Origin: Eggerthellaceae bacterium
Lineage (GTDB): Bacteria > Actinomycetota > Coriobacteriia > Coriobacteriales > Eggerthellaceae
Assembly (NCBI GenBank): GCA_017511465.1
Contig: JAFWJU010000103.1
Span: forward strand, 1 to 34,081
Reading direction: 5' to 3'
Length of the DNA stretch: 34,081 bases
In this document: piece by piece, positions 1 through 34,081 of the stretch
How positions within the stretch are numbered: the first letter of the stretch is position 1
Layout: every line of letters begins with the position of its first letter
The notes under the pieces: generated by a model
What the model was told of the DNA's origin: nothing
Seen by the model: only the letters and a program-made list of their open reading frames with translations
Databases searched by the model: none
Translations under genes and position numbers: made by a program

Positions 1-1
1 G

Positions 2-808
2 CCCGGTGGCTTGCTGATGTACGGCATTCCCAACATGAAACTCCCGAAATGGGTCGTCGAACGCCGCGTGAAGCTGATGGAAGAAAGCGGCATCGAGTTT
101 CACTGCAACGTCGACGCCGCCGAACAGGCGCAAGCCATCGCGGAGAAATCCGACGCCGTGGTGCTGGCATGTGGCTGCCGCGTGGCCCGCACCGTTAACG
201 TGCCTGGTGCCGACTTGCAAGGCGTGCACTTGGCTGTGGCGTACCTGACCGAGGCCACGAAGGCCCTCCTGGGCAACTGCGATCCAGCTATCACCGCCGA
301 AGGCAAAGACGTCGTCGTGATTGGCGGCGGTGATACGGGCGTGGACTGCGTAGCCACGGCTTTGCGCCAAGGCGCCCGCAGCGTGCGCCAAGTCATCCGG
401 GCCTCATGCCCGCCCGATCAAGCCGACATGCAAGCTGTCTGGCCTGGTCCGCGCAACGTGTACGTGCAGGCCTACGGCCAACGCGAGGCCGCCGAGCTGC
501 TCGGCGAGGATCCGCGCATGTGGTCGACCGACACCGTGGGTTTCGAAGGTGATGGTGAAGGACATGTCGCCGCCGTGCAGGTGACTCCCCTGCCCAACCG
601 CGACGGCGTCTCGCAGGTGCCCGCGCAACTGGTGCTCATCGCCAAGGGCTTCACTGGAGCCGAGCAGACAGTGCTCGATGCCTTCGCCGATTTCGACAAC
701 GTCTACCTCGCTGGCGACGCGCACCTTGGGTCTACCCTCGTCGCCACCGCCATGGCCGATGCCCTGAAGGTCGCCGCCCAGGTAGCCGAAGACCTCGCGC
801 TCGAATAA
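2..808 (+). CDS. gltD: Glutamate synthase small subunit (GltD-like), C-terminal part
   Basis: The reading frame is open from base 2 to a TAA at 806-808, so the 5' part lies outside the window. The visible 268 residues begin with PGGLLMYGIPNMKL, the FAD/NAD(P)H dithiol-oxidoreductase-fold signature of GltD. They then contain VVVIGGGDTGVDC, the second dinucleotide-binding Rossmann motif, and end with the usual FAD-domain tail around AGDAHLGSTLVATAMADA. In the family, GltD feeds NADPH electrons to the large subunit GltB, which makes glutamate from glutamine and 2-oxoglutarate. GltB is not visible here and may lie upstream. The N-terminal Fe-S cluster cysteines cannot be checked. A related NAD(P)-dependent electron-bifurcating or sulfide dehydrogenase subunit is a less likely alternative. 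The following gene encodes glutamine synthetase III, which supports a GS-GOGAT role. Confidence 0.85.
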   Translation, partial: PGGLLMYGIPNMKLPKWVVERRVKLMEESGIEFHCNVDAAEQAQAIAEKSDAVVLACGCRVARTVNVPGADLQGVHLAVAYLTEATKALLGNCDPAITAEGKDVVVIGGGDTGVDCVATALRQGARSVRQVIRASCPPDQADMQAVWPGPRNVYVQAYGQREAAELLGEDPRMWSTDTVGFEGDGEGHVAAVQVTPLPNRDGVSQVPAQLVLIAKGFTGAEQTVLDAFADFDNVYLAGDAHLGSTLVATAMADALKVAAQVAEDLALE

Positions 809-810
809 GA

Positions 811-853
811 CGGAAAGGTTCGAGCCCGTGGCGGACGGGCGCGAACCTTTCCG
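811..853 (+). terminator. Strong hairpin after gltD
   Basis: Perfect 12-bp arms cggaaaggttcg (811-822) and cgaacctttccg (842-853) enclose a second 5-bp stem, gcccg/cgggc (824-828 with 836-840). The result is a long bipartite hairpin immediately after the gltD stop. Only a short TT follows, not a clean T-run, so it may stop transcription weakly, stabilise the mRNA end, or act as a processing signal between gltD and glnN. Confidence 0.6.
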
Positions 854-868
854 TTAACAGCAGGTTTC

Positions 869-884
869 GTAACATTGTCGAAAA
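869..884 (+). promoter_or_regulatory. Possible GlnR-like nitrogen regulator site upstream of glnN
   Basis: GTAAC at 869-873, six bases, then GAAAA at 880-884. This matches the actinobacterial GlnR half-pair pattern gTnAc-n6-GaAAc except at the last base. It lies about 66 bases before the glutamine synthetase start. It is a short degenerate match and no cognate regulator is in the window, so it is a suggestion only. It gains weight because GAAAC half-sites in 11-bp phase also lie upstream of amtB. Confidence 0.3.
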
Positions 885-950
885 ACGCCGCAAGCACAGC
901 CGTCCTATCGTCGAGATAGCCAAAAGGCACTGTAGAGGAAAGGACGACGC

Positions 951-3035
951 ATGGGACGAATCGCGGAAGAATACGGCACACTCGTGTTCAATGACCACAC
1001 GATGCAGGAGCTGCTGCCGTCGGCTACGTACAAGGCACTGGCCAAGACCATCAAGGAAGGCAAACCGCTCGACATCGAGGTTGCCAATGTCGTGGCGCAC
1101 GCCATGAAGGAATGGGCGGTTGCCCATGGGGCCACGCATTACACGCACTGGTTCCAGCCGCTTTCGGGCATCACGTCCGAAAAGCACGACGCGTTCCTCG
1201 ATCCGCAGAAGGACGGCCGCGCCATCATGACGTTCTCGGGTAAGGCGCTAATCCAGGGCGAGCCTGACGCGTCAAGCTTCCCCAGCGGCGGCATCCGCGC
1301 CACATTCGAAGCCCGTGGCTACACCGCATGGGACCCGACGAGCTATGCGTTCATCAAGGACGACGTGCTGTGCATTCCCACGGCGTTCTGCAGCTACACC
1401 GGCGAGGCGCTCGACAAGAAGACCCCTCTCCTCCGTTCGATGGAAGCCGTATCGGCGCAGGCGTGCAAGGTCCTCTCGTATTTCGGCCAGGATGTCCCGC
1501 GCGTCACGACGACGGTGGGCGCCGAGCAGGAGTACTTCCTGATCCGCGAGGAAGACTTCGAGCAGCGCCAAGACCTGATCCTGACCGGCCGCACGTTGTT
1601 CGGCGCGCCGCCGTGCAAGGGCCAAGAGATGGAAGAGCATTACTTCGGCGCCATCCGCCCCACGGTCAGCGCCTTCATGAAAGAGCTCGACGAGGAGCTG
1701 TGGAAGCTCGGCGTGGCGGCCAAGACCAAGCACAACGAAGTCGCCCCCTGCCAGCACGAGCTTGCGCCGATGTTCACGATCAGCAACGTGGCCATCGACC
1801 ACAACCTGCTGACCATGGAGCTCATGCGCACCATCGCAAGCCGTTACGGTTTGGTGTGCCTGCAGCACGAAAAGCCGTTCGTGGGCATTAACGGATCTGG
1901 CAAGCACAACAACTGGTCCATCGCGACCGACAGGGAAAACCTGCTCGACCCGGGCAAGACGCCCGCAAGCAACCTGCGCTTCCTCGTGTTCCTGGCGGCG
2001 GTCATCCAAGGCGTCGACGACTACCAGGATCTGCTGCGCATCGCCGTGGCATCTGCGGGCAACGACCATCGCCTGGGCGCGAACGAGGCGCCGCCAGCTG
2101 TCATCTCGATCTTCCTCGGCGACGAGCTTGGCCGCGTTGTCAACGCCATCATCGCCGGCAAGGAGGACGATGGAGCCGAAGCGGTGTACATGGACCTCGG
2201 CGTCGAGGTGCTGCCCAGCTTCGAGCGCGACAACACCGACCGCAACCGCACTTCGCCGTTCGCCTTCACGGGCAACAAGTTCGAGTTCCGCATGCCCGGC
2301 AGCCAGATGAACCTGGCCGATGCCAACACCATACTCAACACCATCGTGGCCAAATCGCTCAAGTGCTTCTGCGAAGCCGTCGAGGGGGAAGGCGATTTCG
2401 AGAAAGCCGCTTTCGCGTGGGTGCGCAAGACGCTCACCGACCATCAGCGCATCATCTTCAACGGCGACGGCTATGCGGATGCATGGATGGACGAAGCCGC
2501 AAAGCGCGGGCTTTTGAACCTGAAGTCGCTCGTGGACGCCGCACCGCACATGCTCGACGAGAAGAACATCGCGCTGTTCAAGGAATTCGGCGTGCTGAAC
2601 GAGGCCGAGAACCACAGTCGCTACGAGGTGAAGCTCGAGACGTATTCGAAGCTCATCAACATAGAGGGCCAGACGATGAGCCACATGACGAAGCGCAAGA
2701 TCGCCCCGGCGGTAAGCGTGTACGCCGAGCAGATTGCAAACACCATCAACGCGAAGAAGGCGGCCAACCCCGACCTGAACCCGACAGCCGAGCAGAAGCT
2801 GCTCTCGAAGCTGAACGACGGCGCGAACGCGATATCCGATGCCCTCGAAAAGCTCGACGAGGCGCTGTCGGTGGCACAGGGCATCGACGAGCCGCTGGCC
2901 AAGGCGCGCTCGTACCACGATGGCGTGCTCGGGGCGATGGGCGAATTGCGCGTGGCGTGCGACACCATGGAGGGCGTCGTTTCGACCGAGGCCTGGCCCA
3001 TGCCGACATACAACAAGATTTTGTTCTACTGCTAG
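951..3035 (+). CDS. glnN: Glutamine synthetase type III
   Basis: The 694-residue product has the length of the large GSIII family (about 700 residues) rather than the 450 of GSI. It starts at ATG 951 behind GAGGAAAGGA. GSIII landmarks include HYTHWFQPLSG (about residues 63-73), the GAEQEYF metal/glutamate-binding segment near 190, NEVAPCQHELAP near 263, GINGSGKHNNWS near 307 and NRTSPFAFTGNKFEFR near 430. The enzyme makes glutamine from glutamate, ammonium and ATP as a cytoplasmic oligomer. The gene lies between gltD and the glutamine-consuming purF and carAB genes. GSIII is not known to be adenylylated like GSI-beta, so control is likely transcriptional or by PII. No defects were seen. Confidence 0.95.
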   Translation: MGRIAEEYGTLVFNDHTMQELLPSATYKALAKTIKEGKPLDIEVANVVAHAMKEWAVAHGATHYTHWFQPLSGITSEKHDAFLDPQKDGRAIMTFSGKALIQGEPDASSFPSGGIRATFEARGYTAWDPTSYAFIKDDVLCIPTAFCSYTGEALDKKTPLLRSMEAVSAQACKVLSYFGQDVPRVTTTVGAEQEYFLIREEDFEQRQDLILTGRTLFGAPPCKGQEMEEHYFGAIRPTVSAFMKELDEELWKLGVAAKTKHNEVAPCQHELAPMFTISNVAIDHNLLTMELMRTIASRYGLVCLQHEKPFVGINGSGKHNNWSIATDRENLLDPGKTPASNLRFLVFLAAVIQGVDDYQDLLRIAVASAGNDHRLGANEAPPAVISIFLGDELGRVVNAIIAGKEDDGAEAVYMDLGVEVLPSFERDNTDRNRTSPFAFTGNKFEFRMPGSQMNLADANTILNTIVAKSLKCFCEAVEGEGDFEKAAFAWVRKTLTDHQRIIFNGDGYADAWMDEAAKRGLLNLKSLVDAAPHMLDEKNIALFKEFGVLNEAENHSRYEVKLETYSKLINIEGQTMSHMTKRKIAPAVSVYAEQIANTINAKKAANPDLNPTAEQKLLSKLNDGANAISDALEKLDEALSVAQGIDEPLAKARSYHDGVLGAMGELRVACDTMEGVVSTEAWPMPTYNKILFYC

Positions 3036-3044
3036 CTTGACTCC

Positions 3045-3062
3045 GCCGTTCTCCCGAACGGC
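3045..3062. terminator. Small hairpin after glnN
   Basis: gccgtt (3045-3050) pairs with aacggc (3057-3062) around a six-base loop, nine bases after the glnN stop. No T-run follows, so termination is uncertain. It is immediately followed by the larger palindrome at 3084-3112. Confidence 0.35.
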
Positions 3063-3083
3063 AACGGGCAGAGGCGACGGAGG

Positions 3084-3112
3084 ATGTGACAGGTACCTGG
3101 TACCTGTCACAT
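3084..3112. repeat. 29-bp perfect palindrome, possible REP-like element
   Basis: Arms atgtgacaggtacc (3084-3097) and ggtacctgtcacat (3099-3112) are perfect inverted copies around a single T at 3098. It sits in the 93-base gap between glnN and purF and ends just before the purF ribosome binding site. Such a long symmetric arm pair with one unpaired base, not followed by a T-run, resembles a dispersed palindromic repeat more than a simple terminator. It could also be a repressor operator for purF. Confidence 0.7.
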
Positions 3113-3128
3113 TCATGAGAGGATGAGA

Positions 3129-4562
3129 ATGGCGACATCGGCGTTTCCGGGCGAAAAACCCGATAGGCTCGAAGAAGCATGCGCGGTGTTCGGCGTGTAT
3201 GCGCCAGGTGAAGACGTTGCCCGCCTCACGTGTTTCGGCTTGCAAGCACTGCAGCATCGCGGTCAGGAAAGCGCGGGCATCGCCGTGGGCGACGGCGAAA
3301 CGGTGCTTATCCACAAGGATCTGGGTCTCGTCGACCAGGTGTTCGACGAGGATGTGCTCGCACACCTGTCGGGAAACGTCGCCGTTGGGCACACGCGTTA
3401 CTCCACCGCCGGTGGCGGAGGGTGGGCGGCAGCGCAACCGCATATTTCCGCCATCGACGACGAGCTCATTGCGCTGGCGCATAACGGCACGCTTGTCGAC
3501 ACCAAACCACAGCGGGCGTGGCTCGCGAACGAGGGCGTCCAACTGTACGGCTACACCGACAGCGAGGTGGCCGCGCGCACTATCGGCGTCGATACGCGCC
3601 GCACCGGGCATATCCGCAGCGGCATCAAGCTGATGATGCAGCAGCTTCACGGCGCATACGCCATCGTGCTGGTCACGCCCGTGGCGCTGTACGCTTTCCG
3701 CGATCCCAACGGCATCAGGCCGCTTTCGCTGGGGCAGTTGCCCAATGACCGCGGTTGGGCCGTCGCAAGCGAGACGTGCGGACTCGACGCCGTTGGTGCC
3801 GCATTCGTGCGCGACATCGAGCCAGGCGAAATCGTGAAGGTCAGCGTCGCCGGCCTCGAATCGGAGAGGGGCATCGTGTCTGGCAGGCGAGCCAGTTGCA
3901 TTTTCGAGTACGTGTACTTCGCACGACCCGACAGCGTCCTCGACGGCGAGGTCGTGTACAACGCGCGCCGCCGTTTGGGACGCACGCTGGCGCGCGAGGC
4001 GCCCGCCGACGCGGACCTCGTGCTGGGCGTACCCGACTCGGGCGTGCCCCCCGCTTTGGGTTATTCCGAGGCAAGCGGCATCCCGTACTGCGACGGCATC
4101 GTGAAGAACCGCTACGTCGGCCGCACGTTCATCCAGCCCACGCAGGAAATGCGCCAGATGGGCATCCGCATAAAGCTGAACCCGTTGCCCTCGCTTATCG
4201 CGGGCAAGCGCCTTGTGGTCATCGACGACAGCATCGTGCGCGGCAACACGTCGAAGAAGCTCGTCGAGATGCTGCGCGGTGCTGGCGCAAGCGAAGTTCA
4301 CCTGCGCATCGTGAGCCCCGAAGTCACATGGCCGTGCTTTTACGGCATCGACACCGACACGCAAGACCAGCTGATGGCGGCAAATTGCACGCATGACGAA
4401 ATGTGCGAGCGCATTGGCTGCGATTCGCTGGCGTTCATCAGCTTGCATGGGCTGCACAGGGCCATCCATGCCAATCACGACGGTTTCTGCGACGCCTGCT
4501 TCAGCGGAGATTACCCCGTGGTAATTCCCGAGCATCTACAGCGCAAGGGCTTTTTGCAATGA
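3129..4562 (+). CDS. purF: Amidophosphoribosyltransferase (Fe-S, Bacillus type)
   Basis: PurF transfers the amide nitrogen of glutamine to PRPP, the committed step of purine synthesis. Start ATG 3129 is chosen over ATG 3123 because GAGAGG lies six bases before it but abuts the earlier ATG. The product is 477 residues. Cys18 (EEACAVFG) would become the N-terminal nucleophile after removal of a 17-residue propeptide. The glutaminase domain carries GHTRYSTAG and LAHNGTL. The PRPP loop is VVIDDSIVRGNTS, about residues 359-371. All four cysteines of the B. subtilis-type [4Fe-4S] cluster appear to be present (ASCIFEY, WPCFYG and both in FCDACFSGDYP), implying oxygen-sensitive maturation as known for that subclass. 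carA follows 22 bases downstream. Confidence 0.96.
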   Translation: MATSAFPGEKPDRLEEACAVFGVYAPGEDVARLTCFGLQALQHRGQESAGIAVGDGETVLIHKDLGLVDQVFDEDVLAHLSGNVAVGHTRYSTAGGGGWAAAQPHISAIDDELIALAHNGTLVDTKPQRAWLANEGVQLYGYTDSEVAARTIGVDTRRTGHIRSGIKLMMQQLHGAYAIVLVTPVALYAFRDPNGIRPLSLGQLPNDRGWAVASETCGLDAVGAAFVRDIEPGEIVKVSVAGLESERGIVSGRRASCIFEYVYFARPDSVLDGEVVYNARRRLGRTLAREAPADADLVLGVPDSGVPPALGYSEASGIPYCDGIVKNRYVGRTFIQPTQEMRQMGIRIKLNPLPSLIAGKRLVVIDDSIVRGNTSKKLVEMLRGAGASEVHLRIVSPEVTWPCFYGIDTDTQDQLMAANCTHDEMCERIGCDSLAFISLHGLHRAIHANHDGFCDACFSGDYPVVIPEHLQRKGFLQ

Positions 4563-4584
4563 CGACGGATGGAACAGGAAGAAG

Positions 4585-5910
4585 ATGAGCGAGTTATCCG
4601 AAAGAATGCTGGAGGACACGACGAAGCCCAAACCGCAGCCGGCGATGCTGGTGCTCGAGGACGGCACTGTCTTCCGCGGCACGACATGCGGCGCAGCTGG
4701 CGAGGCGTTTGGCGAAGTGTGTTTCAACACGTCGATGGAAGGGTATCTGGAAGTGATCACCGACCCGTCCTATGCGGGTCAGATAGTGACGATGACGTAC
4801 CCGCAAATAGGCAACTACGGCGTGAACCCCGACGACGCGCAATCGGGTCACCCGGCGTTGCGGGGCCTCGTCGTGCGCAGCATGTGCGCGGCGCCCTCGA
4901 ATTGGCGCAGCCAGATGACGTTGCCCGAATTCCTGCGCGGCGAGGGCATCGTCGCCATCGAGGGCGTTGACACGCGTGCGCTCGTGCGGCACGTACGCGA
5001 ATGCGGCGCGATGCGCGCCGTTATTTCGACAGAAGACACCGATACAGCCAGCTTGCTCGAGAAGGTTCGCGCAAGCGAGTCCATCGTCGGCGTGAACCTG
5101 GTTCCCGGCGTCTCGTGCAATGAACCGTATGCATGCAGCGCCTCTTCGCTTCCGCAAGGCAAGGGATTCGCGCTGAGCGGCGCCGATGACGCGCGCTTCC
5201 GCGTCGTGGCATACGACTGCGGCATCAAGCGCGCCATCTTGGAGGGACTCGTGAGCGCAGGATGTGACGTGCAGGTCGTGCCGTGGGATACGCCTGCCGA
5301 AGCCGTGCTGGCCGAAGAGCCCGATGGCGTGTTCCTGTCGAACGGCCCGGGCGACCCCGACGCCGTCGCCGGCACATACGTACAGGTGGAGAAACTGCTC
5401 GGCCACGTCCCCGTGTTCGGCATCTGCCTTGGGCACCAGATGATCTGCAAAGCCGTCGGCGCAACCATGCAGAAGCTGAAATACGGGCATCGTGGCGGCA
5501 ACCACCCGGTCATGAACCTGTTCACTGGCCGTGTGGAGATAACGGCCCAGAACCACGGTTTCAACTTGGTGTTTCCCAGCCTGGGCCCACTCGTGCCCGA
5601 ATTAAGCGGCGATAACGGAGAGCACGTTGACGACCTGCGCTTCTGGGCCGACCAATCCATCGCGCCCGTTGTGCGAAACGAGCGTTTCGGGCGCATACGG
5701 CTGACACACGTGAACCTGAACGACGGAACGGCCGAGGGCATCGCGTTCATCGACATTCCCGCGTTCTCGGTGCAGTACCACCCCGAAGCCAATCCCGGGC
5801 CAACCGATTCCCATTACCTGTTCCGCGCGTTCACCAGGCTGATGGAAGGACGCGGCGACTACCTCGACATCGACATAGCGCGCGACCGTTTGGAAGGATG
5901 GAGATTCTAA
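4585..5910 (+). CDS. carA: Carbamoyl-phosphate synthase small (glutaminase) subunit
   Basis: CarA hydrolyses glutamine and passes ammonia to CarB for carbamoyl phosphate, used in arginine and pyrimidine synthesis. The 441-residue product is clearly longer than the usual 360-390. The N-terminal CPSase small domain ([31 protein letters not shown]) is followed by a class I amidotransferase. Its nucleophile is Cys281 (GICLGHQM), with the His-Glu pair in QYHPEANPG. Part of the extra length is a roughly 35-residue insertion between AQNHGF (about 322-327) and LTHVNLNDG (about 373-381), a place where E. coli CarA has only a short loop. A nonconserved leader of about 20 residues adds the rest. The stop codon is two bases before the chosen carB start, so the two are surely co-translated. 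Confidence 0.95.
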
Positions 5911-5912
5911 CC

Positions 5913-8900
5913 ATGCCGAAGCGAACCGACATCCACACCATCCTCGTCATCGGCAGCGGCCCCATCGTCATCGGCCAGGCATGCGAGTTCGACTATTCCG
6001 GCGCTCAAGCGTGCAAGGTGCTGCGCGCCGAGGGCTATCGGGTCGTGTTGGTCAACAGCAATCCCGCCACCATCATGACCGATCCCGGCTTGGCCGACCG
6101 CACCTACATCGAGCCCATCACGGCCGCTTTCGTCGAGAAGGTCATCGCAGCCGAGCGCCCCGATGCCCTGCTGCCCACGCTCGGCGGCCAGACCGGCCTG
6201 AACACGGCTGTCGAGCTGGCCGAAGCTGGCGTGCTCGACCGTTACGGCGTCGAGATGATCGGCTGCGACCTGGCGGCCATCAAGCGCGGCGAGGACCGCC
6301 AGCTGTTCAACGAGTGCATGAACGAGCTGGGCATCGAGACGGCACATTCGGGATACGCCTACTCGGTAGCCGACGCGCGAGCCATTGCCGACGACATCGG
6401 CTACCCGGTCGTGTTGCGTCCGTCCTACACGCTCGGCGGCGCGGGTGGCGGCATCGCCCGCAATCTTGACGAGCTCGAGCTCATCGTCAGCCAGGGCATC
6501 GAGCTATCGCCCGTCGGCGAGGTGCTCGTCGAAGAGAGCATCGAAGGCTGGAAAGAGTTCGAGATGGAGGTCATGCGCGACCGCGCCGGCAACGGCATCA
6601 TCGTGTGCTCCATCGAGAACCTCGACCCCATGGGCGTGCACACGGGCGATTCCATCACCGTGGCGCCAGCGCAAACCCTGACCGATGTGGAATACCAGCG
6701 CATGCGCGTCGCGTCGCTGGCGGTGCTCGAGAAGGTCGGCGTCGAAACCGGCGGCTCGAACGTGCAGTTCGCCGTGAACCCAGCTGATGGGCGCATGGTC
6801 ATCATCGAGATGAACCCGCGTGTATCCCGCTCGTCGGCGCTCGCCTCGAAAGCCACCGGCTTCCCCATCGCCAAGGCCGCCGCCCAGCTGGCCGTGGGTT
6901 ACACGCTGCCCGAGATCGCAAACGACATCACGAAGGCCACACCCGCCTGCTTCGAGCCCTCCATCGACTATTGCGTCGTCAAAGCACCGCGTTTCGCATT
7001 CGAAAAGTTCAAGGACTCTGACGATACGCTATCGACGCGCATGAAAGCCGTCGGCGAGGTCATGGCCATTGGGCGCACGTTCGAAGAGGCGCTTGGCAAG
7101 GCGCTGCGCTCGCTCGAGAACGGCCGCTCCGGTTTGGGCGTCGATGGCCATCCGGCGGCAAGCGAGACGAAGGAAGGTTACGAGCAGCTGCTCGCCCGTC
7201 CCACGTGCGACCGCATCGTGTACGTGGGCTGCGCGCTTCGACGCGGCTGGACCGTCGACGAAGTGAACGCGGTAACGGGCATCGACCGGTTCTTCCTTTC
7301 GTGCATGGCCGACATCATCGCCGTGCAAGAGGCGCTGCGCGACACAAGCATCGACGACGTCGATGCCGACGCTTTCTGGGTTGCCAAGCGCTATGGCCTG
7401 TCAGACGTGCAAATCGCGTTTCTCACGCATTCGAGTGAAATCGTCGTGCGCACGCGCCGCAAAGCGCTTGGCGTCGTGCCGGCGTTCAAAACCGTCGACA
7501 CCTGCGCGGCCGAGTTCGCAAGTTCGACGGCGTACCACTACAAGACCTACGACGCCGACGAAACCGAGGTTGCGCGCAAATCTTCCGATGCGCCTGCCAA
7601 TCGCCCAAAGGCGGTCATCCTCGGTGCGGGACCCAACCGCATCGGCCAGGGCATCGAATTCGACTACTGCTGCGTGCATGCGAGCTATGCGCTGCACGAG
7701 GCGGGCTACGAGACCATCATGGTCAACTGCAATCCCGAAACGGTGTCGACCGACTACGACACGTCAGACAAGCTGTATTTCGAGCCGCTGACCTACGAAG
7801 ACGTCATGGACATAATCGATGCCGAGAAACCCGATGGCGTCGTGGTCACGCTGGGCGGGCAAACGCCGTTGAAGCTGGCCAACGCCCTTGCCGAAGCGGG
7901 CGTGCACCTTATGGGCACGAGCCCCGAAGCCATCGACCTGGCAGAGGACCGCGACCGGTTCGCCACCGTGCTCGACAACCTGGGAATCGCATATCCGCCT
8001 GCCGGCGACGCGTCGACGTTCGATGAGGCGCTGCGCGTGGCATCATCGCTCGGATTCCCTTTGCTTGTCAGGCCCAGCTACGTGCTCGGCGGGCGCGGCA
8101 TGGCCATCGTGTACGACACGCCACACCTCGAGCAATTCATGGGAGAAGCGGCGCGCATATCGCCCGACCATCCCGTGTACCTGGACAAGTTCCTGGAATC
8201 GGCTATCGAAGTGGACCTTGACTGCATCAGCGACGGCACGGACGTCTACATCGGCGGCGTGCTCGAGCACATCGAGGAAGCGGGCATCCATTCGGGCGAC
8301 TCGGCTTGCTGCATCCCGCCGTTCTCGCTTTCCGACGGCATCGTGACGCAGCTGCGCGACATCGCCCACCAGCTAGCCTTGGCATTGGGCGTGCGGGGGT
8401 TGTTAAACATACAGTTTGCCATCAAAGACCAGGTGATTTACGTCATCGAGGCCAATCCGCGCGCCAGCCGCACCGTGCCGTTCGTATCGAAGGCAACGGG
8501 CGTGCCGCTTGCGAAAATAGCAGCACGGGTCATGGCAGGCGAGATGCTTGCCGATATGGGCCTTCCAGCTGATGACCGCACACTCGGTCACTTCGCGGTG
8601 AAGGAAGCGGTCATGCCGTTCGGACGGTTCCCCGGCTCCGATGTTGTACTTGGCCCCGAGATGAAGTCTACGGGCGAAGTCATGGGAATCGCGAGCACGT
8701 TTCCGGCAGCATATGCCAAGACGCAACTTGCCATCAGCTACGACTTGCCGACCGAAGGCACTGTGTTCATCAGCGTAGCTGATCGCGACAAGCGGGCCAT
8801 CGTCTCGATAGCGCGCGATTTCGTGCGCCTGGGATTCGAGGTTGCCTCGACAGGCGGCACAGCCAAGGTGCTCGCAGCGTCGGGCGTGCCCTGCAAGGTC

Positions 8901-9152
8901 GTGCGCAAGGTGAGCGAACCTTCGCCCAACATCGGCGACATGATCGTCAAAGGCGAAGTGCAGCTGATGATAAACACGCCGTTCGGCCACGGCACCCGCA
9001 GCGACGGTTACGAGTTGCGCCTGGCCGCTGTCCGCCATGGGGTCACGTACGCCACGACCATCGCCGCTGCCCAGGCATTCGCCGAGGCAATGGAAGTGGC
9101 GCGCTTCGACGGATTGGGCATCATCGCGCTGCAGGACCTGCCGCAATACTGA
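5913..9152 (+). CDS. carB: Carbamoyl-phosphate synthase large subunit
   Basis: The 1079-residue product has the normal CarB length and duplicated architecture. The first ATP-grasp half (carboxyphosphate) begins with [19 protein letters not shown] and includes [12 protein letters not shown]. The second half (carbamoyl phosphate) begins near residue 565 with [17 protein letters not shown] and includes [12 protein letters not shown]. The C-terminal methylglyoxal-synthase-like allosteric domain covers about the last 140 residues, with [11 protein letters not shown] and [20 protein letters not shown] 5913 is preferred over ATG 5898, which overlaps carA and has GGAAGG directly abutting it; 5913 has GGAG nine bases upstream and gives the usual [11 protein letters not shown] start. 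It makes carbamoyl phosphate in the cytoplasm with CarA. Confidence 0.97.
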
Positions 9153-9187
9153 CGCGGGAAGCAACGGGTTATTACGATCTCATTAGG

Positions 9188-9206
9188 GCGGGGCGCCATG
9201 CCCCGC
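9188..9206 (+). terminator. Hairpin terminator candidate after carB
   Basis: gcggggc (9188-9194) and gccccgc (9200-9206) form a perfect 7-bp GC stem with a five-base loop, 36 bases after the carB stop. TTGTCCT follows, a weak T-rich tail. It lies between the convergent carB and murT-gatD genes. Confidence 0.55.
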
Positions 9207-9226
9207 TTGTCCTCGCTTATATCGTG

Positions 9227-9349
9227 AAGCCGGCGGGAAGGCTACGCTCGACGCGTCGTCGTCGCGAACTTACTTCTTCACCAAGAATGGGCGAAGAAGT
9301 GGATTTCGCTCCTCCTTTGGCTTACCTCGCTCCGCCTTCCCGCCGGCTT
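9227..9349. repeat. Nested inverted repeat, 123 bp, between convergent genes
   Basis: Perfect 16-bp outer arms aagccggcgggaaggc (9227-9242) and its complement (9334-9349) enclose 91 bases. Inside are a second pair, acttcttc (9272-9279) and gaagaagt (9293-9300), and a flanking gcgaa/ttcgc pair. The stretch contains no credible gene. It could be a bidirectional terminator for carB and murT-gatD, a structured RNA, or a small non-autonomous repeat element. No transposase gene or obvious target-site duplication was recognised. Confidence 0.65.
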
Positions 9350-9380
9350 TGCAAGTCCTCGCTTCGCCTTCTCGACGAGC

Positions 9381-11531
9381 TTACGAATGCACACCGAGCC
9401 TGTGGCACATGGCGGCATTGGCGGCAAGCTCGGCCGAGTCGTCGAGCGGGGGAAGCGAAGGTGCCGGCTTGCCAAGCTTCGCGGCACGCCGATTCAGGGC
9501 GCATTGGATTAAATGGTCGGCGACTTCCGGGTTCTTCGCCAACAGCGGACCGTGAAGGTACGTGCCCACGACGTTGCGGTGCAGCACGCCATCCGCCCGA
9601 TCCGCATCGTTGTTGCCGTGCCCGTGATGGCCGATTACCCAGCCGAACGATTTGCAACCGGCATCCAAGAACGTGCGGCCGGCATGATTCTCATAGCCGA
9701 CGATGGGCGCTTGGGCAAGCGGGCTTTGCAACACGATGTTGCCGACAAGGCGGTTGTGCGATCCGCCCTGCGCGCGGCCCGTTGTGATGCCGATGATGCC
9801 AAGCCCGTCCATGACTTCGTCGCCGAGCAGCCATTCGCGCCCCAGAATCTGATATCCGCCGCAGATGGCCAACAGCACGCCGTCATCTTCAACGTAGGCA
9901 CGCAAGTCGTCGGCTCGATCCAGAAGGCTTTGGGAAGCCAGCCGTTGCTCGCGATCGGGCCCTCCGCCCAAGAACACGATGTCGGCTTCATCCAAATTCG
10001 CATCTTGGCCATGCTCGACACGCACCACGCTCACATCGATGCCGCGCCTGCGCGCACGCTCGGCAAGCACGGTGACGTTGCCACCATCGCCGTACAGGTT
10101 CAAAAGCTCGGGATACATGTGCACGATGACCAGGGACTCGCCTTCGAGCAGCTCGCTTTCGCCTTGCAGGGGCCGCTGCAAGGTAACCGGCTGCGCAGCG
10201 GGCAGGTGCTCCATGCGATCGAGCTCGCCCTTAACCTCGGGCAGCGCCGTATAGTTGGCGATGAGGTAATAGCTGCCGTCGGGCACTGCCGCGCGCGCCC
10301 TGGCGAGAAAGTCTTCCGCATCTTCGACAAGCTGCGCATCGATACCCGCGTACTTCAGGCGCACCTGCATGTCATGGCTGCGGATTCCTCCCGCGTACAC
10401 GGCCAGGCCATCGACAGCGGCGAGCTCTTGGAAGTCGATGTCCCAGAGCCAGGACACGTCGTGCCCGTCGGCTTCCTTGTCGTTGATGAAGAACGCGACC
10501 GCCGCAGGGCCCTTGTCCTGCTCGATGATGCGCAGGTTCTGGTTGAAACCCGTCGGGTTTTTCGCCAGGTTCAGCAGAATGCGGAATCCGTCGATGTCGT
10601 AGGATTGCAGACGGCCGTTGTGGGGATCGAAGGCCTCGATGGCGGCTTCGACTGCAGACGGAGCAAGTCCGCATAAACACGCGGCCGCATGCACCGCCAG
10701 CGCGTTGTACGCCATGTAGGCACCAGCCAACGGGACCATCACGGAAACGCCCGGTTCCCTCCCGGCCATATCGAACGCCGTGCTGTCTGCTGCGAAACGG
10801 ACGTTGTGCGCAACGAAAGCAGGTTCTGCGCGCGTGAACCCGCATGATGGGCAGTGGTACGCGCCGAGTTGTCCGTACTGGCGCCACTGGTAATCGAGCA
10901 TCGCATCGCAATGCTGGCACATACCGGAATCTGCCACCGTGTTTTGCGCGAGGTCCAGATCTTCCCCGATGCCGAATCCCACAACCTGGTTGTCCACGCG
11001 GTCCGCCACCGCTTGGCACAGTGGGTCGTCGGCGTTGTACAGCAACGTGGTCTGCGGGCTCGACGCAAGAGCTAAGGCGATGCTTTCCTGGATATGATCG
11101 ATTTCACCCACGCGGTCAAGCTGGTCGCGAAACAGGTTGAGCAGCACGACGTAATCGGGCTTCAACTGAGGGGTGATTTTCGCGAGCCATAGCTCGTCGC
11201 TTTCGAACACGCCCCAATCGGCACCATGCGTGTGCATCAATGCCGTTGCCACGCCGGAATCGAGGTTCGCTCCGGTCCGGTTGCACACGACCGACTTCCC
11301 CGCCGCCTCGAATGCGTCGGCGAGCAGGTTCGTGACGGTCGTCTTGCCGTTCGTGCCCACGACGGCAACCGACCCTTCGTGAATGCACGACGCCAGATCG
11401 CCGATGAGCTGCGGGTCGATGTACAACCCCACTTTGCCGGGGAAGTTAGCAGCCGGGCGACCAAAAACATGCTGCAGCGCCCACGTCGACGCAGCGCCAA
11501 CGCCCTGTGCTATGTCGCGCTTTATGTTCAT
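9381..11531 (-). CDS. murT-gatD: Fused lipid II isoglutaminyl synthase MurT-GatD
   Basis: One 716-residue frame joins the two subunits that amidate the D-glutamate of lipid II with glutamine nitrogen. The MurT half (about 1-440) has a Mur-ligase P-loop (VVGTNGKTTVTN, Lys63), a CxxC...CPSC zinc ribbon near 204-227 typical of MurT, and KNPTGFNQ plus a DGHDVSWLWDIDF segment matching the catalytic aspartate region. The GatD half (about 455-716) has the cobyric-acid-synthase-like amidotransferase nucleophile Cys557 (ICGGYQ) and His660 (YLHGPLL). In S. aureus these are two adjacent genes. The start ATG overlaps the asnB stop by ATGA, with GGGGGA upstream. It is the last gene of the amtB-glnK-asnB operon, tying cell-wall amidation to nitrogen supply. 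Confidence 0.9.
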   Translation of the reverse strand: MNIKRDIAQGVGAASTWALQHVFGRPAANFPGKVGLYIDPQLIGDLASCIHEGSVAVVGTNGKTTVTNLLADAFEAAGKSVVCNRTGANLDSGVATALMHTHGADWGVFESDELWLAKITPQLKPDYVVLLNLFRDQLDRVGEIDHIQESIALALASSPQTTLLYNADDPLCQAVADRVDNQVVGFGIGEDLDLAQNTVADSGMCQHCDAMLDYQWRQYGQLGAYHCPSCGFTRAEPAFVAHNVRFAADSTAFDMAGREPGVSVMVPLAGAYMAYNALAVHAAACLCGLAPSAVEAAIEAFDPHNGRLQSYDIDGFRILLNLAKNPTGFNQNLRIIEQDKGPAAVAFFINDKEADGHDVSWLWDIDFQELAAVDGLAVYAGGIRSHDMQVRLKYAGIDAQLVEDAEDFLARARAAVPDGSYYLIANYTALPEVKGELDRMEHLPAAQPVTLQRPLQGESELLEGESLVIVHMYPELLNLYGDGGNVTVLAERARRRGIDVSVVRVEHGQDANLDEADIVFLGGGPDREQRLASQSLLDRADDLRAYVEDDGVLLAICGGYQILGREWLLGDEVMDGLGIIGITTGRAQGGSHNRLVGNIVLQSPLAQAPIVGYENHAGRTFLDAGCKSFGWVIGHHGHGNNDADRADGVLHRNVVGTYLHGPLLAKNPEVADHLIQCALNRRAAKLGKPAPSLPPLDDSAELAANAAMCHRLGVHS

Positions 11532-13525
11532 GCCGCGCATCCCCCGAAATAGACGCCGTACCACACGAGGAACGAATAAACGATCCAGATGCGACGCGTG
11601 TTATCGGCCGTGCCGCTGCGATGCTCGTCGAGCAGGCGAATCAGTTCATCGACGTTGAAGAACTCTTTGGCAGTTGTGCTCGTGAACGCACATTTCACCT
11701 GGTCGTAGTAGCGCTCTTCGCGAAGCCAGTTGACAACGGGCACGGGAAACCCCAGCTTTTCCTTCTGCGCCCAATCGTGCGGGATGGTCCGTTCGGCTGC
11801 TTGGCGCAGCGTCAGCTTCGTCTGATGCTCGTTCAGCTTCTGCGACGTGGGGATGCTGGCAGCCACGCGGAAAACCTCGCGGTCGAGGAACGGCACGCGC
11901 GATTCGAGCGAGTGTGCCATCGACATCTTGTCGGTTTTCAGCAAGATATCGCCGACGAGCCAAAACCACAAGTCGACGTACTGCATGCGCGTGGGCTCGT
12001 CGAGGCCCTCGGCGCGCGCCTCGGCATATACGGGTGCCGTCAGCTGCTGGGGAGACGGGATGCCCGACAAACGCTCGCGCACATCCGAAGCCAGTATGCC
12101 ATCGCGCTCTTCGGGTGAGAAGGCGACGCCGTTCGCATTCGTGTAGTACCAGTCTTCGACCTGCTCGGATGCCCGTTCAAGGTAATTGGCGCCACGCACA
12201 TGCGCCGTGCGCAGCACCTTGGAACCAACACGCAGCAATGGCTTGGGCACCTTCCCCACATGCTGGTTGGCGAGCGGCGCCTGGTACACACGGTAGCCGC
12301 CGAAGAACTCGTCGGCGCCCTCACCCGACAGCACCGCCTTCACGCGGCGGGCGGCGATTTTGTCAACGAAGTACAGCGCCACGGCGGACGGGTCGGCTGT
12401 TGGCTCGTCCATGTGCCACTGCACAACGGGCAGGGATTCCCAGTATTCCTCTTCGGTGATGTGATGCGACTCGTTTTCGACGCTCAGCTTTCCCGCCAGT
12501 TCGTGCGCCCAACTGATCTCGTCGCGTTCGCCCTTGTATTCGGCGAACCCCACAGTGAACGTCTTGATGGATGGGTTCTCGCACGCCAGGCACGCTGCCA
12601 GATAGCTGGAATCGATGCCGCTCGATAAAAACGAACCCACCTCGACATCGGCCACGTTGTGATAGCGCACCGATTCGCGGACGACGCGATCGATGTCGTC
12701 GACCGTCTCGCTTTCGGCTCGCTGACCGTCAGCAAGGTACTCGGGACGCCAATAACGAGTCGTCTCGATTGCGCCATCGGGCTTCACGCGCATGAAGTGG
12801 CCGTGCGGAAGCTTGAATATGCCTTTGAAGAACGTTTCGCGCAGCGCCGAGAACTGGAAGCACAGGTACTGCGCGAGCGCCTCTTCGTTCAGCTGGCGCT
12901 CGTAAGCGGGATGTTGCAGAATCGACTTGATTTCGGACGCGAAGATGAACTGGCCGTCTTGCACCGTGTAGTAGAACGGCTTGATGCCGAAGAAGTCGCG
13001 GGCGCAGAACAATTCGTGCGCGGCAGCATCGTAAATGGCAAACGCGAACATGCCGCGCACGCGCTGCAAGACTTCCTCGGACCAGGCAATGTATCCCACG
13101 AGCAGCACTTCGGTATCGGAATCGGTCTCGAATTCGTAACCCAACGCCTGCAGGTCGGCACGCACTTCGCGATAGTTGTAAATCTCGCCGTTGTACACGA
13201 TGACCCATTGCCCCCGCGCAAACGGCGCAGGCTCGGCGTCATCGGCGAGCTCGGTCTTTGCCGCCGCCTCGCCCCGCACATGGTCGAACATGACAGCCGG
13301 CGTGGATATGCTTGCCGCAAGGCCGCCGGTCGAACGCACCATGGGCTGACCGCCGCCTTGCAAGTCGATGAGCGAAAGGCGCCTGTGACCAAGTGCTATT
13401 CCGTCAGCAAGGTAGAGGCCCTCGCCGTCGGGCCCGCGATGGGCCATGATGTCGCACATGGCCTTTAACGTCGTGCGATCGGCCGCGCTGCTGGTTGCTC
13501 GTGTGAAACCGCAAATGCCGCACAT
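11528..13525 (-). CDS. asnB: Asparagine synthetase (glutamine-hydrolysing)
   Basis: AsnB makes asparagine from aspartate, ATP and glutamine. Start ATG 13525 follows GAGGAG by five bases and puts the nucleophile Cys at position 2 (MCGICG). The class II amidotransferase domain carries MAHRGPDGEG and VYNGEIYNY. The synthetase domain carries the PP-loop FLSSGIDSS and LSGEGADEFFGGY, then LLKTDKMSMAHSLE. At 665 residues it is longer than E. coli AsnB (about 554). About 35 extra residues sit inside the glutaminase domain between QPMV (about 60) and VIVYNGEIYN (about 108), rich in Ala and Asp. It lies 12 bases after glnK and overlaps murT-gatD, so it is the third gene of the nitrogen operon. Some relatives of this length amidate other carboxylates, but asparagine is the simplest reading. 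Confidence 0.92.
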   Translation of the reverse strand: MCGICGFTRATSSAADRTTLKAMCDIMAHRGPDGEGLYLADGIALGHRRLSLIDLQGGGQPMVRSTGGLAASISTPAVMFDHVRGEAAAKTELADDAEPAPFARGQWVIVYNGEIYNYREVRADLQALGYEFETDSDTEVLLVGYIAWSEEVLQRVRGMFAFAIYDAAAHELFCARDFFGIKPFYYTVQDGQFIFASEIKSILQHPAYERQLNEEALAQYLCFQFSALRETFFKGIFKLPHGHFMRVKPDGAIETTRYWRPEYLADGQRAESETVDDIDRVVRESVRYHNVADVEVGSFLSSGIDSSYLAACLACENPSIKTFTVGFAEYKGERDEISWAHELAGKLSVENESHHITEEEYWESLPVVQWHMDEPTADPSAVALYFVDKIAARRVKAVLSGEGADEFFGGYRVYQAPLANQHVGKVPKPLLRVGSKVLRTAHVRGANYLERASEQVEDWYYTNANGVAFSPEERDGILASDVRERLSGIPSPQQLTAPVYAEARAEGLDEPTRMQYVDLWFWLVGDILLKTDKMSMAHSLESRVPFLDREVFRVAASIPTSQKLNEHQTKLTLRQAAERTIPHDWAQKEKLGFPVPVVNWLREERYYDQVKCAFTSTTAKEFFNVDELIRLLDEHRSGTADNTRRIWIVYSFLVWYGVYFGGCAA

Positions 13526-13537
13526 GGGCGCTCCTCG

Positions 13538-13876
13538 TTAAATAGCCTGCTCGCCGCTTTCGCGCGTGCGGATGCGGATGACTTCTTCCACGGGGCTGAT
13601 GAAGATCTTGCCATCGCCCACCTCGCCGGTGGAGGCCGTCTCGCAGATGAGGTCGACGAGCGAATCGACCGCCTCGTCTGCGACGACCAGTTCGAACTTC
13701 AGCTTGGGAATCATGTTCAGCAGCACCTCGGTGCCGCGGAAATACTCGGACCATCCATGCTGGTTGCCGCAGCCCATGACCTGCGAGATAGTCATGCCTG
13801 ACACGTTAGCTGCGAACAGCGCGTCTTTCAGCGGCTCCAGTTTTTCGGGACGGACGATTGCGACTACGCGTTTCAT
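13538..13876 (-). CDS. glnK: PII nitrogen regulatory protein lacking the T-loop tyrosine
   Basis: The 112-residue product has PII length and is 13 bases downstream of amtB, the classic GlnK position. It starts at ATG 13876 with AAGGA seven bases upstream. It aligns without gaps to E. coli GlnB. GMTISQV at 27-33, Arg47, Lys58 (IPK), TGEVGDGKIF with Lys90, and VIRIRTRE are all conserved, so ATP/ADP and 2-oxoglutarate binding should be intact. Position 51, the tyrosine that is uridylylated in enterobacteria or adenylylated in Streptomyces and Corynebacterium, is valine (RGTEV). This protein therefore cannot be modified there and presumably signals through ligand binding alone, gating the AmtB channel by T-loop insertion. 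It may also bind glutamine synthetase III. Confidence 0.95.
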   Translation of the reverse strand: MKRVVAIVRPEKLEPLKDALFAANVSGMTISQVMGCGNQHGWSEYFRGTEVLLNMIPKLKFELVVADEAVDSLVDLICETASTGEVGDGKIFISPVEEVIRIRTRESGEQAI

Positions 13877-13889
13877 GATGCCATCCTTC

Positions 13890-15164
13890 CTAGTCCATGC
13901 CCAGGTAAGCCGGGTAAGCGCTTTCGCCGTGATTGGCAACGTCCAAGCCGCGCGCCTCGTCCTCGTCGCTGACGCGCAGGCTTCCCCCGAAAACCGCTTT
14001 CACGACAGAGCCGATGACGAGCCCACCCACGATGACGAACGCCAGCGTTATCAAAATGCCCGCTAGCTGGCTTATGAACAGCGACGGGTCGCCGGTGTAC
14101 AGCAAGCCGCCGAAATCGGTCCAGGACAATTCCGGCACGCAGAAGACACCCGTCAGGATGCCGCCCACGACGCCACCGACCGAATGGCAGCCGAATGCGT
14201 CGAGCGCGTCATCGTAGCCGATCTTGCGCTTGGCAAAGGAAATCGCGAAATAGCAGCACGGCGACACGATGAGCCCCATGATGATGGCCGCCCATGGCTC
14301 GACGAAGCCGGCAGCCGGCGTCACGGCAACCAATCCCGCCACGAGCCCGGTGCAAGCGCCGACCAGCGTGGGTTTGCCGACTTTCGCGCGTTCGACGAGC
14401 ATCCACGACACCATTCCGGCGGCAGAAGCCACGATGGTGTTCAGCAACGCGAGGGCCGCAATGCCGTCAGCCGCAAACTCGCTGCCCGCATTGAAACCGA
14501 ACCAACCGAACCACAGAAGCGTTGCGCCCAAGACGACGAACGGCACGTTGTGAGCGCGGTAGCTCATCATGCCGAACCCGCGCCGCTTGCCCAGCAGCAG
14601 GCACAGCACCAAACCCGTGACGCCCGAGCTGATATGCACCACATCGCCGCCGGCGAAATCGAGCGCCCCGATGACGTCGCCGATGAGCGAGCCTTCGCCG
14701 CCCCACACCATATGCGCGAGCGGCGCGTATATGAGGGCAACCCATGCGGCGATGAACAGCACGAGCGCGCCGAACTTCATGCGGCCGGCGACAGCGCCTG
14801 TGATGATGGCGCATGTGATCATGGCAAACGCCATCTGGAACCCTATGTCGATGATGGCCGGGTATGTTGCGCCTTCGGGCACTTCAGCTGCCTCGGCCAG
14901 CATGTCGTTTGTCGCCGACAGGCATCCCAACTGGTCGAACCCGCCGAAGAACGCAATGGACCCGTCGCCGCCATAAGCGAACGACCAGCCGCAGAGCACC
15001 CACATGACGCCCACGACGCCGATTATCGCCATGACCATCATCATCGTGTTGACAACGTTCTTGCGCCTTGACAGGCCGCCATAGAAGAATGACAGCCCCG
15101 GGGTCATGAGCGCCACGAGCATGGTGCACACGATCATGAAGGCTGTCGAACCCGTATCAAACAT
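13890..15164 (-). CDS. amtB: Ammonium transporter
   Basis: The 424-residue polytopic membrane protein has the eleven-helix Amt architecture. Seen motifs are MTPGLSFFYGGLSRRKN near the N terminus, DVVHISSGVTGL carrying the first pore histidine, and DDALDAFGCHSVGGVVGG carrying the second. It conducts ammonium across the cytoplasmic membrane. The start ATG 15164 has AAAGGA seven bases upstream. As the first gene of the amtB-glnK-asnB-murT/gatD operon it defines the operon as nitrogen responsive. The cytoplasmic tail (SDEDEARGLDVANHGESAY) is where PII-linked Amt proteins usually end. No truncation was seen. Confidence 0.96.
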   Translation of the reverse strand: MFDTGSTAFMIVCTMLVALMTPGLSFFYGGLSRRKNVVNTMMMVMAIIGVVGVMWVLCGWSFAYGGDGSIAFFGGFDQLGCLSATNDMLAEAAEVPEGATYPAIIDIGFQMAFAMITCAIITGAVAGRMKFGALVLFIAAWVALIYAPLAHMVWGGEGSLIGDVIGALDFAGGDVVHISSGVTGLVLCLLLGKRRGFGMMSYRAHNVPFVVLGATLLWFGWFGFNAGSEFAADGIAALALLNTIVASAAGMVSWMLVERAKVGKPTLVGACTGLVAGLVAVTPAAGFVEPWAAIIMGLIVSPCCYFAISFAKRKIGYDDALDAFGCHSVGGVVGGILTGVFCVPELSWTDFGGLLYTGDPSLFISQLAGILITLAFVIVGGLVIGSVVKAVFGGSLRVSDEDEARGLDVANHGESAYPAYLGMD

Positions 15165-15203
15165 AAAGACATCCTTTCCCCTGGATACGGTTGGGATGCT
15201 TCG

Positions 15204-15285
15204 ATTGTCCGCAGGGCATGTTTCGCCCTCGTTTCGTCCGAAACGGCGAAACGAGCCGTTAACTCACACGAAACCACCCCGAAAC
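15204..15285 (-). promoter_or_regulatory. amtB promoter region with phased GAAAC/GTTTC half-sites
   Basis: On the plus strand GTTTCG occurs at 15220 and 15231, and CGAAAC at 15239, 15247, 15269 and 15280. Two of the pairs are exactly 11 bp apart. ctcgtttcg (15228-15236) and cgaaacgag (15247-15255) also form a perfect inverted repeat. TTAAC (15259-15263)-n6-GAAAC (15270-15274)-n6-GAAAC (15281-15285) resembles the GlnR box of other Actinobacteria. A candidate -10 for amtB, GACAAT on the minus strand (15204-15209), has no good -35, as expected for an activated promoter. The regulator identity is inferred. Confidence 0.5.
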
Positions 15286-15413
15286 GATAAGGCGCAAGCG
15301 GCGAAATGGCAGATGCGCGTATCGCATGCTGCATTCGCGCTTTTGACGGCTGAAGCAAGTAATGGACATGGGAACGGGGAACGGGGAGCGGATTGGCGTT
15401 TCGCCCGCAACAG

Positions 15414-15441
15414 AAAAGGGCCGCTCCGAAGAGCGGCCCTT
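15414..15441 (-). terminator. Rho-independent terminator of the corrinoid protein gene
   Basis: aagggccgctc (15416-15426) and gagcggccctt (15431-15441) form an 11-bp perfect stem. On the minus strand the loop reads TTCG and the stem is followed by TTTTCTG. It lies 22 bases after the corrinoid gene stop, so it ends that transcript ahead of the amtB promoter region. Confidence 0.9.
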
Positions 15442-15463
15442 ATCGTGCATTATGCGACAGCGG

Positions 15464-16099
15464 TTAGTTCTGGTAGAACAGCACGATGCGCTCGGCAGCC
15501 GCGCCGGCATCGGGCGTGTACGCATCGGCGCCGATCTCATCGGCGAATTCCTGGTTGACAGGAGCGCCGCCGACCATGATCTTCACCTGGTCGCGAAGGC
15601 CAGCCTCGGTGATGGCCTTGACAGTCTCGTCGAGGGCCGGCATGGTGGTGGTAAGCAGGGCGGACAGGCACACGACCTTGCACTCGGGATGCTCGGTGAT
15701 GTACTGCACGAATGCCTCGGGGGCAACGTCGACGCCCAGGTCGGCGATCTCGACGCCCTTGCTCTCGATCATCATGCGAACGAGGTTCTTGCCGATGTCA
15801 TGCATGTCGCCCTTGACGGTGCCGATGACGGCATGGCCGACAGGCTCGTTGCCTTCGGCGACCAGCACGGGTTTCAGCACAGCCGTGCCAGCGGACATGG
15901 CGCGCGCTGCAACGAGCATTTCGGGAACGAACGCCTCGCCCCTCGAGAAAGCCTCGCCAATGACGCCCATCGCGTCGACCATGACGTCGAGGATTTCCTG
16001 CGGATCGCAGCCCTCGTCGAGCGCCTGCTGGACGAGCGGACCGGTTTCCTTCCTCTTGCCCTTCATTACCTTCTCGCGCAGATCTTCAAGTGTTCCCAT
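15464..16099 (-). CDS. Corrinoid (cobalamin-binding) methyl-carrier protein
   Basis: The 211-residue product matches the MtbC/MttC/MtgC-type methyltransferase corrinoid subunits (about 210). An N-terminal helical cap domain (about 1-85) is followed by a Rossmann B12-binding domain. The cobalt-ligating histidine is His100 in GDMHDIGKNLV, with CLSALLTTTM and KIMVGGAPVN completing the B12 site. ATG 16099 is chosen because AAAGGGG lies five bases upstream; an earlier in-frame ATG would start inside the promoter. In the family a substrate methyltransferase methylates Co(I) on this protein and a second enzyme moves the methyl to tetrahydrofolate. Here the second enzyme, the 20573-21382 product, is in the same cluster, but no substrate methyltransferase is. 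The gene has its own promoter and terminator. Confidence 0.92.
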   Translation of the reverse strand: MGTLEDLREKVMKGKRKETGPLVQQALDEGCDPQEILDVMVDAMGVIGEAFSRGEAFVPEMLVAARAMSAGTAVLKPVLVAEGNEPVGHAVIGTVKGDMHDIGKNLVRMMIESKGVEIADLGVDVAPEAFVQYITEHPECKVVCLSALLTTTMPALDETVKAITEAGLRDQVKIMVGGAPVNQEFADEIGADAYTPDAGAAAERIVLFYQN

Positions 16100-16141
16100 G
16101 GTTGCCCCTTTCATGAGCCTGGTAACGCCTCGGTATTCACT

Positions 16142-16178
16142 ATGGTCATAAAATATCTTTATCACCATGTCGAGTCAA
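16142..16178 (-). promoter_or_regulatory. Promoter with overlapping dyad for the corrinoid gene
   Basis: On the minus strand TTGACT (plus 16173-16178), 17 bases, then TATTTT (plus 16150-16155) form a good sigma70-type promoter about 50 bases before the start codon. An inverted repeat with 11-base arms and one mismatch, atggtcataaa (16142-16152) and tttatcaccat (16158-16168), covers the spacer and -10, the position expected of a repressor operator. Confidence 0.65.
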
Positions 16179-16245
16179 GGGAAAACCAGCGGTTATCGCT
16201 TTTTCTGATTACCTGCTTATGACGTTGGAACGCGTGCTTGCAGCG

Positions 16246-18261
16246 TCACTCATCGAATCCGATGCGCGCAATGACCGTCCATTCGCGGTCGACTTCGAAA
16301 ATGGCAGTTGCACGGTACACTTTGCGGTTTTCCTCGATATCGCATTGCAGGTCGCCTTCGGCCCCACGCTTGCGGGCTTCCTCCCGGGCAAGGGCGCCCG
16401 CTTGCTCGCGTGCCGCCGCCAATGCTTCGTCCAAGTGATCGTATGTATCGGCGGAACCCGCGCCGCGCAATTTGTAGCCCTGCACCACGCCATCCGAGCC
16501 GCGCAACGGGTTAATGTAAACGCGCTGTTCGACCGAAATGCGCGAGACAGCGGCACCAACCGCATTGGCAACGGGTGCATGCTGCGGCACGACGCAAGGA
16601 GCAGACATCATATCGGCCACCGCGGGAAGGAACACATGCGTCGGCGCGCCCACCCCCACGAGCGCCGCGTTGCTGTCGAAACGCACGTCGAATGGCGGCC
16701 GTTGTTCGTCAGAGCGGCTTTCCCACACGCGTTTGGCCATGGCGCTCATCTGGCTGTCGAAGCCCACTTCGCTTTCGGGCCAGAAGCGGTCTTGCGCGAA
16801 CACGCCCAGCACCTGCGAGAAAAGCCTGAACTGTGCAAGGTCGTAAATCTCGTCGGCAATGGCAGCGATGACCTCGTCGTCGACTGCCGCAGCAGAACCC
16901 TTATAGGACTTCAGCAGGCATTGCGCGCCAAGCCGTGACGCCTGCGTGTCGAACTCGCAGAAGTCGCCTTTGATATGCATGGCATCGGTCGGCGTCATGC
17001 CGCATCGCATGACGATGCCCTCGTCCTCGAGTCGGTCGGTTTTCAAACCCAGGATGTACATGCGGTCGTCGTGCAAAGCCACGGGACCATCGTGCAGAAG
17101 CTCGATGAGCTGTTGCTCGGTCTGGTTGAAACGCGACACGTCGCCTGGATCCCGCAGCAAGTACAGCAACTCGTAGCGTGCGTGGAAATCGATTCCCGGC
17201 AATGCAAGGTAGCGCTCGAGCGTTTTTATGACCTGCGGCCAGCGTTGTGCTGCGATGCACAACGGGGTTACGCGACGCGTTCCCAATTCCAGCTTGCTAC
17301 TTTTGGCGAAGCGAACCTGCGTGTCGCCGCCGAGTGCAATAGTGTCGATTTTCACACCCGCAACCTGCGTCTTCCAACCGCCGATCATGATGCCGTCGGT
17401 GCGGTTGGCCCGCCCGGCGTGCACGATCGAGATATCCGAAGTCGTGCCGCCGATATCCACGATCAAGCTTTCGGTTTGACCGGCAAGCGCGCGGGCGCCC
17501 GTAACCGAAGCGGCGGGCCCAGACAGAATTGTCTCGACGGGACGCAAGCGCGCAAGTTCTTCGGACATGAGCGTGCCGTCGCTGCGCACGATGGCAAGCG
17601 GGATGTCGAGGCCACGCGCGGCAAACGCCGCGTTCACGGCATTGAGGAACTCGTCGATAACGGGCACGAGCCGTGCATTGAGCAGCGCTGTCGCGCCTCG
17701 TCCGATGACGTTGGGCTCGACGGCGACCTCGGTGGACTCTACGACGAGCTTGCCGAACTTCTCGCGTAGCCACGCCGCGCCGCTCTTCTCGACAACCGAC
17801 CCGTTGTTCAACGCATACAGGCTGGCGATGCCGAACGAATCTGCTTCGTCGAAAAACGCGGGGTTGGCATCGTAAAGCGCATCCCAATCGGGAATCTCGA
17901 CATCGTTGCCGTCGTACGACCCCACGAACGGAAGCGTGATGACGTCGGCATATGAAATGCCGAACTTGCCCTGGGCGTCCACGCGATGCAAAAGCTCATC
18001 GGTCGCCCCCACGAGGACGAGCTTGGCGCGCCCGCCCTTGCCCTCGACGCAGGCGTTCGTGGCGAGCGTGGTGGAAAGGGCCGCATGTTCGGCAAGCGCC
18101 AGCACGTCGCGGGGCAGCGCGTCGATGGCGTTGCCGATACCGCGCGTCAGGTCGTCTTTCGTCGTGAGGGCCTTGGCATGCGCTAGCACCTCGACGCTAT
18201 CGACGTCGACGACGACCGCATCGGTAAACGTGCCTCCCGTGTCGATCCCAAGTCGTATCAA
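16246..18261 (-). CDS. HyuA/oxoprolinase-like ASKHA ATPase of the corrinoid cluster
   Basis: The 671-residue product resembles hydantoinase A/oxoprolinase subunits. It has an N-terminal phosphate-binding loop (LGIDTGGTFTDAVV, about residues 4-17), STTLATNAC near 80, and a second ASKHA motif IVDIGGTTSDISIV near 285. A TTG start at 18261 is preferred because GAAGGAG sits six bases upstream and the frame then opens directly on the conserved loop; the alternative at 18294 would begin inside a palindrome. Known relatives hydrolyse hydantoins, 5-oxoproline or carboxylate acetone using ATP. No HyuB partner is present, and the neighbours are corrinoid methyl-transfer genes. An accessory ATPase acting on the corrinoid protein or on an amide/lactam substrate is therefore inferred rather than hydantoinase activity. 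Confidence 0.75.
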   Translation of the reverse strand: MIRLGIDTGGTFTDAVVVDVDSVEVLAHAKALTTKDDLTRGIGNAIDALPRDVLALAEHAALSTTLATNACVEGKGGRAKLVLVGATDELLHRVDAQGKFGISYADVITLPFVGSYDGNDVEIPDWDALYDANPAFFDEADSFGIASLYALNNGSVVEKSGAAWLREKFGKLVVESTEVAVEPNVIGRGATALLNARLVPVIDEFLNAVNAAFAARGLDIPLAIVRSDGTLMSEELARLRPVETILSGPAASVTGARALAGQTESLIVDIGGTTSDISIVHAGRANRTDGIMIGGWKTQVAGVKIDTIALGGDTQVRFAKSSKLELGTRRVTPLCIAAQRWPQVIKTLERYLALPGIDFHARYELLYLLRDPGDVSRFNQTEQQLIELLHDGPVALHDDRMYILGLKTDRLEDEGIVMRCGMTPTDAMHIKGDFCEFDTQASRLGAQCLLKSYKGSAAAVDDEVIAAIADEIYDLAQFRLFSQVLGVFAQDRFWPESEVGFDSQMSAMAKRVWESRSDEQRPPFDVRFDSNAALVGVGAPTHVFLPAVADMMSAPCVVPQHAPVANAVGAAVSRISVEQRVYINPLRGSDGVVQGYKLRGAGSADTYDHLDEALAAAREQAGALAREEARKRGAEGDLQCDIEENRKVYRATAIFEVDREWTVIARIGFDE

Positions 18262-18283
18262 CTGCAGCTCCTTCAAAAGCAAG

Positions 18284-18322
18284 CTAATAACCAATTGGGG
18301 ACTGTCCCCAATTGGTTATTAG
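18284..18322. repeat. 39-bp perfect palindrome, possible REP-like element
   Basis: Arms ctaataaccaattggggac (18284-18302) and its exact complement (18304-18322) flank a single T at 18303. It overlaps the stop codon of the DUF2284 gene and ends 22 bases before the HyuA-like start. The design (long perfect arms, one central T) matches the palindrome at 3084-3112 although the bases differ. It may fold in mRNA between two operon genes. Confidence 0.8.
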
Positions 18323-18852
18323 TACAACACGCAACCAGAGTAGGCGATGGTCAGAGGGCCGTGGTTGTAGGGAATGCCGGCCAACGTGCAGACCTCCGAC
18401 ACGACCAGGCCGGCGGCTTCCATCGAGACGAGCTGCTTGTCGGGGAACCGGCATGGCTCGTCGGGATACGAGCACGTCGAGCACAGCGTGCACGTGCCCG
18501 CCGTGAACGTCTTGGTCGTAGCGCCATACCCGGCTTCATCGAGAGCCTGGGTTAAGCTGATCATGCGCTCCTTGGCAAGCTCGCTCGCCTCGCCCATCGT
18601 TTCGATGTCGAACTCGTCTTCGAGTTCGGCGATGGTTTGCACGACCAGGCAATGGTCAAACTCGTGCATGAGCCGCTCGAAATCCTCGATATCGCCGCAC
18701 GCAGGCGGACACGCCCAGCTGCGTCCGTACACCCTGCATTTATCGACCGAGCACATGGCGCGCACTTCCGGACGTGCCACAAGCTTCTTCGCATCGCATG
18801 TTCCCATGCACTCGAAACCTTGTTTGGCTGCCAGTTCCTCAATCGCGTTCAT
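18319..18852 (-). CDS. Cysteine-rich metal-binding protein (DUF2284)
   Basis: The 177-residue product has 13 cysteines in the arrangement of DUF2284 proteins. A first block is MCSVDKCRVYGRSWACPPACG (spanning about 34-54), and a second is GTCTLCSTCSYPDEPCRFP (about 119-137). The spacing suggests one or two Fe-S clusters or bound metals, but function in the family is unknown. It starts at ATG 18852 with GGGGGA five bases upstream. It lies 41 bases after the RACo-like gene and 57 before the HyuA-like gene, inside the corrinoid cluster. A role in electron delivery to the reductive activator or in corrinoid handling is inferred. The protein ends in GCVLY; its stop codon falls within a 39-bp palindrome. 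Confidence 0.85.
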   Translation of the reverse strand: MNAIEELAAKQGFECMGTCDAKKLVARPEVRAMCSVDKCRVYGRSWACPPACGDIEDFERLMHEFDHCLVVQTIAELEDEFDIETMGEASELAKERMISLTQALDEAGYGATTKTFTAGTCTLCSTCSYPDEPCRFPDKQLVSMEAAGLVVSEVCTLAGIPYNHGPLTIAYSGCVLY

Positions 18853-18893
18853 TCATGTCCCCCGTCTCACCCAACATGAAGCCTTGCCGATAC

Positions 18894-20396
18894 CTATTCG
18901 AATTCCATCATCTCGATGTAGAACGAGTTGAACGTTGCCGACGTCGAAAGCTCGAGGTAGTCGCACTTGTCGACGATTTCAGCTTCGCGACTGCGCCCCG
19001 CACTCGACACGAGCAACGCGGTGGCGCCTTCGCCCGACGTGTTGCCCACACTCGAAGCGCACGGCAACAGCTCTTCGGGGAACAACCCGATTTCAGCGGC
19101 GGATTTCAAGTTCAAAAACGCCCCGAACCCGCCGGCGATCTCGAGCGATTCGATATCCGAAACGTCCTTGCCAGTGGCGTCAAGCAACGTGTAGATGCCC
19201 GCGCACACGGCAGCCTTGGCCAGCTGCAAGTTGCGCACATCGTCTTGCGTAATGTAGACAGATTTGTCGTCGGTCAGGTAAAACACGTTGCGGTCGTCTT
19301 CGCAGCCCACGAGTGAAACGAAATCGTCGTCCACTTCATCGTCGTCGAGCAGGTAGCCCGTCTCGTCCACGATGCCCAAGCGCACCATGAGCGCTACCGC
19401 GTCGATGAGGCCCGTGCCGCACAGGCCGACGGGCTCGACATCGCCCAGCACCTGCGTCTTAACCTTCCCGTCTTCGAAATACACCTTGGAAATGGCACCC
19501 GCAGACGCCGGCATGCCGAAGCGCACGTTTGCGCCTTCGAACACAGGGCCCGCCGCTGTGGCGCAACATGCGATGCGCCCATTGGCGGCAAGTGCCATTT
19601 CGCCGTTCGTGCCCAAATCGATGAACAGACGCGTGCCGCCGGCGTCGATTTCGCGCGCGAGCATGCCCGCGGCGATATCGCCGCCAACGTACCCTGCGAT
19701 GCATCGTGCGAACCTGCACGTGCCAAGGCCCTCGATTACATGCTCATCGCCGAACAGCGACAACGGGGTGAATGGGTTCACGCCGATGGTGTCGGGCGGC
19801 AACCCCACGGCAATGTGCTGCATGACCGTGTTGCCGGCAATGGCGACGCGTGTCACGTCGTCGGGCGATATCCGCGCCCGCTTGCACAGTTTCGCCTTCA
19901 TCTCGCGCATGGCGTCTTGAACAGCAGTCGTCATCAAATCGAGCTTGCCATCGACGCTTGCCGAGATGCGGCTGATCACGTCGCTGCCGAATGCGATTTG
20001 AGGATTCGAGCGACCGACGGTGGCAAGCCGTTCGCCACTTGCCAGATCGTGAAGGTGCGCCACGAGCGTGGTCGTGCCGATATCGATGGCCATTCCGTAA
20101 CCGCTCGCACCCTCATCGGGCGGGAATGCGCGCGTTGTTCCGCTTTGGACGACATCGATGGCGCCAACGGCCTCGACCACGACTTCCATGCCGTCGGATA
20201 CAGGCGTTTTGCATGCCAGGCGGTAGCTTAAACCCTTATCGTCACGCACGAGCACTTGGCATCGGCGGCACGTGCCCACGCCACCGCATGTCGCATGGAT
20301 GTCGATGCGCTGCTCTTGCAGCACGTCGAGAACCGAACGCGGCTCGGCCACGTCAACGACCATTCGCTTGCCAGCGTCGTCTATGGTCAATCTCAC
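18894..20396 (-). CDS. Reductive activator of corrinoid proteins (RACo-like, Fe-S + ASKHA)
   Basis: Family members use ATP and a low-potential electron to reduce inactive Co(II) corrinoid proteins back to Co(I). The 500-residue product starts with a [2Fe-2S] ferredoxin domain: Cys37, Cys43, Cys46 (ATCGGVGTCRRC) and Cys62 (RLAC). It continues with a long DUF4445/ASKHA ATPase region: AIDIGTTTLVAHL near 105-117, IAGNTVMQH near 190, FIDLGTNGEMAL near 260 and SLEIAGGFGAFLN near 440. A GTG start at 20396 is used; GGTG about seven bases upstream is a weak ribosome site. It is shorter than the roughly 640-residue acetogen RACo, lacking much of the linker domain. It is 176 bases after the methyltransferase gene and probably serves the 15464-16099 corrinoid protein. 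Confidence 0.88.
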   Translation of the reverse strand: MRLTIDDAGKRMVVDVAEPRSVLDVLQEQRIDIHATCGGVGTCRRCQVLVRDDKGLSYRLACKTPVSDGMEVVVEAVGAIDVVQSGTTRAFPPDEGASGYGMAIDIGTTTLVAHLHDLASGERLATVGRSNPQIAFGSDVISRISASVDGKLDLMTTAVQDAMREMKAKLCKRARISPDDVTRVAIAGNTVMQHIAVGLPPDTIGVNPFTPLSLFGDEHVIEGLGTCRFARCIAGYVGGDIAAGMLAREIDAGGTRLFIDLGTNGEMALAANGRIACCATAAGPVFEGANVRFGMPASAGAISKVYFEDGKVKTQVLGDVEPVGLCGTGLIDAVALMVRLGIVDETGYLLDDDEVDDDFVSLVGCEDDRNVFYLTDDKSVYITQDDVRNLQLAKAAVCAGIYTLLDATGKDVSDIESLEIAGGFGAFLNLKSAAEIGLFPEELLPCASSVGNTSGEGATALLVSSAGRSREAEIVDKCDYLELSTSATFNSFYIEMMEFE

Positions 20397-20525
20397 GGTC
20401 TATCACCGCCTCGTCGGGAATCGTCATCCCCAGGCATCGTCATTCGCCTTTAAACCACTACCCTCCATGAATGAGCCACGGAGCGAACCCCCTAAAACCC
20501 ATCCACTCAAATCGCTCTTATACAA

Positions 20526-20553
20526 GGCGGCGGACAACCAAGTGCCCGCCGCC
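20526..20553 (-). terminator. GC-rich hairpin between methyltransferase and RACo genes
   Basis: ggcggcgg (20526-20533) and ccgccgcc (20546-20553) form a perfect 8-bp stem. On the minus strand it follows the methyltransferase stop by 19 bases and is followed by TTGTATAA. It may partly terminate transcription before the RACo-like gene. The rest of the 176-base gap shows nothing recognisable. Confidence 0.55.
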
Positions 20554-20572
20554 GACAAGGTAAGACTTCGCG

Positions 20573-21382
20573 CTAATCGCGATTCAGCGGGCCAAACAGG
20601 TTATCGCGATACGCCTCGATGTAGTCAAGGCAGTACTCGTCCTCGCCGAGCAGCGCCTCGGCGCCGTGCAGCACGCCGTTCATGTCGCGGTTCGCCGGGT
20701 CCATGATGGCGCTGTCCATGCCGGCGTTCATTGCCAAAACCAAGAACGGCATGTTGATGAACTTGCGGCCAGGCAAGCCGAACGAAATGTTGGACAGGCC
20801 AGACGTGATGTGAATCGTCGGATACGCTTCCTTGATGCGCTCGCAGCATTCGTTGAACACGAGCATGCTCTCGGGATTGGCGCCGAGCGTCTCGACGAGC
20901 GGGTCGATGTACAGGCGATTGGGCGCGATGCCGTATTCCTTGGCGCGCTCCATGATGGCCTCGAACACCTTAATGCGGTCATCGGCCGTTTTCGGAATGC
21001 CCGTGTCGTCGGACAGCAGCGCGACGCAACCCCACTTGGTGTCGGCGATGGCGGGAAACACGACGTCGATTTTGTTGCCCTCGCCCGATACCGAGTTGAT
21101 GATGCCCACGCGGCCGTCGCAGAACTTCATGGCGTCGACGCACACCTGGGGATCGGGGCTGTCGATGCAAATGGGAAGGTCAGACTCTTCCTTGACGATG
21201 TTGATGAGCCATTCCATGACCTCGAGTTCGCCTTCGTTCACCGATGCGCAGCAGTCGATGTAATCGGCACCGGCTTCCGTCTGCATGCGTGCCAGCTGAC
21301 GGATGTACTCCTCATCCTTGGCGGCGATGGCAGCGCCGGTTTTGGGGATGGAACCGTTGATTTTTTCGCCGATGATAATCAC
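20573..21382 (-). CDS. Methyltetrahydrofolate:corrinoid methyltransferase (MeTr/MtgA family)
   Basis: The 269-residue pterin-binding TIM barrel matches MeTr/AcsE and MtgA enzymes (260-290 residues), which move a methyl group between tetrahydrofolate and a corrinoid protein. GTG 21382 is chosen because a near-perfect AAGGAGG lies six bases upstream and translation begins with the conserved IIIGEKING. Folate-site residues known from AcsE are recognisable: Asp in ICIDSPDP, Asn in GIINSVSGEGNK, Asp in YIDPLVETLG and Asn in SGLSNISFGLP. It leads the corrinoid cluster. The acetyl-CoA-pathway CFeSP partner is absent, and the nearby single corrinoid protein argues for a demethylation or methyl-donor pathway rather than AcsE proper, though this is inferred. 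Confidence 0.9.
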   Translation of the reverse strand: MIIIGEKINGSIPKTGAAIAAKDEEYIRQLARMQTEAGADYIDCCASVNEGELEVMEWLINIVKEESDLPICIDSPDPQVCVDAMKFCDGRVGIINSVSGEGNKIDVVFPAIADTKWGCVALLSDDTGIPKTADDRIKVFEAIMERAKEYGIAPNRLYIDPLVETLGANPESMLVFNECCERIKEAYPTIHITSGLSNISFGLPGRKFINMPFLVLAMNAGMDSAIMDPANRDMNGVLHGAEALLGEDEYCLDYIEAYRDNLFGPLNRD

Positions 21383-21610
21383 GTGGGACCTCCTTGGTCG
21401 AGCGAAATGTCGCAAGTACTACCTCTTAATTGTAGCAACATATCCTGCATGTTTTCCCTAGACGGCAAAAGCGCTTAATAGGTTATTTCGAACACGGCAG
21501 CGCGTCTGAAAGCCGCTGTTCTCGAATCGCATCCGTTCCGTCCGCCCAATCTTCCTTAAGGCCTGTTCCATGTCGTACAATTCTCCTGTATCGAGAAGAA
21601 GGGATTCATC

Positions 21611-22006
21611 ATGGCAAAACCCGAACCGTCCATGGACCAATGGCTCGCCGAAGCTAAAGCGTCCGAAAACGCCGACAAATGCGGCATGTTCCTCGTGCAC
21701 AACGGCATCGTGCGCTCGACTGCAAAAGCGCAGGTGCGCGAGGGTGAAGACAAGCCCGCCGTAGCCCAAGTCGATTTTTCGTATGACGCCGCCGGCGTCG
21801 AGGCCGCCATTGCCGAAGCGCTAACATGGGACGGCGTGTATTACGTCAAGGTATGGCTGAACGAAGGCGCCCTGAACGTGGGCGAGTCGATCATGTACGT
21901 GCTCATCGGCGCCGACATCCGCCCACGTTGCATCGATGCACTGCAGAACCTCGTCGGCAAAATCAAGAACGACCTGGTCGTCGAGAAGGAAATCTACGTC
22001 GAATAG
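21611..22006 (+). CDS. MoaE-like protein (molybdopterin synthase large subunit family)
   Basis: A 131-residue cytoplasmic protein with AAGGG seven bases before ATG 21611. The pattern resembles MoaE: GMFLVHNGIVRSTAK near 24-38 corresponds to the family's opening strand and G-x-V-R element. GVYYVKVWLNEGALNVGESIMYVLIGAD near 76-103 matches the core where MoaE has a G-x-x-x-V-G-(D/E) stretch. A C-terminal KIKNDLVVEKEIY provides two lysines where MoaE has its catalytic pair. MoaE with MoaD inserts the dithiolene sulfur of molybdopterin. No MoaD or other cofactor gene is next to it and the match is distant, so a MoaE-related protein of other function is possible. It diverges from the corrinoid cluster and converges on the next gene. 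Confidence 0.6.
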   Translation: MAKPEPSMDQWLAEAKASENADKCGMFLVHNGIVRSTAKAQVREGEDKPAVAQVDFSYDAAGVEAAIAEALTWDGVYYVKVWLNEGALNVGESIMYVLIGADIRPRCIDALQNLVGKIKNDLVVEKEIYVE

Positions 22007-22048
22007 CAACTCGCCCTACGGAGTGACGACCTGCTTCGACTTATTCCG

Positions 22049-24061
22049 TTATTTCCTTTCATGAGCCGCGATGGCGGCGTCCACCAAGGCTTTGAACAGG
22101 CGCTTGGAATGCGGGCGCGTGCGCCACATGTGCTCGGGATGCCACTGCACGCCGACCACGAAGCTTGCGGACGGAAGCTCGATTCCCTCGATGACGCCGT
22201 CATCGGGTGATACGGCGCTCACCACCAATCCCTCGCCAAGCTTGTCCACGCTTTGGTGGTGGATGGTGTTCACACCCAGGCGCGTGGCGCCGACGCACGA
22301 GGCCAAAAGGCTGTCCTCGACGACATCGACCATATGAGCGGGCATGTCGAACGGCCGCCCCTGAACATGCTGCAACGCCAATTCCTCATGGTCGGCGCGA
22401 ATGTCCTGATGCAGCGTGCCGCCCAAGGCAACATTAAGCGACTGCATGCCGCGGCAGATTCCCAGAATGGGCTTGTCGGCCGCAATCGCCGCTTTCACGA
22501 GCGCTTGCTCCATAGCATCACGGGCCGAAGCCGATCGGTGCGTGCCCGGCTTGCGCTGCGCGCCGTACCATGTGGGATCGATGTCTTGCCCGCCGGGAAT
22601 GAGGAATCCGTCACATGCGGCGACGAGCCGCTTGATATGCGCGGGGTCGCTTGTCGTGGGAAGGACGATGGGAACGGCGCCCGTCTCGAGTAAGCCCGAA
22701 AGGTACCCATCGGAAATGGCAAGCCCCGTCCATTCGAAATCATAACGGGGTACCACGCCGATGACCGGTGCAGCAGGCGAGCCAGCTGGCATCATCGTGC
22801 GCTTTTCCATCATGCGCGGCCATATTTCGGCCAACGTGAAGCGGTAACGCACCATCGACGAGAGCGGCTCGAGGTAAATCCACTCGTCTAACTCGATGGA
22901 ACCCGATGCCAGCACCATCAGCATGTCTGCCCAGAAATCGACGGGGCGCCCGTAAATCTGGGCACCGTAGCCTTTTTCCATGAGGGCCTCTTTCGCCGCG
23001 CGCACCTCGTCTTCGCCAACGGATGCGAGCAGCGATTCCAGCACGCCGAGATTGCGGTCACTGTAGAACAGGGCGCTGATGAGCACCGCGTAAGCCAGGC
23101 AGTATTCGAAGGGCATCGCGTCTGATGGGCGGATTTCCACGAAGTTCTTCAAGCGGGCGTCGGGCCACACCATCGACAGCGCGTGCTCGAGCTCGGCACG
23201 CGTCATCTCGCGGTCGGCGTACACCTCGTCAAACGTCTGATTAGCCACATAACGCCAACCGCCCTCGGCATTTTCGTCGGGCACGAGCACGGCTTCGCGC
23301 GTCAGGATGTAATCAGCGTAGTCCGCAAACGAGAAATCGGGGGCCAACGACCCGGGAATCGTGCCGACGCGGTCTTGCTTCATGCCGGACCATATGGCCG
23401 TGCGGACGATATTCACCTTGCGTTCCTCGCCTTCGAAAATAGGAGAGTTGTCGCAGATGAGCGCTAATATCGGCGCAATAATCTCGGCAATGCGCAGCTT
23501 TCGCAAGGCGTCTTGCTCGTCTCGGTAATCGATTGAGATCTGCAAGCTGCCCGTACCGCGCATCATGCAGATGCCATCGTATGCCTGGGCGCCGAGGAAT
23601 CGCGTCATGCATTCGTAACGGTACTTCGGAACCAGCTTCAGGTCCTTGGCGCACGCAGAGGGGTTGTACCCGAGCATGGGCGTCTCGAGGCCGAACTCCT
23701 CGAGGATCGGATCGAGCTCGCTGCGGAACTTCAAGTACGCTTCCTCGATTTCCTGCACCTTGCGGAACGGGCCTGCCGATATCTCGAGTTGAGCCGCGGG
23801 TTCGATGGAAATGACCGCGCCTTCGCGGGAAAGCCCGATGATGTTGTCGCCTTCGTAATGCCGATGCTCGTAATACGGCGCCAGCCTTTCGAGCACGTCG
23901 TGCACGCCACCCGGCTCGTCATACGACACGGGTGCATTCGTGCCCTTGTGCAACAGGATGTGCTCGAGCTCGAAACCAAGCGCGCGCGAGCGCTTGTCTC
24001 CGCTCTTGAACAGGGCGATGAGATGCTTGCGGTTGAGTACGTTAAATGCGGTTTTGTCCAT
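22049..24061 (-). CDS. Fusion: plant-type glutamate-cysteine ligase domain + class I amidotransferase-like gamma-glutamyl hydrolase
   Basis: The 670-residue product starts at ATG 24061, with AAAGGGG six bases upstream. Residues 1-430 resemble the GCS2/EgtA family: LGFELEHILL near 23-32, GLSREGAVISIEPAAQLEIS near 78-97, TGSLQISIDYRDE near 170 and NFVEIRPSDAMPFEY near 310. Residues about 438-665 are a peptidase C26/PuuD-type domain with IPGGQDIDPTWYG, nucleophile Cys536 (GICRGMQ) and the His641-Glu643 pair (QWHPEH), so the triad looks complete. The first domain's relatives make gamma-glutamylcysteine; the second domain's relatives cleave gamma-glutamyl amides. Having both in one chain is unusual. 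It may remodel gamma-glutamyl compounds or supply ammonia or glutamate between sites. Glutathione synthetase is not adjacent. Confidence 0.8.
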   Translation of the reverse strand: MDKTAFNVLNRKHLIALFKSGDKRSRALGFELEHILLHKGTNAPVSYDEPGGVHDVLERLAPYYEHRHYEGDNIIGLSREGAVISIEPAAQLEISAGPFRKVQEIEEAYLKFRSELDPILEEFGLETPMLGYNPSACAKDLKLVPKYRYECMTRFLGAQAYDGICMMRGTGSLQISIDYRDEQDALRKLRIAEIIAPILALICDNSPIFEGEERKVNIVRTAIWSGMKQDRVGTIPGSLAPDFSFADYADYILTREAVLVPDENAEGGWRYVANQTFDEVYADREMTRAELEHALSMVWPDARLKNFVEIRPSDAMPFEYCLAYAVLISALFYSDRNLGVLESLLASVGEDEVRAAKEALMEKGYGAQIYGRPVDFWADMLMVLASGSIELDEWIYLEPLSSMVRYRFTLAEIWPRMMEKRTMMPAGSPAAPVIGVVPRYDFEWTGLAISDGYLSGLLETGAVPIVLPTTSDPAHIKRLVAACDGFLIPGGQDIDPTWYGAQRKPGTHRSASARDAMEQALVKAAIAADKPILGICRGMQSLNVALGGTLHQDIRADHEELALQHVQGRPFDMPAHMVDVVEDSLLASCVGATRLGVNTIHHQSVDKLGEGLVVSAVSPDDGVIEGIELPSASFVVGVQWHPEHMWRTRPHSKRLFKALVDAAIAAHERK

Positions 24062-24267
24062 AGGACGCCCCTTTGCGGGTTGCGTATGGCAGTTTTCGTT
24101 ATCTATTGTACCGAACGCCAAACGCTTGTGGTTCGCCGTCAAATCGTTGGCCTGCTATCTGCGATACCGAACGCTACGATCGAAATGCGACGAGTGCCTG
24201 AAGCCGATTTAAGCATTTTATTATGGAACGAATAAACGATGAGCATTGCCTTTATCAGCATGCCCGA

Positions 24268-24296
24268 TTGAGCACGTTGGCGCGCGCCGAGACAAT
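24268..24296 (+). promoter_or_regulatory. Promoter candidate for the Nif11-type peptide gene
   Basis: TTGAGC (24268-24273), 17 bases, then GACAAT (24291-24296), with the start codon 42 bases further on. This is a reasonable sigma70-type pair. The rest of the gap from 24062 to 24338 holds only a 10-bp direct repeat, taccgaacgc, at 24109 and 24165, of unknown meaning. Confidence 0.5.
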
Positions 24297-24338
24297 GCGG
24301 TGCAGTGGTTCGGTAGGTTTCAGAAAATGGAGAAGATC

Positions 24339-24545
24339 ATGGCGTTTTCGTTTGACAACCTTTCTGAAGAGCTGCAGGAAAAGGCTCGCGCATGCGAGAC
24401 TCCCGAGGAGCTCTTCGAGCTGGCGAAGTCCGAGGGCATCGAGCTCGGCGACGATGAACTGGAAGCGATCAACGGTGGCATGGTTTCAGGCTGGAGCATC
24501 CCTGGTTGCCCGAAATTCGACGGCCACACCAAGAGGGTCAAGTAA
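24339..24545 (+). CDS. Nif11-like RiPP precursor peptide
   Basis: A 68-residue peptide starting at ATG 24339, chosen because GGAG lies six bases upstream; an in-frame ATG at 24327 has no such site. Residues 1-47 form an acidic helical leader with LSEELQEKARAC, then TPEELFELAKSEGIELGDDELEAINGG. This is the Nif11/nitrile-hydratase-type leader ending in a double glycine that peptidase-containing ABC exporters cut. The remaining 21-residue core, MVSGWSIPGCPKFDGHTKRVK, has one Cys, two Ser, one Thr and a basic tail. No modification enzyme, radical SAM protein or LanT-like exporter is within 7 kb, so the maturation machinery must be elsewhere or the peptide is an orphan. It has its own promoter and terminator, so it is likely expressed alone. 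Confidence 0.85.
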   Translation: MAFSFDNLSEELQEKARACETPEELFELAKSEGIELGDDELEAINGGMVSGWSIPGCPKFDGHTKRVK

Positions 24546-24592
24546 GGCGACGGAGCTTTTGTAAGTTCGCGCTTGACATCATGTTTTAAGCA

Positions 24593-24625
24593 GGGCGGGG
24601 GTTTCGACCTCCGCCCTTCTTATTT
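24593..24625 (+). terminator. Rho-independent terminator of the peptide gene
   Basis: gggcggggg (24593-24601) pairs with cctccgccc (24608-24616), nine pairs including one G-T, loop tttcga. TTCTTATTT follows. It lies 47 bases after the peptide stop and isolates it from the next gene. Confidence 0.9.
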
Positions 24626-24667
24626 GCCAAGGACGTGGCGCTTTCGCAGTCTTGGTATCATGGCCCC

Positions 24668-25519
24668 ATGAGGAAGGCGGTTGGCATAACGGTTGCAGCA
24701 GCTGCAGTCGGCGCGTTGGCGGGACTGGGAGCATGGCTGTGGCGTCGGTTTGGGCCGGGCACATACGCGCGCTTCGACACCATGTTCGGCAAAGCCCGGG
24801 TTTACCACGTGCTCGACGATGCCGGACGCCCCGTGCGGCTGCTCGAGGTGGGTGGCATCGTGCATTCGGGCACGTACATCGACGAGCGCTACACCGACCT
24901 CGTGTTCGAGTATCTAAAGCGTTATGACCTCATGTTCGAGGGCGGCCATCCCATACGCCACGTGCTCGTGCTGGGGTGCGGCGGCTACGACTACCCCGAG
25001 CACCTTGTTGCCCACCATCCGGAAGTGGCGGTCGATGCCGTGGAGATCGACCCCGCCATCACAGCCATCGCACGGCAGTACTTCTTTCTCGATCGCGTCA
25101 TCGAGGAATACGAAACCGACCAGACTGGCCGCCTGAACCTGATATGCGATGACGCCTTGGAATTCCTGACCTCGAGCGACAAGCGCTACGACGCCATCGT
25201 CAATGACACGTTCGATGCGGGCACGCCGCCTGCGCACCTGACCACGCCCGCCTTCGCAGTCACCGTACGCGACCACTTGGCGCCAGGTGGCTTGTACCTG
25301 ACGAATGTCGTATCCGCCCTCGAGGGACCTGGCTCGTCGTTCTTACACGAACAGACAACCATGCTTGAAAGCGTGTTCGGCAACAGAAACGTACGTGTCA
25401 TCCCGTGCGCGACCGACACGCTCGCCGAAGCGGACAACGTCATAGTCGTCGCTTCGCGGCCGGCGCAAGAGGGTGTGAGCGATTCTGCAGGCGCCATTCC
25501 TGATTTGCACATAGGTTAG
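24668..25519 (+). CDS. Membrane-anchored spermidine-synthase-like (PABS-fold) protein
   Basis: The 283-residue product has an N-terminal membrane segment (about residues 5-24, Ala/Gly-rich) followed by WRRF, then a class I SAM/PABS Rossmann domain: VLVLGCGGYDYPEHLV near 98-113, DAVEIDPAITAIARQYF near 123-139 and CDDALEFL near 160. The polyamine-synthase catalytic stretch, normally D-S-S-D-P, reads VNDTFDAGTPP, so aminopropyl transfer is doubtful and a methyltransferase or unknown role is more likely. The start is uncertain: ATG 24668 begins directly before the membrane segment but lacks a clear ribosome site; GTG 24635 has AAGGA only one base upstream. It follows a terminator, so it is probably independently transcribed. 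It converges on the ABC transporter operon. Confidence 0.7.
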   Translation: MRKAVGITVAAAAVGALAGLGAWLWRRFGPGTYARFDTMFGKARVYHVLDDAGRPVRLLEVGGIVHSGTYIDERYTDLVFEYLKRYDLMFEGGHPIRHVLVLGCGGYDYPEHLVAHHPEVAVDAVEIDPAITAIARQYFFLDRVIEEYETDQTGRLNLICDDALEFLTSSDKRYDAIVNDTFDAGTPPAHLTTPAFAVTVRDHLAPGGLYLTNVVSALEGPGSSFLHEQTTMLESVFGNRNVRVIPCATDTLAEADNVIVVASRPAQEGVSDSAGAIPDLHIG

Positions 25520-25551
25520 CCGAAGTCAAGCGAACGCCCTCTTGCGCCGGC
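25459..25551. repeat. 15-bp inverted repeat spanning the end of the spermidine-synthase-like gene
   Basis: gccggcgcaagaggg (25459-25473, inside the gene) and ccctcttgcgccggc (25537-25551, in the 45-base gap) are exact inverted copies 63 bases apart. The pair may serve as a large bidirectional terminator for the convergent genes. No T-run follows either arm. Confidence 0.6.
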
Positions 25552-25564
25552 AACGATGCAGAAG

Positions 25565-27271
25565 TTAAATCTCGACGATGCGGTCGCAAATGCGCTCAGC
25601 GAGCGCAAGGCTATGCGTGATGGCGATGACGCCCATGCCATGCTCGCGAGCCTGCTTCACGATGGCGCGCCACACCTGGGCCTGCGTAACGACATCGAGC
25701 ATCGTCGTTATCTCATCGCAAATGAGGATGCGGGTTTGGGGATTGAGTGCACGGGCGATGCAGAACCGCTGAAGCTCGCCGCCCGAAAGCTCGTTCGGCC
25801 AGCGTTTCTTCCATGCGTCTTCTATGCCCAGTGCATCCTGCAGCTCCTTTGGAGGTTCCCACGATTCCGCCAACGTCCTCCCCAACTGCCAACGCGGGTT
25901 AACGGCCCGTTCGGGATGCTGGTACACCAGTTGAATGGGACGGTAGCCCCGCATGGGCAAAGGCTCCCCATCCCACAGGACCGTACCCGACTGGGGTTTC
26001 TCCCGGCCTGAGAGCAGATAACCCAAAGTCGATTTGCCGCGTCCGCTCGGTCCGTACAAGCCCACGATCTCGCCTTCGCGGATGCTGAAATCGATGTCCT
26101 CGAGCACGGGGACGCCCTCTTTGTACGAGAAGCTGACGCTACGGGCTTCGAGAAGACGCGGGCCGCGGGAAGGTTCGACCCGTGCCTGGGCGAAGCCGTT
26201 AGCCTGCGACCCTGTAGCAAGGCCGTCATCGACGCTTTCATCCCCCCAAACCCCATCTCGCCTTTCCTCGGAAACCGGATGGAGACAGCGGACTCGTCCG
26301 CCAGCGAAGTCGCGAAGCGGTGGATGCTCGGCAGTGCATTCCCCCGTTTTCAACGGGCAACGATTTGCGTACAGGCATCCTTGGGGCAGGTTGTCTGCAT
26401 AAGGTTGAGTGCCGGGTGTCGGCTTGAAGCCGTTTTGCGGTAACGCGTCGACGAGCGCACGGCTATAGGGATGACGCAACCGCACACCACCGTCGCGGAA
26501 GTCCGCGGCATCGGCGATTTCGAACGTTTGACCCGCATAGAACACGACGATCTTGTCGGCCGTGCTGTAAGCCAGATCGAGGTCGTGGGTGATGACGACG
26601 ACCGCCTTGCCCGCATCGGCGAATTCGCGGAACGTCTTCATGGCCTCTCGGGCCATCTCGAGCGTCATCCCGGGAGTGGGCTCGTCGGCGACGATTAGGT
26701 CGGCATCCTCGATGACGGCCGTCGAGACGAGGACCCGACGCGCCATGCCACCCGACAATTCGAATGGATACAGGGTATCCACCCTCTCGTCCAATCCGAA
26801 GCGATCGAGCGCCATGCGGGCGCGATCCGCCGTGGCACGCACGCCGCGGACTTGCTCGAGCGTCCGCATCAGCGGGTCGAGATAATCAACCGATTGGGGA
26901 ACGAACGCCATGCTCGAACCGCGCAAACGAGCTTGCAGCTGCGTATCGAGCTCTTGGCCGCGGAACCTGATTGAACCGGCCACGCGCGCGTTGTCCGGCA
27001 AGATGCCGAAAATGGCATGTGCGAGCAGGCTCTTGCCCGAGCCGGATGCTCCGACAACGGCGACTATCTCACCGGCGTGGGCTGACAAGCTAAGATCGTG
27101 AATCACCTCGAGATCGCGTTGACGCAGCCCGGTGCCGTATTGCGTGAACGAGAGGAACAGCCCCTCAACTTCGAGGATGGCCTCCCGCGCGTTTTCCGGT
27201 CTGGTTTGGACCCCTTCAATCCCGTTCGCGCCCTCGATGGATTCTCTTTGGTCAAGCATGCTATCTGCCAT
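25565..27271 (-). CDS. Peptide/nickel-type ABC transporter, two fused ATPase domains
   Basis: The 568-residue product joins the DppD/NikD and DppF/NikE ATPases. Domain 1 (about 20-265) has Walker A VGASGSGKS, signature LSGGMARR and Walker B LIVADEPT. The oligo_HPY-type tail follows, with HPYSRALVDALP and the cysteine motif CLYANRCPLKTGEC. Domain 2 (about 355-568) has YGPSGRGKST, LSGGELQR and ILICDEIT. The ATPases energise import through the two permeases encoded upstream. ATG 27271 has AGGAG six bases upstream, three bases after the previous stop, so it is the last gene of a four-gene operon. Fused ATPases are common in some actinobacterial importers. The substrate cannot be read from the ATPase; the operators at 30833-30902 suggest nickel. 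Confidence 0.92.
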   Translation of the reverse strand: MADSMLDQRESIEGANGIEGVQTRPENAREAILEVEGLFLSFTQYGTGLRQRDLEVIHDLSLSAHAGEIVAVVGASGSGKSLLAHAIFGILPDNARVAGSIRFRGQELDTQLQARLRGSSMAFVPQSVDYLDPLMRTLEQVRGVRATADRARMALDRFGLDERVDTLYPFELSGGMARRVLVSTAVIEDADLIVADEPTPGMTLEMAREAMKTFREFADAGKAVVVITHDLDLAYSTADKIVVFYAGQTFEIADAADFRDGGVRLRHPYSRALVDALPQNGFKPTPGTQPYADNLPQGCLYANRCPLKTGECTAEHPPLRDFAGGRVRCLHPVSEERRDGVWGDESVDDGLATGSQANGFAQARVEPSRGPRLLEARSVSFSYKEGVPVLEDIDFSIREGEIVGLYGPSGRGKSTLGYLLSGREKPQSGTVLWDGEPLPMRGYRPIQLVYQHPERAVNPRWQLGRTLAESWEPPKELQDALGIEDAWKKRWPNELSGGELQRFCIARALNPQTRILICDEITTMLDVVTQAQVWRAIVKQAREHGMGVIAITHSLALAERICDRIVEI

Positions 27272-27274
27272 TCC

Positions 27275-28150
27275 CTACTCCTGCACGGTATGCGGGTCCG
27301 TGAGCTGCTTGATATCGTCGCCAAGCGTGAAGGTGAGCAGCACGATGGCCACCATCATCAAACCTGGGAACACAGCAAGCCACCAAGCTCCCGTCGCAAG
27401 GTACTTCATCGAGCTCGAGAGGATAGCGCCGATTGCAGGAGAGTCGAGCGGAAGGCCAAAGCCCAAGAACGTGAGCGCGCTCTCATGCAGGATGGCATGA
27501 GGGAACAGCAGGATTGTCCCGACTATGAACTGGGGCAGCACATTGGGAACAACGTGGTGCCAGGCAATCCATACATTGCCCTTCCCCATGGCACGCGAGG
27601 CGGCCACGAACTCGCCGGTCCGTATGCGCAGAACCTCCGCCCTGATGACACGGGTGAGGCTGGGCCAGTGGGTTAGGGCGACAGCCAACACGACGCCGAG
27701 CGTGCCGCCGCCGACGGAGAACGATATGAGCAGAAGCATGACCATGTGCGGAATGGACATGAACAGGTCGGCAAGCCAGAGGATGACTTTATCAACCCAG
27801 CCCCCGCATATCGCCGATATGCTGCCGAGAATCAACGCGACGAACCCCGACACGGCAGATGCAAGCAATCCAATCACGATGGAAAGCGCAAGTCCCCTGA
27901 TGCTGAAGCAGAACATGTCGTGCCCTTGGAAATCGGTGCCGAACCAATGCACGGCGTTCGGGGCCTGCTGCTTTTGAGAGTAATCCGATGCGTACAAATC
28001 GGGCGACATGGTGAGTCCCGCGACGAGTGCAGCGACCAAGATGACGCCGAGCACGATTGCCAACATGATTGCCCGACGGCGTCGATTGGACGTGCGCACA
28101 TTTTTCCGCGCTTCTCGGGAAGCGGCGCGACTTGCAACAAGCTCAGCCAT
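27275..28150 (-). CDS. Peptide/nickel-type ABC transporter permease (DppC/NikC-like)
   Basis: A 291-residue inner-membrane permease. ATG 28150 overlaps the end of the previous permease gene by eight bases and gives an N terminus with a basic stretch (RTSNRRRR) before the first membrane helix. The periplasmic loop includes HWFGTDFQGHDMF, the DppC-type 'GTD-x-x-G-x-D' element. The ATPase-contact loop is EFVAASRAMGKGNVWIAWHHVVPNVLP, the EAA motif of this family, near residues 195-221. Five or six membrane segments are visible. It pairs with the DppB-like permease to form the import channel. The longer upstream open frame reads antisense-like sequence in the neighbouring gene and is not used. Confidence 0.93.
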   Translation of the reverse strand: MAELVASRAASREARKNVRTSNRRRRAIMLAIVLGVILVAALVAGLTMSPDLYASDYSQKQQAPNAVHWFGTDFQGHDMFCFSIRGLALSIVIGLLASAVSGFVALILGSISAICGGWVDKVILWLADLFMSIPHMVMLLLISFSVGGGTLGVVLAVALTHWPSLTRVIRAEVLRIRTGEFVAASRAMGKGNVWIAWHHVVPNVLPQFIVGTILLFPHAILHESALTFLGFGLPLDSPAIGAILSSSMKYLATGAWWLAVFPGLMMVAIVLLTFTLGDDIKQLTDPHTVQE

Positions 28151-29135
28151 CGATAGCCTCGCTTCCTGCGCGGATACGCGGGTCGACCACGCCGTATAGG
28201 ATGTTGGCCACCATGTTGCCGGCGAATACGAACAATGCCGCAACCAAGGCCACACCCAAGAGCAGCGGGATATCGCCGCGCAGTGCGGCAGCGACAGCGG
28301 CATTGCCGATACCCGGATACGAGAACACCTGCTCAGCCAAGACCGAACCACCGAAAATCTCGGATATCGAGCCGAATTGCAACGTGATGGCGGGAAGCGC
28401 GATGTTGCGCAGCACATGCCTTCTCGTGAATTGCCGCTCGGTTTCGCCGCGAGCGCGGGCGAACAGGGCATAGTCGCTCAAGCGGGCCTCGATGGTCTTC
28501 TCGCGTGTCTGCAACGTTATTTGCGCAATGCCCGTCACGGACAAGACGAGCGCGGGCAAGAACAGGTGGTGCAAACGCATGGCAAGCGTCACGTCTTCAG
28601 CGCGCATGCCCGCCGGAGCAGCCAAGCCAGTCGGGAACCAACCGAGGAAGACCGAGAAGAACATGAGCGCCAGCAACGCCAACCAAAACGTCGGCGCTGC
28701 GGCCAACACCAAACAGAAGCCCTTGATGATGCGATCGGCCCAGCTGTTCTGACGAAGGCCGCACAGAATGCCCAAACCGAACCCGAGAACGCCCGATATG
28801 ATCCAGGCAGTGCCCATCAGGGCCAATGACGTCAGAAAACGCTCGCCCACCACATCGAACACCGGACGATGGTAGATGACAGAAATGCCCCAGTCACCGG
28901 TGAGCACGCCGCCAATCCAATTGAGGTAGCGTTGGATGGGCGGTTGGTCCCACCCCCATTTCGCGGCGATTTGATCAAGCTGCTCTTGGGGAAGGTGGTT
29001 TTCGGAGCCCGCATACGCTTCGACAGGGTCGATAGGTGCCATGGTGGCAAGCGCGAACGTGATCACGCTCACTGCGAACAGGAGCGTGACCACGCGGATA
29101 ACGTTCTTGATTATGAATTTCGTTTGCGCTGACAC
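28143..29135 (-). CDS. Peptide/nickel-type ABC transporter permease (DppB/NikB-like)
   Basis: A 330-residue permease of DppB/NikB length. It begins with a membrane helix (IIKNVIRVVTLLFAVSVITFALATMAPIDP region) and a typical periplasmic loop ending YLNWIGGVLTGDWGIS. The cytoplasmic EAA loop is DYALFARARGETERQFTRRHVLRNIALP near 240-267, followed by IFGGSVLAEQVFSYPGIG, the family signature. The start is a GTG at 29135; GGAAGG lies 13 bases upstream, farther than ideal, so the start is moderately sure. It is 31 bases after the binding-protein gene and overlaps the next permease by eight bases, showing translational coupling. Confidence 0.93.
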   Translation of the reverse strand: MSAQTKFIIKNVIRVVTLLFAVSVITFALATMAPIDPVEAYAGSENHLPQEQLDQIAAKWGWDQPPIQRYLNWIGGVLTGDWGISVIYHRPVFDVVGERFLTSLALMGTAWIISGVLGFGLGILCGLRQNSWADRIIKGFCLVLAAAPTFWLALLALMFFSVFLGWFPTGLAAPAGMRAEDVTLAMRLHHLFLPALVLSVTGIAQITLQTREKTIEARLSDYALFARARGETERQFTRRHVLRNIALPAITLQFGSISEIFGGSVLAEQVFSYPGIGNAAVAAALRGDIPLLLGVALVAALFVFAGNMVANILYGVVDPRIRAGSEAIDG

Positions 29136-29166
29136 GTTGGTCGGCTAGCCTTCCTTGAACGTGGGC

Positions 29167-30804
29167 TTAACCTTCCATTTTCCACTCTTCGATGTTGCAC
29201 ACGACCGGCCAACCGTGACCATGGGGGTGGATCAGCTGCTCGCCCAGATTCAGGCCATCACGCACGAAATAGGTGTGGTCGATGTTCGCCAACCAGATGT
29301 TGGGAAGGTCGCCGTTCTCGGACTCGGGACCGGCTTGGCCGTCCCACTGGACCTTCTTCCACTCCTCGATGGCGGCATCCATCGAAATCGCGCTTTGGGC
29401 TTTCGCGATGTGCTCGTCAACCACGGGATTGGAGTACTGCGAGTGATTCGTCGACGAACCGGTTCCGTAATAGCCGGTCAAATCGCCGGCTGGATCGTAA
29501 TTGCCCGTGCCCCAACACGTCGGGGTGTTCTCGGAGATTTCCTTGCATTTGTTCCACTCTTCGGCCGTGGCATTGATCTTGATGCCGAGTTTCTCGGCTT
29601 CCTGTGCAAAACCGACTGCAACGTTGTAGCGCTGCAGATCATCGGTGCGGCCGGTGATGGAGAACTCCGCACGGATGCCGTCTTTCTCGCGAACGCCATC
29701 GGCGCCTGCAACCCATCCCGCGTCCTCGAGGATCTTGATCGCCTCGTCGACGCGCCCGTCTTTGAACGTGCAATCGGGGTTTGCCCAGGGTACCTGGGTG
29801 ATCAGCGCCGGCGTGGGAGTGCCTATTCCGTTCAGGGCGTTATCGACGATTGCCTGGCGGTCGATTCCGATCGAGAGGGCCTTGCGGATTGCCGGATCGC
29901 ACGTGACGTTGTTGCCGACGATTTTGCCGTCAACTTCGGATTCGGGCTGGGTCGGAAGGTTGAAACCGCGCGTATCGATGGTCGCGCACGTTTCGAGATG
30001 CATTCCCTTGACAGTCTCCTTCGCGTATTCGGGCGAGACCATCGCAACATCGAGTAATCCAGACTGGGCGTTAGCCAACACGGCCTCGCCATCGAGAAAC
30101 AGCACGGTGATTTGCTTGAACGGCGAGATGGTGCCGTAATACTTCTCATTGGGCTTGATGATGACTTGCTGGCCCTTGTCCCATTGGACCATTCTAAAGG
30201 GACCAGAACCGATGGGGTTGGTGCGGTAGTTCTCCGCATCATAACCAGCTTCGGGCACGATGCAGAGCTTGCCCGTTATCGCCTCGAAGCTCGAGTACGG
30301 TTCGGAAAGCGTGAACTCGACGGTGTAATCGTCGATTGCCTTTGCATCTGCAAGCTTCGTCAAATTCAGGCTGGAAGAGGCACCATCGCGTGCAGTCAGA
30401 TACGAGAACACGACATCGGACGCCTTCAGGGGAGTACCGTCAGAGAACATGATGTCGTCGCGCAGCATGTAGGTATAGGTCAGGCCGTCCTCGGAAATCT
30501 TGTGATCCTTGGCCACGTCGGCTTGAAGCTTCATGTCCTTGTCGAAACGGAGGAGCCTTGAATGGAAGAACGTGTACGCGCCCGAAGAGCCGTACCCAGT
30601 CATCGGGTCGAACCCGCTTTCGGGTTCTGCGCCTACGTAAATGGTCAACGATTCGAGAGCGCCTGCGGACGAAGCCGTAGAAGCGGATGCCGACGCAGAT
30701 GCTGACGATGTGCCGCCTGACGACGTGCATCCTACAAGCCCGGCCAATACAAGCGTTCCCGCCGCTCCGAGGAAGCCCCTTCGAGAAAGCGTTTTGTACG
30801 TCAT
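29167..30804 (-). CDS. Peptide/nickel-type ABC transporter substrate-binding lipoprotein
   Basis: The 545-residue product starts at ATG 30804, with AAAGGA six bases upstream. The N terminus SRRGFLGAAG...LAGLVGC combines a twin-arginine motif with a lipobox (Cys about residue 25), so it is probably a folded Tat-exported lipoprotein anchored outside the membrane. A Ser/Ala-rich linker (about 27-45) follows, then the SBP family 5 fold: LTYTYMLRDDIMFSDGTPLKASDVVFSY near 120-147 and NPIGSGPFRMVQW near 205. A C-terminal HPHGHGW supplies histidines that might bind metal, but this is not proof. The family binds peptides, nickel chelates or heme. Tandem metal-regulator-like operators ahead of this first operon gene favour nickel. 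Confidence 0.92.
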   Translation of the reverse strand: MTYKTLSRRGFLGAAGTLVLAGLVGCTSSGGTSSASASASASTASSAGALESLTIYVGAEPESGFDPMTGYGSSGAYTFFHSRLLRFDKDMKLQADVAKDHKISEDGLTYTYMLRDDIMFSDGTPLKASDVVFSYLTARDGASSSLNLTKLADAKAIDDYTVEFTLSEPYSSFEAITGKLCIVPEAGYDAENYRTNPIGSGPFRMVQWDKGQQVIIKPNEKYYGTISPFKQITVLFLDGEAVLANAQSGLLDVAMVSPEYAKETVKGMHLETCATIDTRGFNLPTQPESEVDGKIVGNNVTCDPAIRKALSIGIDRQAIVDNALNGIGTPTPALITQVPWANPDCTFKDGRVDEAIKILEDAGWVAGADGVREKDGIRAEFSITGRTDDLQRYNVAVGFAQEAEKLGIKINATAEEWNKCKEISENTPTCWGTGNYDPAGDLTGYYGTGSSTNHSQYSNPVVDEHIAKAQSAISMDAAIEEWKKVQWDGQAGPESENGDLPNIWLANIDHTYFVRDGLNLGEQLIHPHGHGWPVVCNIEEWKMEG

Positions 30805-30832
30805 GATTGGTCCTTTCACTCGCCTGCTAATC

Positions 30833-30904
30833 GTGTTACGTATTTGAAATTCATAACACAAGATTATGACAAATGGTGTTACTAATGTCAAACTAGTAAC
30901 ACCA
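30833..30904 (-). promoter_or_regulatory. Promoter with two tandem NikR-like operators for the ABC importer
   Basis: On the minus strand TTGACA (plus 30886-30891), 17 bases, CATAAT (plus 30863-30868) is near-consensus. Two dyads of equal geometry overlap it: GTGTTAC-N13-GTAACAC at 30876-30902, covering the -35, and GTGTTAC-N13-ATAACAC at 30833-30859, just past the -10. They are spaced 43 bp apart, about four helical turns. The outer dyad extends to 11-bp perfect arms (30874-30884, 30894-30904). This half-site and spacing is, from memory, the form predicted for NikR in some deltaproteobacteria. No regulator gene is in the window. Confidence 0.75.
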
Positions 30905-30970
30905 ACTTCTTGCTGGTATTTGCTTTGAGGAGACCCGAGCCACAACCTTCCGATATGGTAAGGTGTGCCC

Positions 30971-31519
30971 ATGGCAAAACTCGATAAAATCCCGCAACCA
31001 GTTCGCGAGGGAATCGCCTTCGCGCTGTTCGTCGCCGCCATCACGGCCACGGCGGCGAACATGCTGCAACAGCCGCTGTTCATTCCCGGCGGTTTCGTGC
31101 TGTTCGCGGTGTTCTACTTCTGGCGCATTCACCCGCAGGTGAAAGCCGCCTACGAGCAGCAGGCTCAACAAGACGATGCCTATGCCGACGACGAGACATA
31201 CCAGCCTATTCTCGACCGCTTCGAGGACGACGCAAACGACGACGCGCTCATCGAGGCATACCAGGCTTGGAAGATTGGCCCGCACGACAACTACGTGCGC
31301 CTGCGCTTCCTGCAACAAGCGATTCTGACGCTTATCGACGCGGGAAAGATTTACCGCGTCGAAGAGCTCATGACCGATGTCGAGCAGCTTGCCGCCGCCG
31401 AGGGGCTCAGCGACAGGTTTTATAGCTTCCGCGCCGAGTGCGACCGTCGCATTGCCGAAATAGCCCAGCAGCGCCTCGCGCAACCTGCCGCTGCCGGAAA
31501 TGAAACGGCCGGGGAATAG
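30971..31519 (+). CDS. Small membrane protein of unknown function
   Basis: The 182-residue product starts at ATG 30971, with AAGGTG six bases upstream. Two membrane segments lie near the N terminus (about residues 12-28 and 34-49, the latter GGFVLFAVFYFW). A cytoplasmic, acidic and Gln-rich helical region follows, with tetratricopeptide-like helices in the middle (ALIEAYQAWKIGPHDNYVRLRFLQQAILTL, about 88-117). It ends in an Ala/Pro-rich tail. I recognise no family. It diverges from the ABC importer and shares its upstream region, but the NikR-like sites are placed for the other direction, so joint control is not implied. Confidence 0.8.
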   Translation: MAKLDKIPQPVREGIAFALFVAAITATAANMLQQPLFIPGGFVLFAVFYFWRIHPQVKAAYEQQAQQDDAYADDETYQPILDRFEDDANDDALIEAYQAWKIGPHDNYVRLRFLQQAILTLIDAGKIYRVEELMTDVEQLAAAEGLSDRFYSFRAECDRRIAEIAQQRLAQPAAAGNETAGE

Positions 31520-31567
31520 CCTCTCGACCATCCCCCGGCACGCTTTGCCTATCGCTTGATGTGAAGC

Positions 31568-32221
31568 TTATTCGGAAGCTTCCTTGCCACCGACAGTACC
31601 CGACCTCCAACCGGTAACGGGTTTGGCGGCTTCCTCTTCGATGACTTCCTCGGCATCGGCAACACTTACCTCGCCGATAACGCCATCGCCATCAAGGTCG
31701 CGATTGAACAGCTCTTCTGCCTTGTTCTTCACCACTGACGCAGCGCTTTCGACCGCGGGCTTGGCAGCATCGGCCACATCGCCGGCCATGGCGGTGACGG
31801 CGGCAACTGCGCCTTCGACCGCAGGTTTGGCAGCTTCAAACGCCTCGCTGGCCTTGGCTGCGATGTCGTCAACCACGGGCTTGGCAGCTTCTGCGGCCTC
31901 GGCGGCCTTGGCGGAAACGGCGGCAACTGCGCCTTCGACCGCAGGTTTGGCAGCTTCAAACGCCTCGCTGGCCTTGGCTGCGATATCGTCAACCACGGGC
32001 TTGGCGGCTTCTGCTGCCTCGGCGGCCTTGGCGGAAACGGCCGCGACCGCACCCTCGACCATGGGCCTAGCGGCCTCGGCGGCCTCGGCGGCCTTAGCCG
32101 ACACGGTTCCGACGATATCGTCGAATGCACCCTTTTCGGCCTCTACGGCTTCATCGGCAACTTCTTCGGCCTGAACCTCTGTTTCTTCGAACTCTTCTTT
32201 GATCTCTTCCAGGTCTGCCAT
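31568..32221 (-). CDS. Ala-rich amphipathic-helix repeat protein with a DxDGDG loop
   Basis: The 217-residue product starts at ATG 32221, with GGAAGGAG five bases upstream. An acidic N terminus (EEIKEEFEETE) leads into Ala/Lys/Glu helices built from an 11/20-residue unit of the type AVSAKAAEAAEAAKP and DDIAAKASEAFEAAKP. These form a 40-residue block that occurs twice almost unchanged, with degenerate copies on both sides. Near the C terminus DLDGDGVIGE resembles an EF-hand or dockerin calcium loop, though position 12 is Ser rather than an acid. There is no signal peptide or membrane helix. The composition recalls LEA, phasin or apolipoprotein-like helical proteins that coat lipid or stabilise protein. 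Function is unknown. Confidence 0.8.
   Translation of the reverse strand: MADLEEIKEEFEETEVQAEEVADEAVEAEKGAFDDIVGTVSAKAAEAAEAARPMVEGAVAAVSAKAAEAAEAAKPVVDDIAAKASEAFEAAKPAVEGAVAAVSAKAAEAAEAAKPVVDDIAAKASEAFEAAKPAVEGAVAAVTAMAGDVADAAKPAVESAASVVKNKAEELFNRDLDGDGVIGEVSVADAEEVIEEEAAKPVTGWRSGTVGGKEASE
31801..32040. repeat. 120-bp tandem repeat, two copies
   Basis: 31801-31920 and 31921-32040 differ at only three of 120 positions. The unit is exactly 40 codons of the helical repeat gene and keeps frame. Diverged partial copies flank it on both sides. The near identity, including synonymous sites, points to recent duplication or gene conversion and an easily varying copy number. Confidence 0.95.
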
Positions 32222-32259
32222 TGCGGCTCCTTCCTCGACCCTATTACGTCGCGAAGCCA

Positions 32260-33399
32260 TTATGCCATGCATTTTTCGCGTACTGGACACGGAATGCCAA
32301 CGTATTGTTGACACTTTCCGCATTCGATGCACGCGCTTGCAGACGAATCGCCTTCGCGCCAACGGTTCACCAAGTTCGGCTCGCAGATGAACGGCCTGCT
32401 CATGGCAACGCCAGCGATGCCGTCGGATTCCAGATGCCGGGTAATCGTATCGGGATCGCGCCATCCTCCCGTGACGATGACAGGCACACCAAGCTCGCCC
32501 GCCAACCGTGCGCCGAATGTTGCAAAATACGGCTCGCCCGTTTCGACGGCTTGAGACGCAGTATGCCAGTCGCCGCTCACGTCGATGCAGCTCGCGCCCG
32601 CTTCGACAAGCATTGCTGCCACCTGGGCGCTCTCATCTTGGCTCAGGCCACCCCGCTGCCCAGCGGGATCGTCCCAGTCGTCGCAGCAGTTCAGCTTCGC
32701 GAACACCGGGTATTCCAAACCCGCCTGCGCGCGTATGGCTTGCAGGCATTGCACGGCCAGTCGCGCCCTGTTCTCGAGCGAGCCGCCGTATTCGTCTGCA
32801 CGCTTGTTGAAATTCGGGCTGAGAAACTGCGACAGCAGGTATCCGTGCGCCACATGAAGCTCGACACCGTCGAACCCGCATGCACGCGCCCACATTGCGG
32901 CTAGGCCGAAAGCGTCTGCCAAGGCTGCCAGCTGTTCGGAAGTCGCCTCGGTCGGCACCAAATGCGTACGCGGGTGCATGATGGCTGAAGCGCCGAGGAT
33001 CGTCGTGTTGGGAACACCGTCGACAGCAGCCGCGTCCACCGGCTGCAACCGTCGTGAATCGTCTGCGGACAACTTGCTTTTCGACCCGCCATACACCAAT
33101 TGCGCCACTATGCATGCGCCGTTTTCGTGGGCAACGTCCGTCAGCGAACGCAGATGACCTAGAAGCGAGTCGTCGTATAACCCAAGAGCGCCTTCGGAGG
33201 GCTTGCCGTCGGGCGCGACGTACATGTAACCCGTGACGATAGTGCCGACCCCTCCCCATGCCAACTCGCCATAGATGCCGAGCAGCTCGGGAGAAAGGCC
33301 GCCCGCCATCGTAGCAAGGGACTCAGCCGTCGCCGAGCGCACAATGCGATTGCGGGCCACCATAGGCCCGATTGTCAGTTTGTCGAACATTCCCGCCAA
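32260..33399 (-). CDS. Single-domain NADH:flavin oxidoreductase (Old Yellow Enzyme family) with C-terminal cysteines
   Basis: The 379-residue product is an FMN TIM barrel: FDKLTIGPMVARNRIVRSATAE at the start, VELHVAHGYLLSQFLSP near 175-191 with the paired active-site histidine region, and RADEYGGSLENRARL following. It ends in CIECGKC...CPVREKC, which resembles the [4Fe-4S] ligand cluster of 2,4-dienoyl-CoA reductase and BaiCD-type enzymes. However, the chain stops there and lacks their C-terminal NAD(P)/FAD domains, so electrons must come from a separate partner. A TTG start at 33399 is favoured by GGAGG exactly seven bases upstream; ATG 33390, three codons in, has no such site. Gut Eggerthellaceae use such reductases on enoates and steroids, but the substrate here is unknown. 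Confidence 0.85.
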   Translation of the reverse strand: MAGMFDKLTIGPMVARNRIVRSATAESLATMAGGLSPELLGIYGELAWGGVGTIVTGYMYVAPDGKPSEGALGLYDDSLLGHLRSLTDVAHENGACIVAQLVYGGSKSKLSADDSRRLQPVDAAAVDGVPNTTILGASAIMHPRTHLVPTEATSEQLAALADAFGLAAMWARACGFDGVELHVAHGYLLSQFLSPNFNKRADEYGGSLENRARLAVQCLQAIRAQAGLEYPVFAKLNCCDDWDDPAGQRGGLSQDESAQVAAMLVEAGASCIDVSGDWHTASQAVETGEPYFATFGARLAGELGVPVIVTGGWRDPDTITRHLESDGIAGVAMSRPFICEPNLVNRWREGDSSASACIECGKCQQYVGIPCPVREKCMA

Positions 33400-33532
33400 T
33401 TCGCCACCTCCAGCTAACCGTCCCATTACGGGCAGGTGGTTTTTGTCTGTCGTCAAGGAGGATTGTAAGCTTCCTCTCAGCAAAGCGCATCATTATTGAA
33501 AGCGAACGGACGAGCAAAAGAACGGAACACCA

Positions 33533-34081
33533 ATGCAGCACACGAGTACGGCAACCGGGCTCGGACGGCTATTCGCCGCGATTCTGGCCCTGACAATGGC
33601 TCTTGCCATGGCGCTTTGCATGACGCCTGTCGCCGCGTTCGCAGATGACGAAGAAGCCGCGACGACAACCAACTTGAACGAAAACGACATCAGCACGACC
33701 GACGATGATGCCTGCGGCGTGATTGCAAAAGCCGGCGCCACCATCATTGCGAACGCCCTGAACGTGCAAACGAAAGGCGCTCGGGCCTCGGCTGTGTCGG
33801 CAAACGCATCCGATAGCGCTGTTTCAATCGTGAACTCGCAGCTTTCGACAAGCGGTTCGGAAGCGCCGCTTCTCTCGAGCGCGGGCACCCTCGAAGCCGA
33901 GAACGTGCAGGGCACGGCGACTAAATCGCCCATCGTCTCGGTCTTGGAAACCGGATCGGTGCTCGTCGCTAACTCGACGCTCGAATCGTCGTATGCCGGA
34001 AACGCGAAAGACGCTCTGCCCACCAGCGCGATAGCCTTGTACGGCACATCGGCCATCGATGCGACCTCGGAGAAACGGGCA
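33533..34081 (+). CDS. Secreted repeat protein, 5' part (cut by window end)
   Basis: The frame stays open from ATG 33533 to the last base, 183 codons. It starts with a Sec signal peptide: polar residues to about 12, a hydrophobic core LFAAILALTMALAMAL, and a likely cut after VAAFA (about residue 37). The mature part is Thr/Asp-rich, then Ser/Ala/Val-rich with a periodic pattern of short strands (SAVSIVNSQLST, SIVSVLETGSV-like and LVANSTLESS segments), suggestive of a right-handed beta-helix surface protein. The ribosome site is weak (ACGGAA). I recognise no named family from this part; adhesin-like or polysaccharide-active secreted proteins share the look. A reverse-strand frame over the same bases is rejected. 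Confidence 0.75.
   Translation, partial: MQHTSTATGLGRLFAAILALTMALAMALCMTPVAAFADDEEAATTTNLNENDISTTDDDACGVIAKAGATIIANALNVQTKGARASAVSANASDSAVSIVNSQLSTSGSEAPLLSSAGTLEAENVQGTATKSPIVSVLETGSVLVANSTLESSYAGNAKDALPTSAIALYGTSAIDATSEKRA

What the first reader, a model, noticed from the sequence alone, without database searches (positions are those of the whole stretch)
15464..21382. Corrinoid methyl-transfer cluster with two ASKHA ATPases and no substrate methyltransferase
Methyl-THF methyltransferase, RACo-like activator, DUF2284, HyuA-like protein and corrinoid carrier lie together, but no MttB-, MtaB- or UroD-type gene that would demethylate a substrate is present. Either the substrate enzyme is encoded elsewhere and several share this module, or the HyuA-like protein takes part in an unrecognised methyl-transfer reaction. 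DUF2284 with 13 cysteines is a candidate electron donor to the activator. The combination of HyuA-like and RACo-like ATPases around one corrinoid protein is the best candidate here for an undescribed system.
Basis: partly seen in the sequence, partly recalled or inferred. Interest (0 to 1): 0.72.

Follow-up and report, generated by a model that had tools for sequence, protein, structure and literature searches.

The report
Methyl-transfer operon with extra ATPase
This rumen bacterium carries a vitamin-B12-dependent machine that moves methyl groups onto folate; the enzyme that strips the methyl from its food molecule is not missing but sits elsewhere in the genome (next to the machine in close relatives), while an extra HyuA-like ATPase, found beside B12 proteins across bacteria and archaea, has no known job.

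Summary
The five genes are real, on the minus strand of an Eggerthellaceae MAG contig: MeTr, RACo-type activator, DUF2284, HyuA-like protein (HYU), corrinoid protein. The contig holds no substrate methyltransferase, but the reading 'no substrate methyltransferase' is refuted. The same genome has a UroD-superfamily enzyme beside a PucR regulator on another contig (C73). Its orthologs (76-89% identical) lie next to this cluster in three congeners, a paralogous UroD lies there in five, and in another genus that UroD is fused to the corrinoid protein. A non-pyrrolysine MttB on C48 may share the module. One congener has MeTr-RACo-DUF2284-corrinoid-UroD without HYU, so HYU is accessory. HYU is a HyuA/acetone-carboxylase-beta-fold ASKHA protein with intact ATP motifs and no HyuB found. 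It recurs beside corrinoid proteins with MttB, UroD or methanogen partners on several separate branches, and in Eggerthellaceae every genus with HYU has this corrinoid protein. A 668-aa 'unknown' of the same annotation is known in a glycine-betaine cluster. DUF2284 adjoins 17 of 20 Eggerthellaceae RACo genes, with or without HYU, and has two invariant four-cysteine groups. Best reading: a known four-component demethylase plus an Fe-S partner of RACo and an ATPase that probably services the corrinoid protein (inferred, untested).

The parts
20573..21382 (-). MeTr: methyl-tetrahydrofolate:corrinoid protein methyltransferase (MT-II), GTG start at 21382 after AAGGAGGT
   Evidence: Pterin_bind 75 bits; NCBIfam PRK07535 334 bits over cut-off 259; start site; IDS/NSVS/IDP/GLSN motifs
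18894..20396 (-). RACo-type ATP-dependent reductive activator of corrinoid protein, 500 aa, N-terminal [2Fe-2S] cysteines C37, C43, C46, C62 and ASKHA motifs
   Evidence: RACo_C_ter 234 bits, Raco_middle 139 bits; matches solved RACo 3zyy and 4c1n; motifs; only RACo gene found in the genome
18319..18852 (-). DUF2284 cysteine-rich protein, 177 aa, two four-cysteine groups (C34/C39/C48/C52 and C121/C124/C127/C134) plus C155; probable Fe-S partner of RACo
   Evidence: PF10050 149 bits; cysteine conservation in 25 homologs and adjacency to 17 of 20 Eggerthellaceae RACo genes
16246..18261 (-). HYU: stand-alone HyuA-like ASKHA ATPase, 671 aa, TTG start
   Evidence: Hydantoinase_A and Hydant_A_N; DTGGTFTD, TTLATNACVE, DIGGTTSD, GVGAP motifs; AlphaFold model pLDDT 91.4 matches acetone carboxylase beta, Z 25.6 over 535 residues
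15464..16102 (-). COR: methyl-carrying corrinoid protein, MtgC-like, 212 aa, DMHDIG cobalamin motif
   Evidence: B12-binding 85 bits and B12-binding_2 66 bits; motif; the only stand-alone corrinoid protein found in the genome

Best explanation
A corrinoid-dependent methyltransferase system of the known four-component kind. A UroD-superfamily MT-I takes a methyl group from an unidentified methylated substrate and puts it on the Co(I) corrinoid protein (COR). MeTr moves it to tetrahydrofolate. When the corrinoid is oxidised to Co(II), RACo reduces it again using ATP. In this genome the MT-I gene is on another contig (C73:63292-64350, beside a PucR-type regulator), and the MttB on C48 may use the same COR/MeTr/RACo. 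DUF2284, with two four-cysteine groups, probably carries two Fe-S clusters and hands electrons to RACo. HYU is not the demethylase; it is an accessory ASKHA ATPase that most likely acts on the shared corrinoid protein (repair, cofactor loading or release, or priming for reduction). Shown here: gene identities, conserved order, UroD linkage and fusion, HYU fold and motifs, recurrent HYU-corrinoid association. Inferred: methyl-flow direction, substrate, DUF2284 electron transfer, HYU's action.
For: Gene identities. Conserved METR-RACO-DUF2284-HYU-COR order in the genus, followed by PucR, a GPH-type MFS transporter and UroD in relatives. Own-genome UroD and divergent PucR on C73; it is 89% identical to the cluster-adjacent UroD of G120/G121 and 76% to that of G114. 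UroD-COR gene fusion in G037 whose UroD half is 55-58% identical to the main cluster-adjacent UroD. G114 has METR-RACO-DUF2284-COR-UroD without HYU. In Eggerthellaceae, COR loci carry either METR or an HxCG-type UroD as acceptor enzyme, rarely both (1 of 37). HYU lies with COR/METR/RACO/MttB/UroD in 26 of 80 named loci on several separated branches, including Methanomassiliicoccales. HYU genomes also have this COR: 18 of 20 in the family, the other two having HYU at or near a contig end, and 5 of 5 genera, p = 1.5e-4 by genus. Published: a 668-aa unknown annotated as hydantoinase A/oxoprolinase sits in the glycine-betaine cluster of strain DCMF and is far more abundant on glycine betaine (PMC9768040).
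Against: HYU homologs also occur without any recognised corrinoid gene nearby (54 of 80 loci, mainly Rhizobiales and gut Clostridia), so the family may have a wider or different role. Twelve Eggerthellaceae genomes have this COR without HYU. No HYU-COR complex was modelled. The C73 UroD scores far below the MtaA/CmuA cut-off and lacks the HxC zinc motif, so its methyltransferase activity rests on linkage and fusion. Relatedness inflates the genome-level statistics; 13 of the 20 HYU genomes are one genus. The MAG is 90% complete.
Confidence: 0.6

Rival explanations
1. HYU is a small-molecule phosphotransferase, as its fold relatives (acetone carboxylase beta, caprolactamase alpha) are: it activates the substrate, the demethylated product, or a C1 unit with ATP, and does not touch the corrinoid protein.
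For: Whole-length match to acetone carboxylase beta and caprolactamase alpha; the HyuA motif TTxATNAxxE and both phosphate loops are kept; members occur far from corrinoid genes.
Against: The same HYU family goes with UroD, MttB and methanogen-type partners that handle different substrates; no HyuB-like partner seen among 41 neighbours or window genes; module without HYU exists in G114.
Confidence: 0.2
2. The module's main partner in this organism is not a demethylase but methionine synthesis: the stand-alone homocysteine methyltransferase (C108) takes the methyl from COR, so COR, MeTr and that enzyme form a split methionine synthase, perhaps fed by UroD or MttB too.
For: Only stand-alone COR and no MetH-sized B12 protein found; no MetE match; homocysteine methyltransferase domain on C108; a carrier shared between glycine betaine demethylation and methionine synthesis is known in roseobacters (PMC12478193); no CdhD match, so no acetyl-CoA synthase outlet seen.
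Against: Operon order links to UroD, PucR and transporter in relatives, not to methionine genes; the C108 gene sits beside unrelated genes; MAG is 90% complete, so MetH or MetE may be missing from the assembly; auxotrophy is possible.
Confidence: 0.25
3. HYU is a second reductive activator that replaces or backs up RACo.
For: Some HYU-MttB-MeTr operons carry no RACo nearby (L058, L091, L110, L115); ASKHA activators of other enzymes are among the fold matches.
Against: No Fe-S domain was recognised in HYU by Pfam or NCBIfam; many loci have both RACo and HYU (L064, L065, L072, L076, L100, L118, L122); DUF2284 follows RACo, not HYU.
Confidence: 0.1
4. HYU is an ordinary hydantoinase/oxoprolinase subunit inserted in the operon by chance.
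For: Family-level annotation as Hydantoinase_A; stand-alone loci exist.
Against: No HyuB among the window ORFs scanned and none listed among the leading families of 41 neighbours; only positions 1-145 of 291 of the Hydantoinase_A model match; repeated corrinoid linkage in separate lineages.
Confidence: 0.07

Closest known systems
Four-component corrinoid O-demethylase / CdmBCA-type systems of acetogens (UroD-superfamily MT-I, corrinoid protein, MT-II, activating enzyme)
   Same: UroD-superfamily MT-I, MtgC-like corrinoid protein, folate MT-II and RACo-type activator (PMC13222342)
   Different: MT-I gene is on another contig here; UroD has HHDDWG and HH(S/N)D signatures and scores far below MtaA/CmuA; adds DUF2284 and HYU; no acetyl-CoA synthase subunit CdhD found
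Glycine-betaine MtgABC clusters with 'HydA' (strain DCMF, Sporomusa ovata)
   Same: COR, MT-II and a ~670-aa HyuA-like protein of unknown role in one cluster (PMC9768040); the Eggerthellaceae paralogous operon BCCT-COR-MttB-MttB-HYU-METR has a similar composition (L058, L059, L061)
   Different: Window cluster has no MttB or BCCT; its HYU is about 30-32% identical to the MttB-operon form; RACo and DUF2284 are inside the operon
Type 1 mlp gene clusters (Kountz and Balskus)
   Same: UroD-superfamily proteins with corrinoid protein and Ram/RACE protein; HxCG-type UroD plus COR occurs in METR-less relatives
   Different: Type 1 MGCs need at least two Mlps and no folate methyltransferase within 20 kb (PMC10418091); here MeTr is in the operon and no Mlp is adjacent
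HyuA / acetone carboxylase beta / caprolactamase alpha
   Same: Whole fold and ATP motifs
   Different: Stand-alone, no HyuB or AcxA seen; sequence similarity to solved relatives confined to about the first 331 residues

Membership tests
Four-component corrinoid methyltransferase system | Corrinoid carrier protein with DxHxxG and helical cap | tested here: met
   PF02310 and PF02607 over cut-off; DMHDIG at 99
Four-component corrinoid methyltransferase system | MT-II: methyl-THF:corrinoid methyltransferase | tested here: met
   PRK07535 334 bits over 259
Four-component corrinoid methyltransferase system | RACE/RACo reductive activator | tested here: met
   RACo_C_ter and Raco_middle over cut-off; 2Fe-2S cysteines and ASKHA motifs
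Four-component corrinoid methyltransferase system | MT-I substrate methyltransferase | tested here: inconclusive
   Not in the window; UroD on C73 and MttB on C48 of the same genome, UroD adjacent or fused in relatives; activity not testable here
MtgC glycine-betaine corrinoid protein (NCBIfam NF047996/NF047995) | Score over the curated cut-off | tested here: not met
   183.5 against 370 and 153 against 310 bits
AcsV / RamA activators | Score over NF040756 or TIGR04270 cut-off | tested here: not met
   294 against 800 and 103 against 500 bits: RACo-like, not these subfamilies
MtaA/CmuA methyltransferases (C73 UroD) | TIGR01463 cut-off and HxC zinc motif | tested here: not met
   27.7 against 235.4 bits; no HxC motif, HHND instead
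N-methylhydantoinase/oxoprolinase (HyuAB) | HyuA fold with ASKHA phosphate and adenosine motifs | tested here: met
N-methylhydantoinase/oxoprolinase (HyuAB) | HyuB partner (PF02538) | tested here: inconclusive
   None among window ORFs scanned; none among the 25 leading families of 41 flanking genes in related loci; whole genome not searched for PF02538
Caprolactamase CapA (NF050156) | Curated cut-off 1000 bits | tested here: not met
   82 bits
Type 1 mlp gene cluster | At least two Mlps and no folate methyltransferase within 20 kb | tested here: not met
   MeTr is in the operon; no UroD recognised on the contig
Split methionine synthase | Homocysteine methyltransferase acting with COR and MeTr, no MetH or MetE | tested here: inconclusive
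   Stand-alone homocysteine methyltransferase present, no MetE match, no MetH-sized B12 protein; MAG 90% complete

The most novel reading that the evidence does not exclude
The stand-alone HyuA-like family is an unrecognised, widely used ATP-dependent servicing factor for corrinoid proteins (loading, release or repair of the cobamide), working beside RACo in bacteria and methanogens; DUF2284 is a dedicated two-cluster electron donor to RACo.
Probability: 0.33. Interest if true: 0.7.

Novelty: new variant of a known kind. Interest (0 to 1): 0.45.

Why it matters
Corrinoid methyltransferases remove methyl groups from plant, dietary and osmolyte compounds in gut, rumen and sediment. A HyuA-like protein of unknown role keeps turning up in their operons, including one strongly more abundant on glycine betaine in a published proteome. 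If it services the corrinoid protein, reconstituted systems that lack it may be incomplete. The reductant of RACo-type activators is usually given only generically as ferredoxin or flavodoxin (PMC6739815); DUF2284 is a concrete candidate.

Tried and rejected
A TAG in the MttB alignment was checked: it precedes the start codon, so this MttB is not a pyrrolysine enzyme. The Pfam URO-D search of the own genome missed the C73 gene and showed only a distant one on C48; a direct protein search found it. DUF2284 structure from two sequences was unusable (pLDDT 34). No solved relative of DUF2284 or of the C73 UroD by sequence. The E-X14-E-X20-H zinc pattern that I recall for acetogen O-demethylases was not found in the cluster-adjacent UroDs (pattern from memory). 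No Rfam match in the window and no defence-family match for HYU or DUF2284. The terminator-like hairpin between DUF2284 and HYU is read as an inserted repeat, not as an operon end, because it was found only in this copy.

Full report
What is there. The window is the whole 34,081-base contig C90 of a 1.89 Mb, 129-contig, 90% complete MAG; a close relative with the same cluster is an Eggerthellaceae MAG from roe deer gut (L064). The five genes lie on the minus strand: MeTr 21382-20573, RACo 20396-18894, DUF2284 18852-18319, HYU 18261-16246, COR 16102-15464. Family scores are strong for all five. RACo has the ferredoxin cysteines C37, C43, C46, C62 and both ASKHA loops, COR has DMHDIG, HYU has DTGGTFTD, DIGGTTSD and GVGAP. 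It is the only RACo gene and the only stand-alone corrinoid protein found in the genome.

The substrate enzyme is not missing. In the genus, the order METR-RACO-DUF2284-HYU-COR is conserved, followed by a convergent PucR-type regulator and, on the far side, a GPH-type MFS transporter and a UroD-superfamily gene (L038, L039, L041, L042). In G120 and G121 a UroD-PucR pair sits beside the cluster (L044, L045). In another genus (G037, L050) the UroD is fused to COR in one 592-residue protein, with a second UroD, HYU, DUF2284 and RACo beside it on the same strand; the fused UroD half is 55-58% identical to the main cluster-adjacent UroD of the genus. In the window's own genome a UroD at C73:63292-64350 is divergent from a PucR gene and is 89% identical to the cluster-adjacent UroD of G120/G121 and 76% to that of G114. 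A non-pyrrolysine MttB lies on C48.

Two kinds of UroD. The cluster-type UroDs share HHDDWG and HH(S/N)D and lack the HxC motif at that place, whereas a second kind has HxCG. Across 37 Eggerthellaceae COR loci, METR and HxCG-UroD are nearly exclusive: 1 has both, 16 METR only, 13 HxCG only, 7 neither (Fisher p = 4e-4, not corrected for relatedness). I infer that cluster-type UroD is MT-I, and that METR and HxCG-UroD are alternative acceptor enzymes, folate or thiol.

DUF2284. 17 of 20 Eggerthellaceae RACo genes have a same-strand DUF2284 within 2.5 kb, including loci without HYU (L160, L174, L186, L187, L188). Two four-cysteine groups, C34/C39/C48/C52 and C121/C124/C127/C134, plus C155 are conserved in at least 24 of 25 homologs. 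This supports an Fe-S protein working with RACo; the structure attempt failed.

HYU. The AlphaFold model (pLDDT 91.4, pTM 0.91) matches acetone carboxylase beta (Z 25.6, 535 residues), acetophenone carboxylase alpha and caprolactamase along the whole chain, while sequence similarity to solved relatives is confined to about the first 331 residues. No HyuB was seen among the window ORFs scanned, nor in the leading families of 41 flanking genes of related loci, where DUF1638 and homocysteine methyltransferase were among the commonest hits. HYU homologs lie with COR, METR, RACo, MttB or UroD in 26 of 80 named loci, among them Bacillota, Chloroflexota, Desulfobacterota, Gammaproteobacteria and Methanomassiliicoccales. 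On the tree these contexts are scattered; 16 changes of state are needed. In Eggerthellaceae the 20 genomes with HYU include 18 with this COR; in the other two HYU lies at a contig edge (loci L040 and L046). By genus it is 5 of 5 against 5 of 43 others. G114 has the module with UroD and no HYU, with DUF2284 directly followed by COR. Hence HYU is an accessory, tied to the corrinoid part rather than to one substrate. The published strain DCMF cluster has a 668-aa protein of the same annotation, listed as unknown and strongly more abundant on glycine betaine (PMC9768040); that it is the same family is inferred from annotation, length and gene order.

Mechanism offered. UroD methylates Co(I)-COR from an unknown donor; MeTr passes the methyl to folate; RACo, probably fed by DUF2284, rescues Co(II); HYU uses ATP on COR. 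The first steps follow known four-component systems; the DUF2284 and HYU roles are inference. No acetyl-CoA synthase subunit CdhD was found, so methyl-folate probably feeds oxidation or biosynthesis. With no MetE and no MetH-sized protein found but a stand-alone homocysteine methyltransferase, COR may also serve methionine synthesis; incompleteness of the MAG limits this.

Limits. Context calls use profiles built here from window and relatives, so distant genes may be missed. Counts are not corrected for relatedness. HYU contexts without corrinoid genes (54 of 80 loci) show that the family may do more than one thing. Literature statements come from a library of open papers; absence there is not proof of novelty.

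Noticed in passing
L034:12071-13663 (own genome C48:37070-38662, minus strand): LysR-type regulator fused to an MtgC-type corrinoid-binding domain that keeps DTHDIG. Found in most genomes of the genus (61-68% identity), beside MttB and/or BCCT genes in several (L034, L156, L163, L155) and beside COR in G031/G036. A candidate methyl- or cobamide-sensing regulator; one paper search found no description.
   Followed up: partly
window 18284-18322: Long perfect inverted repeat containing CCAATTGGGGACAGTCCCCAATTGG, overlapping the DUF2284 stop codon and separating it from HYU. Its core was found only in this genome's copy among 193 fetched loci; looks like an inserted mobile repeat.
   Followed up: partly
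window 22052-24142, minus strand: Glutamate-cysteine ligase family 2 domain fused to a Peptidase_C26/class I glutamine amidotransferase domain in one protein.
   Followed up: no
L173:5116-6132 (own genome C108): Stand-alone homocysteine S-methyltransferase in a genome with no MetE match and no MetH-sized B12 protein found; possible split methionine synthase using the window's COR and MeTr.
   Followed up: partly
L050:12018-13793: UroD-corrinoid fusion protein resembling CmuA in architecture, in another Eggerthellaceae genus, with a second HxCG-type UroD next to it.
   Followed up: partly
L058, L059, L061: Second HYU paralog (about 30-32% identical) in BCCT-COR-MttB-MttB-HYU-METR operons of the same family, probable quaternary-amine demethylation.
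   Followed up: partly
L094 and other Rhizobiales loci: HYU homologs in Rhizobium stand between a cytochrome P450 and malate synthase G, with no corrinoid gene recognised nearby; role unknown.
   Followed up: no
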